DNA of 64,000 nucleotides from Lichenibacterium minor (GTDB taxonomy: Bacteria > Pseudomonadota > Alphaproteobacteria > Rhizobiales > Beijerinckiaceae). The DNA lies in the NCBI RefSeq assembly GCF_004137685.1, contig NZ_QYBB01000001.1:401057-465056 (forward strand), read 5' to 3'. The position numbers were made by a program, and so were the translations under genes. The notes under the pieces are model-generated. The model was given only the letters and a program-made list of their open reading frames with translations. It was not told the DNA's origin and searched no databases. Below, one piece after another: positions 1-64,000 of the stretch; within the stretch, counting starts at the first letter, position 1, and each line of letters starts with the position of its first letter.

Positions 1-845
1 CCATGCCACTCCGGCAGGCTGATGCCGTAGACGCGTTCGAGCTTGGAACAGTCGAGACGGGAATTGGCGGGTCGCCGCGCCTGGGTGGGGAACTCGGCCG
101 TGGTGATGCGGTTGACGGTCGCGCTCGGGCCCCCCTTGGCGCGCGACGCCGCGAAGACCGCCTCGGCCACGTCGGCCCACACCGCCTCGCCCCGCGCCGC
201 CATGTGGAACACGCCCGTGAGGTCCCGGTTCTCGGGCTCGGCCGCCATCCGCGCCGCGACGGCGAGCAGCGTCGTCGCGATGTCGAGCGCCGACGTCGGG
301 CAGCCGTGCTGGTCCGCCACCACGCTCACGTCCGGCTTGTTGCCGGCGATGCGCAGCATGGTGCGGACGAAATTGGCCCCGTAGGGCGCGTAGACCCAGG
401 CCGTGCGTAGGATCGCGTGGCGCGGGTTGGCGGCCGCGACCGCGCGCTCGCCCGCGAGCTTCGAGCGGCCGTAGGCGCCGAGCGGGCCGACGGCGTCGTC
501 CTCGCCATAGGGTTCCGGCTTCGACCCGTCGAAGACGTAGTCGGTCGACACATGGAGCACGGGGAGGCCCAGCTCCGCGGCCGCCGCCGCGACGGCGCCC
601 GCGCCGGCGCCGTTCACCGCTTCGGCGAGGTCCGGCTCGGATTCGGCCTTGTCCACCGCCGTGTAGGCGGCGGCGTTGATCACCGCCTCGGCCCCCGCGT
701 CGCGGATGGCGGGCAGCACCGTGGACGGGTCGGCGAGGTCGAGGCCCGGACGGCCGAGCAGCACGACCTCGTGGCCGTGTCGCCCGGCGATCTCGCCGAG
801 CGCGCGGGCCACCTGCCCGTGTCGTCCCGTGACGGCGATGCGCAT
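1..845 (-). CDS. rfbD: dTDP-4-dehydrorhamnose reductase (partial, C-terminus off the window)
   Basis: NADPH-dependent reductase for the last step of dTDP-L-rhamnose synthesis, in the cytoplasm, feeding LPS or exopolysaccharide. The protein begins MRIAVTGRHGQVA (Rossmann glycine motif) and carries STDYVFDG and the catalytic YGRSKLAGE (YxxxK) of extended SDR enzymes. About 281 codons are present and the frame is still open at the window edge (last readable residues SLPEWH), so only a short C-terminal tail is missing. The ATG at 843-845 lies 5 nt after the rfbB stop, so the order rfbC-rfbB-rfbD forms one leftward operon. rfbA, the thymidylyltransferase, is not seen and would be expected beyond the left edge. 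The family assignment is firm. Confidence 0.95.
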   Translation of the reverse strand, partial: MRIAVTGRHGQVARALGEIAGRHGHEVVLLGRPGLDLADPSTVLPAIRDAGAEAVINAAAYTAVDKAESEPDLAEAVNGAGAGAVAAAAAELGLPVLHVSTDYVFDGSKPEPYGEDDAVGPLGAYGRSKLAGERAVAAANPRHAILRTAWVYAPYGANFVRTMLRIAGNKPDVSVVADQHGCPTSALDIATTLLAVAARMAAEPENRDLTGVFHMAARGEAVWADVAEAVFAASRAKGGPSATVNRITTAEFPTQARRPANSRLDCSKLERVYGISLPEWH

Positions 846-850
846 GCGGC

Positions 851-1930
851 TCAACCCTTCTTCGCAGTGGAGGTCTCGGCCGCGCCGAGGCCGAGGCGCT
901 CGCCCGAATAGACGCCCTCGCGCAGCGGCTTCCACCACCATTCATTGTCGAGGTACCACGCCACGGTGCGGCGGATGCCGCTGGCGAAGTCTTCGCGAGC
1001 GCGCCAGCCGAGTTCGTCCTCGAGCTTGGTGGCGTCGATGGCGTAGCGCTGGTCGTGGCCCGGCCGGTCGGTCACGAAGTTGATCAGCTCGCGCCGCGGG
1101 CGGGCCGCAGGGCGCAACTCGTCGAGCACGTCGCAGATGGTCTCGACCACTTCGAGGTTGGTGCGCTCGTTGCGGCCGCCGACGTTGTATTTTTCGCCCA
1201 GCCGGCCCGTGGTGAGGATCGTCCACAGCGCGCGGGCATGGTCTTCGACGAACAGCCAGTCGCGGATGTTGTCGCCGCGGCCGTAGACGGGCAGCGGCTT
1301 CCCCGCCAGCGCGTTCAGCGTGACGAGCGGGATCAGCTTTTCGGGAAAGTGGAACGGCCCGTAGTTGTTGGAGCAGTTCGAGATGACGACCGGCAGGCCG
1401 TAGGTCCGCATCCAGGCCTGGGCGAGGTGGTCGGAGGCGGCCTTGGAGGCCGAATAGGGCGAGGACGGGTCGTAGGGCGTCGTTTCCTCGAACAGGCCGT
1501 CCGCGCCGAGCGAGCCGTAAACCTCGTCCGTCGACACGTGGAGGAAGCGGAACGCCGCCTTGGCGTCGGCGTCGAGGCCGGACCAATGGGCGCGCGCCGC
1601 TTCGAGCAGCGAGAACGTGCCGACGATGTTGGTCTGCACGAAGTCGCCCGCGCCCGTGATGGAGCGGTCGACGTGGCTTTCCGCGGCGAGGTGCATCACG
1701 CCGTCGGGGCGGAACTCGGCGAAGAGCGCGTCGAGCGCGCCCCGATCGACGATGTCGGCCCTGGCGAAGCGGTAGTTCGGCAGGTTCGACACCGGCCGGA
1801 GGCTTTCGAGGTTGCCCGCATAGGTGAGCTTGTCGACGTTGAGCACCTCGACGCCGAGCTCGCCGGCGAGGTGGCGCACGACGGCCGAGCCGATGAAACC
1901 GGCGCCGCCGGTGACCAGGACGCGCTTCAC
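851..1930 (-). CDS. rfbB: dTDP-glucose 4,6-dehydratase
   Basis: Second step of dTDP-L-rhamnose synthesis: NAD-dependent conversion of dTDP-glucose to dTDP-4-keto-6-deoxyglucose. The product is 359 aa, normal for the family. It begins [15 protein letters not shown] (NAD-binding GxxGxxG), with [19 protein letters not shown] and the catalytic YSASKAASD (YxxxK). The start chosen is GTG at 1928-1930, which overlaps the rfbC stop as GTGA; the open frame runs further upstream, but that extension lies inside rfbC in another frame and adds no family sequence. The overlap implies translational coupling with rfbC. Confidence 0.96.
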
Positions 1931-2499
1931 GGGCGTGCTCCGAAGGTGAAGATGGGGGGCAGGTCGGCGAGCTTCGGCTGGCGGGTGTCCTTGTCGGACA
2001 GCAGCGCGGCGCCCGGCGCCACGGGCCACTCGATCCCGAGGGCCGGGTCGTCCCACGCGATGCCGCCGTCGGCGGCGGCGGAATAGAAGTCGGTCACCTT
2101 GTAGGCGATGATGCTGTCGGGCTCGACGGTGCAATAGCCGTGGGCGAACCCCGGCGGCACCCAGAGCTGGTCGCCGGTTTCGGCCGACAGCGTGGCGGAC
2201 ACGTGGCGCCCGAAGGTGGGCGAGCCGGTGCGGATGTCCACCGCGACGTCGAAGATCGCCCCCTTGATGGCGCGCACGAGCTTGCCCTGGGCGGCGGGCT
2301 CCCGCTGGAAATGAAGGCCGCGCACCGTGCCGACCGCGGCCGACAGCGCCTCGTTATCCTGCACGAAGGCGACGTCGACGCCCACCTCGCGCGCGAAGGT
2401 GCGGGCGTTGAAGCTTTCGACGAAGTAGCCGCGCGCGTCGCCGTGCCGCTTCGGCCGAAGCAGCACCACGTCGGGGATGGCCAATCTCGTCGCCTGCAT
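1927..2499 (-). CDS. rfbC: dTDP-4-dehydrorhamnose 3,5-epimerase
   Basis: Third enzyme of the dTDP-L-rhamnose pathway, a cupin-fold epimerase of 190 aa. Recognisable stretches are [12 protein letters not shown] near the N-terminus, the RGLHFQ active-site segment, [18 protein letters not shown] and VPPGFAHGY. The start is ATG 2497-2499 (MQATRLAIP). The frame is open upstream to 2664, but that part is low-complexity Arg/Pro sequence and does not resemble the family. First gene of the leftward rfb operon; its promoter should lie in the 220-bp gap shared with divergent phoR. Confidence 0.95.
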
Positions 2500-2719
2500 G
2501 TCGGGGTCCTCGCCGCGAGATCGGGCTCGCATCAAGGGGCGGGATACAACAAGACGCGGCGGTCCGCACCCCCCGGCGGCGCGATGCGCCGGACGGGCTC
2601 CGGCCCGGGCCACCGCCGGTCGGCGGGCTTTCACGCCATGGGGCGACACACGGCCGCCCCGCATGTCATCAGGGCGTCACGGCCGAAGTCGGACAGTCCG
2701 GCGCGGGGTGGACGAACGG

Positions 2720-3778
2720 ATGGCCGAGGCGAAGCGCGACATGTTGGACACGAGGCAACCATCGGCCACGGCGGCCCTCGTCGCCGCATTGATCGACGCC
2801 ATGCCGGAGCCCGTGCTCGCCGTCACGGGCGAGGGCCGCGTGCTGGCCGCCAATGCCCCGGCCAAGACCGTGATGCCGGCCCTGCGGATCGGCGGCGACC
2901 TCACCCTGGCGCTGCGCGACCCCGACATCCTGGACGCGGTCGACCGCGTGCTGATCTCGGGCCAGATCGAGCAGGTGTCGTGGCGCGACCGGGTGCCCGT
3001 GGAACGCGTGTTCGACGTCACGGTCGCGCCGCTGGACAGGCCCGACGAGGACCGGGCGCTCGTGCTGACGCTGCGCGACGTCACGGAATCGCTCCGCATC
3101 GAGCGCATGCGCGCCGACTTCGTCGCCAATGCCAGCCACGAGCTCCGCACGCCGCTGGCGTCCCTGCTCGGCTTCGTGGAAACCCTGCAGGGTCCGGCGC
3201 GGGACGACGCCCGGGCCCGGGACCGGTTCCTCGCCATCATGGCCGACCAGGCGCGACGCATGGCGCGGCTCATCGACGACCTCCTGTCGCTGTCGCGCAT
3301 CGAGCAGAACCTGCACGTCCGGCCCAACAAGCCCGTCGACCTCGCGCTGGCGGCGCGCCACGTCGCCGAAACGCTGGGGCCCCTCGCGGCCGAAAGCGGC
3401 ACGGCGATCGGCGTGGAAGCGGGGGAGCCCGTCGTGGTGGCGGGCGACCACGACGAACTCCTGCGCGTGGCCGAGAACCTCGTCGAGAACGCGATCAAAT
3501 ACGCGGACGGCCGCGTGGAGGTGAAGGTGCGGGTGCAGCGCCGCTCGGGCGTGCTCACGGTGCGGGATTACGGGCCGGGCATCGCGCCCGAGCACCTGCC
3601 GCGGCTGACGGAACGCTTCTACCGCATCGACGCCGGGCAAAGCCGCGCCAAGGGCGGAACGGGCCTCGGGCTCGCCATCGTCAAACATATCGTGGCGCGG
3701 CACCGCGGTCGCCTGCAGATCGATTCGGACCTCGGCCACGGCACGCTCATCACCGTGGCGATTCCGCTGAAGACCTGA
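2720..3778 (+). CDS. phoR: phosphate-regulon sensor histidine kinase PhoR, apparently without a membrane anchor
   Basis: Sensor kinase partner of PhoB. A PAS-like region (about residues 20-120) precedes the HisKA domain with NASHELRTPL (H140 is the phospho-accepting histidine), the N box ENLVENAIKYA, the G1 box DYGPGIAPEHL, an F box RFYRID and the G2 box GGTGLGLAI. The 352-aa form starting at ATG 2720 has no hydrophobic N-terminal helix, and neither does the open frame upstream to 2477; a GTG at 2708 is an alternative start. Typical PhoR has one or two N-terminal membrane helices that dock it to PstSCAB/PhoU. It lies directly upstream of pstS, and PhoB closes the operon, so the role in phosphate sensing is well supported. 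Confidence 0.93.
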   Translation: MAEAKRDMLDTRQPSATAALVAALIDAMPEPVLAVTGEGRVLAANAPAKTVMPALRIGGDLTLALRDPDILDAVDRVLISGQIEQVSWRDRVPVERVFDVTVAPLDRPDEDRALVLTLRDVTESLRIERMRADFVANASHELRTPLASLLGFVETLQGPARDDARARDRFLAIMADQARRMARLIDDLLSLSRIEQNLHVRPNKPVDLALAARHVAETLGPLAAESGTAIGVEAGEPVVVAGDHDELLRVAENLVENAIKYADGRVEVKVRVQRRSGVLTVRDYGPGIAPEHLPRLTERFYRIDAGQSRAKGGTGLGLAIVKHIVARHRGRLQIDSDLGHGTLITVAIPLKT

Positions 3779-3805
3779 TTTCGCGAGCCTGCACAGACAT
3801 TTGCA

Positions 3806-3823
3806 CTGTCATAATCCCGTCAG
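3806..3823 (+). promoter_or_regulatory. Pho box upstream of pstS
   Basis: CTGTCAT - AATC - CCGTCAG: two 7-nt half-sites as direct repeats with an 11-bp period, the arrangement PhoB binds. The first half is a perfect match to the E. coli Pho box half-site and the second differs at two positions. It lies 115 bp upstream of the pstS ATG in the phoR-pstS gap, so pstSCAB-phoU-phoB is probably induced by phosphate limitation through PhoB. Confidence 0.75.
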
Positions 3824-3937
3824 CCGCTTGTCGTAAAACCAACTCGCGTTTCGGCTACGACTTCGGCCGCCATCGCCGGGGCGACCACGCCCGCGCGACG
3901 GGACGAGACCTGTTCGACGACAGAACCAAGGCGGATC

Positions 3938-4987
3938 ATGACCATGAAACTCATCGCACGCGCGGCCCTCGCCGCCACCGTGCTGGGCGCCGGCGCCGCT
4001 TCGGCCCGCGCCGCCGACATTTCCGGCGCCGGCTCGACCTTCATCTACCCGGTCTTCGCCAAGTGGGCCGATACCTACAAGAAGGACACCGGCACGGGCA
4101 TCAACTACCAGTCGATCGGCTCGGGCGGCGGCATCAAGCAGATCAAGGCCAACACGGTCACGTTCGGTGCCACGGACGCGCCGCTGGCCGAGAAGGACCT
4201 GAACGACGCCGGCCTCGTCCAGTGGCCGATGATCATGGGCGGCATCGTGCCGGTCGTGAACCTCGACGGCGTCAAGGCCGGCGACATCACCCTCGACGGC
4301 CCGACCCTCGCCAAGCTGTTCATGGGCGAGATCAACACCTGGAACGATCCCGCGATCGCCAAGCTCAACCCCGGCATGAAGCTGCCCGAGACCGCGGTCG
4401 TGGTGGTGCATCGCTCCGACGGTTCGGGCACGACCTTCAACTTCACCGACTACCTGTCGAAGGTGTCCGCGGACTGGAAGGGCAAGGTCGGCGAGAACAC
4501 CGCGGTCGAATGGCCCGTCGGCCTCGGCGCCAAGGGCAACGAGGGCGTGGCCCAGAACGTCGGCAACACCAAGGGCGCGGTCGGCTACGTCGAATACGCC
4601 TACGCCAAGCAGAACAACCTCGTGTCCACCAAGATGGTGAACCACGACGGCAAGGCCGTCGCGCCCGCCATGGACACCTTCTCGTCGGCCGCCGCCAACG
4701 CCGATTGGGAACACGCCCCCGGCTTCTACCAGATCCTGACCGACCAGCCGGGCGCGCAGTCCTGGCCGATCACGGCCTCCACCTTCGTGGTGATGCACAA
4801 GGAGCCCAAGGACGCCGCGGCCTCGGCCGAAGCCCTGAAGTTCTTCTCCTGGGCCTTCAAGAACGGCACGAAGGAGGCCGAGGCCCTCGACTACATCCCG
4901 ATCCCGCCGAAGGTCGTGACGCTGATCGACGCCAAGGTGAACGGGTCCATCATGGCCGGCGGCAAGCCCGTCTACGACATGAAGTGA
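3938..4987 (+). CDS. pstS: phosphate ABC transporter substrate-binding protein PstS
   Basis: Periplasmic high-affinity phosphate-binding protein, 349 aa. A Sec signal peptide (about residues 1-25, ending SARAA) precedes [16 protein letters not shown], the canonical PstS N-terminus. Phosphate-contact segments are visible as [19 protein letters not shown] and [16 protein letters not shown]. Start ATG 3938. First gene after the Pho box. It is separated from pstC by 215 nt of strongly structured sequence, so the abundant binding protein could be made in excess over the permease. Confidence 0.98.
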
Positions 4988-5076
4988 GCGGGACGGGCGT
5001 CCAGCCCCGACCGCCGATCCCCGCGGGCCGCGGCCCATGGGGATCTTGACCGGCCCGTCGTCCGAGGGCCGCCACC

Positions 5077-5174
5077 CCGGACGCGCGCCGGGCCGGACTG
5101 CCCCGTGCAGGACGGCCGGCCCGCGTCCGGCTCCCCGCCCCGGATCCCCGCCTCCGCGGGGGTGGGCGGCGGGG
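5077..5174 (+). repeat. two GC-rich stem-loops between pstS and pstC
   Basis: First stem: CCGGACGCG (5077-5085) pairs with CGCGTCCGG (5122-5130), with GGGCCGG (5090-5096) and CCGGCCC (5116-5122) extending it inward. Second: CCCCGC (5146-5151) with GCGGGG (5156-5161), flanked by an outer CCCCGCC / GGCGGGG pair. No T-tract follows either stem, so this is more likely an mRNA-stabilising or attenuating structure than a full terminator. Confidence 0.55.
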
Positions 5175-5202
5175 GACCACGTCGCCCCACCGAGGATCTT
5201 CA

Positions 5203-6198
5203 ATGGCCGACATCACGATGCGGGACCGGCCCGCGCGCCGCAGTGTCGATGCGGGACGCGCGGCCGTGCTGTCGCGCTTCCGCACCGTCGATTCCATCTT
5301 CGCGGGAATGACCCTCGGCGCGGCCCTGCTGGTGCTGGTGCTGCTGGGCGGCGTCATCGTTTCGCTGGTGATCGGCTCGATGCCGGCCTTCCGGGCTTTC
5401 GGCCTGCGCTTCCTGTACACGGAGGTGTGGAACCCCAACGACGACGTCTACGGGGCGCTCGGCGCCATCTACGGCACGGTCGTCACCTCCGTCATCGCCA
5501 TGGTGATCGCCATCCCGGTCGGGATCGGCATCGCCGTCTTCCTGACAGAACTCTGCCCCTTCGCGCTGCGCAAGCCGATCGGCATGGCGATCGAGCTGCT
5601 CGCCGGCATCCCCAGCATCATCTACGGCATCTGGGGCCTGTTCATCTTCGCGCCATTCCTGCAGACCCACGTGGAGCCGGCGCTGATCGCCGTGCTGGGG
5701 CCCATCCCGGTGCTGGGCGCCCTGTTCCAGGGCCCCCCCTACGGCATCGGCGTGCTGACCGCCGGCATCATCCTCGGCATCATGGTGCTGCCGTTCATCT
5801 CCTCCGTGTCGCGCGACGTGTTCCAAACCGTGCCGCCTGTGCTGAAGGAGGCGGGCTACGGCCTCGGCTGCACCACCTGGGAGGTGATGAAGAACATCGT
5901 CATCCCGTTCTCCCGCACGGGCGTGATCGGCGGGGTGATGCTGGCGCTCGGCCGCGCGCTCGGGGAAACCATGGCGGTCACCTTCGTGATCGGCAACGCG
6001 CACCGGATCTCCTCGTCGATCCTGCTGCCCGGCACCACCATATCGGCCGCCATCGCCAACGAGTTCACCGAAGCGGTCGGCGACCTGTACACCTCGTCGC
6101 TGATCGAGCTCGGCCTCATCCTGTTCGTCATCACCTTCATCGTGCTGGCGATCGCGCGCTACATGCTGCTGCGCATCCAGCGCCGCGCCGGAGCCTGA
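5203..6198 (+). CDS. pstC: phosphate ABC transporter permease PstC
   Basis: Inner-membrane permease subunit of the Pst high-affinity phosphate importer, 331 aa. Several hydrophobic helices are visible, beginning with [20 protein letters not shown]. Family segments include [17 protein letters not shown] and the cytoplasmic EAA-type loop with [18 protein letters not shown], which couples to PstB. Start ATG 5203. The pstA gene follows after 4 nt, so the two permeases are translated together. Confidence 0.97.
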
Positions 6199-6202
6199 TC
6201 CC

Positions 6203-7045
6203 ATGGCGGTCTATTCGCGGAAGCGGCGCATCGAGAACGGCGTGTTCCTCGCCCTGTCCTTCGGCGCGGCGGCGCTCGGGCTGGTCGCCCTCGTGTTCAT
6301 CCTCGCCGCGCTGCTGTGGAACGGCGTCGCGGGGCTGAAGCCGAGCGTGTTCACGCAGATGACGCCGCCCCCGGGCTCCGCCGGCGGCCTGCTCAACGCC
6401 ATCTACGGCTCGGTGGTGATGACGGTGCTCGGCCTCGCCATCGGGGCGCCGGTCGGGCTGCTCGCCGGCACCTACATGGCCGAGCACGGCCGCTACGCGA
6501 AGCTCACCGTCGTGGTGCGCTTCCTCAACGACATCCTGTTGTCGGCGCCGTCCATCATCATCGGCCTCTTCGTGTACGAGGTGGTGGTGACGCGCCTCGG
6601 CCACTTCTCGGGCTATGCGGGCGCCCTCGCGCTCGCCATGCTGGTGATCCCCGTCGTGGCCCGCACCACGGAGGACATGCTGCTTCTCGTGCCGAACACG
6701 CTGCGCGAGGCGGCCTCCGCCATGGGGCTGCCGCGCTCGCACGTGGTGTGGAAGGTCGCCTATGCGGCAGCCCGGCCCGGCATCGTCACGGGCCTGCTGC
6801 TCGCCTTCGCCCGCATCTCCGGCGAAACCGCGCCGCTGCTGTTCACCGCGTTGAACAACCAGTTCTGGACCACCGACATCTCCGGCCCGACCGCCAGCCT
6901 GCCGACCGTGATCTTCCAGTTCGCGCTGTCGCCCTACAAGGATTGGCAGCAGCTCGCCTGGACCGGCGCCCTCATCATCACCGCCACCGTGCTGCTGCTG
7001 AGCATCGCGGCCCGTTCTCTCGGCTCCACACGAACTGCGAAATGA
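6203..7045 (+). CDS. pstA: phosphate ABC transporter permease PstA
   Basis: Second permease subunit of the Pst importer, 280 aa. It has a short N-terminal arm ([13 protein letters not shown]) and then a run of membrane helices. PstA hallmarks are [35 protein letters not shown] and the coupling loop [18 protein letters not shown]. Start ATG 6203, 4 nt after pstC and 10 nt before pstB. Confidence 0.97.
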
Positions 7046-7055
7046 GGACCGCGAC

Positions 7056-7874
7056 ATGACCCACGATGCCGAGCCCGTCACCACCGCGGCCCCGCCGCGC
7101 CCGGCCGCCGACCAGGACCGCGCCAACAAGATCGCGGTGCGCGACCTCAAGTTCTTCTACGGCGACACGCTCGCCCTCAAGGGCGTGTCGCTGAACCTCG
7201 AGGCCAACAAGGTCACGGCCTTCATCGGCCCCTCGGGCTGCGGCAAGTCGACCCTTCTGCGCGTGCTGAACCGGATGTACGACCTGTATCCGCGCCAGCG
7301 CGCGGAAGGGCAGGTCCTGCTCGACGGCGAGAACATCCTCGACCCGAAGACGGACCTCAACCTGCTGCGCGCCCGCATCGGCATGGTGTTCCAGAAGCCG
7401 ACGCCCTTCCCCATGTCGATCTACGACAACATCGCCTTCGGCATCAAACTCTACGAGAAGGTGTCGAAGTCGGAGCTCGACGGCCGCGTCGAGACGGCGC
7501 TGAAGGGCTCGGCCCTGTGGCCAGAGGTGAAGGACAAGCTGGGCGCCAGCGGGCTCAGCCTGTCGGGCGGCCAGCAGCAGCGCTTGTGCATCGCCCGCAC
7601 GGTGGCGCTGAAGCCGGACGTGATCCTGCTCGACGAACCCTGCTCGGCGCTCGACCCGATCTCGACCGCCCGCGTCGAGGAGCTGATCGACGAGCTGAAG
7701 GGCCAGTACACGATCGCCATCGTGACCCACAACATGCAGCAGGCGGCCCGCTGCTCGGACTACACGGCGTTCATGTACCTCGGCGAGCTCGTGGAGTTCG
7801 CCGACACGCATCACATCTTCACGTCGCCGACGCAGAAGCAGACCCAGCAATACATCACCGGGCGATTCGGCTGA
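7056..7874 (+). CDS. pstB: phosphate ABC transporter ATP-binding protein PstB
   Basis: ATPase of the Pst importer, 272 aa, cytoplasmic face of the inner membrane. Walker A is GPSGCGKST, the signature is [12 protein letters not shown] and Walker B is [15 protein letters not shown], the PstB form. About 25 residues of Ala/Pro-rich sequence precede the ABC domain ([12 protein letters not shown]). Start ATG 7056 with GAGG shortly upstream. The phoU gene follows after 26 nt. Confidence 0.98.
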
Positions 7875-7900
7875 GGCCGAGTCGAGAAGGACCTCGCGCC

Positions 7901-8626
7901 ATGGCCCAGCACACCGTCACCTCCTACGACCAGGAACTCGAGTCCCTCGGCCGCAAGATCGCCGAGATGGGCGGCATCGCCGAGAAGATGCTGTCCGACG
8001 CCATGGACGCGCTGTCGGGGCTCGACGTCGATCTCGCGCAGTCGGTCGTGATCAGCGACGGGCGGCTCGACCTCCTGCAGCGGGACGTCGAGGCCGCCTC
8101 GATCATGACGATCGCGCGCCGCCAACCCATGGCGGTCGACCTGCGCGAGATCGTCGCGGCGATCCGGGTGTCGGGCGACCTTGAGCGCGTCGGCGACCTC
8201 GCCAAGAACATCGCCAAGCGCGCCATCCTCATCGCCGGCGAACAGCGGGTGCCCCGCGCCGTGATCGGCCTGCGCCACATGAACGAGCTCGCCGCCAACC
8301 AGCTGAAGGACGTGCTCGACGCCTATGCGGAGCGGGACGTCGAGCGCGCCCAGGCGGTCTGGACGCGCGACGCCGAACTCGACGCGCTGGAGAACTCGAT
8401 CTTCCGGGACCTCCTCACCCACATGATGGAAGACCCGCGCAACATCTCCTTCTGCACGCATCTGCTGTTCTGCTCGAAGAACATCGAGCGGGTCGGCGAC
8501 CACACCACCAACATCGCCGAAACGGTCTTCTACCTCGTCACCGGCGGCACGATGCCGCTCGACCGCCCGAAGGCGAGGCCCGGGGCGAGCCTGGCGGCGC
8601 CGGTCGAGGCGCAGGACGAGCCCTGA
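7901..8626 (+). CDS. phoU: phosphate signalling complex protein PhoU
   Basis: Peripheral regulator that links the Pst transporter to the PhoR kinase and keeps the regulon off when phosphate is plentiful. 241 aa made of two PhoU repeats, each a three-helix bundle; the repeat signatures RDVEAASIMTIARRQPMAVDLREI and HMMEDPRNISFCTHLLFCSKNIERVGDH are clear in the two halves. Start ATG 7901 (MAQHTVTSYD); the frame is open upstream inside pstB, but that part is a shadow. Confidence 0.97.
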   Translation: MAQHTVTSYDQELESLGRKIAEMGGIAEKMLSDAMDALSGLDVDLAQSVVISDGRLDLLQRDVEAASIMTIARRQPMAVDLREIVAAIRVSGDLERVGDLAKNIAKRAILIAGEQRVPRAVIGLRHMNELAANQLKDVLDAYAERDVERAQAVWTRDAELDALENSIFRDLLTHMMEDPRNISFCTHLLFCSKNIERVGDHTTNIAETVFYLVTGGTMPLDRPKARPGASLAAPVEAQDEP

Positions 8627-8691
8627 CGCGCCGGACCCGTCCACGAAGCGCCCGCCGGACCGCGGCGGCGCGCCCTTCGGGAGTGTGAAAG

Positions 8692-9435
8692 ATGAACGTG
8701 ATGCGCAGCGCGCCCGCCAAGGCGCCACCGGGCGGGACCGCCCCCCACATCCTCGTGGTCGAGGACGAGCAGGCGCTGGGCACGCTCCTGGCCTACAACC
8801 TCGAGGCGGAGGGCTTTTCCGTCGAGCGGGCGGAGCGCGGCGACGAGGCCGAGTTGCGCCTCAACGAAGCCGTCCCCGACCTGGTGATCCTGGACTGGAT
8901 GCTGCCGGGCGTGTCGGGGCTGGAAATCTGCCGGCGCCTGCGCGCGCGGGAAGCGACGCGCACGCTGCCCGTCATCATGCTGACGGCGCGGGGCGAGGAA
9001 GCCGAGCGGGTGCGGGGGCTCTCGGTCGGGGCCGACGACTACGTGGTGAAGCCCTTCTCGGTGCCGGAGCTGATGGCGCGGGTGCGCTCGCTGCTGCGGC
9101 GGTCGCGGCCCGAGCGGGTGGCGAGCCGGCTGTCCGCCGGGGACCTCGACCTCGACCGCGAAACCCGCCGCGTGCGCCGCGGCGTGCGCGACATCCACCT
9201 CGGCCCGACGGAGTTCCGCCTGCTCGACTACCTGATGGAGCGCCCCGGCCGGGTCTTCTCGCGCTCCCAGCTGCTCGACGGGGTGTGGGGCCAGGCGGTG
9301 GAGATCGACGAGCGCACGGTGGACGTCCACGTCGGGCGGCTGCGCAAGTCCCTGTCCCGCGGCCGCGAGCGCGACCCGATCCGCACCGTGCGGGGCGCGG
9401 GCTACAGCTTCGACGAAACGTTCGGGAAGGCGTGA
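8692..9435 (+). CDS. phoB: phosphate-regulon response regulator PhoB
   Basis: OmpR-family transcription activator, 247 aa. Receiver domain: acidic pair in VVEDEQ, phospho-acceptor D68 in LVILDWMLPG, T in MLTARGEE and K in YVVKPFS. A C-terminal winged helix follows, with GPTEFRLLDYLMERPGRVFSR, RTVDVHVGRLRKSL and RGAGYSF. About 17 residues precede the receiver (MNVMRSAPAKAPPGG), a little longer than E. coli PhoB. Last gene of the phoR-pst-phoU-phoB group, 65 nt after phoU; its likely target is the Pho box upstream of pstS. Confidence 0.97.
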   Translation: MNVMRSAPAKAPPGGTAPHILVVEDEQALGTLLAYNLEAEGFSVERAERGDEAELRLNEAVPDLVILDWMLPGVSGLEICRRLRAREATRTLPVIMLTARGEEAERVRGLSVGADDYVVKPFSVPELMARVRSLLRRSRPERVASRLSAGDLDLDRETRRVRRGVRDIHLGPTEFRLLDYLMERPGRVFSRSQLLDGVWGQAVEIDERTVDVHVGRLRKSLSRGRERDPIRTVRGAGYSFDETFGKA

Positions 9436-9640
9436 ACCCGACTCCCCAGGACGCTCGGCGGGCCGGAAGAGTCGGGGACCGGCTGCGGGTAGGATCCCGG
9501 CAGGAAAGATGCGGAGCCCGTCGGCGCGGGCGCCCCGGGCCGGACCGCGGAGGGCGGAGCGACCAGCCATATCATCCCGGCCTCATTCTCGCGTGCCACG
9601 GTGGCGAACGGTGCGGGGCTTCGCATCGCCGAGGTGCCGC

Positions 9641-9805
9641 ATGGGTCCGCTGTTTCGACGATTTCTGGCCGATCGGTCGGGGGGCTCGGCCATCGAACAT
9701 GGCCTCATCGTCGCCATGATCGCCTGTGCTCTCATCGGCACGCTGCAGAACATGGGCGTGCAGCTCAAGGCCAATTTCGGGAAGATCGCCGCGGCCCTGA
9801 AGTGA
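9641..9805 (+). CDS. Flp/Fap-type pilin
   Basis: 54-aa pilin subunit of the Tad/Flp pilus. The short leader MGPLFRRFLADRSGGSAIEH leads into the hydrophobic helix GLIVAMIACALIGTLQ. The usual Flp processing region (G-A-T-A-IEY) is present in the variant form GSAIEH, with H in place of the customary Y. ATG 9641 is chosen because upstream codons do not resemble pilins. A second, more canonical Flp pilin lies at 27,153-27,329. The cpaA peptidase needed to process it is at 26.5 kb. Confidence 0.85.
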   Translation: MGPLFRRFLADRSGGSAIEHGLIVAMIACALIGTLQNMGVQLKANFGKIAAALK

Positions 9806-9930
9806 CCGGGTCGACACGGGCCGGCGTCGGGCCGAGGCCATGTCCCCGCCCACGCGCTGCGGCCCGACCGCGGACCGTCGCGCCGGCGGAGCCCGTCGGC
9901 GCGGGCGCCCGCAAGGCGCTCCCGGCGCGG

Positions 9931-9945
9931 TTAACCGAGCGTTAA
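9931..9945. promoter_or_regulatory. CtrA-type binding site (TTAA-N7-TTAA) upstream of the tadD-like gene
   Basis: TTAA CCGAGCG TTAA is an exact full CtrA consensus (TTAA-N7-TTAA), 63 bp before the ATG at 10,008. TTAA is rare in this GC-rich region, which makes the pair notable. In Caulobacter CtrA activates pilA/tad genes, so cell-cycle control of the pilus lipoprotein gene is a reasonable inference. Confidence 0.6.
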
Positions 9946-10007
9946 GTTCGGCGGCCTATCGCCGTCCCATCGGGGGATCGCCCCGATCCGGACCAGAAGG
10001 CCCCGCC

Positions 10008-10826
10008 ATGCCGAGATATGCCGCGCCGCAGCGCCCCGCGAACCTCCGCGCCGCGGGCTTGGCTGTGGCGGCCGGGCTGGCCCTGTCGCTCGGCGGCTGC
10101 GTGACGGGCGGCGACGCGACGGGAGCCATCGCGGCGACCGCCCCCCTGCCCGACGATCCGGCGGCGCTGCGCGCCTATGCGGCCACTTGGCAGCGCAACC
10201 ACGAGGCGGCGCCGGACGACGCCGGCGCGACGATCGCCTACGCGCGGGCGCTGCGCGGGCTGACCCAATATGCCCAGGCGACGGCCGTGCTCGAGGCCGC
10301 CGCGGCCCACCATCCGACCGACACGGCGCTGCTCGCCGCCTACGGCAAGGCGCTGTCGGACGCCGGCCGGCCGCGCGAAGCCATGGCGGTGCTGGAACGG
10401 GCGCATACGCCCGACCGCCCGGACTGGTCGGTGCTGTCGGCCCAGGGGACGGTGGCCGACCAGCTCGGCGACCACGCGGGCGCGGTGAACTATTACGACG
10501 CCGCGCTGAAGCTCAGGCCGGGCGAGCCCGCCGTCCTGTCCAACCTCGGATTGTCCTACGCCCTGGCGAAGGACCTGCCCAGGGCCGAGGAGGTCATGCG
10601 GCTCGCCGCCGCCGACCCCAGGGCCGACGCGCGGGTGCGCCAGAACTACGCCTTGGTGCTGTCCCTCGGGGGCAAGTACAAGCAGGCGGAGGGCGTCGCC
10701 GCCACGGACCTGTCGCCGGCCGACGCCGCCGCCAGCGTCGAGGCCATCCGGCAGACCATCGCCGAAGACCCGCGCTGGCGGGGCGTGCGGGGCGGCCCCG
10801 GGCCGGCGAAGCCCCCCGCCGGCTGA
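10008..10826 (+). CDS. TPR-repeat lipoprotein, TadD-like pilus assembly protein
   Basis: 272 aa, with a lipoprotein signal peptide ending in the lipobox LGGC (hydrophobic [14 protein letters not shown]). The mature part contains TPR repeats (about residues 60-230), for example [20 protein letters not shown] followed by [20 protein letters not shown]. TadD is the outer-membrane TPR lipoprotein that helps place the RcpA/CpaC secretin. The neighbouring Flp pilin upstream and tadBC downstream of fumC support this role. Start ATG 10,008, just after a CtrA-type site. A generic TPR lipoprotein cannot be fully excluded. Confidence 0.8.
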
Positions 10827-10957
10827 CGGAGGCCCATGCCACGCCGGCGGGTGGGCGCGGCACCGGCACCGGCGCGCCGTCTGGATCGCGGGGCCCCGAA
10901 CGGCTACACGGCATCGTCGAATCCGCGCTTCGCGCTTTCCCCGAAAGGCCGCCCGCC

Positions 10958-12370
10958 ATGACCGCCACCGACAGCACCCTGCGCATCGAGCGCGACTCCC
11001 TCGGCGAGGTGCCGGTCCCCGCCGACCACCTGTGGGGCGCGCAGACGCAGCGCTCGGCGACCTTCTTCCCCATCGGCGTCGACCGTTTCGCCTGGGGCCG
11101 CCCGGTGATCCGGGCACTCGGGGTGCTGAAGAAATGCGCCGCCCTCGCCAACGGCGAGCTCGGGCAGCTTCCCCGGGACAAGGTCGACATGATCGCCGCC
11201 GCCGCCCAGGAGGTGATCGACGGCCGTCACGACGGCGAGTTCCCGCTCGTGGTGTTCCAGACGGGCTCGGGCACGCAGAGCAACATGAACGCCAACGAGG
11301 TGATCGCCAACCTCGCCATCCGGACGGCCGGCGGCGTCCTCGGCTCGAAGAAGCCCATCAACCCCAACGACGACGTCAACCGCGGCCAATCCTCCAACGA
11401 CGCCTTCCCGACCGCGATGCACATCGCCATCGTCGAGGAGATCGAGGCGCGGCTCGTGCCGGCCGTGACGGCGCTGCGCGACACCTTCGCCGAAAAGGCC
11501 GCGAAGGGCGCGGACGTGATCCTGGTCGGCCGCACCCACCTCCAGGACGCGACGCCGATCACCCTGGAGCAGGTGTTCTCGGGCTGGATCGCCCAGCTCG
11601 AGGAAGCGCTCGACGGCGTGCGCCGCTCGCTGCCCGGGCTCTACGCCCTGGCGCTCGGCGGCACCGCGGTCGGCACGGGCATCAACACGCATCCGCGCTT
11701 CGGCGAAGTGGCGGCGGCGATGATCGCCGCGGAAACCGGACACCCCTTCGTCACAGCGCCCAACAAATTCGCCGCCCTGTCGGCCCACGACGCCGTCGTG
11801 GCGGCCTCGGGCGCGCTGCGGGTGCTGGCGGGCGCGTGCATGAAGATCGCCAACGACGTGCGCTGGTACGCCAGCGGCCCGCGCGCCGGCTTCGCCGAAC
11901 TGACGATCCCCGAGAACGAGCCCGGCTCCTCCATCATGCCGGGCAAGATCAACCCGACGCAATGCGAGGCCCTCACCATGGTGGCCGTGCAGGTGTTCGG
12001 CAACGACCATGCGGTGGCCTTCGCGGGATCGCAGGGGAACTTCCAGCTCAACGTGTTCAAGCCGGTGATGCTGCACAACATCCTGGAATCGGTCGCATTG
12101 CTGTCGGACGGGCTGCACGCCTTCAACAGCTTCTGCGCGGTCGGCATCGAGCCCAACATCCGCAGGATCAAGCAGAACCTGGATGGCTCTCTGATGCTGG
12201 TGACGGCGCTGAACCCGCATATCGGCTACGAGAAGTCCGCCAAGATCTCGCTGAAGGCCTATCGGGACGACATGACGCTGCGCGACGCCGCGGTGGCGCT
12301 CGGCGTGGCCGGCGAGGACTTCGACGCCTGGGTGCGCCCCGCCGACATGACGAAGCCGCTCGCCGATTGA
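10958..12370 (+). CDS. fumC: class II fumarate hydratase
   Basis: TCA-cycle enzyme interconverting fumarate and malate, cytoplasmic homotetramer, oxygen-stable and without an iron-sulphur cluster. 470 aa, normal length. Markers are [11 protein letters not shown] at the N-terminus, [32 protein letters not shown] (catalytic His) and the superfamily signature [15 protein letters not shown]. Start ATG 10,958; the upstream open frame overlaps the tadD-like gene out of frame. It sits between pilus genes with no functional link and converges with tadC across a strong hairpin. Confidence 0.97.
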
Positions 12371-12380
12371 GCGGCCTCCA

Positions 12381-12405
12381 CCCCCGCCCCGTCACGGGGC
12401 GGGGG
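12381..12405. terminator. bidirectional hairpin between fumC and tadC
   Basis: CCCCCGCCCC (12,381-12,390), 5-nt loop GTCAC, GGGGCGGGGG (12,396-12,405): a perfect 10-bp GC stem placed between the stops of two convergent genes. A clear T-run is lacking, but position and strength fit a shared terminator. Confidence 0.65.
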
Positions 12406-12423
12406 AACCCGCCGGCCGGCCGC

Positions 12424-13401
12424 TCACTTCATCACGCCGATGATCTGGACGGCTGCGGGCGTGCCGATGATGATGAAGAGGACCGGAAGAAAGAACAGGA
12501 TCATCGGCACCGTCAGCTTGGGCGGAAGCGAGGCGGCCTTCTTCTCGGCCTCCATCATGCGGACGTCGCGGCCCTCCTGAGACAGGACGCGCAGCGCCGC
12601 CCCGAGCGGCGTCCCGTACTTCTCCGACTGGATCAGCACGGTCGACAGCGACCGGACGATCTCGAGCCCCGTCCGTTTGGCGAAGTTCTCGAAAGCGACG
12701 CGCCGGTCCGGCAGGTAGGACATTTCCGCCATGGTGAGCGTCATCTCCTCCGCCATGGGCACGGACTGCACGCCGATCTCGGACGCGACCTTGCGCCCGG
12801 CGTGTTCGAGCGACATCCCGGATTCGATGCAGATCAGCAGCAGGTCGAGGGTGTCCGGGAAGGCCTGCCGGACCGACTTCTGCCGCTTGCTCGTGGTGTT
12901 GGACAGGAAGATCTCCGGCGCCTTGATGCCCGCATAGGCGCCGGCGAGGCAGATCCCGCCCTTGAACGCGAAGGCCATGTCGGGATTGCCGATCGCCACG
13001 ACGTAGCCCAGGGCGATCAGGAAAAAGACCGCCGGCGACACCAGGCGAAAGAACAGGAAGGTGACCTCCGCGCCCTGCCCGCGGAAGCCCGCCATGGCGA
13101 GCTTCATCTTGCTCCCCTCGGTGCCGAGCCATTTCGAGGCGCTGAAGCCGTCGACGATGCGCGCCATGAAGGGCTTGGCCTCCGGACGCAGGTTGGCCTT
13201 GCCGGTCTTCGCCATCCTGTCGCGCTCTCGCGCCCGGATGCGCTCGCGCTCGGAGGACACCTGCTTCATCCGCCGTCCGAGCGTGTCGGTCTCGAGCAGC
13301 GGCATCACCAGCGTCAGGATCGTGGCTGCGGCCGCGACCGCGGCGAGCAGGCTGGTGACGAAGTGTCGGTCCGACAGCCGGACATACAGGATCTCGATCA
13401 T
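12424..13401 (-). CDS. tadC: Tad pilus inner-membrane platform protein TadC
   Basis: 325-aa T2SF-domain protein that with TadB forms the inner-membrane platform on which the CpaF ATPase acts. N-terminal membrane segment (FVTSLLAAVAAAATILTLVM), a basic linker, then the T2SF domain with FPDTLDLLLICIESGMSLEHA and a C-terminal helix pair ending FFLPVLFIIIGTPAAVQII. Start ATG 13,399-13,401 (MIEILYVRLS), 20 nt after the tadB stop. Last gene of cpaF-tadB-tadC. Confidence 0.94.
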   Translation of the reverse strand: MIEILYVRLSDRHFVTSLLAAVAAAATILTLVMPLLETDTLGRRMKQVSSERERIRARERDRMAKTGKANLRPEAKPFMARIVDGFSASKWLGTEGSKMKLAMAGFRGQGAEVTFLFFRLVSPAVFFLIALGYVVAIGNPDMAFAFKGGICLAGAYAGIKAPEIFLSNTTSKRQKSVRQAFPDTLDLLLICIESGMSLEHAGRKVASEIGVQSVPMAEEMTLTMAEMSYLPDRRVAFENFAKRTGLEIVRSLSTVLIQSEKYGTPLGAALRVLSQEGRDVRMMEAEKKAASLPPKLTVPMILFFLPVLFIIIGTPAAVQIIGVMK

Positions 13402-13421
13402 CGTTTGACGTCCGCCGGCCT

Positions 13422-14411
13422 TCAAATGTCGAAATTGATCATCTTCTTCATCACGACGATGCCGATGCTCATCCAGCAGGCGCCGGCCGCGACCATCATC
13501 TGCCCGATCGAGGTCGTCCAAAGCACGGAAATGTAGTCGGGCGACATCAACCACACCAGCGTGCCGACGATGAACGGCAAGCTGCCGATGATGCCGGCCG
13601 AAGCCTTGGCTTCCGACGAGATGGCCTTGACCTTGGCCTTCATCTTCTTGCGGTCGCGGATCACGCGCGACAGGTTGCCCAGCGCTTCGGTGAGATTGCC
13701 GCCGGCCTTGGCCTGGATGGAGATCACGATGGCGAAGAAGTTGGTTTCGGTGATGGGCACGCGCTCCGCCATGCGCTCCACCGCTTCGCCGATGCCGAGG
13801 CCCATGGTCTGCGCCTCGACGACGCGCCGGAACTCCGAGCGCAGCGGCTCCGGCGATTCCGTCGCGATCACGCGCAGGCAGTCGCCGAGCGGCAGGCCCG
13901 CCTTCACGCCGCGGATCACGATGTCGACGGCGTTGGGGAACTCGTTGGCGAAACTGGCGAGCCGCCTCTTCTTCTTGAAGCCGAGGAACCAGGACGGCAG
14001 GCCGAAGCCGCCGACCAGCACGCCCACCCCCGCGACCGCCAGGCTGTCCTGCACGACGAGGAGCACCAGCCCGATCAGGACCGCCAGCCCCGCCGAAACG
14101 GAAAGGTAGGTCTTGCGGCTCCACTCGAGGCCGGCCTGCTGGATGCGGATCTCCAGGGTCGCCTTCCTCGCCTTCCCGCGGTTTTCGACCTCCTTCATGC
14201 TGTCGGCGACCTGCTTGCGCCGGCTCGCCGCGTCGACCACGCGATCGACGCCCACGCGCTTGGCACGGGGCGTCGCCACCGCCTGGCGGCGCTTCTCGGC
14301 CTTGATGTCGCCGGACAGGTACGGGCTCGCCACGAAGAACACGCAGCCGAGCGCCGCGATCCCGAGCCCGTAGGCGATGGCCGTGTTCCCATCCAGGGCC
14401 GGCAGGGGCAT
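13422..14411 (-). CDS. tadB: Tad pilus inner-membrane platform protein TadB
   Basis: About 329 aa, T2SF-domain membrane protein, partner of TadC. It has N-terminal helices, a basic segment (KAEKRRQAVATPRAKR), then FANEFPNAVDIVIRGVKAGL and PITETNFFAIVISIQAKAGG, typical of TadB, and two C-terminal helices. The start is ATG 14,409-14,411, overlapping the cpaF stop as TGATG; a GTG one codon earlier (14,412-14,414) would also fit. The overlap shows coupling with cpaF. Confidence 0.94.
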   Translation of the reverse strand: MPLPALDGNTAIAYGLGIAALGCVFFVASPYLSGDIKAEKRRQAVATPRAKRVGVDRVVDAASRRKQVADSMKEVENRGKARKATLEIRIQQAGLEWSRKTYLSVSAGLAVLIGLVLLVVQDSLAVAGVGVLVGGFGLPSWFLGFKKKRRLASFANEFPNAVDIVIRGVKAGLPLGDCLRVIATESPEPLRSEFRRVVEAQTMGLGIGEAVERMAERVPITETNFFAIVISIQAKAGGNLTEALGNLSRVIRDRKKMKAKVKAISSEAKASAGIIGSLPFIVGTLVWLMSPDYISVLWTTSIGQMMVAAGACWMSIGIVVMKKMINFDI

Positions 14412-15838
14412 CACAGCAGCGATCCGTCCTTGAGGTCGGCGCGGTCGAGCGCGGCGGCGAGGCGCTCCTCCTCGCCGTAGTAGCGGGCGCGCTCCATGAA
14501 GCGCGGCTGGCCGATGCCGGTGGACCGATGGCGGCCCTTCAGCTTGCCCTGCGCGTCCTCGCCGAGGATGTCGTAGAGGATGACGTCCTGGGTGATGATG
14601 ACGTCGCCCTCGAGCCCCAGCACCTCCGTCACGTGGGTGATGCGGCGCGAGCCGTCGCGCAGGCGCGTCGCCTGGATGATGACGTCGACGGAGGTGACGA
14701 TCATCTCGCGGATGGTCTTCGACGGCAGCGAGAAGCCCCCCATGGTGATCATGGATTCCAGGCGGCTCAGCGCTTCGCGCGGCGAGTTGGCGTGGAGCGT
14801 CCCCATGGAGCCGTCGTGGCCGGTGTTCATCGCCTGGAGAAGGTCGAAGGCTTCGGGGCCGCGCACCTCGCCGACGATGATCCGCTCGGGCCGCATGCGC
14901 AGGCAGTTGCGCACGAGGTCGCGCATCGTGATGGCGCCCGTCCCTTCGAGGTTCGGCGGCCGCGTTTCAAGCCGGACCGTGTGGGGCTGCTGAAGCTGCA
15001 GCTCGGCGGCGTCCTCGCAGGTGATCACCCGCTCGTCGAGCTCGATGTAGTTGGTGAGGCAGTTCAGGAGCGTGGTCTTGCCCGAGCCCGTGCCGCCGGA
15101 GATCAGGACGTTGCAGCGGACCTTGCCGATGATCTTCAGCACCTCGGCGCCGTCGGGCGAAATGGCGCCGAACTTGACGAGCTGATCCAGGGTCAGCTTG
15201 TCCTTCTTGAACTTGCGGATGGTGAGGGCAGGCCCGTCGATGGCGAGGGGCGGGGCGATGACGTTGACGCGGGAGCCGTCCATCAGGCGCGCGTCGCAGA
15301 TGGGCGAGGACTCGTCGACGCGGCGCCCCACCTGGCTGACGATGCGCTGGCAGATGTTCATCAGCTGCGCGTTGTCGCGGAAGCGGATGTTGGTGAGCTG
15401 GATCTTGCCGGCGACCTCGATGTAGGTCTTGGCGGCGCCGTTGACCATGATGTCGGCTATGTCGTCGCGGGCGAGCAGGGGTTCGAGCGGACCGTAGCCC
15501 AGCACGTCGTTGCAGATGTCGTCGAGCAGGTCCTCCTGCTCGGCGATCGACATCACGACGTTCTTGATCGAGATGATCTCGTTGACGATGTCGCGGATCT
15601 CTTCCCGCGCGGTTTCGGCGTCGAGCTTGGACAGCTGCGACAGGTCGATGGCCTCGATCAGGGCCGAGAAGATGGTGCTCTTCGTGAGGTAGTAGTCGTC
15701 CGAGCGGCGCGGCTCCGCCGCCGGCGGCGGCGGCGCGGCCGGGACCATCGTGGGGCGGTAGGCGGCGGCCGGCTCGGGCCGCGACGGGATCGGGGCCGCG
15801 GCGGGAGCGGCCCCCGTGGACGCGCGTCGTCCGAACAT
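14411..15838 (-). CDS. cpaF: Tad pilus assembly ATPase CpaF/TadA
   Basis: 475-aa secretion ATPase of the PilT/VirB11 class that powers Flp pilus assembly at the inner membrane. A Pro/Ala-rich N-terminal linker (about residues 10-45) precedes the N-terminal domain ([38 protein letters not shown]). Walker A is GGTGSGKTT, the Asp box region is [12 protein letters not shown] and Walker B is [12 protein letters not shown]. Start ATG 15,836-15,838 (MFGRRAS), the usual CpaF start; the longer open frame upstream is not family-like. First gene of the three-gene cpaF-tadB-tadC operon, which here is cut off from cpaBCDE by 5.6 kb of other genes. Confidence 0.95.
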
Positions 15839-16012
15839 GCCTGCGAGCTTCCTTCCACGGTCCGGGCGGGGAGCCGATCGCCCGGCCCCGTGCGTCCGAC
15901 AATGGGCGGGAATGGTTACCTTTTCCGAAAACAGGCCGGCGGCATGCGAGCGGGCCGCGCGGGACGACGGGCACGGACGCCTCACGGGGCCGGGATCGGC
16001 GGGCCTTCCCGG

Positions 16013-16654
16013 TCAGAACCCGATCGCGTCGACGCGCGTCAGCACCGTCTTCTGGGCCACGCCCGGCGCGTGGGTGAGGTGCCAGGCCACGTATTGCTCG
16101 GCATAGGGCTCGGTCGACGACATGCCGTCGACGGGCACGACGACGCGCATCCCGTGCAGCGCCGCGTCGGTGGCGGTGTCGAGCACCGCCCCTTCGGCCG
16201 CGGTTCCCACGACCACGACGGTGTCGATGCCCCGCCGCGCCAGCAGGTCGCGCAGGTCGGTGCCGATGAACTTGTCGGGCCCCGCGCGGACGACGGGATC
16301 GCCCGGCAGGGGCGCCACCCCGGCCCGGATGTCGTCGGGCCGCCCCGACGCGCTGGTGCTGTAGGCGACGAAGACGCCGCGGGCGCGGGCGGTGTCGACG
16401 AGCCGCCGGACGATCGGGACCGAGGCGAGGCAGCGGGGCTTGGTGGCGGCGTTGCAGGGGCCGCTCGCCGCGTCCTCGCGGCCGTTGAAGTCGAGCACGA
16501 GCAGGGCCGTCGCCTTCGGGTCGACCGTCACGGGCTTCAGCTCGGGCGGCGGCGGCACCGCCACGGAGGCCCAATCGTCCACGATGGTGGCCGCCGCGGC
16601 GGCCGGCGAGCAGAGGCCGGCGAGGAGCACCGCGATCGTCGAGCGTGTTCTCAT
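16013..16654 (-). CDS. exported isochorismatase-family hydrolase lacking the catalytic Cys
   Basis: 213 aa. Residues 1-22 form a Sec signal peptide (MRTRSTIAVLLAGLCSPAAA), so the protein is probably periplasmic. The isochorismatase-like fold is marked by ALLVLDFNGRED (first catalytic Asp), FIGTDLRDLLARRGIDTVVVVG and TATDAALHG. In cysteine hydrolases of this family the segment after VVVVG carries the nucleophilic Cys; here it reads TAAEGAVLDTA, with Ala at that place. True isochorismatases also lack this Cys, so activity is possible, but the substrate is unknown. The gene lies alone between cpaF and a MocR gene. Start ATG 16,652-16,654. Confidence 0.75.
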   Translation of the reverse strand: MRTRSTIAVLLAGLCSPAAAAATIVDDWASVAVPPPPELKPVTVDPKATALLVLDFNGREDAASGPCNAATKPRCLASVPIVRRLVDTARARGVFVAYSTSASGRPDDIRAGVAPLPGDPVVRAGPDKFIGTDLRDLLARRGIDTVVVVGTAAEGAVLDTATDAALHGMRVVVPVDGMSSTEPYAEQYVAWHLTHAPGVAQKTVLTRVDAIGF

Positions 16655-16825
16655 GCGTCCATCCCTCCGGACAGGGCCGCAACGGGGGCAGGTTACGGGC
16701 AGGCCCCGATCCGGCGGCCCGCTCGGGCGCCGCGGCATCGCCCGTTCCGAAGACCCATGCCACCCCGGCCCGGGAAAGGATACGCCCGGCCGGCCGGTTC
16801 TGCGCCGTGACGGGGCCGGGCCCCC

Positions 16826-18214
16826 TCATGCCGCCGCCAGCGCCCGCGCCAGCACGGGATACACCCGCGGGTCGGACATCTGCGCCACGTTGAACCGCAT
16901 CATGTCGGTCGCGGTCTGCGAAACGCTGAACACGTCGCCCGGGGCCAGGACCACGTCGTCGCGCGACGCCGCGCGGGCGGCCGCGGCGGCGTCGCGGCCG
17001 TCCGGCAGGCGGCACCACAGGGTGAAGCCGCCGCGCGGCATGAGCCAGGGCCGGATGCCGAGGTCGCACAGGCGGCCCGCCGTGTCGCGCCGGGCCTCCG
17101 ACAGGCGCGTGCGCAGCGATGCGAGGTGCTTGCGATAGCTGCCGTCGGACAGGGCGCCGTGGACCAGCCCCGCCGCGACGGGGCTCGGGCCGCCGAAGCT
17201 CGTCGCCACCTGGAGGTCGACCAGCGCTTCGACCAGGTCGGGCTTCGCCGCGACGTAGCCGCAGCGGGTGGAGGCCGACAGGGTCTTCGAGAAGCCGCCG
17301 ATGCGGATCACCCGGCCCAGGCCGTCGAGCACGGCCAGGCGCGGCGAGGGCTCCGGTTCGAGGTCGGCGAACGTGTCGTCCTCGACGACGGCGAGGTCGT
17401 GCGCGGCCGCCGCGCCCAGCAGCCTGTGGGCGGCCTGGGCCGACAGGGTCGCGCCCGTGGGGTTCTGCAGCGCGGAATTCGTCACGTAGATGCGCGGGCG
17501 ATGCGCGTCCAGCGCGGCGGCGAAGAGGTCGGGATCGGGCCCGCTCGGCGTCATCGCCACGCCGACCGCCCGCGCGCCATGGGCCCGGAGGGCGGCCTGG
17601 AAGTTGAAGTAGCAGGGGTCGTCGACCAGCACGGTGTCGCCGGGTCGCAGCAGCGCGCGGCACACGAGGTCGAAGGATTGGCTGGCCGACGCGGTGAGGA
17701 GGATCGCGTCCGGCCCCGCGTCGAGCCCTTCGGCGGCGAAGCGGCGGGCTAGGAGGCGGCGCAGGTCCGCCGAGCCGCGCGCGTCGCCGTAGTCCGTCAG
17801 CACGGCATCGCCGCCCCGGGCGATCCGGCGCATCGACCGGCGCAGCGCGGCGACCGGCATCCAATCGGGCGGCAGCCAGCCGCACCCGGGCTTCGGGATC
17901 GCCGCGCCGGCGTCGAGCGACCGGCGCGACACCCAGAGCGGGTCCATCGCGGGGTCCGGCCGCGCCGCGATGGCGGCGACCGCCAGCGGAGGGTGGCCCG
18001 CGACGGTGAAGCCGGACCCCGGGCGCGACCGGATCAGGCCTTCCGCCGCCAGCCGGTCGTAGGCTTCGACGACGGTGGAAGGCGAAACGCCCATCGTGGC
18101 GGCGAAGCCGCGGATCGACGGCAGCCTGTCGCCGGCCCCGAGCGCACGCGCCGCGATGCGCCGGCGGATCGCCTCCATCACGGCCCCGGTGCGGGTCGCC
18201 GCCGCCTGATCCAT
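16826..18214 (-). CDS. MocR-type regulator: GntR winged helix fused to a class I aminotransferase domain
   Basis: 462 aa. N-terminal GntR DNA-binding domain (about residues 1-75: MEAIRRRIAARALGAGDRLPSIRGFAATMGVSPSTVVEAYDRL) followed by a fold-type I PLP domain with ASASQSFDLVCRALL, NPTGATLS and the PLP-lysine segment GGFSKTLSASTRCGY. MocR proteins are usually regulators that sense PLP or an amino-acid-like ligand. It is divergent from an EamA transporter, with a perfect 12+12 palindrome in the gap, so it probably controls that gene and itself. Start ATG 18,212-18,214 (MDQAAATRTG). Confidence 0.9.
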   Translation of the reverse strand: MDQAAATRTGAVMEAIRRRIAARALGAGDRLPSIRGFAATMGVSPSTVVEAYDRLAAEGLIRSRPGSGFTVAGHPPLAVAAIAARPDPAMDPLWVSRRSLDAGAAIPKPGCGWLPPDWMPVAALRRSMRRIARGGDAVLTDYGDARGSADLRRLLARRFAAEGLDAGPDAILLTASASQSFDLVCRALLRPGDTVLVDDPCYFNFQAALRAHGARAVGVAMTPSGPDPDLFAAALDAHRPRIYVTNSALQNPTGATLSAQAAHRLLGAAAAHDLAVVEDDTFADLEPEPSPRLAVLDGLGRVIRIGGFSKTLSASTRCGYVAAKPDLVEALVDLQVATSFGGPSPVAAGLVHGALSDGSYRKHLASLRTRLSEARRDTAGRLCDLGIRPWLMPRGGFTLWCRLPDGRDAAAAARAASRDDVVLAPGDVFSVSQTATDMMRFNVAQMSDPRVYPVLARALAAA

Positions 18215-18249
18215 CGCGCGTCCTGCCCCGACCGTGCGGCCCGTCGGAC

Positions 18250-18275
18250 CCATACGGTTCGGTCGAACCGTATGG
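18250..18275. promoter_or_regulatory. perfect palindrome between mocR-like and eamA-like genes, putative operator
   Basis: CCATACGGTTCG, 2-nt spacer GT, CGAACCGTATGG: 12-bp perfect arms. It lies 36 bp upstream of the MocR start and 93 bp upstream of the EamA start. Position and symmetry suggest the MocR operator; inference, not a known consensus. Confidence 0.6.
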
Positions 18276-18367
18276 CACCGTGCCTGTCCTCGCCAGCCCC
18301 GCCACGCTATCGCGGGAGCCATTGCGGGCGGCCCCGCCATCGCGGGCGCCGGGGAAAGATCCACGAG

Positions 18368-19228
18368 ATGCGGCACAAGGCGGGCGGGTGGGGCAGCGGC
18401 CTCGTGGGCGTGGCGATCTTCAGCGGCTCGCTGCCGGCGACCCGGATCGCCGTGGGCGGATTCACGCCGCTGTTCCTGACCTCCGCGCGGGCCGTGATCG
18501 CGGCGGTCCTCGGGACGGCTCTCCTCGTCGCGCTGAAGCAGAAGCGCCCGGCGCGCCGCGACCTCGGCCCCCTCGCCCTGGTGGCGCTCGGCGTCGTGGT
18601 CGGCTTCCCGCTGCTGACCGCGCTGGCGCTGCGCCACATCACGTCGGCGCGGTCCATCGTGTTCATCGGGCTGCTGCCGCTCGCCACGGCGGCCTTCGCG
18701 GTGGTGCGCGGCGGCGAGCGGCCGAAGCCCGCCTTCTGGCTCTTCTCGACGCTCGGCGCCGCCGGGGTGGCGGGTTTCGCGCTGGCGCGGGACGGCGGCG
18801 CATCCCCGGAGGGGGACCTTCTGATGGTGGCGTCGATCCTGCTCTGCGGCCTGGGCTACGCCGAAGGCGCGACGCTGTCGCGCCGCCTCGGCGGCTGGCA
18901 GGTGATCTCGTGGGCGCTGGTGCTGGCGCTGCCCCCCATGGCCGTCCTGGCGTTCGCGACCCGGCCGGGGGACTTCGGCGGCGTCGGCCTGCCGGCCTGG
19001 GCGGGGCTCGGCTACGTGTCGGTCTTCTCGATGCTGGTCGGCTTCGTGTTCTGGTATCGCGGGCTGGCGCTGGGCGGCATCGCCGGCGTGGGGCAGCTCC
19101 AGTTGCTGCAGCCGTTCTTCGGCCTGTCGCTGGCGGCGCTGCTGCTGGGCGAGCCCGTGGCGCCCGGCATGGTGGCCGTCACGGGGCTCGTGGTGCTCTG
19201 CGTCGCGGGCGCGAAGCGTTTCGCGTGA
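18368..19228 (+). CDS. EamA (DMT superfamily) transporter
   Basis: 286-aa inner-membrane protein with about ten hydrophobic helices arranged as two EamA repeats (first about residues 10-135, second 150-285). The N-terminus MRHKAGGWGSGLVGVAIFSG and the segments ALALRHITSARSIVFIGLLP and GGIAGVGQLQLLQPFFGLSL fit drug/metabolite exporters. Substrate unknown. Divergent from the MocR gene, a common regulator-exporter pairing. Start ATG 18,368; the ORF is open further left but only as shadow of the MocR gene. Confidence 0.88.
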   Translation: MRHKAGGWGSGLVGVAIFSGSLPATRIAVGGFTPLFLTSARAVIAAVLGTALLVALKQKRPARRDLGPLALVALGVVVGFPLLTALALRHITSARSIVFIGLLPLATAAFAVVRGGERPKPAFWLFSTLGAAGVAGFALARDGGASPEGDLLMVASILLCGLGYAEGATLSRRLGGWQVISWALVLALPPMAVLAFATRPGDFGGVGLPAWAGLGYVSVFSMLVGFVFWYRGLALGGIAGVGQLQLLQPFFGLSLAALLLGEPVAPGMVAVTGLVVLCVAGAKRFA

Positions 19229-19241
19229 CCGCCGCAGCGAC

Positions 19242-19261
19242 GCGGGCGTGCCGGCGCCCGC
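19242..19261. terminator. hairpin between eamA-like and puhE-cobW genes
   Basis: GCGGGCG (19,242-19,248), loop TGCCGG, CGCCCGC (19,255-19,261), between two convergent stops only 43 nt apart. No T-tract; probable shared terminator. Confidence 0.4.
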
Positions 19262-19271
19262 ATCGCGAGGG

Positions 19272-21146
19272 TCACTCCGCCGCGATGGCGGGCACCCCGT
19301 CGCAGCTCATGCCGGGCGCGTGGTCGGTGCAGCCGCAGCCGAGGGGGTGGAGGCCCGCCCTGGCGCTTCGGCCGTTGGCCGATCCGAAGGCGCGGTCGAG
19401 CGCCGCCGCGGTGGCGACCCGCGCGGCGTCGCGGTCGGCGCCCGGCGTGCAGGCCAGGAAAGCGTCGGCGATGCCGGCGCGGTCGAGCCCGAGCCCGATC
19501 GCCAGGGCGCGCGGCGCCTCGTCGCCCTGCGGCACGTGGGCGGCGACCGTGGCGCGGCCACCGGCCAGGTCGAACTTCACCCAGCCCTTGCCCGCGGTCG
19601 CGATGCCCTTGACGCGCATCACCTGCCCGTGCGCACCGCCCGCCAGCGCCGCCAGCGCGGCGTGCAGCCGGTCGAGGTCGAGGTCGCCGAGCAACGGCGC
19701 GCTCCAGGATTCGAGCCCCAGCGCGACCTCCTCGCGGGGCTTCGGCCGGTCGATCGCGTCCTCGCCGTCGGCCTCAGGCGCCGCCACGGGCGCGGAGCGG
19801 TCGAGGTCTGTCTTCTCGACCGGGATGCCGTAGCGGGCGGGGACCACCAGCGCGTCCGGGTTCTGCGATCGCAGGGTTTCGGCCACCATGGCGAGTTCGC
19901 CCGCCGACACGAGGTCCGTCTTGTTCAGGATGAACACGGGGGCGAGCCGCGTCTGCACGTCGAAATAGTCGGGCATCCGGACGTAGTCGGCCAGGAAAGC
20001 GCCGGCGTCGATCACCGTATACAGGCGGCGGGTCTTGATCAGAGGGGCGATCTCGGGCGTGTGCAGGGCGCGCAGCAGCGACGCCACGTCGGCCACGCCC
20101 GACGGCTCGATCAAGACGCGGTCCGGCTTCATCTCCGCCACGACCTGCTTCAGCTGTGCGGCGAGGTCGGACCGCAGCGAGCAGCAGATGCAGCCGTTGC
20201 TGAGTTCCACCACGTCGGCGCCGCGGCCTTCCAGCAGCGCGCCGTCGAGCCCGAGGGCGCCGAAATCGTTGACCAGGACGACGGTCTTCAGGGCGGGATC
20301 GGCTTCCTTCAGCTTGCGCTGCAGGAAGGTGGTCTTGCCGGCGCCGAGGAAGCCGACGACGATCTCGACCTCGAAGGGCTTCTTTTCGCCGCGGGACTTC
20401 AGCCCCGGCGACCAGATGGCGCCGGCCGGCATCGGCAGCACCAGCATCCAGTGCTCCAGGATGGCCAGCGCCATCAGCACGGTGAGGAAGGTGTAGCCGG
20501 CGCGCTCCGCCACCGTGGCGCCGTCGGCCAGCGCCGCCTTGGCGACCAGCACGGTGATGACGGTCGACACCGTCACCGACACCGGGAACAGCAGGTTCAT
20601 GCTGCGCTTGCGCAGGAAGCTCTTCAAGAACTCCAGGTGCTCGGGCAGGAACTCCTCGTTGAGGTTGCGCACGCCGAAGAACACGTTGAGCTTGGCGCTC
20701 TGGTGCATCCACCACAGGACCATGAAGGTCCAGGTGCCGACCTGGTTGGCGCCGCCGGACGTGAGCCAGACGACCGCGATGGCGGCGCCGATGATGGCGA
20801 GCTCGTGGTAGAGGCTGGTCTGCACGGCGTGGACGAAATGGCCGAAGCCGCCGCAGTCCTCGCGGCAGGGCTGCTTCCGCGAGCCCGTCACGAAGCCCAT
20901 GTAGAAGCTCATCTCCTGCCAGCCCCAGGCGAGGAGGCCCCAGGTGAAGGCCCAGTAAGCCCCCGCCGTGGACGTGTCGCGCGACGAGGCCGCGAGCCCG
21001 TACAGCGCCACGGCGAAGACGACCGTCGCACCGAGCATCGACCATTTGAAGGTCGGGCGCGGCAGGTTGTCGAGGTAGATGATGGCGACCGTGGACGCCC
21101 ACCACACGAAGAGCGCGAAGAGCGCGGGGCCGACATAGGCGATCAT
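19272..21146 (-). CDS. fusion: PuhE-like (DUF3623) membrane domain + CobW/COG0523 GTPase
   Basis: 624 aa in one uninterrupted frame. Residues 1-245 match PuhE, putative photosynthetic complex assembly protein 2: MIAYVGPALFALFVWWAST, AYWAFTWGLLAWGWQEMSF, NQVGTWTFMVLWWMHQSAKL, NEEFLPEHL and MNLLFPVSVTVSTV, with about six membrane helices. Residues 258-600 are a COG0523 G3E GTPase: Walker A GFLGAGKTT (265-273), VVLVNDFGALGLDG, the metal-binding CICC (319-322), LIEPSGVAD and NKTD (408-411), then the CobW C-terminal domain. A Cys/His tail (GCGCTDHAPGMSC) may also bind metal. PuhE is known from bacteriochlorophyll gene clusters, but no other photosynthesis gene is nearby. Likely role: membrane-tethered metal delivery or cofactor assembly; inference. 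Confidence 0.85.
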   Translation of the reverse strand: MIAYVGPALFALFVWWASTVAIIYLDNLPRPTFKWSMLGATVVFAVALYGLAASSRDTSTAGAYWAFTWGLLAWGWQEMSFYMGFVTGSRKQPCREDCGGFGHFVHAVQTSLYHELAIIGAAIAVVWLTSGGANQVGTWTFMVLWWMHQSAKLNVFFGVRNLNEEFLPEHLEFLKSFLRKRSMNLLFPVSVTVSTVITVLVAKAALADGATVAERAGYTFLTVLMALAILEHWMLVLPMPAGAIWSPGLKSRGEKKPFEVEIVVGFLGAGKTTFLQRKLKEADPALKTVVLVNDFGALGLDGALLEGRGADVVELSNGCICCSLRSDLAAQLKQVVAEMKPDRVLIEPSGVADVASLLRALHTPEIAPLIKTRRLYTVIDAGAFLADYVRMPDYFDVQTRLAPVFILNKTDLVSAGELAMVAETLRSQNPDALVVPARYGIPVEKTDLDRSAPVAAPEADGEDAIDRPKPREEVALGLESWSAPLLGDLDLDRLHAALAALAGGAHGQVMRVKGIATAGKGWVKFDLAGGRATVAAHVPQGDEAPRALAIGLGLDRAGIADAFLACTPGADRDAARVATAAALDRAFGSANGRSARAGLHPLGCGCTDHAPGMSCDGVPAIAAE

Positions 21147-21348
21147 GGGAGGCTCCTTCCCGGGGGGCGAGGGAGGGCGCGGGGCCTGCCCTCCGGCGCT
21201 GGTCGGCCGGCCGACCGTCGCGGGGCGCCAGGCTGCCGCCCGCCATCGCGCGGGCGCGTCCGGACCGCTCGGCCACTGCTCGTCCGCATGTCGATCGGGG
21301 ACCCCGGCTCGCGCTCGTCCGCTCCAGATGCGGGCATCACCTCCCGTG

Positions 21349-21366
21349 TGTCAAGTTGAGTTGACA
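21349..21366. promoter_or_regulatory. TGT-N12-ACA site upstream of puhE-cobW, CrtJ/PpsR-like
   Basis: TGTCAAGTTGAGTTGACA: TGT-N12-ACA with 6-bp inverted arms (TGTCAA/TTGACA). This is the consensus form bound by CrtJ/PpsR, the redox/light repressor of photosynthesis genes. It lies 203 bp before the start of the PuhE-CobW gene; the left arm also reads TTGACA on the minus strand, a good -35 box, with only a weak -10 (GCATCT) 17 nt on. Only one copy was seen, whereas CrtJ/PpsR usually binds pairs. Confidence 0.5.
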
Positions 21367-21448
21367 GTCCGTCAGCGAAAGCGTCCACGGGACGTGACGC
21401 CCCGGCGAACGGGAACCGGCCAGGGCGTCGCGGACCCGGCCGCCGTCC

Positions 21449-22702
21449 TCACGAGGCCTTCTTGCGCGCGAACCGGGCCACCAGCGGGTCGAACAGGGTT
21501 TTCCGGCCGCGGCGGGGCTCGGTCCGCCCCATCACGCCCCGGCCGATCTCGGCGAAGATTTCGGCGGTGCGCCCGCCCGCCTCGACCTCGCCGATCATCT
21601 GGCCGTTGTTCGAAGCCGTGCCGAACAGCTTGGCGTCGAAGGGCACCACGGCGCTCGGCTGCATTTCCAACGATTTCGCGAAGTCCGTCACGGCGATCTC
21701 GGGACGCTTCGGCAGGCCGACGCCGTTCAGCACGAGCCGCGGGGCGGCATCGTTGGGGCGCGCCGTCCTCAGCACGTCGATGAGGTTCTTGGCGTTGCGC
21801 AGGTTGGCGAGATCGGGGGCCGCCGCGACCACCACCTCGTCGGCACCGATCAGCGCGCGGCGGCTCCAGGCGGTCCAGCCGTGGGGCACGTCGAGCACCA
21901 CCACCGGCACGGTGGCGCGCAGGATGTCGAAGAGCCCGTCGAAGGCCGTTTCGCCGAAGTCGTAGGCGCGTTCCAGCAGCGCGGGGGCGGCGAGGATCGA
22001 CAGCTTGTCGGTGCATTTCGACAGCAGCCGGTCGACGAGGTTGGCGTCCAGCCGGTCGGGGGCGAAGACCGCTTCCGCGATGCCCTGCGGCGGATCCTGG
22101 TTGAAGTCGAGCCCGGCGGTGCCGTAGGGCAGGTCGAGGTCGACGATCGCCGTGGCGATGTCGAAGGAGCGCGAGATGGACCACGCGACGTTGTGGGCCA
22201 GGGTGGATGCGCCGATCCCGCCCTTCGCGCCCGCGACGGCGATCACGCGCCCGACCGGGGTGGCGGCGCCGTGGGAGTAAAGGTGCGACAGCGCGCGGAC
22301 GAGGTCGAGCACGGCGAAGGGGGCGACGATGTAGTCGCTGACGCCGCGGCCGATGAGCTCGCGGTAGAGGACGATGTCGTTCAACCGCCCGATCACGACG
22401 ACCTTGGTGCCGGAATCGCAATATTCGGCGAGCCTGTCGAGATGCGCCACCAGGGTATCCCGGTCGCCCGAGGTTTCGATGACGATGAGGTTCGGGGTGG
22501 GCGCGGTGCGGTAGGCCTCCACGGCCGCCGGCGCCCCGCCCATGTGGACCTTGACGTGGGCCCGGCTCATGCGCCGGTCCGCCATGGCCTCGTTCATCAG
22601 CCCGGCGATCTCCGGCGTTTCGCAGAAGGCCTGGACGGTGATGCGCGGCACCGGCGGGATGGCGGGCGCCTCGGGGCCCGGGCGGGAAGGGTCGAAGGTC
22701 AT
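21449..22702 (-). CDS. cpaE: Tad pilus localisation protein CpaE/TadZ
   Basis: 417 aa. The N-terminal atypical receiver-like domain (about residues 20-145) is followed by a MinD/ParA-type ATPase domain with the deviant Walker A AGAKGGIGASTLAHNVAWSI and IVDLDLPYGTAGLDFNQDP. TadZ/CpaE places the pilus machinery at its cell site. Its start overlaps the cpaD stop by 4 nt (ATGA). It is the last gene of the cpaBCDE run; cpaF, usually next, is 5.6 kb further on. Confidence 0.93.
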   Translation of the reverse strand: MTFDPSRPGPEAPAIPPVPRITVQAFCETPEIAGLMNEAMADRRMSRAHVKVHMGGAPAAVEAYRTAPTPNLIVIETSGDRDTLVAHLDRLAEYCDSGTKVVVIGRLNDIVLYRELIGRGVSDYIVAPFAVLDLVRALSHLYSHGAATPVGRVIAVAGAKGGIGASTLAHNVAWSISRSFDIATAIVDLDLPYGTAGLDFNQDPPQGIAEAVFAPDRLDANLVDRLLSKCTDKLSILAAPALLERAYDFGETAFDGLFDILRATVPVVVLDVPHGWTAWSRRALIGADEVVVAAAPDLANLRNAKNLIDVLRTARPNDAAPRLVLNGVGLPKRPEIAVTDFAKSLEMQPSAVVPFDAKLFGTASNNGQMIGEVEAGGRTAEIFAEIGRGVMGRTEPRRGRKTLFDPLVARFARKKAS

Positions 22703-23463
22703 TGGCCGCTGCCGATGGGGGTGAGCTTGGATTGCGTCCAGTTCGTGCCGGGGTCCTGGCCGTTCGGGGCGCCCAACCCGCCGCGGAGGTCCTGGATGGC
22801 GCGCGTCCGCATGTAAACGTCGCCCGGCTCCTCGGCCCGGGGCCGCACGAGGTCGCGCGGGTCGTCCACCTGCGCCGCCAGGGTCTGCTGCGTGGCGCAG
22901 CCGAGGTTGGAATAGGGGCGGTTCGAGATGTCGAAGGCCGCGTCGCCCGGCCCGAGGTCCTCGGGCCAGTCGCCGCAGGGCCGCGCCGTCCCGGCCTGGA
23001 GCTCGGGAAAGCTCAGCCGCAGCACGGACGCGAGGCGCGGGTCGCCGACGCGATAGGTGCCGACCTCGATCGCCCCCGAAACGCCCGCGGCCGCCAAGCC
23101 CCGGCGCACCGCCATCAGGGTCGCATCCGCGGCGGCCGGGTCAACGCCGCCGCGCGGCACCAGCACCCGGATCCGGCCCCGCCCCTGGGCGCGGTATTCG
23201 GCCGCAAAGGTTTCGAGGTCGTGCCGCTGGCGATAGTCGAGCCGGTCGCCGGTGCCGACGAAGACGTCGAGCGAGCGCGGCCGGTCGGCCAGAACGATCG
23301 GGTGGCGCTCGTGGTAGTCGACCGGGATGGCCGAGGTCGCCACCGTCCGGTCCACGTTGGAGCAGCCTGCGAGAGCCCCCCCGAGGGCGGCCGCGGCCAG
23401 GATGGCGCCCGCGGCACGGCGGGGCGAACGGGATGTGCCGTGGGACGGCCGGTGATGGGTCAT
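22699..23463 (-). CDS. cpaD: Tad pilus lipoprotein CpaD
   Basis: 254 aa. Lipoprotein signal peptide with basic N-terminus and lipobox LAGC (residues about 18-35), then a CpaD domain: DYHERHPIVLADRPRSLDVF near the N-terminus, and RPCGDWPEDLG and NLGCATQQTLAAQVDDPRDL in the C-terminal half, typical of this family. It acts in the outer membrane with the CpaC secretin. Start ATG 23,461-23,463; 53 nt after the cpaC stop, and overlapping cpaE by 4 nt. Confidence 0.92.
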   Translation of the reverse strand: MTHHRPSHGTSRSPRRAAGAILAAAALGGALAGCSNVDRTVATSAIPVDYHERHPIVLADRPRSLDVFVGTGDRLDYRQRHDLETFAAEYRAQGRGRIRVLVPRGGVDPAAADATLMAVRRGLAAAGVSGAIEVGTYRVGDPRLASVLRLSFPELQAGTARPCGDWPEDLGPGDAAFDISNRPYSNLGCATQQTLAAQVDDPRDLVRPRAEEPGDVYMRTRAIQDLRGGLGAPNGQDPGTNWTQSKLTPIGSGQ

Positions 23464-23516
23464 GATCGATCCCGAGGAGATGCGGGGCGCGGGAACGGCT
23501 TTCGCCGGCCGGGCCG

Positions 23517-25049
23517 TCAATCGTTGATGAAGCCGACGCGGCCGCGGTATTGTTTGGCCAGGGCGGGGTTGTCGGCGCGGGAATAGATCCGGTTCATCCG
23601 CCCGAGCAGGATCGCCTGGGGGTCGGTGGAATCGGTGAAGCCGTCGTCGGGCTTGCTGACCTGGTCGGGGCGCAGGCTCTTCGAGATGAAGGGCGTCACG
23701 ACGATCATCAGCTCGCTCTCGTTGCGCTGGTATTGGCGGGACCGGAACAGCGCGCCCAGGATCGGCAGGTTGAAGAGGCCCGGCGTGCCGGTCAGCGTCT
23801 GCTGGCTGGTCTGCTGGACGAGGCCGGCCGACGCGATGGAGCCGCCGGACGGGAGTTCCACGGTGGTCTCGTTCTGGCGCTGGCGGAAGCCAACGATGGT
23901 GCCGCACGTTCCGGCCGTGACGCTGGTGTTGGCGTCCGGCTCCACCACCTGCGTCGAGATGTGCAGCGAGATGCGTCCGCCGGACAGCACCGTCGGGGTG
24001 AAGTTCAGCGTCACGCCGTATTGCTGCTGGATGTAGTTGCAGGTGGGCAGGCCCAGCAGCGTGGTGGCGGCCGTCGACGATTGCAGGATCGGGATGGTGC
24101 CGCCGGCCTGGAACTTCGCCGTCTCGCCCGACACCGCCGTGACGTTGGGCTCCGCGATCGTGTGGGCGACGCCGTTGCTTTCGAAGGCGCTCAGCTTGGC
24201 GCTGAGCGAGTTGCGGTTGCCGAGATAGTTCAGCGTCGCCGACGTGCCGCCCGCTCCCGTGCTGGACAGCAGCCCGTTGGTAGCCGCGGCCGCGGCGGTC
24301 GAGCGCCAGTCTCCCGTCAGGTCGACGCCGAGCTGCTTGGCGACGTCGCGCCGGACCTCGACGATCGACACCTTGAGGGTGACCTGGTCCTGCCCGCGGA
24401 TGATCAGCGAGTTGATGATCCGCCCCGGCACCACGACGGGCGTCCCGGCGGACACCGACACGCTGCCCCCGCCACCGCCGCCCGCGCCACCGCTGCCCCC
24501 GGAGCCCACGGCCGTGTAGCCCGTGAAGGCCTGCGCGATGTCGAAGGCGCGCTGCGCGTCGACGGCCGACGACACGGTGCCGGTGAGGATCACCGTGTCG
24601 TCGACCGCATGGACCCGGATGTCGTCGTCGGGCAGCACGGTCTTCAGGATGCCTTCGAGCGCGCCGATGTCGCGATCGGTGACGTTGATCGACAGGACCG
24701 CGACCTGCCTTCCGTCCTTGTCCATGGCGAAGATGGTGGTGGGGCCCTTGGCCAGCGCCATGACGTAGAGGCGCCGGGCGGTGCGCACCGTGGCGTTGGC
24801 GACCTCGGGCTTGCCGACGAAGATTTCGGCCGCGTCTTCCGGCAGGTCGACGATGATCGATTTGCCGACCGGCATGGTGATGTTGTGCGTGCGCGCCCCG
24901 GGCGAAACCTTGAGGACGTTGGGGGCGGGGGTGGAGGCCGCGTCCCTCGCCCGGGGCACCAGCACGGGCGTCTGCGCGCCGGCCGGGGCGGACGCCGCGA
25001 GGAGCAGGGCCGCGACGGCGGCGCGGCGGCGGAACGGTGCGGGGGTCAT
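23517..25049 (-). CDS. cpaC: Tad pilus outer-membrane secretin CpaC/RcpA
   Basis: 510 aa. Signal peptide (MTPAPFRRRAAVAALLLAAS...AGAQ), a CpaC N-terminal domain (about residues 45-115, MPVGKSIIVDLPEDAAEIFVG), a BON-like domain, a Gly/Ser linker (GSGGSGGAGGGGGGSVSVS), then the type II/III secretin domain with LPSGGSIASAGLVQ and FNLPILGALFRSRQYQRNES plus LMIVVTPFI. It forms the pilus exit channel. Start ATG 25,047-25,049 overlaps the cpaB stop by 4 nt. Confidence 0.95.
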   Translation of the reverse strand: MTPAPFRRRAAVAALLLAASAPAGAQTPVLVPRARDAASTPAPNVLKVSPGARTHNITMPVGKSIIVDLPEDAAEIFVGKPEVANATVRTARRLYVMALAKGPTTIFAMDKDGRQVAVLSINVTDRDIGALEGILKTVLPDDDIRVHAVDDTVILTGTVSSAVDAQRAFDIAQAFTGYTAVGSGGSGGAGGGGGGSVSVSAGTPVVVPGRIINSLIIRGQDQVTLKVSIVEVRRDVAKQLGVDLTGDWRSTAAAAATNGLLSSTGAGGTSATLNYLGNRNSLSAKLSAFESNGVAHTIAEPNVTAVSGETAKFQAGGTIPILQSSTAATTLLGLPTCNYIQQQYGVTLNFTPTVLSGGRISLHISTQVVEPDANTSVTAGTCGTIVGFRQRQNETTVELPSGGSIASAGLVQQTSQQTLTGTPGLFNLPILGALFRSRQYQRNESELMIVVTPFISKSLRPDQVSKPDDGFTDSTDPQAILLGRMNRIYSRADNPALAKQYRGRVGFIND

Positions 25050-25858
25050 CGGCCGGCATCCTCGGAGACGGTGCCGTAGCGGACGACCGACAGGCCGTGC
25101 GCGGCCTCGTGCGCCGGCGCGGCGCCCCCGGCCTGGCGCGCGTCCAGCACGGAGCGCAGCACGAGCGACAACTGGCCGGTGCGCTGGGCGTTGATCACGG
25201 CTTCGGCCTGCTGCGGGTCGAGTTCCAGCGTGGCGTTGGACCCGACCACCACGGGCTGGCCGTTCTTGTCCTGGACGTTCTGGCCGATGGCCAGGACCTT
25301 GATATTGGTCAGCAGCGTGGCGGTGGCGAAGCTGTCGCCGCCGCCCGCCGGCGCGCCGGGCTTGGGCTCCTGGCGGAAGGTGCGCACCACGTCCACCCGG
25401 TCGTTGGGCAGGATGAAGCCGCCCGCCGTCGTGGCGCCCTGGCTGTCGATGTTGATCGCCACGGCGCGCCGGCCCGACGGCAGCATCACGGCCATCAGGC
25501 CGCCGTCGCCCTTGATGAGCTTCTCGTTGCGCACCGGCTCGCCCGCGAAGATCGACGCCCGCACGGTCGCGCCCTTGAACTCCTCCATCGCCTTTCCGTC
25601 CTGGCTCCTGCGCAGCATGCCGGCCGGGATGGCGTCCTTGGGCCAGCTCTGCCACGCCATGTCGCCGTCGCCGATGCGGGTGCCGAGCGGCAGGTCCTTG
25701 GCGGCCACGAGGACGTCGTCCGTGGTGGGCGGCGGCGGGGGCGGCGGCGGCAACGCCGCGACGGGCGCGGGCGGAGGACTCGACCCGCCCGCCATCATGA
25801 AGGCGCCGGCCGCGGCGGCCAGGGCCAGAAACAGGACGATGATGCGCGACTTCTTCAT
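25046..25858 (-). CDS. cpaB: Tad pilus periplasmic protein CpaB/RcpC
   Basis: 270 aa. One N-terminal membrane/signal helix (MKKSRIIVLFLALAAAAGAF), a proline-rich linker (run of eight Pro near residue 45), then an SAF domain starting VLVAAKDLPLGTRIGDGDM and the RcpC-like C-terminal domain with NDRVDVVRTFRQEPKPG and TLELDPQQAEAVINAQ. It modifies or stabilises the secretin in the periplasm. First gene of cpaB-cpaC-cpaD-cpaE; start ATG 25,856-25,858. Confidence 0.93.
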   Translation of the reverse strand: MKKSRIIVLFLALAAAAGAFMMAGGSSPPPAPVAALPPPPPPPPTTDDVLVAAKDLPLGTRIGDGDMAWQSWPKDAIPAGMLRRSQDGKAMEEFKGATVRASIFAGEPVRNEKLIKGDGGLMAVMLPSGRRAVAINIDSQGATTAGGFILPNDRVDVVRTFRQEPKPGAPAGGGDSFATATLLTNIKVLAIGQNVQDKNGQPVVVGSNATLELDPQQAEAVINAQRTGQLSLVLRSVLDARQAGGAAPAHEAAHGLSVVRYGTVSEDAGR

Positions 25859-26540
25859 GACCGGACCTGGGGCGCGCCGGGCACGGCGCGCTTCGCGAGC
25901 TGAATCAATCAGCCAAAGGTCAAGTTATGGTAAAGAAATCCTGTCGGACTCTCGGCAGGGCAGCGACGCCGCGCCTCCGGGCTCGTCGCGCCGGGGAGGG
26001 TCGGAGGCGATCTTCGGCTGACCACCTGTAACGCATCGCGGAGTTCCTGCATGGTCCGTTGAAGGCAGGCGGAGATTGTCGCCCGTCTTCCACCGAGAGC
26101 TCTATTCACCCACGGCGTCTCGCTGGACCGCATAGACTTCGTAGGGCGTATCCCCCAGGGCGAGGGGCTCGAGCCAGGGCGGGATGTTGCCGGGCGCGAT
26201 GGAGGCCGCCAGGCCGGAGGGTACCGCCCGGATCTCCAGCCCGATGTCGACCGACAAGCAGGGTTGGCCGGGTGCGGCAGACGGTCGATCCGTACCCGAG
26301 TGCGGCCACAGACACGACCGGGCGCTGGGTGGAACGGGATAAGCCCCTCGCTTCTCGGTCCATGCGGGCTTCGGCACGGCCTTCCTGCCGGACGTGACGC
26401 ACCCGATGCCGGCGAGAGCATCGGTATGGCCGGCGCATCGGCATCGATGATGCGACGACGATGACGGGCGCGACGGGTTCACTGCTCGGCGAGAAAACTG
26501 ATCGCCGATGCGGCACCTCGCCGTTCGGCGCGACTCCGCG
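25859..26540. other. 680-bp stretch without a confident gene
   Basis: Leader of the cpaBCDE operon plus apparently decayed sequence. On the minus strand a frame ending at 26,102 has a protein-like tail (GLEIRAVPSGLAASIAPGNI, PPWLEPLALGDTPYEVYAV) but only low-complexity sequence before it, so it may be a gene remnant. I could not identify it. No RNA gene or repeat was seen. Confidence 0.4.
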
Positions 26541-27044
26541 TCAGGTCGCTGACGACCAGATCAGGCTCTGTGGGTAGAGGGCGAGGCCGGCGACCGCCAG
26601 GGCGATCCCATAAGGCACGCCGTTGTTGGCGTCGTGGATGCGGGCGATCCAGGTGCAGGATGCCATGAAACGGGGGAGGGGCTGGCGGCGGGCGACGAGG
26701 ATGGAGAATGTGAGCAGGCCCCCGAGCAGGGAAGCACTCACGCCGTAGTCCGCGATATGATCCCAACCGATCCAGAGGCTGGTCGCCGCGGCCAGCTTGG
26801 CATCGCCCCCACCGATCCACCCGAACGCGAAGAGCGCGAACGTGACGGCCAGGACGCAGAGCCCACAGGTGAGGTGATCGACGATCACGGCGTGCCATCC
26901 CACGCCGGCCAAGCCCGCGAGGACGAAAAACCCAAGCATGAGCGCCAACGACACCCGATTGGGGATGGTCATCGTCATCAGGTCGGAGATGGCCGAGTAG
27001 GCCATCAGCACCGGAAACACCGCGAGCGTGAGGAAGATCTGCAT
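26541..27044 (-). CDS. cpaA: prepilin peptidase CpaA/TadV
   Basis: 167-aa inner-membrane aspartic peptidase (A24 family, short form without the methylase domain) that processes Flp pilins. The two catalytic aspartates are visible in YSAISDLMTMTIPNRVS and GWIGGGDAKLAAATSLWIG (GxGD-type). Six hydrophobic segments. The start chosen is ATG 27,042-27,044 (MQIFLTLAVF); the frame is open to 27,152, but that part is not membrane-like. It lies directly behind the second Flp pilin. Confidence 0.9.
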   Translation of the reverse strand: MQIFLTLAVFPVLMAYSAISDLMTMTIPNRVSLALMLGFFVLAGLAGVGWHAVIVDHLTCGLCVLAVTFALFAFGWIGGGDAKLAAATSLWIGWDHIADYGVSASLLGGLLTFSILVARRQPLPRFMASCTWIARIHDANNGVPYGIALAVAGLALYPQSLIWSSAT

Positions 27045-27152
27045 CGGGAGATCCGGCTTGCTGAGCGTGAAACGCGCCGGGAGCCCCGACGCCCCGCCGC
27101 GCGGTCGCCACTCGACGGCGACCGCGCTGCGGGACCTGACGACCAGGATCAC

Positions 27153-27329
27153 TCAGGTCGTGGTGGCGGCACCGATCGAAGTGGCGATGATGTTGAACTT
27201 CGCCTTGAGGTTCGTGCCGAGCGTGGTCATCGCGCCGATGCAGACGACGGCGATCAGGGCGGCGATCAGACCGTATTCGATGGCGGTCGCGCCGGACTCG
27301 TCCTTCACAAAACGCTTGAGCATGTTCAT
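27153..27329 (-). CDS. Flp pilin subunit
   Basis: 58-aa pilin, shorter than most ORF cut-offs. Reads MNMLKRFVKDESGATAIEYG then LIAALIAVVCIGAMTTLG: a basic leader, the exact Flp processing motif G/ATAIEYGLIA and a hydrophobic assembly helix. ATG 27,327-27,329, stop 27,153-27,155. Followed after 108 nt by cpaA. Its sequence is closer to the Flp consensus than the pilin at 9,641, so it is the best candidate for the major pilin. Confidence 0.92.
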   Translation of the reverse strand: MNMLKRFVKDESGATAIEYGLIAALIAVVCIGAMTTLGTNLKAKFNIIATSIGAATTT

Positions 27330-27465
27330 CGTGACGTCTCCGTTCTGATGGTCACCGGCGGCGGCGGCTGCGCCAGTCCCGGGGTGACGCCAAGTTGCGT
27401 CACGTGGCTTGCGAAGGCGTTAATCCGGGGCGCGAAGATCGAAAGCTTCGCCGGGCGTCGCAGGG

Positions 27466-27473
27466 ATGGTTAA
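27466..27473 (-). promoter_or_regulatory. CtrA half-site upstream of the Flp pilin
   Basis: TTAACCAT on the minus strand, the 8-nt CtrA half-site motif of Caulobacter-type promoters, 137 bp upstream of the Flp pilin start, in the 282-bp gap shared with the divergent CpaC-N protein. A single short motif, so only suggestive, but a full TTAA-N7-TTAA site precedes the TadD-like gene as well. Confidence 0.35.
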
Positions 27474-27611
27474 TCGTCGGTGTCCGGCATGGCGCGACTA
27501 CGCAGCGATGGCCGGCACTGCAGCGAGCATCGCGACAAGCACCTCTTCAAGCTTTGTTGACCCTCTTGGGCGACCTTGGCATGCGCGAATCCAGAGATGA
27601 AAGGCACCACA

Positions 27612-28100
27612 ATGCGGCTGCGGCCCGCCCCGTCGTCATCGGGCCCGATCGGTCTCGCCGCCATGGCCCTCCTGGCCATCGCGGTCCCGGCCTCAGCGGC
27701 CGAGCGGTTCGTTAACGTTCAGCTCGATCAGGCGCAGATCATGCGCTACCCGGACGCGACCGAGACGGTGGTGGTCGGCAACCCCATCGTGGTCGACGTG
27801 ACGATGCTGCGCAACGCCGGCGAGATCATCCTCACCGGCAAGGGCTTCGGTGAAACCAATCTGCTGTTCCTCGACGGCAGGGGCACGTTGTTGGAGGAGG
27901 CCCGGCTCCGCGTGCGCGAGGCGCCCACCACGCTGGTCGTGCAGCATGGCGCGGACCGGCAAACCTACGCCTGCCATCCGCGCTGCCAACCGACCGTGAC
28001 GTTGGGCGACAGCTCCATCTTCCTCCAACGCTCGGCGACCGACATCCAGACCCGCAATGCCCTGGCGAGCGGTGCGGCGTCGAACGGACCGGCCCGATGA
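27612..28100 (+). CDS. secreted CpaC N-terminal-domain protein (stand-alone pilus assembly domain)
   Basis: 162 aa. A signal peptide (about residues 1-30, ending PASAA) and then one domain resembling the N-terminal part of CpaC secretins: AERFVNVQLDQAQIMRYPDA, VVVGNPIVVDVTML, GEIILTGKGFGETNLLFLD. No secretin barrel follows. A Cys pair (YACHPRCQP) near residue 130 may form a disulphide. Start ATG 27,612 has AAAGG 8 nt before it; ATG 27,597 in frame is possible. It overlaps the GT87 gene by 4 nt. Likely an accessory periplasmic factor of the Tad pilus; inference from fold and location. Confidence 0.75.
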   Translation: MRLRPAPSSSGPIGLAAMALLAIAVPASAAERFVNVQLDQAQIMRYPDATETVVVGNPIVVDVTMLRNAGEIILTGKGFGETNLLFLDGRGTLLEEARLRVREAPTTLVVQHGADRQTYACHPRCQPTVTLGDSSIFLQRSATDIQTRNALASGAASNGPAR

Positions 28101-29293
28101 GCGCCTTCTCCTCCGCTCCGATGCGGACATCGCCTCGGCGAGCACCCTGGGGGCCGGCCCTCGCTCTCTGCGCCCTCGTGGTCATCGGGCGTCTCGCCTA
28201 TTTCCTCGACGACAATACGGAAGCGCCGTCCCTCATCGATTTCGACATCTTCCGGATCGCCGGGCGGCTCGCCGTCGAGGGCCACCTCGCCGACGCCTAC
28301 GATTGGAGCCGGCTCAGGGACCTCGAGATCGCGCTCGGCGGCAAGCCCACGGGTTTCGGGCCCTTCGCCTATCCGCCCCCCTTCGCCCTCGCGATGGCGG
28401 GGCTGGCCCACCTTTCGACGGGTGCCGCCTATTTCGGGTTCGTGACCCTGGGCCTCGGGCTCATCGCCGCCGCGCTGCGCCGCCTCGCCCCGACCGCCTT
28501 CTGGCCGTGTTTCGCCGCACTCGTCCCCGCAGTGTGCATCAACATCGCCATCGGCCAGAACGGCATGTTGACCGGCGGGCTCGCCGGGCTCGCGACCGCC
28601 TGGGCGCTCGAACGGCGCGGGCCGGCGGCGGGCGGTGTCGCCGGCCTCCTCGCGGCCCTGAAGCCCCAGGTGGCCGTGGTTCTTCCCCTCATGCTGGTGC
28701 TCCGTGGCCAGGGTCGGGCCTTGGTCGCCATGGCGGCGGCCGGGTCCGCCCTGGCGGGCCTCGCCGTGCTGTGCTTCGGGCCGGGCATCGTCGGGATTTT
28801 CCTGGGCGGCCTCGCCGGGACGGGCGAGGCCTTGGCGGCGGGGCGCTTCCCCCTCCACAGGATGACCTCCGTCTATGCCGGGCTGCGCGCGCTGGGGCTG
28901 CCCAGCGGCGTCGCCCTCGGGTCCCACCTCGCGGCCGCAGCCCTCCTCCTGGCCGCCGCGATCCTGGTGGGACGGCGGGCGGGCGGCGGCCGGGCCGAAG
29001 CTGGCCTGCTCCTGATGACAACGGCTTTCGTGAGCCCCTACTTCTACGACTACGACCTCCCCGTCGTCGGGGCGGGCCTCGCCCTCGTCCTGGGCGCCAC
29101 GACGGGCCCTCGAAAGCTGGTCGCCCTGTCGCTCGCGGGGCTCGCGGGCGCCGGAGCCGCCGGCATGATCGAGGTCATGGCGACCGATGGATACCGCCCC
29201 TCCCTCGGGGCTCTCTTCGTGCTCCTCAGCTTCGGATCGGCGCTGCAGCTGGTCCGCCGCCACGCGACCCCGGCGTCCGAAGCGCGGGCCTGA
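28097..29293 (+). CDS. GT87 (DUF2029) family membrane glycosyltransferase
   Basis: 398 aa, about nine to ten hydrophobic helices. GT87 features: the early acidic motif LIDFDIFRIAGRLA on the first extracytoplasmic loop, FGPFAYPPPFAL, NIAIGQNGMLTGGLAGLA and LLAALKPQVAVVLPLML. Members use polyprenyl-phosphate sugars on the outer face of the membrane. Its ATG overlaps the stop of the CpaC-N-domain gene by 4 nt, so the two are coupled; glycosylation of a pilus or envelope component is a possible role but is not shown by sequence. Confidence 0.82.
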   Translation: MSAFSSAPMRTSPRRAPWGPALALCALVVIGRLAYFLDDNTEAPSLIDFDIFRIAGRLAVEGHLADAYDWSRLRDLEIALGGKPTGFGPFAYPPPFALAMAGLAHLSTGAAYFGFVTLGLGLIAAALRRLAPTAFWPCFAALVPAVCINIAIGQNGMLTGGLAGLATAWALERRGPAAGGVAGLLAALKPQVAVVLPLMLVLRGQGRALVAMAAAGSALAGLAVLCFGPGIVGIFLGGLAGTGEALAAGRFPLHRMTSVYAGLRALGLPSGVALGSHLAAAALLLAAAILVGRRAGGGRAEAGLLLMTTAFVSPYFYDYDLPVVGAGLALVLGATTGPRKLVALSLAGLAGAGAAGMIEVMATDGYRPSLGALFVLLSFGSALQLVRRHATPASEARA

Positions 29294-29336
29294 CGCCGCG
29301 AGGGCTCGTCATGCCGACGGCGGCCCCGCTTTCGCG

Positions 29337-31196
29337 TCACAAGTCGACCCGCATCCCGATCTCCACGGCGCGCGCCGGCGGCAGGCCGAAGTAATCCGAG
29401 GCGCCGACGGCGTTGTGGCTGAGGAAGGCGAAGAGGCGTTCCCGCCAGGGCGCGAGGCCGCGCCGCTGTCCCGGCACCGACATGGCGCGCCCGACGAAGA
29501 AGGACGTGTCGTCGAGGTCGATCGCGAAGCGGGCGCTGTCCGCCGTCAGCGCCTTCGGCACGTCGGGCCGCTCGGCGAAGCCGAAGTGCAGGAACACGCG
29601 GGCGATGTTCTGCTCCATCGGCTCGACCACCATGCGGCGCTCGGGCCGCACGGTGGGGGTCGGCTCCGTCACCACGGTCAACAGCACGACGCGCTCGTGC
29701 AGCACCTTGTTGTGGCGGATGTTCTCGGCCAGCGCGGCGGGGATCGTGCCCCGCGGCGAGGCCAGGAACACGCCCGTGCCTTTCACGCGGTGAAGGCTCG
29801 GCGCGCCGTCGCGCACGAACTCGTCGATGGCCGCGTTCTCCTCGTCGATCCGCTCGACCACGAGGGAGCGCCCGCGGTGCCACGTCGACATCACGGTGAA
29901 CACCAGCGCGCCGACGAGGAGCGGGAACCAGCCGCCGTCCGCCACCTTGAGGGCATTGGCGGCGAAGAAGGCGACATCCACGGCCCCGAGGGTGCCCATG
30001 ACGGCGACGGTGAGCGGCAGGCCCCATCCCCACCGGCGGCGGGCCACCACGGCGAGCAGCAGCGTCGTCACCACCATGGTGCCCGACACCGCGATGCCGT
30101 AGGCGGACGCGAGGCGCTCCGACGAGCCGAAGCCGAAGACGAGCCCGATGACGGCGACCATCAGGATCCAGTTGACCTGCGGGACGTAGACCTGCCCCAT
30201 CGCCTCGTCGGACGTTTGCCGCACGTCGAGCCTCGGCATCAGGCTCACCTGGATGGCCTGCTGGGCCAGCGAGAAGGCGCCGGAGATCACCGCCTGCGAG
30301 GCGATCACGGTGGCGAGCGCCGCCAGGGCCACGACGGGGTAGATCGCCCACCCGGGGAACATGCGGTAGAACGGGTTGTGCAGCGCATCGGCATCGACCA
30401 GCACGTTGGCGCCCTGCCCCAGGTAGTTCAGCGCCAGCGCGGGCAGCACCATCGCGCTCCAGGACAGGCGGATCGGCCCGCGCCCGAAGTGGCCCATGTC
30501 GGCGTAGAGCGCTTCGGCGCCCGTCACGGACAGAAAGGCCGAGCCGAGGACCACCAAGGACACGGTGCCGTGGGTGGCCAGGAACGCCACCGCGTGGCGC
30601 GGGTCGAGGGCCGCCAGCACGGCCGGATAGGCGAGGATGCGCGCGACGCCCGTCGCGGCGAGCAGCGTGAACCAGACCACCATGACGGGGCCGAACAGGA
30701 ACCCGATCTTGGCGCTGCCGCGCGACTGCACGGCGAACAGCGCCACGAGCACCGCCACGGTGATGGGCACGATGTAGGGGTGGAAGACCGGCGTCGCGGT
30801 GTCGAGCCCCTCGACGGCGGACAGCACCGAGATGGCGGGGGTGATCATGCCGTCGCCGAAGAACAGCGAGGCGCCGACCAAGCCGGCGACGAGCAGGGCG
30901 TAGGACAGGCGCGGGCCGGGCTCGGCGTCGCGCGCGAGGCCCAGGAGGGCGACGATTCCGCCTTCGCCGTCGTTGTCGGCCCGCATGACGAGGACGACGT
31001 ATTTCAGCGTCACCACGACCGCGAGGGTCCACAGGATCAGGGACAGGAGGTCGGTGACGGTGGCGGGGTCCGCCCCCCTGCCCGCGGCCCCGAGGCATTC
31101 GCGGAAGGTGTAGATCGGGCTGGTGCCGATGTCGCCGAAGACGATGCCGAGCGACCCGACGATTCCGGCGGCTGAGAACTTCGGAGCTTCGGCCAT
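29337..31196 (-). CDS. kup: low-affinity potassium transporter Kup
   Basis: 619-aa proton-coupled K+ uptake protein with about twelve membrane helices and a C-terminal cytoplasmic domain. Hallmarks: GIVFGDIGTSPIYTFRECLG, SLFFGDGMITPAISVLSAVEG, LYADMGHFGRGPIRLSW and NALKVADGGWFPLLVGAL. The start is ATG 31,194-31,196 (MAEAPKFSA); the open frame runs to 31,466 but only as non-membrane shadow. Convergent with the GT87 gene and downstream of icd. Confidence 0.96.
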   Translation of the reverse strand: MAEAPKFSAAGIVGSLGIVFGDIGTSPIYTFRECLGAAGRGADPATVTDLLSLILWTLAVVVTLKYVVLVMRADNDGEGGIVALLGLARDAEPGPRLSYALLVAGLVGASLFFGDGMITPAISVLSAVEGLDTATPVFHPYIVPITVAVLVALFAVQSRGSAKIGFLFGPVMVVWFTLLAATGVARILAYPAVLAALDPRHAVAFLATHGTVSLVVLGSAFLSVTGAEALYADMGHFGRGPIRLSWSAMVLPALALNYLGQGANVLVDADALHNPFYRMFPGWAIYPVVALAALATVIASQAVISGAFSLAQQAIQVSLMPRLDVRQTSDEAMGQVYVPQVNWILMVAVIGLVFGFGSSERLASAYGIAVSGTMVVTTLLLAVVARRRWGWGLPLTVAVMGTLGAVDVAFFAANALKVADGGWFPLLVGALVFTVMSTWHRGRSLVVERIDEENAAIDEFVRDGAPSLHRVKGTGVFLASPRGTIPAALAENIRHNKVLHERVVLLTVVTEPTPTVRPERRMVVEPMEQNIARVFLHFGFAERPDVPKALTADSARFAIDLDDTSFFVGRAMSVPGQRRGLAPWRERLFAFLSHNAVGASDYFGLPPARAVEIGMRVDL

Positions 31197-31285
31197 CCAC
31201 CCTGGTTTTCTGTTCTGGCACCGGTGTCCGAAGGCCGTCGGCCTCCGGAAGGGTTCGGGGCCGAGCCCCGGGGGCGACGTCCGCG

Positions 31286-31311
31286 CCGGTGCGCTGCGGG
31301 CAGCGCACCGG
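31286..31311 (-). terminator. hairpin downstream of icd
   Basis: CCGGTGCGCTGC / GCAGCGCACCGG, perfect 12-bp arms with a 2-nt centre, 23 nt past the icd stop. A practical hairpin would open the inner pairs. No T-run; probable icd terminator or 3'-end stabiliser. Confidence 0.55.
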
Positions 31312-31333
31312 AACAAGGCTCGCCGAGCGCCCG

Positions 31334-32545
31334 TCAGGCCATCGCGGCGCGCAGGTTGGCGTCGACCTTGTCGAGGAAGCCCGTGGTCGACAGCCAGGTC
31401 TGGTCGGGCCCGACGAGCAGCGCCAAGTCCTTGGTCATGGCGCCGCCCTCGACGGTGGCGACGCACACCTTCTCCAGCGTCTTGGCGAAGCGGCCGAGCG
31501 CGTCGTTGCCGTCGAGCTTGGCGCGGTGGGCGAGGCCCTGCGTCCAGGCGAAGATCGAGGCGATCGAGTTGGTGCTCGTTTCCTTGCCCTTCTGGTGCTC
31601 GCGGTAGTGGCGCGTCACCGTGCCATGCGCCGCCTCGGCTTCCACGGTCTGGCCGTCCGGGGTCATCAGCACGGAGGTCATCAGCCCCAGCGAACCGAAG
31701 CCCTGCGCCACCGTGTCGGACTGCACGTCGCCGTCGTAGTTCTTACAGGCCCAGACGTAGCCGCCCGACCACTTCATCGCCGACGCCACCATGTCGTCGA
31801 TGAGGCGGTGCTCGTAGGTGATGCCGGCCGCCTTGAAGCGGTCCTTGAAGTCGGCGTCGTAGATCTCCTGGAAGATGTCCTTGAAGCGCCCGTCGTATTT
31901 CTTCAGAATGGTGTTCTTGGTCGACAGGTAGACGGGAAACTTGCGCAGCAGGCCGTAGTTCAGCGAGGCCCGGGCGAAGTCGCGGATCGAGTCCTCGAGG
32001 TTGTACATCGCCATGGCGACGCCGGCGCCGGGGAACTTGAACACTTCCTTCTCGATGACGGTGCCGTCGTCGCCCTCGAACTTGATCGTCATGCGGCCCT
32101 TGCCGGGCACGACGAAATCGGTGGCGCGATACTGGTCGCCGTAGGCGTGGCGGCCGATGACGATCGGCTGCGTCCAGCCCGGGACGAGACGGGGCACGTT
32201 CTGGCAGATGATCGGCTCGCGGAAGATCACGCCGCCCAGGATGTTGCGGATCGTGCCGTTGGGCGAGCGCCACATCTCCTTGAGGTTGAACTCCTGCACG
32301 CGCGCCTCGTCGGGCGTGATGGTGGCGCATTTCACGCCGACCCCGTGCTGCTTGATGGCGTTGGCGGCGTCGACCGTCACCTGGTCGTTCGTGGCGTCGC
32401 GGTTCTCCACCGACAGGTCGTAATAGTGGAGGTCGACGTCGAGGTAAGGGTGGATCAGCTTGTCGCGGATGTAGTGCCAGATGATTCGGGTCATCTCGTC
32501 GCCGTCGAGTTCGACGACAGGGTTCGCGACCTTGATCTTGTCCAT
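31334..32545 (-). CDS. icd: NADP-dependent isocitrate dehydrogenase
   Basis: TCA-cycle enzyme, oxidative decarboxylation of isocitrate to 2-oxoglutarate with NADPH production. 403 aa, of the eukaryote-like homodimeric type common in Rhizobiales: [79 protein letters not shown] and [20 protein letters not shown]. Start ATG 32,543-32,545. Separated from kup by 137 nt with a strong hairpin. Confidence 0.97.
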
Positions 32546-32807
32546 GCTGACCGTTCCCTCGGGCTGGCGCGCCCGTCCCTGGCGTGGTCGGCCGCGCTGC
32601 GCCGGGCGCGGCTTCGAGTCCCGCTGCCGCTATAAAGCGAAACCGGCGGGTTGGGAAACGGCGAACCGCGTCGGCGAAGCGGGGCCTGGTCCCGGGTGCG
32701 GCGCCACGCTGGATTGAGCGTCGGGCCGGCCCGCACCGGCGCCGCCGAGCCCCGACGCATCGCGGGCGACGTCATCGCGACGACGGTCCTGCGAACCCGA
32801 CCCGGGG

Positions 32808-33287
32808 TCACCCGTCGAGACGCTTCTCCAGGACGGCGAGGGTGGGCTCCGGATAGCCCGCATGGACGTCGCGGGCGATCTCGCGGAAGCCCAGCGAAGC
32901 GAATAGGGCGAGGTTGCCCGCGAGCTGGAGGCGGACGCGGACGTGGAGCCGCGGCAGCGAGCGTCGGCGCGCTTCGCGCTCCGCTTCCGCCACCAGGGCG
33001 CGGGCGAAGCCCCTGCCCCGCGCCGCCGGATCCACGGCGAGCCGGCCGCAATACAGGCCGCCGTCGCGCTCGGCCCACAGCAGCAGGGCGAGCAGCCGAT
33101 CCCCCGCGGCGATGCCGACCCCCCCGCCGGCGGCGATCCACGCGCGCAGGCTGTCCCCGGTCTCGCGCAGCGCGGACGAGGGCGGGTCGGTGACGACGTC
33201 CTGCGCCGAGAAGGCGGACCGGACGAGGGCGGCACAGGCTTCGGCGTCGTCCGGGCGGAGCGTGCGGAGGGTCGGGTCGGCGGTCAT
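32808..33287 (-). CDS. GNAT-family N-acetyltransferase
   Basis: 159 aa. GNAT fold: N-terminal TLRTLRPDDAEACAALVRSAF, the acetyl-CoA-binding loop LAVDPAARGRGFARALVAEA (R-G-x-G-x-A form) and the C-terminal LFASLGFREIARDVHAGYPEP. Substrate unknown. The start ATG 33,285-33,287 has AAAGGA 6-7 nt upstream, which favours it over longer frames. Single gene between icd and a small conserved protein. Confidence 0.85.
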   Translation of the reverse strand: MTADPTLRTLRPDDAEACAALVRSAFSAQDVVTDPPSSALRETGDSLRAWIAAGGGVGIAAGDRLLALLLWAERDGGLYCGRLAVDPAARGRGFARALVAEAEREARRRSLPRLHVRVRLQLAGNLALFASLGFREIARDVHAGYPEPTLAVLEKRLDG

Positions 33288-33420
33288 GCGGCGTCCTTTC
33301 GCATGAGCCGCACCGTGCCGCCAGCACCGCCAGCGTTCGCGCGGCCCTGCGGCGGCGGCGGGGCCCCGGTGGAACCGCGGGCCGCGTCGGGGCGTCGACG
33401 GGCATCGGGAGCACGACGCC

Positions 33421-33858
33421 ATGGCGAAACGCGACGGGGCGCCTTCGAAACCCCGGACAGGCCCGCCCGTCACGCCGGACGGCCGCTATTTCACGGTGCG
33501 GGGCCGGCTCTGGCGCTGCAGCGACCCCGGATTGCCGCCGGCCGAGCGCGCGACCCTGGTGCGCGAGCTGATGGGGGCCCGCCGGGCCGTGGGGGCGGCG
33601 AAGCGCGCCGCCGACCGCCCCGCCGAGGCCGAAGCGCATGCCGCCGTGGACCGCGCCAAGCGCGGGCTGGGCGAGCGCGGCCCGGTCTGGTGGGACGACG
33701 GCGCCCCCGACCTGAACCGGCACATGGCGCGCAACACCCCCTATGCCGGGTGGTTCACCACGCTCGCTTCAGAACCGCGCAGCGGCGTCGACGGACCGAA
33801 CGAATCCGGAGCGGGCGCCGTTGCCCAGGGTGGACCCGTTTCGGGGCCCGGCGAGTGA
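33421..33858 (+). CDS. conserved hypothetical protein
   Basis: 145 aa, charged, no signal peptide or membrane segment. The core PDGRYFTVRGRLWRCSDPGL, followed by an Arg/Ala-rich helix (LVRELMGARRAVGAAKRAA) and WWDDGAPDLNRHMARNTPYA, looks like a compact family seen in many alphaproteobacteria; I cannot assign a function. Start ATG 33,421. The DUF2252 gene starts 8 nt after its stop, so the two are probably cotranscribed. Confidence 0.7.
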   Translation: MAKRDGAPSKPRTGPPVTPDGRYFTVRGRLWRCSDPGLPPAERATLVRELMGARRAVGAAKRAADRPAEAEAHAAVDRAKRGLGERGPVWWDDGAPDLNRHMARNTPYAGWFTTLASEPRSGVDGPNESGAGAVAQGGPVSGPGE

Positions 33859-33865
33859 GCGTTCC

Positions 33866-35086
33866 ATGCCGACCGACAGACGAGACCCGACGCGCTTCCC
33901 CAGCCTCGACGAGCGTGCCGGCGTCCTGGAGCGCAAGCGCACGCTGAAGATGGCGCGCTCGGCCCACGCCTATGTGCGCGGCTCGACGGCGCAGTTCTAC
34001 GCCTGGCTCGGCGACGTCGATGCCGGCCTGGTGCCGGCGGCGCCGCCCGTGTGGATCTGCGGCGACTGCCACCTCGGCAACCTCGGCCCGCTCGCCGACG
34101 CGGCCGGCAAGGTCCGCATCCGCATCCGCGACCTCGACCAGACGGTGCTGGGCAACCCGGCCCACGACGTGATCCGGCTCGGCCTGTCGCTGTCGACGGC
34201 CGCGCGGGGTTCCGACCTGCCCGGCGTCACCACAGCCCACATGCTGGAGGAGATGGTCCACGGCTACCGCGACGCGCTGCTCGGCCACGACGAGAGCCTG
34301 TCGGAGGCCCATGCGGGGCGGGCCGTGCGGGCCGTGCTGCGGCGGGCGACGCACCGGCGCTGGGAACACCTCGCGCAGGAGCGGCTGGAGCGGATCGAGC
34401 CCACCATCCCGCTCGGCAAGCGGTTCTGGCCCCTGTCCGAGGCGGAGCGCTCCGCGATCGCGGCGCTGGTGTCGTCGGAGGCCGCCCTGGAACTCGTCGG
34501 CGCGCTGCACGGCCGCGGGCGCCACCACGCCGTGACGGTGCTGGACGCCGCCTATTGGATGAAGGGCTGCTCGTCGCTGGGCACTCTGCGCTACGCCGTG
34601 CTGCTGCGCATCGGTTCCGGCAAGGCGAAGCCGAGCTATTGCCTGATCGACGTCAAGGAAGCGGTGGCCAGCGTCGCCCCCGCGACCCCGGACGCCCCGG
34701 CGGCCGATCCCGCGGACCGCGTGGTGCAGGGCGCCCGCGCGCTGTCGCCCTGCCTGGGCGACCGCATGCTGCCGGCGCGCCTGCTCGGCCGCCCCGTGGT
34801 GCTGCGGGAACTGATGCCGCAGGACCTGAAGCTCGAGATCGACGACCTCACCCGCGACGAGGCGGTGGGTGCCGCGCGCTTCCTCGCCGCCGTGGTGGGC
34901 CACGCGCATGCCCGGCAGATGGAGCCCGCCGACCGCCGGGCCTGGGCGGACGAACTGCGGCTGCATCGCGCCGGCGGGCTCGACGCGCCGTCCTGGCTGT
35001 GGACCACCGTGGTCGACCTCGTGGCGCGCCACGAGCGTGGGTACCTCGACCATTGCCGCGACTTCGCCCTGGCGCGCGCCGGGTGA
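33866..35086 (+). CDS. DUF2252 family protein
   Basis: 406 aa, COG4320/DUF2252. The central segment ICGDCHLGNLGPL with IRIRDLDQTVLGNPAHDVIR echoes the catalytic and metal loops of aminoglycoside-phosphotransferase-like kinases, and MKGCSSLGTLRYAVLLRIG and KEAVASVAP are further family motifs. A kinase-like role is therefore possible but unproven. Start ATG 33,866 (MPTDRRDPTRF). Its stop overlaps the GTG start of the MdcG-like gene (GTGA). Confidence 0.82.
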   Translation: MPTDRRDPTRFPSLDERAGVLERKRTLKMARSAHAYVRGSTAQFYAWLGDVDAGLVPAAPPVWICGDCHLGNLGPLADAAGKVRIRIRDLDQTVLGNPAHDVIRLGLSLSTAARGSDLPGVTTAHMLEEMVHGYRDALLGHDESLSEAHAGRAVRAVLRRATHRRWEHLAQERLERIEPTIPLGKRFWPLSEAERSAIAALVSSEAALELVGALHGRGRHHAVTVLDAAYWMKGCSSLGTLRYAVLLRIGSGKAKPSYCLIDVKEAVASVAPATPDAPAADPADRVVQGARALSPCLGDRMLPARLLGRPVVLRELMPQDLKLEIDDLTRDEAVGAARFLAAVVGHAHARQMEPADRRAWADELRLHRAGGLDAPSWLWTTVVDLVARHERGYLDHCRDFALARAG

Positions 35087-35775
35087 CCCGGCCAGCCGCC
35101 CCCGCTTTCGCGCGCCACGACCTCGTTCGCGTGGCGCCCGCCGACTGGGACGCCGCGCTGGCGCGGTCCGAAGCCTTCGCCGCCCTCGCCGACGGTGCGC
35201 GCGCCGTCGTGGCCGGCTGGGCGACCTTCCGCCGCCCCGCGGTGGTGCGGCGCCGGGGGACCGGCGACGGTGCGGGGATCGTGCCGCTCGGGGTGCCCCT
35301 GCCCCCCCGCCTCGGCAAGCTGCGGCTGGAACTGTCGCTGCCCCCGGGGACGGCGGCGGAGCGTGTCGCCGAGCCGACGCTGTCCGCCGCTGCGCTCGCG
35401 GCCGCGCCCCCGGCCTGGGGCCCGGCCTGCCGGGCGCTCGCGGACCTCGGCGCGGACGTCGGCGTCGCGCCCCGGGCGTCCGGCTCGCTCCTGTGGGCGG
35501 CGCTGACGGGCCTCGATTATCTCGGGCCCGCTTCCGACCTCGACCTGCTGTGGCCGGTGACCGCCGACACCGACCTGCACCGGCTGCTCGACGGGCTGCG
35601 GCGCGTGGACGACCTGGGCATCGTCGCCATCGACGGCGAGATCCTGCTGCCGGACGGGGCCGGCCTCCACTGGCGCGAGCTCGACCGCGCGCGGGGCGAG
35701 CCGAACGGCAGCGTGCTCGCCAAGGCGATGGACGGCGTCGCGCTGCGCCCGGTCGCCCCGCTCTTCGCCCCCTGA
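35083..35775 (+). CDS. mdcG: MdcG-like phosphoribosyl-dephospho-CoA transferase
   Basis: 230 aa. MdcG attaches the 2'-(5''-phosphoribosyl)-3'-dephospho-CoA prosthetic group to the acyl carrier subunit of malonate decarboxylase. Features: N-terminal FARHDLVRVAPADWDAALA, AVVAGWATFRRPAVVRR, and the nucleotidyltransferase-like ASGSLLWAALTGLDYLGPAS with DLDLLWPV. GTG start at 35,083 overlaps the DUF2252 stop. No mdcA-E genes are in the window, so the substrate carrier protein must be elsewhere or the enzyme has another target. Confidence 0.75.
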   Translation: MTRPAAPAFARHDLVRVAPADWDAALARSEAFAALADGARAVVAGWATFRRPAVVRRRGTGDGAGIVPLGVPLPPRLGKLRLELSLPPGTAAERVAEPTLSAAALAAAPPAWGPACRALADLGADVGVAPRASGSLLWAALTGLDYLGPASDLDLLWPVTADTDLHRLLDGLRRVDDLGIVAIDGEILLPDGAGLHWRELDRARGEPNGSVLAKAMDGVALRPVAPLFAP

Positions 35776-35890
35776 AGGCTCGTCCGCCGCGCCTTGACTC
35801 CCTTCGGCGTTTTTGTCAGGCCTCGCGCCAGGGCGGGAGCGTCCGTCGGCCTTCCGCGACCGGGGCGGGCCCGCCAGCGGTGGAGACGAC

Positions 35891-36469
35891 ATGCTGACAA
35901 TCCTGCGGGCCGTCGCGGCCGCGGCGCGGGTAGGCTGCCGAGCGGCGGCCGAGCGCCCCTTCGATCGAGCGCCGGCCGTGGCGGCCTTGGTGCTGGCCGG
36001 CGCGGCTTTCGCGGCGCTCGGCGCCGCGCCGGCGCGGGCGCAGGGCGTGGTGAAGGGCAAGTACGGCGACTGGGAGATGCGCTGCGAAACACCGTCCGGC
36101 GCCCCCAAGGAGCAATGCGCCCTGCTGCAGCGCATCGAGGCCGAGGACAAGCCCAACGTCAACCTCGTGGTGATCGTGCTGAAGACGGCGGACGGCAAGA
36201 GCCGCCTGCTGCGCGTGGTGGCGCCGCTCGGCGTGCTGCTGCCGTCGGGGCTCGGGCTCAAGATCGACAATGCGGACGTGGGCCGGGCCGGCTTCGTCCG
36301 CTGCCTGCCGACCGGCTGCGTGGCCGAGGTGGCCATGGAGGACAAGCTCATCGACCAGCTGAAGGCGGGCGCGACGGCGACATTTATCATCTTCCAGACG
36401 CCCGAAGAGGGGATCGGCATCCCGCTGACGCTCACGGGCTTCAAGGATGGCTTCGACAAGCTGCCGTGA
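35891..36469 (+). CDS. invasion-associated locus B (IalB) family protein
   Basis: 192 aa. A long N-terminal region with a hydrophobic signal segment (AALVLAGAAFAALGAAPARA) and then an IalB domain: GKYGDWEMRCETP, QCALLQRIEAEDKPN, VVAPLGVLLPSGLGLKID, FVRCLPTGCVAEV (conserved Cys pair) and TGFKDGFDKL at the C-terminus. Probably periplasmic or envelope-associated; the family name comes from Bartonella, and the role in free-living relatives is unclear. Start ATG 35,891 with GGAG 5 nt upstream. Confidence 0.85.
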   Translation: MLTILRAVAAAARVGCRAAAERPFDRAPAVAALVLAGAAFAALGAAPARAQGVVKGKYGDWEMRCETPSGAPKEQCALLQRIEAEDKPNVNLVVIVLKTADGKSRLLRVVAPLGVLLPSGLGLKIDNADVGRAGFVRCLPTGCVAEVAMEDKLIDQLKAGATATFIIFQTPEEGIGIPLTLTGFKDGFDKLP

Positions 36470-36551
36470 CGCGAGCGGCCGGCACCGGCCGTGCGCGCGT
36501 GGTAGGATCGTGGGATCGGGCGCGCCGCGCCGGGACGGAGGGACGACGGGG

Positions 36552-37232
36552 ATGAGACGAGTTGGAGCGCGGGCCCTGGCGCTGTGCTGTGCGGGGCTGG
36601 CCCTCGCCGGATGCGCGGCGACCGACAATCTGATCCCCTCGGCGGGCCGGGTGGGCTCCGCCTTCGGCAACCTCCTCGCCTTCAACACCACGACGCCGGG
36701 CCCGGCCCCGGTGGCGAACGGCGCCGCCGAGCGGCCCCTGCAATGTCCCACGATCGAGGTGCTCGACGGCACGGCCTCGTATCGCACCTACGCGGGGGCG
36801 ACGCAGACCAACGACGCGGTGCGCTATCAGTTCTCCATGGGCGAGGTCGCGCGCGAATGCACGCACAGCGGCAAGGAGGTGCTGCTGAAGGTCGGCGTCG
36901 AGGGCCGCGTGCTGCTCGGCCCCGCGGGGAGCCCCGGCGCCTTCACGGTGCCGGTCCGCATCGCGGTGCGCCACGACGGCGACGGCAAGGCCGTGGCGAC
37001 CAAGCTCTACCAGGTGCCGGCGACGATCGCCGCCGGCGAGGACGCGACCACGTTCCAGATCGTGTCCGACCCCATCGCAGTGCCCTTCGTGACGGCCGAC
37101 GCCGACGAGGACTACACGATCCTGGTCGGCTTCGACGCCACCGGCAAGGCGCCGCCCGCCGCGGCGACCGGCCAGAAGGGTGCCCGCCGCGGTGCCCGGA
37201 CCAAGCCGGCCGCCGCGGCGCCTCACGGCTGA
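36552..37232 (+). CDS. putative lipoprotein of unknown function
   Basis: 226 aa. Lipoprotein signal peptide with lipobox LAGC (MRRVGARALALCCAGLALAGC). The mature part contains PTIEVLDGTASYRTYAGATQ, YQFSMGEVARECTH, a beta-rich region and a basic Ala-rich tail (GARRGARTKPAAAAPHG). No known domain recognised by eye. Start ATG 36,552 following GGGGAT. Lies 82 nt after the IalB gene on the same strand. Confidence 0.75.
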   Translation: MRRVGARALALCCAGLALAGCAATDNLIPSAGRVGSAFGNLLAFNTTTPGPAPVANGAAERPLQCPTIEVLDGTASYRTYAGATQTNDAVRYQFSMGEVARECTHSGKEVLLKVGVEGRVLLGPAGSPGAFTVPVRIAVRHDGDGKAVATKLYQVPATIAAGEDATTFQIVSDPIAVPFVTADADEDYTILVGFDATGKAPPAAATGQKGARRGARTKPAAAAPHG

Positions 37233-37416
37233 GCGAGCCGGACGCGACGGGGCGGGCGGACCATCCCGACACCGCCCCCTCCCCGCGCCCAGCGACAAAA
37301 ACAGCTTGCGCGGCCCGCCTCCGCGCCGTATAGGCACCACACCGGCCGAGCCGATGCCGACACCATCTTTCGACCTCTCGAAGTTCAGAGGAATGGAAGA
37401 CGTGATCGGGCTCAGT

Positions 37417-37490
37417 TGGGGGATAGTTCAACGGTAGAACAGCGGACTCTGACTCCGTCAATCTTGGTTCGAATCCAGGTCCCCCAGCCA
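37417..37490 (+). tRNA. tRNA-Gln (anticodon CTG)
   Basis: 74 nt including an encoded CCA end. Acceptor stem TGGGGGA/TCCCCCA with discriminator G, D arm around AGTTCAACGGTAGAAC, anticodon stem GCGGA/TCCGT with loop CTCTGAC (anticodon CTG at 34-36), T arm with GGTTCGAATCC. The 3' part (from 37,444) is the left attachment core of an 18.5-kb element; insertion leaves this gene intact. Confidence 0.96.
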
Positions 37491-37491
37491 A
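37444..37491 (+). repeat. attL core, 48-bp direct repeat
   Basis: Runs from the anticodon stem of tRNA-Gln (GGACTCTGACTCC...) through the T arm and CCA plus one A. Identical over 48 bp to 55,919-55,966; the sequences differ immediately outside (next base C here, A at the right copy). Confidence 0.93.
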
Positions 37492-37513
37492 CGAATACAA
37501 GCACTTAGCGTAC

Positions 37514-37555
37514 GGGTAAGCCGCCCCACCCCAACCGGGTAAGCAGCAGGTAAGC
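37514..37555 (+). promoter_or_regulatory. putative integrase arm-binding sites, left end
   Basis: GGGTAAGC at 37,514-37,521 and 37,537-37,544 and a 7/8 copy AGGTAAGC at 37,548-37,555, starting 22 bp inside attL. The same octamer recurs near attR and twice (one inverted, GCTTACC) inside the AlpA-like gene at 38,048-38,071. Spacing and placement fit arm-type sites of a tyrosine integrase; inference. Confidence 0.6.
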
Positions 37556-37872
37556 ACCCCGCGAGGCTTCCACCTTCCCCGTTGAAATCATTGGGGACGT
37601 TTGTCGGCTTGACAAACCTGCTTCTCCTGACAGATGATGCGGACGTCAAGCAGTGAGCTGTGCGGCGTTCGAAGGCGCTGGGCATAGCAGCGAGTGGCGT
37701 CGAGCCCTCGCGATAACGGTAATGTGCCTGGCAGCGCTTCAGCGCTGAGTGTCCAGGGGCCGGAGCGGACAGCCTACACGACGGGCGCCGCGTACCTGAC
37801 GACCCTTCCCAACCGACCTGTTGCGCAGCGTGCCCGCACACCTGCAAGACGGTCATGTTCGGAGGATCGCGG

Positions 37873-38166
37873 ATGAACGCGACCGCATCACCGCTCAATA
37901 TCTTCGACCTGCCGTCAACCCAGATCCTCGACAACAAGCAAGTCGACGAACTCGGCATCTTTGGCTCGACGGCCACGCGCGCCCACAATCGTTCGATGGG
38001 CAAGCCGGGTCCGAAGTACATCAAAATGTCCGGCCGCGTTTTCTACCGGGTAAGCGACTTACTCGCTTACCTGACATCGCAGGCCGAGGCGTCGGAACGG
38101 CACATGGCCGCGCGCCGCCAGCGCTACGAGCGCACAGCACGCCACCGCCACGTCGAGGCCGCCTGA
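37873..38166 (+). CDS. AlpA/excisionase-like small DNA-binding protein
   Basis: 97 aa. It resembles AlpA/Xis-type winged-helix proteins: DELGIFGSTATRAHNRSMGK, then GPKYIKMSGRVFYRVSDLLA, where recognition-helix and wing (K-MSGRVFYRVSDL) follow the usual pattern for reading a promoter or att DNA, and a basic tail. Start ATG 37,873 has GGAGG 8 nt upstream; an in-frame ATG at 37,855 is less likely. It is the first gene inside attL and contains two copies of the putative arm-site motif, so it probably acts as recombination directionality factor or activator of the integrase. Confidence 0.7.
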   Translation: MNATASPLNIFDLPSTQILDNKQVDELGIFGSTATRAHNRSMGKPGPKYIKMSGRVFYRVSDLLAYLTSQAEASERHMAARRQRYERTARHRHVEAA

Positions 38167-38175
38167 AACGCGAAA

Positions 38176-38203
38176 CGACGCCGAGAGGCTAGGCTCGGCG
38201 TCG
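38176..38203 (+). terminator. hairpin downstream of the AlpA-like gene
   Basis: CGACGCCGAG (38,176-38,185), loop AGGCTAGG, CTCGGCGTCG (38,194-38,203): a perfect 10-bp stem 10 nt after the stop, followed by CATTTCA. Probable Rho-independent terminator with a weak U-tract. Confidence 0.55.
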
Positions 38204-38227
38204 CATTTCACATCTGGAGACCGTGTA

Positions 38228-38755
38228 ATGATTACCCCAAATGGGGGCGCTGCACAAGCGCGCTTGGTGCCAACGTTCCTATCGCCTCTAATGCCATTTG
38301 GCTCCCATGGCGTACACCTCGGCGAGGGCGCTGCTTTCACGAGCATTCCGCCTCACTATCCCATTCCGCTAGCCGAGTTTCGGCCTCGGGTACGCAGCCT
38401 GTCCGGGCTTCACGTGGCCGCGCTGGCGGCGAATAACGCGACAGAACCGACCGGCCCTGAAGCGTTCGACACTCGCTTGCTACATTGGCTCACGCGGACA
38501 TCGGACACGCTCGTTATTTTCAGCCTGGACCCTATCGGACCAGTCGCGACAAGGCTGGAAGCCATACTCCGCCCGGCTCGGCGGGCCTTGCTGGTGGTGA
38601 CGTGCTTCGCACGGCAGGATGCTTGGTTCAGAGCGCTCGACGCACATGCCCGCTACTCCGCAGGCATTCACGGCCTGTTCGAAACGGGAGAAGGTAAGGC
38701 AAACGAGCTTCAGCCAGGCATCGTCATAGGCCGCCGATCGGGACCTCTTCAATAG
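38228..38755 (+). CDS. hypothetical protein in the element
   Basis: 175 aa, no domain recognised. The C-terminal half has alternating hydrophobic strands and helices (LLHWLTRTSDTLVIFSLDPI, ARRALLVVTCFARQDAWFRAL), suggesting a small alpha/beta fold. No signal peptide. ATG 38,228 has GGAG 8 nt upstream. It lies between the AlpA-like gene and the PrimPol gene on the same strand. Confidence 0.5.
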   Translation: MITPNGGAAQARLVPTFLSPLMPFGSHGVHLGEGAAFTSIPPHYPIPLAEFRPRVRSLSGLHVAALAANNATEPTGPEAFDTRLLHWLTRTSDTLVIFSLDPIGPVATRLEAILRPARRALLVVTCFARQDAWFRALDAHARYSAGIHGLFETGEGKANELQPGIVIGRRSGPLQ

Positions 38756-38883
38756 GCTCTAGATCGCACGGCATCCCTGTACCGGACACCCGCCCCGTCT
38801 CACCCGGCGCCCGCACAGAAAGAAGCCCGCACGGCACTTGCGATGCCGAACGGGCTTAGGTTCTCTCAGTTCGCGAGCGTATT

Positions 38884-41367
38884 ATGGCGGATCAGTTTGA
38901 GGACGGCAAGGGCACAACCGCCCAAAGCCGGAAAGCACATAACTTGGAAGTCGCGCTGCACTTCGCGGCGAACGGCATCCCGATCATGCCGCTCAAAGAC
39001 AAAGAGCCGGCGATCTGTATGTATGGAGAGCTGGATCGGGACATCTCTCCTGAGCGACGGCAGGCGCGGCACGACCGCTTTGTCGCGAAGCATGGCTTTG
39101 AACCGCTCGGCATCGGCTCGACAACTGACGAGGCGACGATCCGACATTGGTGGCGGAGCACGCCCGGCGAACTGGCGACGGGCATCAGCCCCGGCCTGTG
39201 CGGCGCCATCGTGCTCGACTGCGACAACAAGGAAGGCGACAACGCCGACGCGGCCTTGCTACGCGCGCATCTGGTCGCACACGGCCTTAGCCTCGATTCG
39301 AACCGGACCCCCATCGTGGCATCCGGCCGGCGCGAGGGGCGTCACGCGTGGTTCCGCAACCCCGAAGGCCTTGGGAACGGCGTCGCGCGCGAGCTGAAGG
39401 CGGATTGGAAGGGCATGGGCGGCCTTGTTGTGGCGCCGGGCAGCTTGCTCCCTCCCGCGCCGGATGGCGACGGGACGGCCAGGCGCTATGTGCCCGCGGC
39501 GGGCTCGCTGAACCTTGTCGAGGCCATCCGCATCGATACCCTGCCCGAGCTGCCGCCCTGCCTTCGCGCCTTGCACGGCGGGAAGACGGGAGCACAGCCG
39601 AAGCCCGAGTTTCCCGAGTTACAGGCGGAGGTCGAAGCGGGACCCGAGGTGGACATCCCTGAGGCTGAAGTGGACGCGCTGGCTGCCGAGATGCGGAGCC
39701 CGGCCTTCGGCATCGGCGAGCTATGGGACCACCCGAGCCCCGACCACAGCGACAACCGGTGGAAGCTCGCTCAAGCGCTGCGCGGGCGCCGGGGATCGCA
39801 GGCGGTGACGGTCCACCACTTCGTCGCTTTGCTGGACACATGGGACGGCGCTGGCGTGTTCAGCGACTACCGCGGCCAGGGCCTGTACGCGCCCTATGAC
39901 GTCGCGCGCGAGTGGGGAAAGAATGCCGATGCGCGCCCGATCTCGACAGGTGAGGCGTTCGGGATGGTGGACGATGGCGACATGCCCGCGCCGGACTGCC
40001 GTAGTACGGGGGACAGCGCCCTTGCCGATTTCCTCAACGCCGTGGTGCTCGACAGTGACTCGGCACCGGCCGAGGCTGCGATCCGGCGCGAGCTGAGAGA
40101 GGACAGCCTGAGCCGCGCCGCGGCGAAGCGCCTGGATGTTATGCTCGGCAGCATTCGGGCGGGCATATGGGAGCCGCTGCCATCGAACTTCGAAAGCCTG
40201 CGCGCGGCCGTCAACGCGCCCGAGATCACGCCCGCTCCTGTATATGAGACCCGCGCCAGCCTGCGCACCAGGACGCGGAAACCGACGCTTTGGCTCATCG
40301 CCGACATGATCGCGGCGAACACGGTGTTCGTCATCCATGGCCGAGAGGGCACCGGCAAAACGCTCATCGCGACGGATCTTGCCTACAGCATCGCCTATGG
40401 CCGCGATTGGGCCGGGCGGAAGGTGATGCGGGCGGGCGTGCTCTACGTGTGCCCAGAGGGGCCGGACGGGTTCGTGCGGCGGCAAGATGCTTGGCACCTC
40501 CGGCAAACTGCGATCGGTTTCGCCGAGGATGATGGGCCGATTGAAACTCGCCGGGTCGCTACGGACATGTTCACCAGCGATGCGCACTTCGTCGCCATAT
40601 CGAAGCAGGTTGAGACGTTCCACCAGCGCCACGACGTCGGATGCGCGCTCGTCATCTTCGACACCATGCGCCAGGTCACGCCCGGCGCGGATGAGAACCT
40701 TGCGAAGGACGTAGGGGTGTTCACGGCGAGGCTGGCCCGGCTGCGCGATGCTCACGGCTGCGCGGTCGGCTTCGTGCATCACGAGACAAAGGACCCGAGC
40801 AAGGGCGCGGCAGGCTCGACGGCGGTGACGTCCAACGTGGACGCGGCCTTCAGCGTGAAGGCGGAGAAGGGCGCGCTCATGCTGGTGCCCGGCAAGCAGC
40901 GGGATAGCGGCAGCCGCGAGGTAGTGCGGTTTCAGGTGGTCGAGTGGGATGCGGGGCTCAACACGGATGGCGTGATGGAACGGGCGCCGGTGGCGGTGGT
41001 CGAGCTGCCGAAGCCGGGCAAGCAGCCTTCAGATGGTTCGGCGATGGGCGCCGTGGACGATGAGGATCAGGCCGAGGCGGCTGCCCTGCCCGAGCCTGTC
41101 GACGCTACCCCCATCCCGCCAGACCCTGAAGAGGTCGCCCGCCATGATCTCATCCTCGGAATCGTTGCGGAGGCGCCTGAGCAGGCCATCCGGTTCGGCG
41201 ACCTACTCGCGACCTTCAACGCCAAACGCCGCCGCGGAAGGAAAGAACCGCTCGGCCGAACGGTGTTGCAGGATCTGATAGCGGATCTTGTCGAGACAAC
41301 ACCCCCACGTCTCCGCCGGATCGGAACGGGAAACAGTCGGCAAATCTCCCTGCCCGAGGGCTCCTGA
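38884..41367 (+). CDS. PrimPol-helicase: bifunctional primase/polymerase with RepA-like ATPase
   Basis: 827 aa. N-terminal Prim-Pol domain (about residues 15-220): HNLEVALHFAANGIPIMPLK, the acidic GAIVLDCDNKEGDNAD and VASGRREGRHAWF. A second half carries an AAA_25/RepA-type helicase: Walker A GREGTGKT (486-493), DLAYSIAYGRDWAGRKV, GVLYVCPEGPDGFVRR, VIFDTMRQVTPGADEN (Walker B-like) and GFVHHETKDPSKGAAGSTA. Such primase-helicases start replication of plasmids, phages and phage satellites. It is followed at once by a TTCGTCCG repeat array, the likely origin. Start ATG 38,884. Codon use is closer to the host than that of the AT-rich cargo genes. Confidence 0.88.
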   Translation: MADQFEDGKGTTAQSRKAHNLEVALHFAANGIPIMPLKDKEPAICMYGELDRDISPERRQARHDRFVAKHGFEPLGIGSTTDEATIRHWWRSTPGELATGISPGLCGAIVLDCDNKEGDNADAALLRAHLVAHGLSLDSNRTPIVASGRREGRHAWFRNPEGLGNGVARELKADWKGMGGLVVAPGSLLPPAPDGDGTARRYVPAAGSLNLVEAIRIDTLPELPPCLRALHGGKTGAQPKPEFPELQAEVEAGPEVDIPEAEVDALAAEMRSPAFGIGELWDHPSPDHSDNRWKLAQALRGRRGSQAVTVHHFVALLDTWDGAGVFSDYRGQGLYAPYDVAREWGKNADARPISTGEAFGMVDDGDMPAPDCRSTGDSALADFLNAVVLDSDSAPAEAAIRRELREDSLSRAAAKRLDVMLGSIRAGIWEPLPSNFESLRAAVNAPEITPAPVYETRASLRTRTRKPTLWLIADMIAANTVFVIHGREGTGKTLIATDLAYSIAYGRDWAGRKVMRAGVLYVCPEGPDGFVRRQDAWHLRQTAIGFAEDDGPIETRRVATDMFTSDAHFVAISKQVETFHQRHDVGCALVIFDTMRQVTPGADENLAKDVGVFTARLARLRDAHGCAVGFVHHETKDPSKGAAGSTAVTSNVDAAFSVKAEKGALMLVPGKQRDSGSREVVRFQVVEWDAGLNTDGVMERAPVAVVELPKPGKQPSDGSAMGAVDDEDQAEAAALPEPVDATPIPPDPEEVARHDLILGIVAEAPEQAIRFGDLLATFNAKRRRGRKEPLGRTVLQDLIADLVETTPPRLRRIGTGNSRQISLPEGS

Positions 41368-41388
41368 GGCACGCGGAAACGGCATTCC

Positions 41389-41621
41389 TTCGTCCGGTTC
41401 TTCGTCCGGCCGCTTCGTCCGGAAAACGGGTGTCCGGCCGGACGAAGGACATGGGCGAGGAAACGGACGCAGTAAGCTAGTGCGTGCAACGGCTTAGCTT
41501 CGTCCGCCTTCGTCCGGAAAAGGGCTGTTTCCGTAAACCTTTGGGCTTCGTCCGTCCACTCCCCCCATCCTTTAAGGATGGGGGAGGGGCGAGCCGGACG
41601 GAGCGGATGAAGGCGGACGAA
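41389..41621. repeat. TTCGTCCG iteron-like array, putative replication origin
   Basis: Eight exact copies of TTCGTCCG in 233 bp: forward at 41,389, 41,401, 41,414, 41,499, 41,509 and 41,547; inverted (CGGACGAA) at 41,439 and 41,614. Near copies occur at 41,595 (CGGACGGA). The 41,439 copy forms a small palindrome (TGTCCGGCCGGACG). The array begins 21 bp after the PrimPol-helicase stop, the place expected for the origin used by such a protein. Confidence 0.65.
41562..41584. repeat. perfect palindrome within the iteron array
   Basis: CCCCCATCCTT / AAGGATGGGGG, 11-bp arms around a single T, with an AT centre (TTTAA). It could be a terminator hairpin for the PrimPol gene or part of an origin. Both uses fit its place. 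Confidence 0.5.
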
Positions 41622-41826
41622 GGCAGATCGCAGGCTCACCGATGCCCGAGCGAAGCAGGATGGGGGCAGTAGCTTGGGCGCGGTGTCTGATCCGGTCGAG
41701 GTGGAACGCAACATGCCGGAGCGGGTCGAAATTTTGGGGATCGCTGCGTTCGGGCGGGATAGGGGTCATTCCTTTGGCATCCGGACCACGCTAGGTGTCG
41801 CGCCTATCACGACAGCGAGATGATGG

Positions 41827-42438
41827 ATGACTGACGCTCAGCCCGTTCCCGCAGGTCAACCTTCCCCTGCTGCAGGTCTTTTTGAAAAGCCGTGTTCAAG
41901 TTGCTTCAGCCCGATAGACAGGCGCGCGACAGTCTGCCCCAAATGTCGTTCTTTCCAGGGCTTGTACTGGTGGACGCGTTTGGTAGGCGTGGGATCGCCT
42001 TGGGTGATTGGTGCCCTTTCTCTCGCGAGTTTAGCGTACTCGAACTATGCAAATCAGTTTCCACACAAACCGAACCCGATCAAAACCGAACTTCATACGG
42101 TTCTGCCCGGTGAAGTCGTCCTAAGAGCGATCAATCCCTTAAGCCTACCTGTGTACCCCGAGCCAGGTGCCTTCGTAAGGTGTAGCGCCGAAGGGAAGCC
42201 AAAGTCTAACTTTGTGCTTCGCCTCCGAGAAGATACAAGCCAATTCTCAATACCTGCCCATCAGGCTGCACTTATCGGATTCAGCCTTATACAAGGCTCA
42301 AGTGTACCAGATGAAAGCGATATCGAACCTAATGCTCAATGTTATCTAGTCATGTGGGTAAGTGATGGAGGTCAAAACCAAGCGGAGAACGACCAACTTC
42401 TCATACCGGCCGTTGTGAAAACGCTTGTGCGCCATTGA
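41827..42438 (+). CDS. zinc-ribbon membrane protein, function unknown
   Basis: 203 aa, clearly more AT-rich than the flanks. Residues 22-40 hold a CxxC...CxxC zinc ribbon (PCSSCFSPIDRRATVCPKC). One membrane helix follows (GSPWVIGALSLASLAY), then a 130-residue, probably extracytoplasmic, beta-rich domain (LPGEVVLRAINPLSLPVYPE). No family recognised. ATG 41,827; an overlapping ATG at 41,823 is out of frame. Isolated on the plus strand after the iteron array; base composition suggests separate acquisition. Confidence 0.6.
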   Translation: MTDAQPVPAGQPSPAAGLFEKPCSSCFSPIDRRATVCPKCRSFQGLYWWTRLVGVGSPWVIGALSLASLAYSNYANQFPHKPNPIKTELHTVLPGEVVLRAINPLSLPVYPEPGAFVRCSAEGKPKSNFVLRLREDTSQFSIPAHQAALIGFSLIQGSSVPDESDIEPNAQCYLVMWVSDGGQNQAENDQLLIPAVVKTLVRH

Positions 42439-42773
42439 TCGAACAGTCGCAAACTCACGGCCGCTTTGCTCGACGCCTCTGGCCAACAGTTCGTATTTCA
42501 CAAAAAATCGATGTGCTTTTCAGGGGCAGCGCAAGCCCCCGGCCCCCCGGGGGGTGGCTAGCAGGGACCCGTGACCGGGGGGGGGCGGTGCCAGCCTGCC
42601 GCCTCCAGCGCGCCACGCCTGCCGCGTGCCAGCTCCAGCCCACCAGCCGGCGGGGCCGTGCCCTGCCCCATGCTCTCAGGCGCTCGTCACAGCCTCGCAC
42701 AGAAGCAAAGTTGACCTGCCCGCTACCTGACTAGCCTGATCAATCAAACGCCCGCCAGCGAGCCGCTCACGGC
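42439..42773. other. 335-bp non-coding stretch with G/C homopolymer runs
   Basis: No gene seen. Contains CCCCCGGCCCCCCGGGGGG near 42,537 and a run of nine G near 42,579, both able to form strong structures. Confidence 0.5.
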
Positions 42774-43034
42774 TTACCAACGCTCCAGTTGCGCAGATCG
42801 GATGCGCACGCTGCCGACGATCGGCACGCCCCATCCTTCCGTCCACTCGGGCCCCACCGCCAACGTCGTCACGCCGCGGCGGATGAGTAGCGAGCGCGAT
42901 GACAGCTCGTGCAGGCTGACGTGCTGCACATCAAGGCCCAGCGACATGCGGCTCAGCGGCATGGCGCCGAGCGGCATCGTCGCCGCGATGGTGAGGCCTA
43001 TGGCTGTCATGATGCCGGCGGCGCGGATGGTCAT
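42774..43034 (-). CDS. small membrane or secreted protein, hypothetical
   Basis: 86 aa. The N-terminal hydrophobic segment TIRAAGIMTAIGLTIAATM is either a signal peptide or one membrane helix; the rest (MSLGLDVQHVSLHELSSRSL, LIRRGVTTLAVGPEWTEGWG) is strand-like. Start ATG 43,032-43,034 with GAGG 8 nt upstream, which is why it is preferred over the longer frame running to 43,598. Function unknown. Confidence 0.4.
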   Translation of the reverse strand: MTIRAAGIMTAIGLTIAATMPLGAMPLSRMSLGLDVQHVSLHELSSRSLLIRRGVTTLAVGPEWTEGWGVPIVGSVRIRSAQLERW

Positions 43035-43717
43035 CGTTCGGACCTCGACGCGGCCGGCGGGATGGGACGTGGCCGGCGCGCGTGCCTGCTCAACACACAC
43101 TCTATGGTGAAGTTGCCCAGCTACCAGGACGCACAGACACAGCGCCAGGAATGGTGGCGCCCCATGCTCCGATGGGTGGGGGCCTTGTCGCGCCGTTCGG
43201 GACGGGGCTTGCAAGGGCCGGCGTCGGGTCGAGCTGCGGTGACGTTCGTTCCTCCGGGCCAATGCTCGGACGAACGCCGAGCGCTGGCCGTACCCGAAGT
43301 TGGCGCAGTGGCGATGCGACTTCGTCTCTCGTGCGAGGTGCATGCGATGGCGGGCGATGCCCCGGCCTGACATGCGCAAAGTGAGGCCGTGGGGCGGTAG
43401 CGGCGCGAGGGGAGCGACCACATCGGGCGGTGGTTCGGGCGCGAGAGAGCATGCCGACAGCGCTGCACCCACCGCGATGCAGGCGAGCCGAACCGATGTG
43501 CCTCTTAGCCTCATAGGCGTATCGTGCGGCGTTCGAGCATGGATGTCTCGCTCGGCACAGCAGCATGCGCAGACGGGCCAACTTGTCGCACCATGCAATC
43601 ACTCACTCCAGAACCCGACAAACACGACAAGTGCAGAGGCGGCAGAGCGACATAAGTCTGCCAGCGCATACGATGTATGTGTGAGGACCTACATGTCCCG
43701 ACACACATTGAACTTGC
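43035..43717. other. stretch without a confident gene; lipoprotein-like N-terminus on the minus strand
   Basis: On the minus strand from ATG 43,515 a signal-peptide-like segment RLACIAVGAALSAC with a lipobox precedes a Pro-rich run (PEPPPDVVAPLAPLPP), as in Rz1-type phage lysis lipoproteins. Past about residue 45 the sequence in this and the other frames is Arg/His-rich and not protein-like. It may be a decayed or frameshifted lysis gene; I do not call it a gene. Confidence 0.3.
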
Positions 43718-43957
43718 TCATTCCGAGCCGCTGATCTTAACTCCTTCGGAGCCATCATCCTCGGAGAGGAACGTTATGCCTGCCGCCTCACATGTGCGGA
43801 CGATCTTGTCTCGTGTGGTCGCATATCCGCCGAGCTGTTCGTCGGCCATTTCGAGACGCCCGAGCGTGGTGCGCGAAAGGCCGGACTTCGACGCCATCTC
43901 ATCCTGGCTCCAGCCAAGGAGGGCGCGAGCGGCTTTGAGCTGTCTGACGGAGATCAT
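43718..43957 (-). CDS. XRE-family helix-turn-helix repressor
   Basis: 79 aa, almost entirely one Cro/C1-type HTH domain: SVRQLKAARALLGWSQDEMA, SKSGLSRTTLGRLEMADEQL. The C-terminal tail is short. Start ATG 43,955-43,957. It is divergent from an HTH/Xis-like protein and a tyrosine recombinase; the gap carries a strong promoter and a pair of direct repeats, so it probably represses that recombination module. Confidence 0.88.
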   Translation of the reverse strand: MISVRQLKAARALLGWSQDEMASKSGLSRTTLGRLEMADEQLGGYATTRDKIVRTCEAAGITFLSEDDGSEGVKISGSE

Positions 43958-43965
43958 GGGCCAAC

Positions 43966-44011
43966 CTGGAACAAAATGCGTTGACTACGCCGTAAGCTGG
44001 AATAATTTGCG
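43966..44011 (+). promoter_or_regulatory. promoter flanked by CTGGAA-N5-TGCG direct repeats
   Basis: -35 TTGACT (43,981-43,986), 16-nt spacer, -10 TAATTT (44,003-44,008), reading toward the gene at 44,037. Repeats CTGGAACAAAATGCG (43,966-43,980) and CTGGAATAATTTGCG (43,997-44,011) lie before the -35 and over the -10, 31 bp apart (about three helical turns). Likely operator of the XRE protein encoded on the other side. Confidence 0.6.
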
Positions 44012-44036
44012 CCAGGTTAAGGCCGTGAGATCACCC

Positions 44037-44636
44037 ATGAACCCGTCCCGCCGTTGCGCGATCCGACATGACTACCTCGTCAACCCCGCCGACCTCGGCG
44101 ACGCCATGGCGCTCATAATGCAGCGCACCGAGGCGCTCGCACCAGCCCAGCGCGTCAAGACCACGCGCGCGTGGGTCCACGAATGGTGCGCCTTCGGCTC
44201 CCTGCTGTGCCGGAACGCGGACATTGGCTTCACGCTGCACATGTTCTCCGATCATCCCGACTTCGAAGACGAGACATTCGAGTTGGACGATTTGCAAGCG
44301 GCGGAGTGGGTCGGCAAGGCTCGGCATCAGGTTCGCGCGCCGACCGCGGCCGAGGTCCGCTTAATGACCCTGACGACGGCTGACATAGCCGAGCGGTGGA
44401 ACTGCAAGCGTGAAACCATTCGATACTTCATCGAAGGCGGCCACCTGCCCGCGTTCCGAGTCGGCCAAAGGCACCGGATCCGCCGCGATGCGCTGGACAG
44501 GTTCGAACGCGCGAACTCCATCCGCAGCATGCTGGCTGAGGCAGCCGGCGATGTCAGCCGAACAACCCTCATCCTCAATGCCGTCGCGACTCGTCTGCGA
44601 GCCAATGCACGCTCTGCGAGGGCCGCAGCCTCATGA
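44037..44636 (+). CDS. helix-turn-helix protein, excisionase-type DNA-binding domain at the C-terminus
   Basis: 199 aa. The N-terminal ~100 residues are unknown (HDYLVNPADLGDAMALIMQR, RAWVHEWCAFGSLLCRNADI). Residues about 115-160 form a MerR/Xis-type winged HTH: MTLTTADIAERWNCKRETIR, YFIEGGHLPAFRVGQRHRIR and RDALDRFE. ATG 44,037 lies 29 bp after the -10 box. It is 21 nt upstream of a tyrosine recombinase, so it may be that enzyme's directionality factor or regulator. Confidence 0.7.
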   Translation: MNPSRRCAIRHDYLVNPADLGDAMALIMQRTEALAPAQRVKTTRAWVHEWCAFGSLLCRNADIGFTLHMFSDHPDFEDETFELDDLQAAEWVGKARHQVRAPTAAEVRLMTLTTADIAERWNCKRETIRYFIEGGHLPAFRVGQRHRIRRDALDRFERANSIRSMLAEAAGDVSRTTLILNAVATRLRANARSARAAAS

Positions 44637-44657
44637 CCTCACCCATTCGGAGGCTGA

Positions 44658-45662
44658 ATGCTCCATAGCTACCGGCTCCGGCTTCATCGGGGCCGGTTCG
44701 CCCTCTACTGGCGGGAGGACGGCCGATCGCGGCGGTACTCCCTCGGCACCACGGAAAAGGTTGAGGCTGAAGTCCGCGCCGACGCGTTCATCCGAGCGAT
44801 GGCACAGGCGCGGGCGCCAACAATCACCATCGCCGAGGTATGGGAGCGGTATCGCGAGCGGCTTAAAGGCCGGCCGGCCTACACGACGATGGCCTATGAG
44901 TGGAAGCATCTGCTCTCATTCTTCGGCGATCTGCGAGCCTACCTCATCACCGAAGAGGCGTGCCGACGCTACATTGAATATCGGCGGGGCCAGGGCCGCA
45001 AGGACGGGACGATCCTGACGGAGCTGAACCGCCTCTCAAACGCACTGAACTACGCCGTCAAGGCAGGACTGCTTGACCGTGCGCCGGTCATCGTTCGGCC
45101 GCGCGCTCCACCGCCGCGGGATCGCTTCCTGACCAAGGCGGAGGCGCGCACCTTCCTGGACGGGATCGCGGCCCTACATGTTCGGCTGTTCTGCGTACTC
45201 GCGCTGGCGACTGCGGCCCGCCGGGAAGCCATCCTCGGGCTGACGTGGGATCGAATAGACATGGGACGGCGCCGGCTTCACCTCACAGACCCGAAAGCAC
45301 CAGAGACCGCGAAATCACGGGCCATCGTGCCGATCAACGACCGCTTGCACGCCGAGCTTTTGGCCGCGCGCCAGCGAGATCACATTGCCATGGGCTCCAC
45401 GGCGTTCGTCGTGCAGTACCGCGGCGGGCGCGTCGCCTCGCTCAAAACGGCGTTGGCGCAGACGTGCCGGCGCAGTGGGGTCGAAGGCGTCACCGCCCAT
45501 GTGTTCCGTCACACCGCCGCGGTTTGGATGGCTGAGGGCGGCGTGCCTATGGAAGAGATCGCACAATTCCTCGGGCACCGCGACGTGACCGTGACGCGAA
45601 AGGTCTATGCGCGGTTCAGCCCGGAGTACCTCCGCAAGGCGGCTGAATCGCTGGATTTCTAG
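44658..45662 (+). CDS. tyrosine recombinase (second, internal)
   Basis: 334 aa. N-terminal arm domain (LHRGRFALYWREDGRSRRYSLGT), SAM-like core-binding domain (about 55-140), then the catalytic domain with ATAARREAILGLTWDRID (Arg I), HVFRHTAAVWMA (His-x-x-Arg), FLGHRDVTVTRKVYARF (His/Trp position and nucleophilic Tyr). All catalytic residues are visible. It is distinct in sequence from the integrase at 54.5 kb. ATG 44,658 lies close behind the HTH gene. It could belong to a nested element or act as a resolvase. Confidence 0.88.
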   Translation: MLHSYRLRLHRGRFALYWREDGRSRRYSLGTTEKVEAEVRADAFIRAMAQARAPTITIAEVWERYRERLKGRPAYTTMAYEWKHLLSFFGDLRAYLITEEACRRYIEYRRGQGRKDGTILTELNRLSNALNYAVKAGLLDRAPVIVRPRAPPPRDRFLTKAEARTFLDGIAALHVRLFCVLALATAARREAILGLTWDRIDMGRRRLHLTDPKAPETAKSRAIVPINDRLHAELLAARQRDHIAMGSTAFVVQYRGGRVASLKTALAQTCRRSGVEGVTAHVFRHTAAVWMAEGGVPMEEIAQFLGHRDVTVTRKVYARFSPEYLRKAAESLDF

Positions 45663-45713
45663 CTGGATTCCGTGATGTACCAACCCTCCGCCTTCGTGGC
45701 GACAATCATGCTA

Positions 45714-46652
45714 TCATTGGATGGGTGCAAGTGCCGACCTGAAGCCAGCGCTGATTGCCTGCTGAATTTCACCTGTGAAGTGAAGATTCAAAGCTGCTTG
45801 CGACGGCACTCTGCCTATAGCAAAGCCTCTAGGGGTTTTACTCTCTTGCGTTGGACCGATCGTAATCAGCAGATCATGCGTCCGCATCCTACTTTCCGAG
45901 ATGAGCGGGTTAGCGCCCCCCCCCGTTGATATTGTCACCAACTTCCACATCGGGTTCACCGTACCCGTTGTTGTAACGATGAATTTGACCTCATATGAAA
46001 ATGCATTGTATTTCGTCTGTGATTTATCCAATGAATACGAGGTAGGTAAACTGTTGTAGGCTGCTAGAGCACTTTTCAGCCAGTCTCCTATGCCCAGATC
46101 TCCAAACAAAAGAGAGCTACCGTGCCTGTCCAAATCCTTATAAGGCGGCCCACCAGGTTGTCGGCACGATGAATCCTTTTCAACATCGATCGGCATCTTG
46201 AATTGACCGAGATCGTAAAGGAAAAGTAACTTCTCATTTCGTGTTGCTTGTGAGGACGCCGTAGCACCAACTGGGAGACTGAAACTCTGCGGCACCTTGA
46301 TTTGGTCCTGACCCTTAAAGGGAAGACTAGCCGTGCGTAATGTTTGATTGTAGGCGATATTTGCATTGAGAGATCCAGTCTCATCGACCTGCAACTGCAA
46401 CGTTTCTTGCGCCGCCCAATCGTTGGGTATGGAGTCCTCTATTTTCCCATATCGATATATTTTCTTAGGACCGTATAAGCTGACGGCTTTTCGAAGCTCA
46501 CAATATATACTCTTTTGGATGCGATAACTCATTGCATCATCTACGTCCGCTTCTTCGTACGGTTCATGCAGAGTCGGAACGCTAAGCCCGCAACCACCCA
46601 GTAAAGTTGATAGCGAGAACAATGATATAAAAATATTTCTGCTACTTTCCAT
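45714..46652 (-). CDS. AT-rich lipoprotein, function unknown
   Basis: 312 aa. N-terminal signal with lipobox LGGC (FISLFSLSTLLGGC). The mature chain is strand-rich (QETLQLQVDETGSLNANIAY, YEVKFIVTTTGTVNPMWKLV), without a recognised domain. Strongly AT-rich compared with the host, a sign of transfer. Its start overlaps the stop of the small upstream gene by 11 nt, so the two form an operon. Confidence 0.7.
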   Translation of the reverse strand: MESSRNIFISLFSLSTLLGGCGLSVPTLHEPYEEADVDDAMSYRIQKSIYCELRKAVSLYGPKKIYRYGKIEDSIPNDWAAQETLQLQVDETGSLNANIAYNQTLRTASLPFKGQDQIKVPQSFSLPVGATASSQATRNEKLLFLYDLGQFKMPIDVEKDSSCRQPGGPPYKDLDRHGSSLLFGDLGIGDWLKSALAAYNSLPTSYSLDKSQTKYNAFSYEVKFIVTTTGTVNPMWKLVTISTGGGANPLISESRMRTHDLLITIGPTQESKTPRGFAIGRVPSQAALNLHFTGEIQQAISAGFRSALAPIQ

Positions 46653-46929
46653 TGTTGCCCTCCTTGTCCAGGTCGAAGAACTTCGGGAAGGCTTGCGGCA
46701 GGCTGGAAATAGGAACGCTCTTGAAGAGTGGAACCGTTTCCGGGGACTCGATAGAGCCGTTTTTTACCGTGATCTGCGGCAATTTCTTAGTGCCTGATTT
46801 CCTTACAAAAGCTGCTCGATGGTGTTTCCTAGCCTCGGCCTTATTTGTGACAGCCAAAGCAACAGTTGGAACCAAAATGCTGAGATTCAGCATGAAAGCA
46901 ATTAAAAGAATATTCCCCGACTTCGACAT
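46642..46929 (-). CDS. small secreted protein, partner of the AT-rich lipoprotein
   Basis: 95 aa. A signal peptide (MSKSGNILLIAFMLNLSILV...ALA) and then a short basic region (KAEARKHHRAAFVRKSGTKK) and an acidic C-terminus. Start ATG 46,927-46,929 with GAGGTGG just upstream; a longer frame to 46,959 is less likely. Overlaps the lipoprotein gene by 11 nt. No family recognised. Confidence 0.6.
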   Translation of the reverse strand: MSKSGNILLIAFMLNLSILVPTVALAVTNKAEARKHHRAAFVRKSGTKKLPQITVKNGSIESPETVPLFKSVPISSLPQAFPKFFDLDKEGNNGK

Positions 46930-47106
46930 CAAAGCCACCTCTATGTTTAGAAGTTCCAAGATCGTAAAAAACAGATTTCAGCGTAGCAAGCTCAAATTGG
47001 GAAGGGTCCTTGAGCTTGCTGGATTTTCTGTCCAGTGTTGCGTCAATGCCTCACCTGAGCCGGTCACCGCGGGCGCTTGGCATCCTCCCACGCCACGGTG
47101 GCGGGG

Positions 47107-47164
47107 TTGACACTGCCCCGCGCTGTGTTACGTTTCTGGCAACGAACGTAGTGTGTTTCGTTGC
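47107..47164 (+). promoter_or_regulatory. promoter and inverted repeat upstream of the serine recombinase
   Basis: -35 TTGACA (47,107-47,112), 16-nt spacer, -10 TACGTT (47,129-47,134). Between it and the ATG at 47,179 are GCAACGA (47,139-47,145) and TCGTTGC (47,158-47,164), 7-bp arms with a 12-nt spacer, possibly a recombinase crossover or autoregulation site. Confidence 0.4.
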
Positions 47165-47178
47165 AGCGGGTCGGCACC

Positions 47179-47859
47179 ATGGCAAATGGCAAGTTCGTCA
47201 GCTACCTCCGGGTCTCCACCGCCAAGCAGGGCGCCAGCGGCCTGGGAATGGATGCGCAGCGCACGGCGGTGACGGACTTCCTCAACGGCGGCCGTTGGTC
47301 GCTCATCGCCGAAGTGGTCGAGGTCGAGAGCGGTAAGAATGACGATCGCCCGAAGCTGGCCGAGGCCATGGCGCTGTGCCGGCTCCACGGCGCCACGCTG
47401 GTCATCGCGAAGTTGGACCGGCTGTCCCGCGATGCGCACTTCCTGCTTGGCCTTCAGAAGGCCGGCGTGCGGTTCGTCGCTGCCGACATGCCCGAAGCCA
47501 ATGAGATGGTGGTGGGGATCATGGCCGTTGTCGCTCAGGCCGAACGCAAGATGATCTCCGCCCGCACCAAGGCGGCGCTGGCGGCGGCCAAGGCTCGCGG
47601 CACGAAGCTCGGCGGCGATCGGGGCAACCTGGCCGTGGTCGGCGCCGCTGGCCGCGCCAAGGGCACTCAGGTCCGCCAGAGCAAGGCCAAGGCCCGCGCC
47701 GGGGACCTTGCCCCCATCCTGTCGTCATTGCAGGCGGACGGCGTCACAACGCTGCGGGGCCTCGCTGAGGCGTTGAACGCCCGTGAGATCCCCACGGCGC
47801 GCGGCGGCACATGGTCGGCGGTTCAGGTGCAACGCGTGCTGGCGACGATTGAAAGGTAG
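47179..47859 (+). CDS. serine recombinase of the resolvase/invertase type
   Basis: 226 aa. The N-terminal catalytic domain (about 1-140) has the nucleophile in FVSYLRVSTAKQGASGLGMD and the conserved LVIAKLDRLSRD; the long E-helix contains AEANEMVVGIMAVVAQAERKM-like residues (VVAQAERKMISARTKAALAA). The C-terminal part has a Recombinase-like/HTH end (VTTLRGLAEALNAREIPTAR, GGTWSAVQVQRVLATIER). Start ATG 47,179 rather than TTG 47,161. Stands alone between divergent and convergent AT-rich genes. Confidence 0.88.
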   Translation: MANGKFVSYLRVSTAKQGASGLGMDAQRTAVTDFLNGGRWSLIAEVVEVESGKNDDRPKLAEAMALCRLHGATLVIAKLDRLSRDAHFLLGLQKAGVRFVAADMPEANEMVVGIMAVVAQAERKMISARTKAALAAAKARGTKLGGDRGNLAVVGAAGRAKGTQVRQSKAKARAGDLAPILSSLQADGVTTLRGLAEALNAREIPTARGGTWSAVQVQRVLATIER

Positions 47860-47861
47860 AA

Positions 47862-48518
47862 CTAAGACGTTCGCAGTGTTTTGATGAGTGAGACGGCGGC
47901 CTCATTGAGCCTTGTAGCTTTGATCTCGATCGAAGCTGCACGGGCAACGGCAGAGTTATACCAAAACAGAGGTGGCTTCCCTTTATTTTTTCTAATATGG
48001 TCGAGGCAGTCGAAATAACCTGAAAGCTCTTCTTCAAACATAATTATGGGAGCGCTGATTTCGTCGATAAGGGGCAACTCGTTAAATGGGTCCCGGGGAT
48101 TAAGGCGGATCTGCCCAAATAGGACCTCATACAGACCTTCATAATTACCTTGCTCAAATATAATACGAAGCCTGCCGTCTCTCTCATGTCGTAAAACTCC
48201 CTGAACATGCGTCCTAATTTTCAGCGTATAAATTTGAATACGAGTGAGTATTACATGCCTTTTTTTGTCCAAATCGATTTTCTGCTCCCTCTCCTTATTT
48301 CTCTGCTCTTGCGTACTCACCCACAACGCCGTTCCAGCGGCGGCGAAGCTGCCTATACCGCTCAGCCATCCACCGTATGCTGCAACCCAATCGGGTGTCC
48401 AAGGCATCGCGCGAACAAGGCCATAGACCAGCATGAGGGATGGAACGGCAAGCACAGCGAACAAGAAGCGTTTGTCGCTATTCTTCAAGTCCGCCACGCC
48501 TAGCTCCACAAAATTCAC
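47862..48518 (-). CDS. membrane protein downstream of the tape-measure gene
   Basis: 218 aa. Two hydrophobic helices in the first third (FLFAVLAVPSLMLVYGLV; WVAAYGGWLSGIGSFAAAGT) followed by a charged, probably coiled-coil segment (STQEQRNKEREQKIDLDKKR) and a helical cytoplasmic domain. No family recognised. AT-rich. The start ATG overlaps the tape-measure stop by 4 nt, so both are in one leftward operon. Confidence 0.65.
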   Translation of the reverse strand: MNFVELGVADLKNSDKRFLFAVLAVPSLMLVYGLVRAMPWTPDWVAAYGGWLSGIGSFAAAGTALWVSTQEQRNKEREQKIDLDKKRHVILTRIQIYTLKIRTHVQGVLRHERDGRLRIIFEQGNYEGLYEVLFGQIRLNPRDPFNELPLIDEISAPIIMFEEELSGYFDCLDHIRKNKGKPPLFWYNSAVARAASIEIKATRLNEAAVSLIKTLRTS

Positions 48519-51500
48519 ATATGCCCGGTCCCGAGCAAGGCCGGTGACGGCATGCTAGGCTGAACGCCGTTGTTGCCGGCGAGCTTTCCACCCATCATGG
48601 TCTCTCCCATCTTGCCCGACAGACTGAGTTGAGCCAAGTGCTCCACCGTCCGCACCAACCCAAGGAAGTAGGTGGACGGCTCGATGATGATGGACGTAGT
48701 GTTGTGAACCTCAGCGGACCCGTTGACGCTCACCTGAGACGGCGCGACCGTCACCTGGAGCGGCTGCGCCGGACCCGCGGGCACCTGCCCGGCCGTTGTC
48801 AGCCGTTCGTTCGCCACCGCATTCCGGCCGCGCGTACCCTCGGGATCACGGTGGAACTCATCGGCCGCCCGGCGCCCCTGTTCCCACACGCTTTCGGGCA
48901 TCCCGGAGCGGAAGGGGTTGAAGCCGATCTTCCCATACTCCCTGTCGTGGAACGTGCTGAAGTCCATTCGACGCTTCAGCGCGGCGTCCGCATCGAACCG
49001 GCGGCGGATCTGCCCCTCCACATCGTTCTCCCGATCTCGCCGGGCCGTGCCGATATCGATGACGCTCTGAGCGGCGAAGGCGACATCACCCACGCCCGAC
49101 ACAATGCCCAGCCCGCGAGCCGCCATGCCGAGCAACTTGGCCCGACCGATGGCCTGAGCGGCTTCCGCAGCGGCTTTCTCGGCTTGGAAGCGAGCGCCGT
49201 TCACCGCCAGTTCCTCGGCGGTACGACCGGCCAGCGTGCCACTCTTGCCCGCAGTCTCCGCAGCCATCGCGGCGGCCTTGCTCCCGGCCTCAGCCGCCAC
49301 CGTGCCGGCGCGCTGCGCGGCAGTCTCGGCAGCCTTGGCGGCTTCACCCTTTCCGCCAGCGGTCTCCGCCGCCCTGGCCGCGGCGTTCATGGCGTCGGCA
49401 AGGCGCGAAGCTGCCTTGGCCGCAGCATCCTCGGCGCTGCCCTTGGCCGCCTGGGTGGCAAGCACCTTCTGCGCGGCAGCTTCGGCGCTGGTGGCCGCCT
49501 GAGCCGCCGCGTCCGCCGCCCGCTGCGCGACGCCGAGCGCCCGCTCAATCTCGGCAGTGGGGGGCACCAGCTTCCCGAGCAAGTCACCCGAGGCCAGCGC
49601 CCGCTTCTCCGCCTGGCCGATGGCCTCCGCCATGGCCGAGCTTGACCGCGCGATGGCCTGTTCCGCGTGCTCGCTCACCAGCGAGGCCAAGCGCGCATAC
49701 TTCTCCGCAGCCGTGGCCGCTGCCCGGTCGGCCGCGCCCGAAATCGTATCGAACTTGGCTGCGGCTTTGGCGGCGTCCGCCCCCACTTCCGCAAGCTTCG
49801 CCATGGCGTCAACTGCGGCGCTGTCCATCGCCCGCACGAAACTGGCGGAGCGTTCGGCGAACCGTTGCGCGCCCTCAGCGATGGCGTTCGCCTCGGCGCT
49901 GGCCCGTTCCGCCATGCCGTGCTGAAGGGTCGCCAGCGCGCTCCGCTGGCCCGCCTCGACAGCATCCGCCGCAGCGCTGGCCGATGCCTGTATGGCCCCT
50001 TCAGCCGCAGCGACCCGCGCCGCAGCCTGTTCCGCCCGAGCGACAGCAGCCTCAGCACCGGCCCCAAGGCCACGTCCGGCCGCCGCCCCCATGCCCGAAG
50101 CTGCATCCCTGGCCGCCGTCCCGGTGGCACGTAGCGCGGCCGTGGCACCGCCAAGCGCGTGTTCCGCCGTCGCCGCAGCTCCGCCGATCCCGACAAGCCG
50201 GCCGATCACAGGGACCGCCCTGCCCGCTGCCCCGCCGAGCCCGACAAGCGTCCCCATGATGGTCAGAAGCGGCCCGAGCGCTGCCGCTGCCATGGTCGCT
50301 TCCGTGCCGAACTCAACAACCTTCGGGTCGAGCGAGGCGACGGCGTCTAGCACCTTGACGATGCCACCCGCGACAGCGTCGAAGACGTGTTGCTCGGCCA
50401 TCTTTGAGACGACCATCTCGAAAGCGTTGTGGGCCTGTAGGTAGGCGCCTTCCAAGCTGCGGGCATGCTCCGCCGCCTGTCGGGATGCAATGCCGGCCTG
50501 CTCCTCGACGTACTGCTGAGGCGTGGGGGCGGGCGCCAGCGGGCCCTTCAGCCCCATCATCATCTCCCAATTCGACCCGTACTGGCGCTGGCCTTCGTTG
50601 ACGAACTCGTCTCGGGCCTCCTTGGTCTCCGGAGGCCTGAGGATCGGCATCACGCGGGGGGACTGCCGCTTCTCTCCGATCATCGACCAGATTTCCGGCG
50701 TCATTCGCCCGGTTTTGCGGATGTCTTCGATCATGCGCGGCACATCGGTGGAGCCGATGAACGAGTCCATGAACTTGTCGACGACCTTCTGAGCGATCTC
50801 GGGCTTGATTGGGTTTTTCGCCTTGCCCGTCGCCATGATGGCTTCGCGCCACTCGCCGCCCAGCACGTCGAGGTTATGGCCTTTGTTGATGTCGTCGCTT
50901 TGGAAAGCAGCCCATGCTTTCATCACTGCGGCATCCATACCCTTGTAGCCTTTCATCCCCGCTTGCTTGAGGAACGCTTCGGGGTTCATGCCGCCGGTCA
51001 TGTTCTGATAGTCGCGCAGGTTCAGCCCGAGCGAGGCGAACCCACCATAGGCGCTATTCTTCGGCGCGATGAACGAACCGATCATGGACCGCTGAGCGAC
51101 GGACGACTCGTCACCCCGGAAGCCCGCTTCCTTCTGTGTGGCGGACATCATCGCGATTTGGCCGAGGTCGAGATTGGAGAAGCGCGCGAGCGGCGCTGCC
51201 ATCTTCAGCGACTGCATCACCTCGTGATGCCCCTCGAAATTAGACGAGGTGTACATGGTCGACAGGACGTCGGCGAGGTGGCCGAACTTGTGGTTCAGCG
51301 CGTCCATCCCGAGAGCGTGGCCTTCCTTGTCTCGGGTTTCGATCGGCAGCGCGTTGGCGAGCGCGATGAGATCGTCCGTCGCTGTATGAGCGTCCGTGCG
51401 GTTCGCGATGGCGAGGATGGCCGCCTGGTTGGCCAGCGCCTCGGCGGGAATCATCGACCGCGCCGGATCGTTCGTCGCGGTGTCCTGATACCCGGCCTTG

Positions 51501-51913
51501 ACCGCGGCCAGCACGGAATCCTTGTACTCCTTCACATTGACGAGGCCCTTCGGCAGGCCGCCAACGCCGTCGTAAGCGACCGCAGCCGCGGCGTTTGCCG
51601 CTTCCATCTGCGCCGCCGCGTAAGCCTTGGTGGACATGGTCAGGTTGTCGACGGAGCGGGCCCGCTGTTCCAGCACGCCTCGCATCGTGTTCTCAATGCG
51701 CGAGAATTCCAACGCCTTGTCGGCCATCTCCTTCAGCCCGGCGACGACAGGCATGGTGATGCCGAGCGTCATCCTTTGGCCGTGCTCGGCCATCTTCGCC
51801 CCCATCTTCGCCATGGCACTCTCGTGCCCAGCGACCTTGTGGGACATGTGGCTCAACGGTTCGGACAGATGGTCAATGAGGTGGATGACCGCCGCGACCT
51901 CGAAAGTGTTCAT
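48515..51913 (-). CDS. phage tail tape-measure-like protein
   Basis: 1,132 aa. The N-terminal part (MNTFEVAAVIHLIDHLSEPL, MGAKMAEHGQRMTLGITMPV) is typical of TP901-type tape-measure proteins; the middle is a long Ala-rich coiled-coil region (about residues 560-960) with hydrophobic stretches (LGPLLTIMGTLVGLGGAAG). It sets tail length in siphophages and also occurs in prophage remnants. No other tail, capsid or terminase gene is near it, so here it is an orphan. GC and codon use are host-like, unlike its AT-rich neighbour. Confidence 0.8.
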   Translation of the reverse strand: MNTFEVAAVIHLIDHLSEPLSHMSHKVAGHESAMAKMGAKMAEHGQRMTLGITMPVVAGLKEMADKALEFSRIENTMRGVLEQRARSVDNLTMSTKAYAAAQMEAANAAAAVAYDGVGGLPKGLVNVKEYKDSVLAAVKAGYQDTATNDPARSMIPAEALANQAAILAIANRTDAHTATDDLIALANALPIETRDKEGHALGMDALNHKFGHLADVLSTMYTSSNFEGHHEVMQSLKMAAPLARFSNLDLGQIAMMSATQKEAGFRGDESSVAQRSMIGSFIAPKNSAYGGFASLGLNLRDYQNMTGGMNPEAFLKQAGMKGYKGMDAAVMKAWAAFQSDDINKGHNLDVLGGEWREAIMATGKAKNPIKPEIAQKVVDKFMDSFIGSTDVPRMIEDIRKTGRMTPEIWSMIGEKRQSPRVMPILRPPETKEARDEFVNEGQRQYGSNWEMMMGLKGPLAPAPTPQQYVEEQAGIASRQAAEHARSLEGAYLQAHNAFEMVVSKMAEQHVFDAVAGGIVKVLDAVASLDPKVVEFGTEATMAAAALGPLLTIMGTLVGLGGAAGRAVPVIGRLVGIGGAAATAEHALGGATAALRATGTAARDAASGMGAAAGRGLGAGAEAAVARAEQAAARVAAAEGAIQASASAAADAVEAGQRSALATLQHGMAERASAEANAIAEGAQRFAERSASFVRAMDSAAVDAMAKLAEVGADAAKAAAKFDTISGAADRAAATAAEKYARLASLVSEHAEQAIARSSSAMAEAIGQAEKRALASGDLLGKLVPPTAEIERALGVAQRAADAAAQAATSAEAAAQKVLATQAAKGSAEDAAAKAASRLADAMNAAARAAETAGGKGEAAKAAETAAQRAGTVAAEAGSKAAAMAAETAGKSGTLAGRTAEELAVNGARFQAEKAAAEAAQAIGRAKLLGMAARGLGIVSGVGDVAFAAQSVIDIGTARRDRENDVEGQIRRRFDADAALKRRMDFSTFHDREYGKIGFNPFRSGMPESVWEQGRRAADEFHRDPEGTRGRNAVANERLTTAGQVPAGPAQPLQVTVAPSQVSVNGSAEVHNTTSIIIEPSTYFLGLVRTVEHLAQLSLSGKMGETMMGGKLAGNNGVQPSMPSPALLGTGHM

Positions 51914-52131
51914 CCCAACGCGCCCTTACACAGTGGACCTGTGTGGAATTGTACTCTCATTACGTTCATTGGAAAACCGAGGATTCGCGCAGGCGTCGAG
52001 GGCCACCAACCCTTGATTTTTTGTCATCCGGTGTTAGTAGATCATTGGCGGGGTGAACTCAGTTTTTTCATCCTTTGGGTATGTGGTGCTTTTGGTCCAA
52101 TGTGCAGCTTCGGCGGAATGTGTCGGTTATC

Positions 52132-52869
52132 ATGCCCGTAACGCTAGAAGTCGAGTCGAACACACTTGTGATAGTTGGCAACTTCAACCCTGCTATATTT
52201 CAGCCTTATTGGTTTTTTTCCCAAGACTTGATCGGCGAGGATGAAGCTCAGAAGGCGCAAATATCGGTGGTACACCCCGATATTACGTCCTTTCAAACTG
52301 AATCCTTTCAAATTACGGTTGAGCCTGAGCGGGTGAGTTTGATTCCGCTTGAAACAATTGGTATTGGCATTTTTGACTTAGCTCTTCGTTTGTTTGGGGA
52401 CTGCCTCCCTCAAACACCCTTACGAGCACTGGGTATAAACTACTTATCCCATTTCCGAGTTAGCTCGGAAAAGGTTCAAAATAGCTTTGGCGATATACTG
52501 GCGCCAAAGGAACCTTGGGGCAAGTGGGGTGAGCAGCTAAATCAACCGGCCCCGAAAGGCTCACAAAATCGCATCTCAAAAGAAACAAGGGCTGGCGGTC
52601 TAAGGTCAATCAGCATGACCAAGTATGGGCGCGATGATGAGAAAAAGGGGTTCACACAGGTTAAAATAGAGCCCTCTGCAACTTATAGACCGGGGGTCTA
52701 CGTTGAGGTAAACAATCACTTTGATCTTGAAAAGCCTATAAAGGGCGAAGATAATTCTTCTATTTTTGCAAGACTCGGCGATGTTTACGACAGTTCTATC
52801 GAGCAGTCGAAGAGCTTCGTCGAGCATTTTATGACGACGTGTAGCATCATTGAGCGCGATCATGTCTGA
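52132..52869 (+). CDS. first gene of the MBL cassette, unknown protein
   Basis: 245 aa, soluble, AT-rich, no recognised domain. Striking ordered segments are LVIVGNFNPAIFQPYWFFSQ, TESFQITVEPERVSLIPLET and TKYGRDDEKKGFTQVKIEPS with YRPGVYVEVNNHFDL, which suggest a conserved beta-rich fold. The start ATG 52,132 has only a weak ribosome site; the frame is open to 52,075. It overlaps the second gene by 8 nt. Function unknown; see the cassette finding. Confidence 0.7.
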   Translation: MPVTLEVESNTLVIVGNFNPAIFQPYWFFSQDLIGEDEAQKAQISVVHPDITSFQTESFQITVEPERVSLIPLETIGIGIFDLALRLFGDCLPQTPLRALGINYLSHFRVSSEKVQNSFGDILAPKEPWGKWGEQLNQPAPKGSQNRISKETRAGGLRSISMTKYGRDDEKKGFTQVKIEPSATYRPGVYVEVNNHFDLEKPIKGEDNSSIFARLGDVYDSSIEQSKSFVEHFMTTCSIIERDHV

Positions 52870-53458
52870 GATATTCGCCATCGATAGAAATGACTTCAAC
52901 TTGGACTCACACACCATTCGTGGTGAACGTGCTCTCGAAGTTGCCAAGCGTTTTCGTCCGGTTGATGAATCTGCGCTACGATTCTCAAAGTTTCAGCAGT
53001 CTCAGACACAAGGGCGTGAGGTGCCGCGCCCTTCGAAAGAAGCGATACAAGCAACACTGCAATCAATCTCTACTCGAACGACAGATACGAGATTGCGTCT
53101 CCCAACTGCATTCGTTGCCAAGCAAGAATGGGAAGGTTGCGTCCAAGACGTGGCAGAAGGTCAAGTGCTCGCGCAATTAGTAGACATTAGATTAAGTGAT
53201 GCCCCCTTCACGATAGCTAGCATCCCACTTGAGACCTTTGCAGTTCGAGATAGAAAACGGCTTAGAACCGGATCTATATTCAGATGGGCAATAGGAACGG
53301 AAATTAATGGAAGGACGCAGCGGAATGCGTATCGAATAGCGATTAGGGACTTTCCAGCCTGGACTAGGCGAGAGATCCTGACATCTGAATCTGAGGGCCT
53401 TCAACTGGCCCAGGCTTTGAGCGCTCTGAAAAATGGCTCTGACGCATCCGGAATCTGA
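52862..53458 (+). CDS. second gene of the MBL cassette, unknown protein
   Basis: 198 aa, soluble, basic and Arg-rich (SISTRTTDTRLRLPTAFVAK; FAVRDRKRLRTGSIFRWAIG), no domain recognised. The last third (PAWTRREILTSESEGLQLAQ, ALSALKNG) is helical. ATG 52,862 lies within the end of the first gene (8-nt overlap), and its own end overlaps the MBL gene by 26 nt, so all three are translationally coupled. AT-rich, foreign composition. Confidence 0.7.
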   Translation: MSEIFAIDRNDFNLDSHTIRGERALEVAKRFRPVDESALRFSKFQQSQTQGREVPRPSKEAIQATLQSISTRTTDTRLRLPTAFVAKQEWEGCVQDVAEGQVLAQLVDIRLSDAPFTIASIPLETFAVRDRKRLRTGSIFRWAIGTEINGRTQRNAYRIAIRDFPAWTRREILTSESEGLQLAQALSALKNGSDASGI

Positions 53459-54542
53459 CGAAATAGAAGTTACGGTGATTGGCCCTGGTTTTGGTGAGTC
53501 TGTTTTGATCCACCTTGGTGATCGAAAATGGATCACCATCGACTGTTGTGTGGATCGGAATACGAAACAGAATGTTCCTCTCGCCTATCTTGCGGAGATA
53601 GGGGCGGACGTCGCGTCTGATATCAAACTTGTGATCGCATCACATTGGCACGACGATCACATCAAAGGGCTGTTTGACCTCCTAACCGCAGCGAAGTCGG
53701 CACGCTTCTGCTGCTCTGAGGCGCTCACAAGTGTTGAGTTTTGTGCCTATGCTGTCCGACATGCGAAAAACATCACAAGACGCTTTTCGGGAGGAGCTTC
53801 AGAGTTTCTTCAAGTGCTCAGGCTTCTTGCAGAACGGAAGAATTGTCCGGAGTTCGCTGGAAAAGACAGAAGGCTTTGGCTTTTACCGAAAGACACGATC
53901 TCCCACGGTGTAGACTGCGAGGTCTACACCTTAGCTCCCAGCAACGGTCAGTTCGCGCTGTTTCTCACCGAGATAAGCAAAATTTTAGCAGATCCAAGCC
54001 ATGATCGTTTTCGAGCACAAGCAGATAATCAAAATAACTTGTCGGTAGTCTGCCAAATTCTCTTCGGTGAAGAATCAATACTGTTAGGTGCTGATCTCGA
54101 GAACCAACGGGACGTAACATTAGGCTGGGAATCTATACTAAGTAGTTTCGGTAGACCTCGTCAGACTTCAAGTTTCTTCAAGATCCCTCATCACGGCTCT
54201 GCGAATGCACATAACGACCGTGTTTGGACGGACATGCTTGTGTCCGACGTATTTTCGGTCGTGACGCCTTATGATCGTCTCGTACATCCATTGCCCACTC
54301 AGACGGATCGTGCACGCATAAATGCTTTTACGCCCCATGCGTACATTACCTCTGACGAGGCAAACAAGAATTTTAGACACGACGACAAAAGCGTAAATGC
54401 AAAGCTTAAGGACATAGGAGCAGTTGTGCAGGTCTCACAGATAGCGCCTGGCCGTGTAACGCGTAGATGGAAGCTTGGCGGTAGACCTTCACTTTCCATG
54501 AGCCAGATGGCACGCCCTCTCAATCCGCCTATCTCGGTTTAA
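53433..54542 (+). CDS. metallo-beta-lactamase-fold protein, ComEC C-terminal-like
   Basis: 369 aa. MBL fold with the metal motif SHWHDDH (H71, H73, D75, H76), later LLGADLE (D221) and FKIPHHGSANAHND (H253-H254), the pattern of the ComEC/Rec2 MBL domain. No signal peptide or membrane helix, so it acts in the cytoplasm. Enzymes of this type are phosphodiesterases or nucleases in several cases. Start ATG 53,433 within the end of the second cassette gene. Its last 4 nt overlap the convergent integrase end. Likely effector of the cassette; inference. Confidence 0.85.
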   Translation: MALTHPESDEIEVTVIGPGFGESVLIHLGDRKWITIDCCVDRNTKQNVPLAYLAEIGADVASDIKLVIASHWHDDHIKGLFDLLTAAKSARFCCSEALTSVEFCAYAVRHAKNITRRFSGGASEFLQVLRLLAERKNCPEFAGKDRRLWLLPKDTISHGVDCEVYTLAPSNGQFALFLTEISKILADPSHDRFRAQADNQNNLSVVCQILFGEESILLGADLENQRDVTLGWESILSSFGRPRQTSSFFKIPHHGSANAHNDRVWTDMLVSDVFSVVTPYDRLVHPLPTQTDRARINAFTPHAYITSDEANKNFRHDDKSVNAKLKDIGAVVQVSQIAPGRVTRRWKLGGRPSLSMSQMARPLNPPISV

Positions 54543-55726
54543 AAGCCCTTCGCGAACGTCTCGACGTGCTTCGCCGCCTTGCGCTTCCGCTCGTCATCCG
54601 CGTGCAGGTAGACCATAGTCGTTTTCAGGTCGGCGTGTCCAAGGAGCGCCTGCACAGCCCGTACGTCCGCGCCGCCCGCGAGCGACTGTGTCGCAGCGCT
54701 ATGGCGGAAGACGTAGGGACTGAAGCGCGGTACGCCTGCCCTGCCCGCAATGCGGTCGAGCTGCTTCGCGATTCCGACAAGGTGCTGTCCCGTCATGCGC
54801 CCTATGAAGACGTAGGGATTCGCAGCCTGTCGGTAGTCGTGAACGCGTTTGAGCACCTCGACGGCCGCGTCGGACAAGGGCACGGTTCGCTTCCCCGTCT
54901 TCCCCACTACGCGCATCGTGCGGGCGCTCAGGTCGACGTTATCCCATGTCACGGTGCGCGCCTCGCCAGGCCGCAGGCCGCACAGCAGGGAGATGCGCAG
55001 AAGGCCCGCAAGGTGGGGCGACACCTCCCCCGCGGCTTCCATGCTCGCCAAGGCCTTCCCGAGCTTTTCGACTTCCGGGCTGGTCAGCACCCGCTGTTCC
55101 TTGGCCTCCGCATCCTTGTTCCGGGGCAGCTTCGCGAGCGAAGCCGGATTGTGGTGCGACGGGTCGAGGTGCTTCGCGCGGACGGCATAGTTGAACACGG
55201 CCTTGATCAGCGTGACGACGTAGCTCTGATTCCGCGTCTGCCCCGCCATGCTCGCGTGCAGCGCCTCGACGTCGACCGGCGACACGTCCTGTAGGGCCTT
55301 GCTGCCGATGCCGACCTCGGGACCGTTGTCGACCTGGCGCGTGAACACGAGTCGGGTGAAGCGGTCCTCATAGTCGGCATATGTCGCCGCGGACCACTCC
55401 GGCTTTTTGAGAGCCATCCATTCGCGCGTGCAGGCTTCAAAGGTCATGCACTTCGCGGCTGGCGGGCTGATGAGGTCGGTTCCCTTGCGCGCCGCCTGTA
55501 GGACATCGGCGGCCTTCGCCCTCGCGTCCTTGAACGTGTGCTCCGCGGTTGAGCCGAGGTTCACCCGCCGCGACTGCCCGTCCACCCGATACTGCACCGT
55601 GTAGGCCTTGGACGTGGGATAGACGATGACGCCGAAGCCCGGCTCGCCAGCGTCCCACACGATCGCCCGCTTGCCTTCGAACTTCAGCCCGTCGACCACT
55701 CGCTGAGAGAGCTTCATCGTCGGCAT
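54539..55726 (-). CDS. tyrosine integrase of the tRNA-Gln element
   Basis: 395 aa, P4-like family. N-terminal DUF4102-type arm-binding domain (MKLSQRVVDGLKFEGKRAIV, WDAGEPGFGVIVYPTSKAYT), core-binding domain (about 105-205), and catalytic domain: LLCGLRPGEARTVTWDNVD (Arg I), VVGKTGKRTVPLSDAA (Lys), YVFRHSAATQSLAGG (His-x-x-Arg), ALLGHADLKTTMVYLHADDE (His and nucleophilic Tyr). Complete set of catalytic residues. The start is ATG 55,724-55,726 (MPTMKLSQ); the frame is open to 55,843. Its 5' end faces attR 193 bp away, with arm-like repeats in between. Confidence 0.95.
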   Translation of the reverse strand: MPTMKLSQRVVDGLKFEGKRAIVWDAGEPGFGVIVYPTSKAYTVQYRVDGQSRRVNLGSTAEHTFKDARAKAADVLQAARKGTDLISPPAAKCMTFEACTREWMALKKPEWSAATYADYEDRFTRLVFTRQVDNGPEVGIGSKALQDVSPVDVEALHASMAGQTRNQSYVVTLIKAVFNYAVRAKHLDPSHHNPASLAKLPRNKDAEAKEQRVLTSPEVEKLGKALASMEAAGEVSPHLAGLLRISLLCGLRPGEARTVTWDNVDLSARTMRVVGKTGKRTVPLSDAAVEVLKRVHDYRQAANPYVFIGRMTGQHLVGIAKQLDRIAGRAGVPRFSPYVFRHSAATQSLAGGADVRAVQALLGHADLKTTMVYLHADDERKRKAAKHVETFAKGF

Positions 55727-55745
55727 GAATGGGGCCCTCCGCCTG

Positions 55746-55803
55746 CTTACCCGGTAGCGCTCCAGATCAATGGACATCCGATCGGGTAAGCGATGGGTAA
55801 GCA
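55746..55803. promoter_or_regulatory. putative integrase arm-binding sites, right end
   Basis: GCTTACCC (inverted) at 55,746-55,753 and GGGTAAGC at 55,785-55,792 and 55,796-55,803, between the integrase start and attR. Same octamer as near attL. Binding here could also repress the integrase promoter. Confidence 0.6.
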
Positions 55804-55918
55804 GATGGCGCAAAGCCGCCCAATGGTCAACAAACGCCTGCAACGCAGCTGGTATTGAAAAAGCTAGAGAATTTCAGCTTGGCAAAGATCGCCAAACCCC
55901 CGCAAACCCTGCTTTTTT

Positions 55919-55966
55919 GGACTCTGACTCCGTCAATCTTGGTTCGAATCCAGGTCCCCCAGCCAA
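55919..55966 (+). repeat. attR core, 48-bp direct repeat of the tRNA-Gln 3' end
   Basis: Identical to 37,444-37,491. The 5' part of the tRNA is missing here, so this is not a tRNA gene but the right junction of the element. Confidence 0.93.
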
Positions 55967-57027
55967 AACACCGAGCCTCGGCAAACTGCTGACAACGTTG
56001 ATGCGGTCCGAACTGTGGCTGCGGGTTTACTCCCTCAGTGTGGACCAGCGGTGTGGAGCAGGTCAACGTTCCTGCGGTGCTCCGGCCGTGGCGTGAAACG
56101 TCACCAAACGAGCTGAGACGGGCTGGCTGATCCCCAAAGCGTGACCGCGATCTTGCGCAGGCAGTTCTGCCTGATTGAAGATCAGAGCCAGCACGACACT
56201 CCGATCATAATAGGGGCAGGCCGCCGCGGCCGTGACAGCGGCGGGCGCCGACGCGCTCTTCACGCCTCGGGAACCACGTGCGACTCGCCGGCGCCTGGGA
56301 ACCCGTGGAAGGGTTTTCGACGGCATGGCCCACGATCTGGCTCTTTTGCCGGGATGGGCCGCCGTCGCGGCGGCGGTCTCCCGCTGTGGCGTGACTTTCG
56401 ACGGATAGCCACGGGCTTATCATCGAGCCCCCTGTGCGCCAAGCGGTTCGAGGCTCGGGGAGCCAGTGGTGACAGCCATCCAGGTCACTGCGACAGCCAG
56501 TCGACCGGCGGGCCTCGTTTGGACCGCGCGGTGCAGCACGGCTCCGTCATTCCTGTCGTCGAGCCCGACGTGCCGGGGAGCCTGATCGCATTCTCTCCGG
56601 CGTGGTCGATATCGAACTGACTGCGAGATCATCCGTCTGGATGCCGGTGCCTGAGGAGGCGGTCACAGCGATGGGCGGATCTACCGACGCCTCAATGCGC
56701 CTCCCCTGCATCCGTTCATACCTTGCCGTTCCGTCGGCGTCCCCGGATGGGCCAACCTGGACGGGGACGACTGCGCCTCGCCCGCCCTGCCGCAACGGCA
56801 GGTCTGCAACTTTCTTCCCCAGCGGGGCACGAGCCCCGCATTCCTCGCAGGATAAGAAAGCCGCGGCCCTGCCGTCCTCAGCTGCGCTGCGGCCCCTCGG
56901 TGTCCCCATGCGACAGGTCGCACGGGGGACCCCGGGGGTGTGTCCGCGGTCGCCCCGTCCCGTCGATGGCCATCAAGGGCGCCAGACGATGCGGCCTCGG
57001 ATCACCGCAAGACGCAAGGAGCACATC
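55967..57027. other. 1.06-kb stretch without a confident gene right of attR
   Basis: GC-rich; the open frames on both strands are low-complexity Arg/Pro/Gly sequences without family likeness or good ribosome sites. Possibly decayed DNA of an older island at the same tRNA. The last part must hold the promoter of the DUF736 gene. Confidence 0.45.
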
Positions 57028-57336
57028 ATGGCGACCATCGGCACCTTCACCCGCAACGAGGACGGCACCTTCCAGGGGCAGATCAAGACCCTGTCGCTCA
57101 ACACCAAGGTCCGCTTCGTCCCGGCACCGGCGACCGACAGCGAAAAGGCCCCGGACCTCCGCGCCTATGCGGGAAATGGGATCGAGTTCGGCGCCGCCTG
57201 GAGCAGGCGCACCAAGGACGGCAGCCGGACCTACCATTCGGTCAAGCTCGACGACCCGATCTTCCCGGCTCCGATCTACGCGAGCCTCGTCGAGATTTCT
57301 GAGCCTGGCGCCTTCACCCTGGTGTGGAGCCGCTGA
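57028..57336 (+). CDS. DUF736 family protein
   Basis: 102 aa, complete DUF736: MATIGTFTRNEDGTFQGQIK, TLSLNTKVRFVPAPATDSEK, APDLRAYAGNGIEFGAAWSR and KLDDPIFPAPIYASLVE. The family is small, soluble and typical of alphaproteobacterial conjugative plasmids and ICEs, often near coupling-protein genes; its function is unknown. ATG 57,028 with AAGGAG 8 nt upstream. Marks the region right of attR as mobile DNA. Confidence 0.9.
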   Translation: MATIGTFTRNEDGTFQGQIKTLSLNTKVRFVPAPATDSEKAPDLRAYAGNGIEFGAAWSRRTKDGSRTYHSVKLDDPIFPAPIYASLVEISEPGAFTLVWSR

Positions 57337-57344
57337 CGCAGACG

Positions 57345-57381
57345 ACCCGGACGCCCCGCCACCCAGGCGGAGCGTCCGGGT
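57345..57381. terminator. hairpin between DUF736 and luxR-like genes
   Basis: ACCCGGACGC (57,345-57,354) pairs with GCGTCCGGGT (57,372-57,381), inner CCGCC/GGCGG extends it. Lies between two convergent stops; probable bidirectional terminator. Confidence 0.6.
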
Positions 57382-57397
57382 CCCGATCCAGGACCGC

Positions 57398-58486
57398 TCA
57401 ATGCACGGTGAGACGGTGGGCGAGCAGCGCGAGTTCGGTCTGACTGTGTACGCCGAGTTTTCGGAATGCGGCCTTGAGGTGGAGCCGGACCGTCTCGATG
57501 CTGATCTCCATCCGCTCGGCGGCAATGCTCGGCGAGGCGCCGTCGGCCACGATATGGGCGACTTCGCTCTCCCGTGGTGTCAGACCGGCAGAACGGGCGA
57601 GAAGCTCCATCGTGGCGCGGTCGAGGCGGCTCGTTCGACTCGCATCCAGCACGGTCGCGACCGCGGCGGTCGCATGGAACACCTCCTGGGCCTGGCCCAG
57701 CACCGGAACGACGAGGAGGCGGAACGAGGCCGCATGGTCGATCGTCGTGAATGAGACGAGACTGGGCTTCCTCGCCTCGAGCGCGGTCCTGAGCGCGTCG
57801 TCGAGCCGCCGCTGATCCGCGGAGCTCGCCGCCCGGAGGCGGAAGGACGAGATCCACATCAACGGGGCCAGCGCATCCTCGACGCCCGGGCTCGTCTCCA
57901 GCACCCTGCCGTCATGGCCGAGGTGGATCACGGGATCGCCGCCTCGCTCGAAGGACAGGGCGCACCTCCGCGCTTCGGCCCGCAACGAACCACGACACGT
58001 CATCGCGGCGGCGCGCAGATAGGGCAGCACGAGGGCGAACGTGGTCAGGTCCTCTGCCGCGAAGCCTCCACTTTCAGGTGGTTTGAAGGTGATCAGGTTG
58101 ACCGCGCCAGCGTCGGTCATATCGAGGAATGCGGACGTCTGGTAGGCGAGGCCGTAGGGGATCAGGAAGTCCTGGTAGAAAGGATCGCGCGATCGGGCCG
58201 CGCGATAGACGTCCATCTGGTCGCAGACGAAGCCGTCGCGCGGACCGGGACTGATCTGCGTGCGATGAGTGATCGGCGGGGCCCGCCCCGTCTCGACCGC
58301 CCGCACCACCTCGGCCACGCCGCTGGTCGGCAGAGAGAACATATCGGGCGGAACGATCCTGGCGATTCCTCCACCGAGCGTGCCCATAGCCGACATCAGG
58401 GTTTCGAGCGCATCGAACCAGGAGCCGCCCACCATCGTCTCGGCGAGGACATGTCGAGCGGCATCTTCGAGACTTTGCAGTTTCAT
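57398..58486 (-). CDS. LuxR-family transcriptional regulator
   Basis: 362 aa. The C-terminal HTH is typical: LTPRESEVAHIVADGASPSI, AAERMEISIETVRLHLKAAF, RKLGVHSQTELALLAHRL. The first 290 residues (KLQSLEDAARHVLAETMVGG, DPFYQDFLIPYGLAYQTSAF) look like a PAS/GAF-like sensory region but not an AHL-binding domain. No quorum synthase is near. The start is uncertain: ATG 58,484-58,486 (MKLQSLED) is chosen, ATG 58,547-58,549 (MLIELPP) is an alternative. A decayed paralogue of its N-terminus lies just upstream. Confidence 0.82.
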   Translation of the reverse strand: MKLQSLEDAARHVLAETMVGGSWFDALETLMSAMGTLGGGIARIVPPDMFSLPTSGVAEVVRAVETGRAPPITHRTQISPGPRDGFVCDQMDVYRAARSRDPFYQDFLIPYGLAYQTSAFLDMTDAGAVNLITFKPPESGGFAAEDLTTFALVLPYLRAAAMTCRGSLRAEARRCALSFERGGDPVIHLGHDGRVLETSPGVEDALAPLMWISSFRLRAASSADQRRLDDALRTALEARKPSLVSFTTIDHAASFRLLVVPVLGQAQEVFHATAAVATVLDASRTSRLDRATMELLARSAGLTPRESEVAHIVADGASPSIAAERMEISIETVRLHLKAAFRKLGVHSQTELALLAHRLTVH

Positions 58487-58689
58487 ATCGGCGGTCGCGA
58501 GAAGGTGGCGGTCTAAACCTTGGTAGCACGGGGGTAGTTCAATAAGCATGAAGGCAAGCGGTGCCTGCACCCTGCGCATTTTCGGTCGACATGGCTGACA
58601 CGACGACTGCCGTGCCGAACGCCGATCACACCTCTGCAAACAGCACGTCTTATCGATTTACAGGACGCTGCCGTCGAAAGCCATTTCAC

Positions 58690-58940
58690 CGACACGAGGC
58701 CCCGCGACGTCAGGCATGCGATGTGCGGCCGGGTCGTCAGGAGTGAGCATCGTCCGGTCTTGAAGTCGATGAATCGCTGTCTGACGCCGCTTGTAGGAAC
58801 AGCGAACATGTCGAGTGGTGTCGTCCTGGCGTGCTGCCGCCGTGGACCTCCATCGCGTTCATCAGGCTCTCGAACGGCTCGACCCAGGACCCGCCGACCG
58901 TCATCTCGACAAGAACTTGCTGAGCGAGCTCTCCAGTTAT
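58690..58940 (-). pseudogene. decayed paralogue of the LuxR-family gene (N-terminal fragment)
   Basis: Minus-strand translation gives GELAQQVLVEMTVGGSW then VEPFESLMNAMEVHGGS, which matches AARHVLAETMVGGSW, FDALETLMSAMGTLGGG of the intact gene at 57,398. After a frameshift, another frame continues with DMFAVPTSGV..., matching DMFSLPTSGV. The HTH part is absent. So the fragment is a frameshifted, truncated copy in the same orientation. Confidence 0.75.
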
Positions 58941-59182
58941 TCGAGGTATGTTACACTAACATTGAATATGATTATCAGCATAAGATAGTAAAATTGTCAT
59001 CCAAAAACAATAAGTAAGCGATCGCCTGACCTAATGATCATGATATCACAAAAATCATAGCGCTGATCAGGACTTCGAAGCGGTGGCCATAGTCGGTTAC
59101 GCTTTGTTAACCAGCGAAAGAGGCTGATCCTGAAGCCAACCCATATGGGTTAGGGGCAGTGCCTGGCGATCCGGCCATAGTC

Positions 59183-59785
59183 ATGCTGCGTTTCGCAAAA
59201 CATCTGGAAAGACTCGACATGTGTATCACACCTGAGGAACGTCGGGCGGCTTTCGACGAGATCGTGACAGCAGTGCAGAACGAAAGTGACGCTGAAAGTT
59301 TCTCTTCAATTATCCAAGCGTTCAATGCTGTATTCCAGCAGGTCAACGAAGCGCACGGCTGGCCATACACACAGGAAGACGGACAACGCGCTCGGTGCAT
59401 ATTCTTCTTTCCGTTTTCATCGGAAAGTGCGCATTGGCAAGGAAGTATCGAGATCCTTAAATCTACCAGTCATTATACCGTTTTCGACCGTCTTGGTAAG
59501 TTTGCCATCTACGACAGGAATAGTCCCAGCTTCGGCAATTTAGTGGTCACGAATAGTAAAAATAACGCAATCGCTAAACTGGAAGGGCTATCGGCCGTCG
59601 ATTTCCTGTCCAGCATTGCGAATTTCTCGGGACGCATCAAGGAACTTGAGGAAGCACGACGTTTGCTGAGGCTTCGCGAAAAAGACCTGATGGATCAATT
59701 AGACGTTCTTGAAGTCAAAATTAAAAATCATCAAAATTCGATATTGAATGCGATCCGCAGCAAATTCAGAGCAAAAAGACAGTAA
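59183..59785 (+). CDS. AT-rich hypothetical protein with C-terminal coiled coil
   Basis: 200 aa. N-terminal helical part (MLRFAKHLERLDMCITPEER), a middle alpha/beta region (ARCIFFFPFSSESAHWQGSI) and a C-terminal coiled coil (GRIKELEEARRLLRLREKDL, MDQLDVLEVKIKNHQNSIL). No family recognised. Markedly AT-rich against its neighbours. ATG 59,183 is chosen; GTG 59,159 is in frame. It lies 57 nt before the coupling-protein gene. Confidence 0.55.
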   Translation: MLRFAKHLERLDMCITPEERRAAFDEIVTAVQNESDAESFSSIIQAFNAVFQQVNEAHGWPYTQEDGQRARCIFFFPFSSESAHWQGSIEILKSTSHYTVFDRLGKFAIYDRNSPSFGNLVVTNSKNNAIAKLEGLSAVDFLSSIANFSGRIKELEEARRLLRLREKDLMDQLDVLEVKIKNHQNSILNAIRSKFRAKRQ

Positions 59786-59842
59786 GGGTGAAATTGAAAT
59801 AATCAATCCTTATCGCGATCGTTTTATTTACCTGGGGTTCTC

Positions 59843-61507
59843 GTGCGCTTATCGATCATGGCGTTAGTGTCCTTGGTTCTGGGGTACCCCGCAGCCCTTG
59901 CGGTGCAGCATGGCCTGCACCCGACGGCATGGCCTCCCGAGGTCCTGTCGCCCGCGGCCTGGTTCGGCGCTTTCTGGACCCACCCCGATCCCGGCCGGAT
60001 CGCCGGGGCCTATTGGGACGTCGTCACCGCTCGCTCGCCTGCCTTCGCCAACAACGGGTGGTCCTACCCAGTCCTCATCGCGTTCTTGCCGCTCGCAGTC
60101 GCGATCCTGCTTCGCCTCGCACCGAAGCGGCCTCAGGCCAGGCGTGAGGACGCGGGCACCTTCGGGTCGGCCCGCTTCGCCAACGACAGCGAGCGCGCCG
60201 CCATGTCGCGCGGTCTCGAACTCGGCATCGATCCCGAGACCGGGCGCGCGGTGCGCGTCGCCGTCCAGGGTACGCTCGCCACCATCGCTCCACCCAGGAC
60301 GGGCAAGACGTCGGGTCTGCTCATCCCCAACCTGTCCTTCCCCGAGGCCGGCGCCTGGTCAGGCCCGGCCGTGGTGCTGGACTCCAAGGGCGAAGTCTTT
60401 CGCGCGACACGGGAGCGCCGAGAGCGGCTCGGTCGGCGCGTCGTCTGCATCGACCCGCTGAACCTCGTCGGCGGAACGGACGGCTGGAACCCGCTCGCGA
60501 ACCTGGACCGACAGGATGTCCTCTACATGCAGAAGACCGCCTTGGCGCTCCTGCCCGAAACCGCCTCGGGCGACGAGGCCTCGGCCTACTTTCGCAACAG
60601 AGCCGTCGACCTCATCGTCAGCGCGATCGGCCTCTCGGTCCTGCTCGAACGCCGCCTCGTCACCGACATCCCGCTCCTCCTGTCGAACGACGCGGTCTTC
60701 ATCGCCAACCTGAAGAGGCACAAGCAACTCCCTTGGGCCCGTGCCGCCCTCGAGATCATGCAGGCGGACGCGCGCACGCGCGACCCGATCAGGTCGACCG
60801 CCGTCCAGGCCTTCCAATGGCTCGCCGACGCCCGCCTGCGCAGGCTCGTCCGCACCGGCACGTTCGACCTCGCCGAGCTGTCCCGGAATGAGATCGATAT
60901 CTTCATCGCCGTCCCGCCCGAGCACAAGCGCATCCTTGCGCCGCTGCTGCGGTGGTTCCTGTCCGACCTCTTCACCTCCATCCGCCGGAACCGGCCCGAG
61001 GAGCGCGTCATCGTCTTCATCGACGAGGCCGCCGCGCTCGGACGTTTCGACGAGATCCTCACCTCAGCGGCCGAGCTCCCCGGCTACGGAGCCAGCATCT
61101 GGTCGTTCTGGCAGGACCGGTCGCAGTTGGTGTCGCTGTACGGCGAGGCTGGCGCCGCCACGCTGATCAACACGGCCGAGGTCGTGACGCTGTCGGACCT
61201 GTCGGCGGTCGATCCGGACGAAAGCGACCGCTGGTCTCGCGCGGTCGGCAGCTACACCGCCCTGATCGAGACCTTCAGCCAGCCGACCGCAGGGTCGGGT
61301 TCGTCCGCGACCAACACCGGCCCCCAGCCCGCGCCCCTGATGAGCCGCGAGGATCTCGTGACCATGCCGTCGAACGAGCTGCTCGTCTTCCCCAACGGCG
61401 CAGCGCAGACGCGGCGCCCGGTTCGCCTGCGCAAGACCGTGGCCCACACCGACCCTCGCATCGAGCCTTTCATCGCGCCCGTCGCACCCGTCGGGAAGGC
61501 ACGTTGA
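59843..61507 (+). CDS. type IV secretion coupling protein, VirD4/TraG family
   Basis: 554 aa. Two N-terminal membrane helices (LSIMALVSLVLGYPAALAV; SYPVLIAFLPLAVAILLRLA), then the ATPase domain: DAGTFGSARFANDSE, Walker A APPRTGKTSGLLIPNLSFP, VVLDSKGEVFRATRERRERL, VCIDPLNLVGGTDGWNPLAN, Walker B VIVFIDEAAALGRFDEI, and SIWSFWQDRSQLVSLYGEAG. Such proteins bring relaxosome DNA to a mating-pair apparatus. GTG 59,843 is used, with ATG 59,858 possible. Shorter than most TraG. First gene of an operon with a small helical protein, a ParA-like ATPase and a membrane protein. Confidence 0.88.
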   Translation: MRLSIMALVSLVLGYPAALAVQHGLHPTAWPPEVLSPAAWFGAFWTHPDPGRIAGAYWDVVTARSPAFANNGWSYPVLIAFLPLAVAILLRLAPKRPQARREDAGTFGSARFANDSERAAMSRGLELGIDPETGRAVRVAVQGTLATIAPPRTGKTSGLLIPNLSFPEAGAWSGPAVVLDSKGEVFRATRERRERLGRRVVCIDPLNLVGGTDGWNPLANLDRQDVLYMQKTALALLPETASGDEASAYFRNRAVDLIVSAIGLSVLLERRLVTDIPLLLSNDAVFIANLKRHKQLPWARAALEIMQADARTRDPIRSTAVQAFQWLADARLRRLVRTGTFDLAELSRNEIDIFIAVPPEHKRILAPLLRWFLSDLFTSIRRNRPEERVIVFIDEAAALGRFDEILTSAAELPGYGASIWSFWQDRSQLVSLYGEAGAATLINTAEVVTLSDLSAVDPDESDRWSRAVGSYTALIETFSQPTAGSGSSATNTGPQPAPLMSREDLVTMPSNELLVFPNGAAQTRRPVRLRKTVAHTDPRIEPFIAPVAPVGKAR

Positions 61508-61516
61508 GGTCCTCCC

Positions 61517-62014
61517 GTGGCCTTGGACCTGAAGCGCCTCAAACGCGACCTCCGTGCGCAAGACCGCGAGGCGGTCGAGGGAGACGCGCGGGTGAAGCCC
61601 AGCGGAGCCATGGCGATCGTGCGCAAGCACCTGCCCGACATCGAGCGGCTCAAGGCCGAGGGGGCCACCTGGGTCGCCATCGCGGCGGCGCTCGCCCGGC
61701 AAGGGGTGAGCATGCGCGACGGCCGACCGCTCACGGGTCGACGCCTCACCGGACTGATCGACTCCATCCGGCGGCAGGACGCGGGCCGGCGCGAGGCGGG
61801 CGCGCGACGGCTTTTCCGGTCTGACCTGGCGCCTGGGCCACCTTCGGCGCGGGCGCCATCGTCGCCCGACCATCCTGAGGCATCGGCGGCGCGGCCGACC
61901 GACGCGCCGGCAGCCGTGCCGACGACACCTCACCCGGAGCACCGCACCGCCGAACAGATCCGGCGCGAGGGCCTCTCCGACCTCTACGACCTGCTCAAGG
62001 GAAAGAAGCCATGA
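61517..62014 (+). CDS. small helical protein of the transfer operon
   Basis: 165 aa. N-terminal helical segment MALDLKRLKRDLRAQDREAV, a putative HTH (LPDIERLKAEGATWVAIAAA, LARQGVSMRDGRPLTGRRLT), an Ala/Pro linker and a C-terminal helix (EQIRREGLSDLYDLLKGKKP). It may be a DNA-binding accessory protein of conjugation or partition. ATG 61,517 lies 9 nt after the coupling-protein stop; its end overlaps the ParA-like gene by 4 nt. Confidence 0.6.
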   Translation: MALDLKRLKRDLRAQDREAVEGDARVKPSGAMAIVRKHLPDIERLKAEGATWVAIAAALARQGVSMRDGRPLTGRRLTGLIDSIRRQDAGRREAGARRLFRSDLAPGPPSARAPSSPDHPEASAARPTDAPAAVPTTPHPEHRTAEQIRREGLSDLYDLLKGKKP

Positions 62015-62772
62015 CGATGCGACGCGTGCTCCTGGTCGGCCAGGACAAGGGAGGCTCGGGTAAGAGCCTCGTGGTGAGGGCCCTCGCCGAGTCCGTCGTG
62101 ACGGCGCGCATCGTCGAGCTCGAGGACGAGAAGCGCCTCGTCGAACTCGACGACCGCGTCGACTTCTTCCCGGTCCGGGCGGAGCGGAGCGAGATCGACC
62201 GCACCTCGGGCGCGGCGGCCCGCAGTGAGTACGACGGCGTGATCGACCTGATGGCGCGCAAGCCCGCCGCGGGCGCGACCACGCCCGAGCCGCTGATCGT
62301 CGACATCGGCGCCAACGCGTCGCGCTCGTTCCTGCCCGAAGTCGCGTCGCGGGCGGCGCGCTACGGCCGGATCGGGGTGGAGTTCGCCATGCTGACCGTG
62401 ATCACCGCCGAGCCGGGCGCGGCATCGAGCGCGCCAGTCGTGCTTGACCTCGCCCGCCCCTTCGCCAAACCGCTCTTCGCCATCGAGAACCAGATCGAGG
62501 GGGCGGTGGACGCGAAGGTCCTTAAGGCGCTCGGCAAGGATGTCGTGCTGCGCCGCTTGGCGCGGCTCACCCTCGACCCGAAGGCCAACGACCTTCTCCA
62601 GAAGGGTGGGTTGCGCTTCATCGCGGAGCGACTCGGGGAGGCGGAGGACAGCCTGTCCGAGAGGTTCGGCTTCGCGGCCGCCGGCCGGATGATCCAGGAT
62701 CTGACCACGTTCCGCGCGCAGGCCATGGGGGCGGTCGCGCCGATGGCCGAGTGGCTGGAGAAGGGTGCCTGA
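62011..62772 (+). CDS. ParA/MinD-like ATPase of the transfer operon
   Basis: 253 aa. Deviant Walker A LVGQDKGGSGKSLVVRALAE, then PLIVDIGANASRSFLPEVAS (Walker B-like), FAMLTVITAEPGAASSAPVV and a helical C-terminal half. It resembles the P-loop proteins (TraL/StbB/ParA-like) of conjugative plasmids more than chromosomal ParA, which lack the QDKGG start. Overlaps the previous gene by 4 nt and the next by 1 nt (TGATG). Confidence 0.75.
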   Translation: MTMRRVLLVGQDKGGSGKSLVVRALAESVVTARIVELEDEKRLVELDDRVDFFPVRAERSEIDRTSGAAARSEYDGVIDLMARKPAAGATTPEPLIVDIGANASRSFLPEVASRAARYGRIGVEFAMLTVITAEPGAASSAPVVLDLARPFAKPLFAIENQIEGAVDAKVLKALGKDVVLRRLARLTLDPKANDLLQKGGLRFIAERLGEAEDSLSERFGFAAAGRMIQDLTTFRAQAMGAVAPMAEWLEKGA

Positions 62773-63365
62773 TGGCCCAGATTCCGAAGCCCCCGACATC
62801 AGAAGCGCGGCGGGCCGACGCCGACGCTCAGGCCGCATCCGCCGCCCGGAATGCCGCGCGCACGACGGCCGAGGCCAGCCGCGGGCTGGCCGACCAACTG
62901 CTCAGGAGCGGGGCCGATGCGCGTTTCGACGCCCTGTCGAACCCGGCCCTGCACCTAACGCCGGCCGACCGGCGCCGGCTGCTCAGCAGCCTGACCGGTC
63001 ACGAGCCCGCGCGCCGCATCGTCCCGGGCGGCACCGCCAGCCGGTGGGCCCTGATCCGCTCGCGCCTTCCCTATCGCGTCGGCGCCCAGGCTTTCGCCGG
63101 GGCTGTCGTCCTGACCGCGGTGGTCGGCCTGCTCGTGGCGCGCTCCCACACGCCCATCGGCTTGGTGGTGAGCGACTCCCCACAGGATCTACTCGTCCCT
63201 TTCACGCTGGAAGACGGTCGGATCGCCTTCGACCGGCTCGACGCAGGCCGCCCCTACGCTCTCGTCAGCCAGAGCGATGGAGGAATGGTGCTGCGGCGGT
63301 GGGTAGCCGGGGTCGGCTATGCCGAGGCGCACATCCTCACCGGCTACATGCACCCGAAGCCATGA
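62772..63365 (+). CDS. membrane protein of the transfer operon, function unknown
   Basis: 197 aa. Ala-rich helical N-terminus (ARRADADAQAASAARNAART), one membrane helix at about residues 112-130 (GAQAFAGAVVLTAVVGLLVA), then a C-terminal periplasmic-looking domain (VVSDSPQDLLVPFTLEDGRI, YALVSQSDGGMVLRRWVAG). No family recognised. ATG 62,772 overlaps the ParA-like stop. Last clear gene in the window. Confidence 0.7.
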   Translation: MAQIPKPPTSEARRADADAQAASAARNAARTTAEASRGLADQLLRSGADARFDALSNPALHLTPADRRRLLSSLTGHEPARRIVPGGTASRWALIRSRLPYRVGAQAFAGAVVLTAVVGLLVARSHTPIGLVVSDSPQDLLVPFTLEDGRIAFDRLDAGRPYALVSQSDGGMVLRRWVAGVGYAEAHILTGYMHPKP

Positions 63366-64000
63366 TGGCGAAGCGCATGGTTCGATGGAGGGCGACAAGG
63401 AGGCTTATGGTGTCTCGATGCTCAACCTCCAGCCAGGGCCACCGAGGGCCACAGGGGCCACCGAAAGACCACCAGAAGGCCACAAGAGAAGGGATGTCAC
63501 ACCACACGCACTGAAGGTGCTCACGGCGACACAGCGTCGCAAAACGGCTCCGAGAAGGGCGCAATGCGGTCAGCTGACATCGTTGAGCGTACTCCGAGTA
63601 CCTTAATGCAACCCTGTCCTCGCTATTCGATTCTTTACTATTATAGATTGATAATGAGATGGTGCTCCTAGCACGTCCAGCAGGCTGCGGACGCTCCAGC
63701 GAACGGCGGAAGTGGGTGGACAGCAGACCGGCTGCCCTGGATGGCAATCAGGCCAAAGGAGACGTTCGGCTTGGTCATGGCGGAATCGACTCTGCACATC
63801 GAACAAGAGGGCTCACGCGGGCCGACGAGTAGAGAGGCAAAACTGCGCAACTTTCCGCTAAACGGTGTCCTTTCGCGACAACCATTCGCGGCGGCGGTTC
63901 TCCTCGACCCATGCGCACCTGTGCAACCCTGGGCCTTTTCAGCCTCGACACAACGGTCCGTTAGGTCTGGCGTGCGACGCATGACCTCTCCGTTTTCCCG
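63366..64000. other. 635-bp stretch without a confident gene
   Basis: No open frame with family likeness or a good start was found. Near 63,436-63,482 there is a short degenerate GGCCACC-rich repeat. The region is more AT-rich from 63,590 on; the transfer genes may continue past the edge. Confidence 0.4.

Follow-up and report, generated by a model that had tools for sequence, protein, structure and literature searches.

A rare three-gene cassette with a ComEC-type metallo-beta-lactamase-fold protein as a candidate mobile anti-phage operon

Here we describe a compact cassette of three overlapping genes in a 64-kb stretch of the Lichenibacterium minor genome, which was analysed as a whole and is called the window below. 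All three genes are read on the forward strand. Gene A (52132..52869, +) encodes a two-lobed alpha+beta protein of 245 aa, predicted to be a sensor or trigger subunit; gene B (52862..53458, +) encodes a protein of 198 aa, predicted to act as an adaptor or gate; and gene C (53433..54542, +; P0003) encodes a ComEC-type metallo-beta-lactamase-fold (MBL) protein of 369 aa, the predicted DNase effector. By these coordinates A and B overlap by 8 nt and B and C by 26 nt, as the earlier note on this DNA had reported. Its remark that the cassette is more AT-rich than its surroundings also holds, with a GC content of 48.2%, whereas the window as a whole has 67.4% and the island that carries the cassette has 60.6%, and with only 2 of 616 sliding windows of equal length as AT-rich, both of them overlapping the cassette. 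The AT-richness is not unique to the cassette, because a second patch near 46-47 kb is equally AT-rich at the 1-kb scale (45.6% GC). A further AT-rich island gene at 45714-46652 (-) encodes 312 aa, has codon-position GC values of 0.50/0.44/0.48 and looks lipoprotein-like by eye.

The island is bounded by two 48-bp direct repeats that serve as its attachment sites, the left one (37444..37491) being the 3' part of tRNA-Gln(CTG) and the right one (55919..55966) a second copy of that part. Their spacing of 18,475 bp, together with a protein of the Phage_integrase family, bears out the earlier description of an island of about 18.5 kb with its own integrase. This tyrosine integrase (54539..55843, -; Phage_integrase 1.8e-30) lies downstream of the cassette at the right island end. 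Adjoining the cassette upstream, on the opposite strand, is the gene of a phage tail tape-measure-like protein (48515..51913, -) with a PhageMin_Tail match of 1.8e-9 at window positions 50963-51439, and the cassette is thus found, as had been claimed, between phage-like genes and an integrase. The island also contains a second tyrosine integrase (PF00589) at 45126-45614 and a serine resolvase (PF00239) at 47197-47604, suggesting nested or composite elements.

The earlier note had named in advance the findings that would refute its reading of a possible defence or toxin-like system: that the three genes are not kept together outside this island, or that the first two match a housekeeping or tail family. 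What we found is that, counting the window's own copy, 68 distinct loci hold the complete triad, and that searches of Pfam, NCBIfam, PADLOC and PHROGs gave no match to A or B that rises above noise. Both outcomes speak for that reading. A search with the A profile of a genome collection covering 84,980 species returned 49 loci, two of which (L039, L051) are cut at a contig end; 44 of the 47 evaluable loci carry A, B and C in order, the exceptions being L045, L047 and L049. Within these 44 loci B was recognised by phmmer in 38 (weakest E 0.022) and by position and eye in 6, and the frame of C is broken or truncated in three (L010, L020, L033). They span 14 phyla, of which one is archaeal and is represented on a small MAG contig. 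For the phylum of the window, A was found in 5 of 349 genomes, its own included, and all four others hold the triad. An independent search of viral contigs with C returned 35 loci, 26 of them with a close C; after setting aside two cut at a contig edge (L098, L099), A and B lie directly upstream of C in all 24 evaluable loci (20 once the repeats L084, L086, L092 and L095 are dropped). In the remaining 9 viral loci the sole MBL is a distant one, which in most cases looks secreted by eye, and both A and B are absent. Among 72,556 plasmid records C and an A relative (P0009) match the same two, both with the complete triad, and among 50,697 phage records they match none. Because of these genome, viral, plasmid and phylum counts we regard the module as rare, patchy and inseparable.

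The spacing within the triads is tight, being 10 nt or less for A-B in 64 of 67 cases and for B-C in 57 of 67, as judged from longest-frame starts. No pair among the 68 triads exceeds 95% identity in all three proteins, and the protein distances are correlated, with r = 0.737 for A-B, 0.790 for A-C and 0.795 for B-C, each value reached by 0 of 500 permutations; the three proteins have diverged together and have therefore been inherited jointly. In a set of 130 neighbouring proteins (of 133 listed), no PADLOC family matches more than two, and the most frequent Pfam family, integrase, matches four among the best 25 of 137 families listed. With no family matching more than four of these neighbours, there is no fourth gene common to the cassettes.

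The metal site of C is complete, with SHWHDDH, GAD and PHHGS all present as first noticed from the sequence, and the residues D37, H71, H73, D75, H76, D221, H253 and H254 are invariant in 41 aligned family members. The protein appears to be cytoplasmic, judging by inspection of its N-terminus rather than by a computed prediction. By profile it matches Lactamase_B in Pfam (1.8e-6) and PHROG 28593 (7e-34), whose function is unassigned there, and its nearest PADLOC models are LmuA (9.9e-13; the library gives no cut-off for this model) and RTasMBL, the RT-associated MBL (2.5e-12), which are matched by 38 and 37 of the 41 family members respectively. Compared with the PDB, the C profile finds the ComEC MBL domain 9ic4 at 1.9e-14. 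Because ComEC, LmuA and RTasMBL are its relatives, we propose that C would act as a nuclease effector.

The distance from HxHxDH to HHGS has a median of 179 residues in the cassette proteins (range 166-188, n=69), against 222 in three LmuA-like proteins, and 201.5 in four proteins of the L115-L118 type; for ComEC-type proteins the value is 117 (n=15, range 27-198), the motifs being absent from 3 of the 18 taken. In the alignment the extra residues of C relative to ComEC-type MBLs fall at two places, and they are fewer than in the three LmuA-like proteins. A quick tree of 88 MBL proteins puts 65 cassette proteins on one side of a branch with an SH-aLRT support of 94, separate from the LmuA-like, L115-L118 and ComEC-type proteins, some branches in this tree being long. 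After HHGS, HP stands in 17 of the 25 non-cassette MBLs compared and the cassette proteins mostly have LP; a loose motif scan finds LP in 63 of 69 cassette MBLs and HP in 11 of 69.

Two other MBL loci were seen along the way. The host genome holds a second, divergent MBL (L002 / L172, contig C198; L172:1302-2447, -) with 28% identity to P0003, which is likewise the last gene of an overlapping three-gene operon, encoding 252 aa, 167 aa and 381 aa; genes 1 and 2 of that operon have no profile match to A or B, and it is possibly a parallel system. At L117 (3-1343 and 1453-2517) an MBL gene, which we presume may be of the 6A-MBL type, follows a ThiF/E1-JAB-fusion-like protein and precedes a membrane-like protein.

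A is modelled by AlphaFold2 with a pLDDT of 92.6 as a two-lobed alpha+beta protein, and its family shares the motif GNFNPAIFQPxW (alignment of 59 members). No Pfam family matches more than one of these 59 members, the best E being 0.006, and the weak fold matches of A include ligand-binding helix-grip proteins. Profile alignment of A with the TIGR04255 'sporadic' family covers 67 columns at P = 0.0019 and a probability of 14%, with only 22 family sequences, whereas four control comparisons gave P values of 0.28-0.51; the two have a short aligned stretch in common, but the match of A is too weak to establish membership, and the NCBIfam scan of A gave no match to TIGR04255. The host genome does hold a TIGR04255 'sporadic' protein, at G000:C137:7283-8047 (-), with 2.1e-16. 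The three exceptional loci named above lack an MBL, and their A-like genes (E 5e-8 to 9e-7) have different partners. At L045:7974-9829, L047:567-2438 and L049:8001-9876 the A-like gene is followed by a protein of about 90 aa and an 'LTQSCDLVRR' protein of about 305 aa, which in L045 has no Pfam match; these sets appear to be an unnamed sister system to the cassette.

For B, the structural model has an N-terminal stretch of about 46 low-confidence residues, an OB-like barrel at 83-163 and a C-terminal helix, and the N-terminal tail is likely disordered. Across the 45 members of its family each Pfam family matches at most one, with a best E of 0.018. Profile comparison with the DUF4131 domain of ComEC (P = 0.12, 16 columns) indicates that B is not that domain.

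The places where the cassette occurs bear on its function. Among the 24 viral loci, five (L089, L090, L094, L095, L096) have the cassette flanked by gpA and the portal gene; of these, L094-L096 are near relatives. In L094 its neighbours are gpA (PF05840, 4.5e-114) on one side and, on the other, a portal gene (PF04860) that follows terminase and GPO; the two neighbours were recognised by Pfam in L090 and by similarity in L089, L095 and L096, the gpA of L089 being truncated by the end of its contig. P2-like phages of E. coli have a hotspot for anti-phage systems in the cos-proximal gpA-gpQ interval, according to PMC9122126, whose main text mentions neither MBL nor ComEC. On the genome side, a PADLOC scan of 20 large neighbours from 16 loci matched 10 proteins from 6 loci; these neighbours were chosen by hand and have no control set, so 6 of 16 is not an enrichment value. 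Hma genes lie near the cassette in L004, L005 and L008, which form one related group, and flank it on either side in L005; in L043 one side has DISARM/type IIG-like and the other Druantia-like genes; L024 has a type I R-M neighbour, and L034 has RT_UG29 (DRT) and MzaA neighbours. The cassette is thus found both in a P2-like gpA-portal interval and, in this uncontrolled set, beside defence genes, and the defence reading gains support from the two together.

According to PMC12799240, MBL nucleases recur across several defence systems (Hachiman, AVAST, Lamassu, DRT and Canu), in each of which a protease accompanies the nuclease. The same text describes the Hachiman and AVAST nucleases as kept closed by insertions until the partner protease opens them, and the Canu nuclease as activated by a caspase complex. 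Compared with the gated nuclease-protease pairs (Hachiman, Avs1a, Lamassu, DRT) as portrayed there, the cassette shares a ComEC-like MBL, extra residues between HxHxDH and HHGS, and an occurrence in mobile and defence loci; it differs in having two unrelated partner genes and no trypsin-type motif nearby, and C comes last where the nuclease of these pairs is typically upstream (PMC12799240). Canu (CanABC) is similar in having three genes, the MBL nuclease downstream and predicted dual inserts, but CanA is a caspase (PMC12799240), and A and B have no caspase match in Pfam. For the protease comparison, the open reading frames of more than 150 aa lying up to 4 kb from 67 cassettes were scanned, 31 of these cassettes having the full 4 kb on both sides; the motif G[DN]SG[GS]P is absent from these frames. 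We take this motif, a crude pattern, to represent trypsin-type proteases. Membership of C in the curated families is not supported: as an Avs1a/LmuA/HamM-type protein it scores 24.4 bits against a cut-off of 420 for NCBIfam Avs1a and has no adjoining trypsin-type protease motif, and as a full-length ComEC/Rec2 it has the MBL domain fold and motifs but is only 369 aa long, has no channel domain, scores 18.6 bits against 190 for TIGR00361 and is accompanied by a B unrelated to DUF4131. C is an MBL-fold protein like the defence protein 6A-MBL (NF058524), but reaches 27.5 bits against a cut-off of 220; the literature searched gave no paper that mentions 6A-MBL by name. Because C keeps its shorter insertions and no cutter was found, we infer that A and B would do the opening.

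The anti-Pycsar nuclease has an MBL fold, and C might likewise serve counter-defence, as an enzyme carried by phages to degrade the immune signals of the host. The cassette is indeed frequent on viral and prophage contigs, and phage anti-CBASS and anti-Pycsar nucleases have been reported (PMC9117128). However, it also occurs inside a chromosomal Hma locus, in a DISARM-like locus and on plasmids, it has no match in the phage records, and the hotspot it occupies in P2 is one for accessory defence (PMC9122126), all of which makes this role very unlikely. Its presence on the island, on prophages and on plasmids would suit a module that maintains mobile elements, by toxin-antitoxin-like addiction or by processing transfer DNA, with no anti-phage role at all; an effector placed last in an overlapping operon and the resemblance of C to the ComEC DNA-uptake nuclease would fit as well. 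Against such a module stand the lack of any apparent membrane channel in the three proteins, the dissimilarity of B from DUF4131, the separate 778-aa DUF4131 (ComEC-type) protein that the host genome also encodes, and the cassette of L168, whose flanking genes resemble core genes and near which inspection by eye showed no integrase, and we consider such a module quite improbable.

MBL-fold enzymes are versatile, and the system could be a defence system in which C cuts RNA or hydrolyses a small-molecule or nucleotide signal that A or B would bind. The helix-grip proteins among the weak fold matches of A would agree with this, and the active-site surround may differ, because HP is replaced by LP in most cassette MBLs. 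But ComEC, LmuA and RTasMBL remain the nearest profiles, and HamM and CanC, which are related to them, are reported to be activated DNases (PMC12799240), so a target other than DNA seems unlikely to us.

We therefore favour, as the probable explanation, that A-B-C is a conserved mobile anti-phage operon whose effector, C, would be a soluble DNase of the ComEC type, with sensing and protease-free gating provided by A and B. In this operon A would recognise a phage product or state and release C, and B would bind C through its flexible tail or its barrel, either keeping the active site closed or feeding nucleic acid to it; once free, C would cut DNA and harm the infected cell. We regard A as the probable sensor, since at three loci an A-like gene occurs with different partners and without an MBL, which is what one would expect of an exchangeable front end. 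A bolder proposal, which we make tentatively and hold to be somewhat doubtful, is that the cassette represents a new defence class: a ComEC-type MBL DNase gated by direct partner binding instead of proteolysis, in which the disordered tail and OB barrel of B would block or feed the active site, and A, from a new fold family, would be an exchangeable sensor that is also wired to a second set of partners lacking an MBL. Novelty would lie in the families of A and B and in an arrangement that does without a protease, the kind of effector being already known, and no description of the cassette was found in the literature searched. A widespread cassette that combines this kind of effector with two uncharacterised partner families and no detected protease would suggest that the enzyme can be armed in a second manner and, if true, would enlarge the defence repertoire by two protein families. 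Together A, B and C make a testable marker, with 68 distinct loci to choose from.
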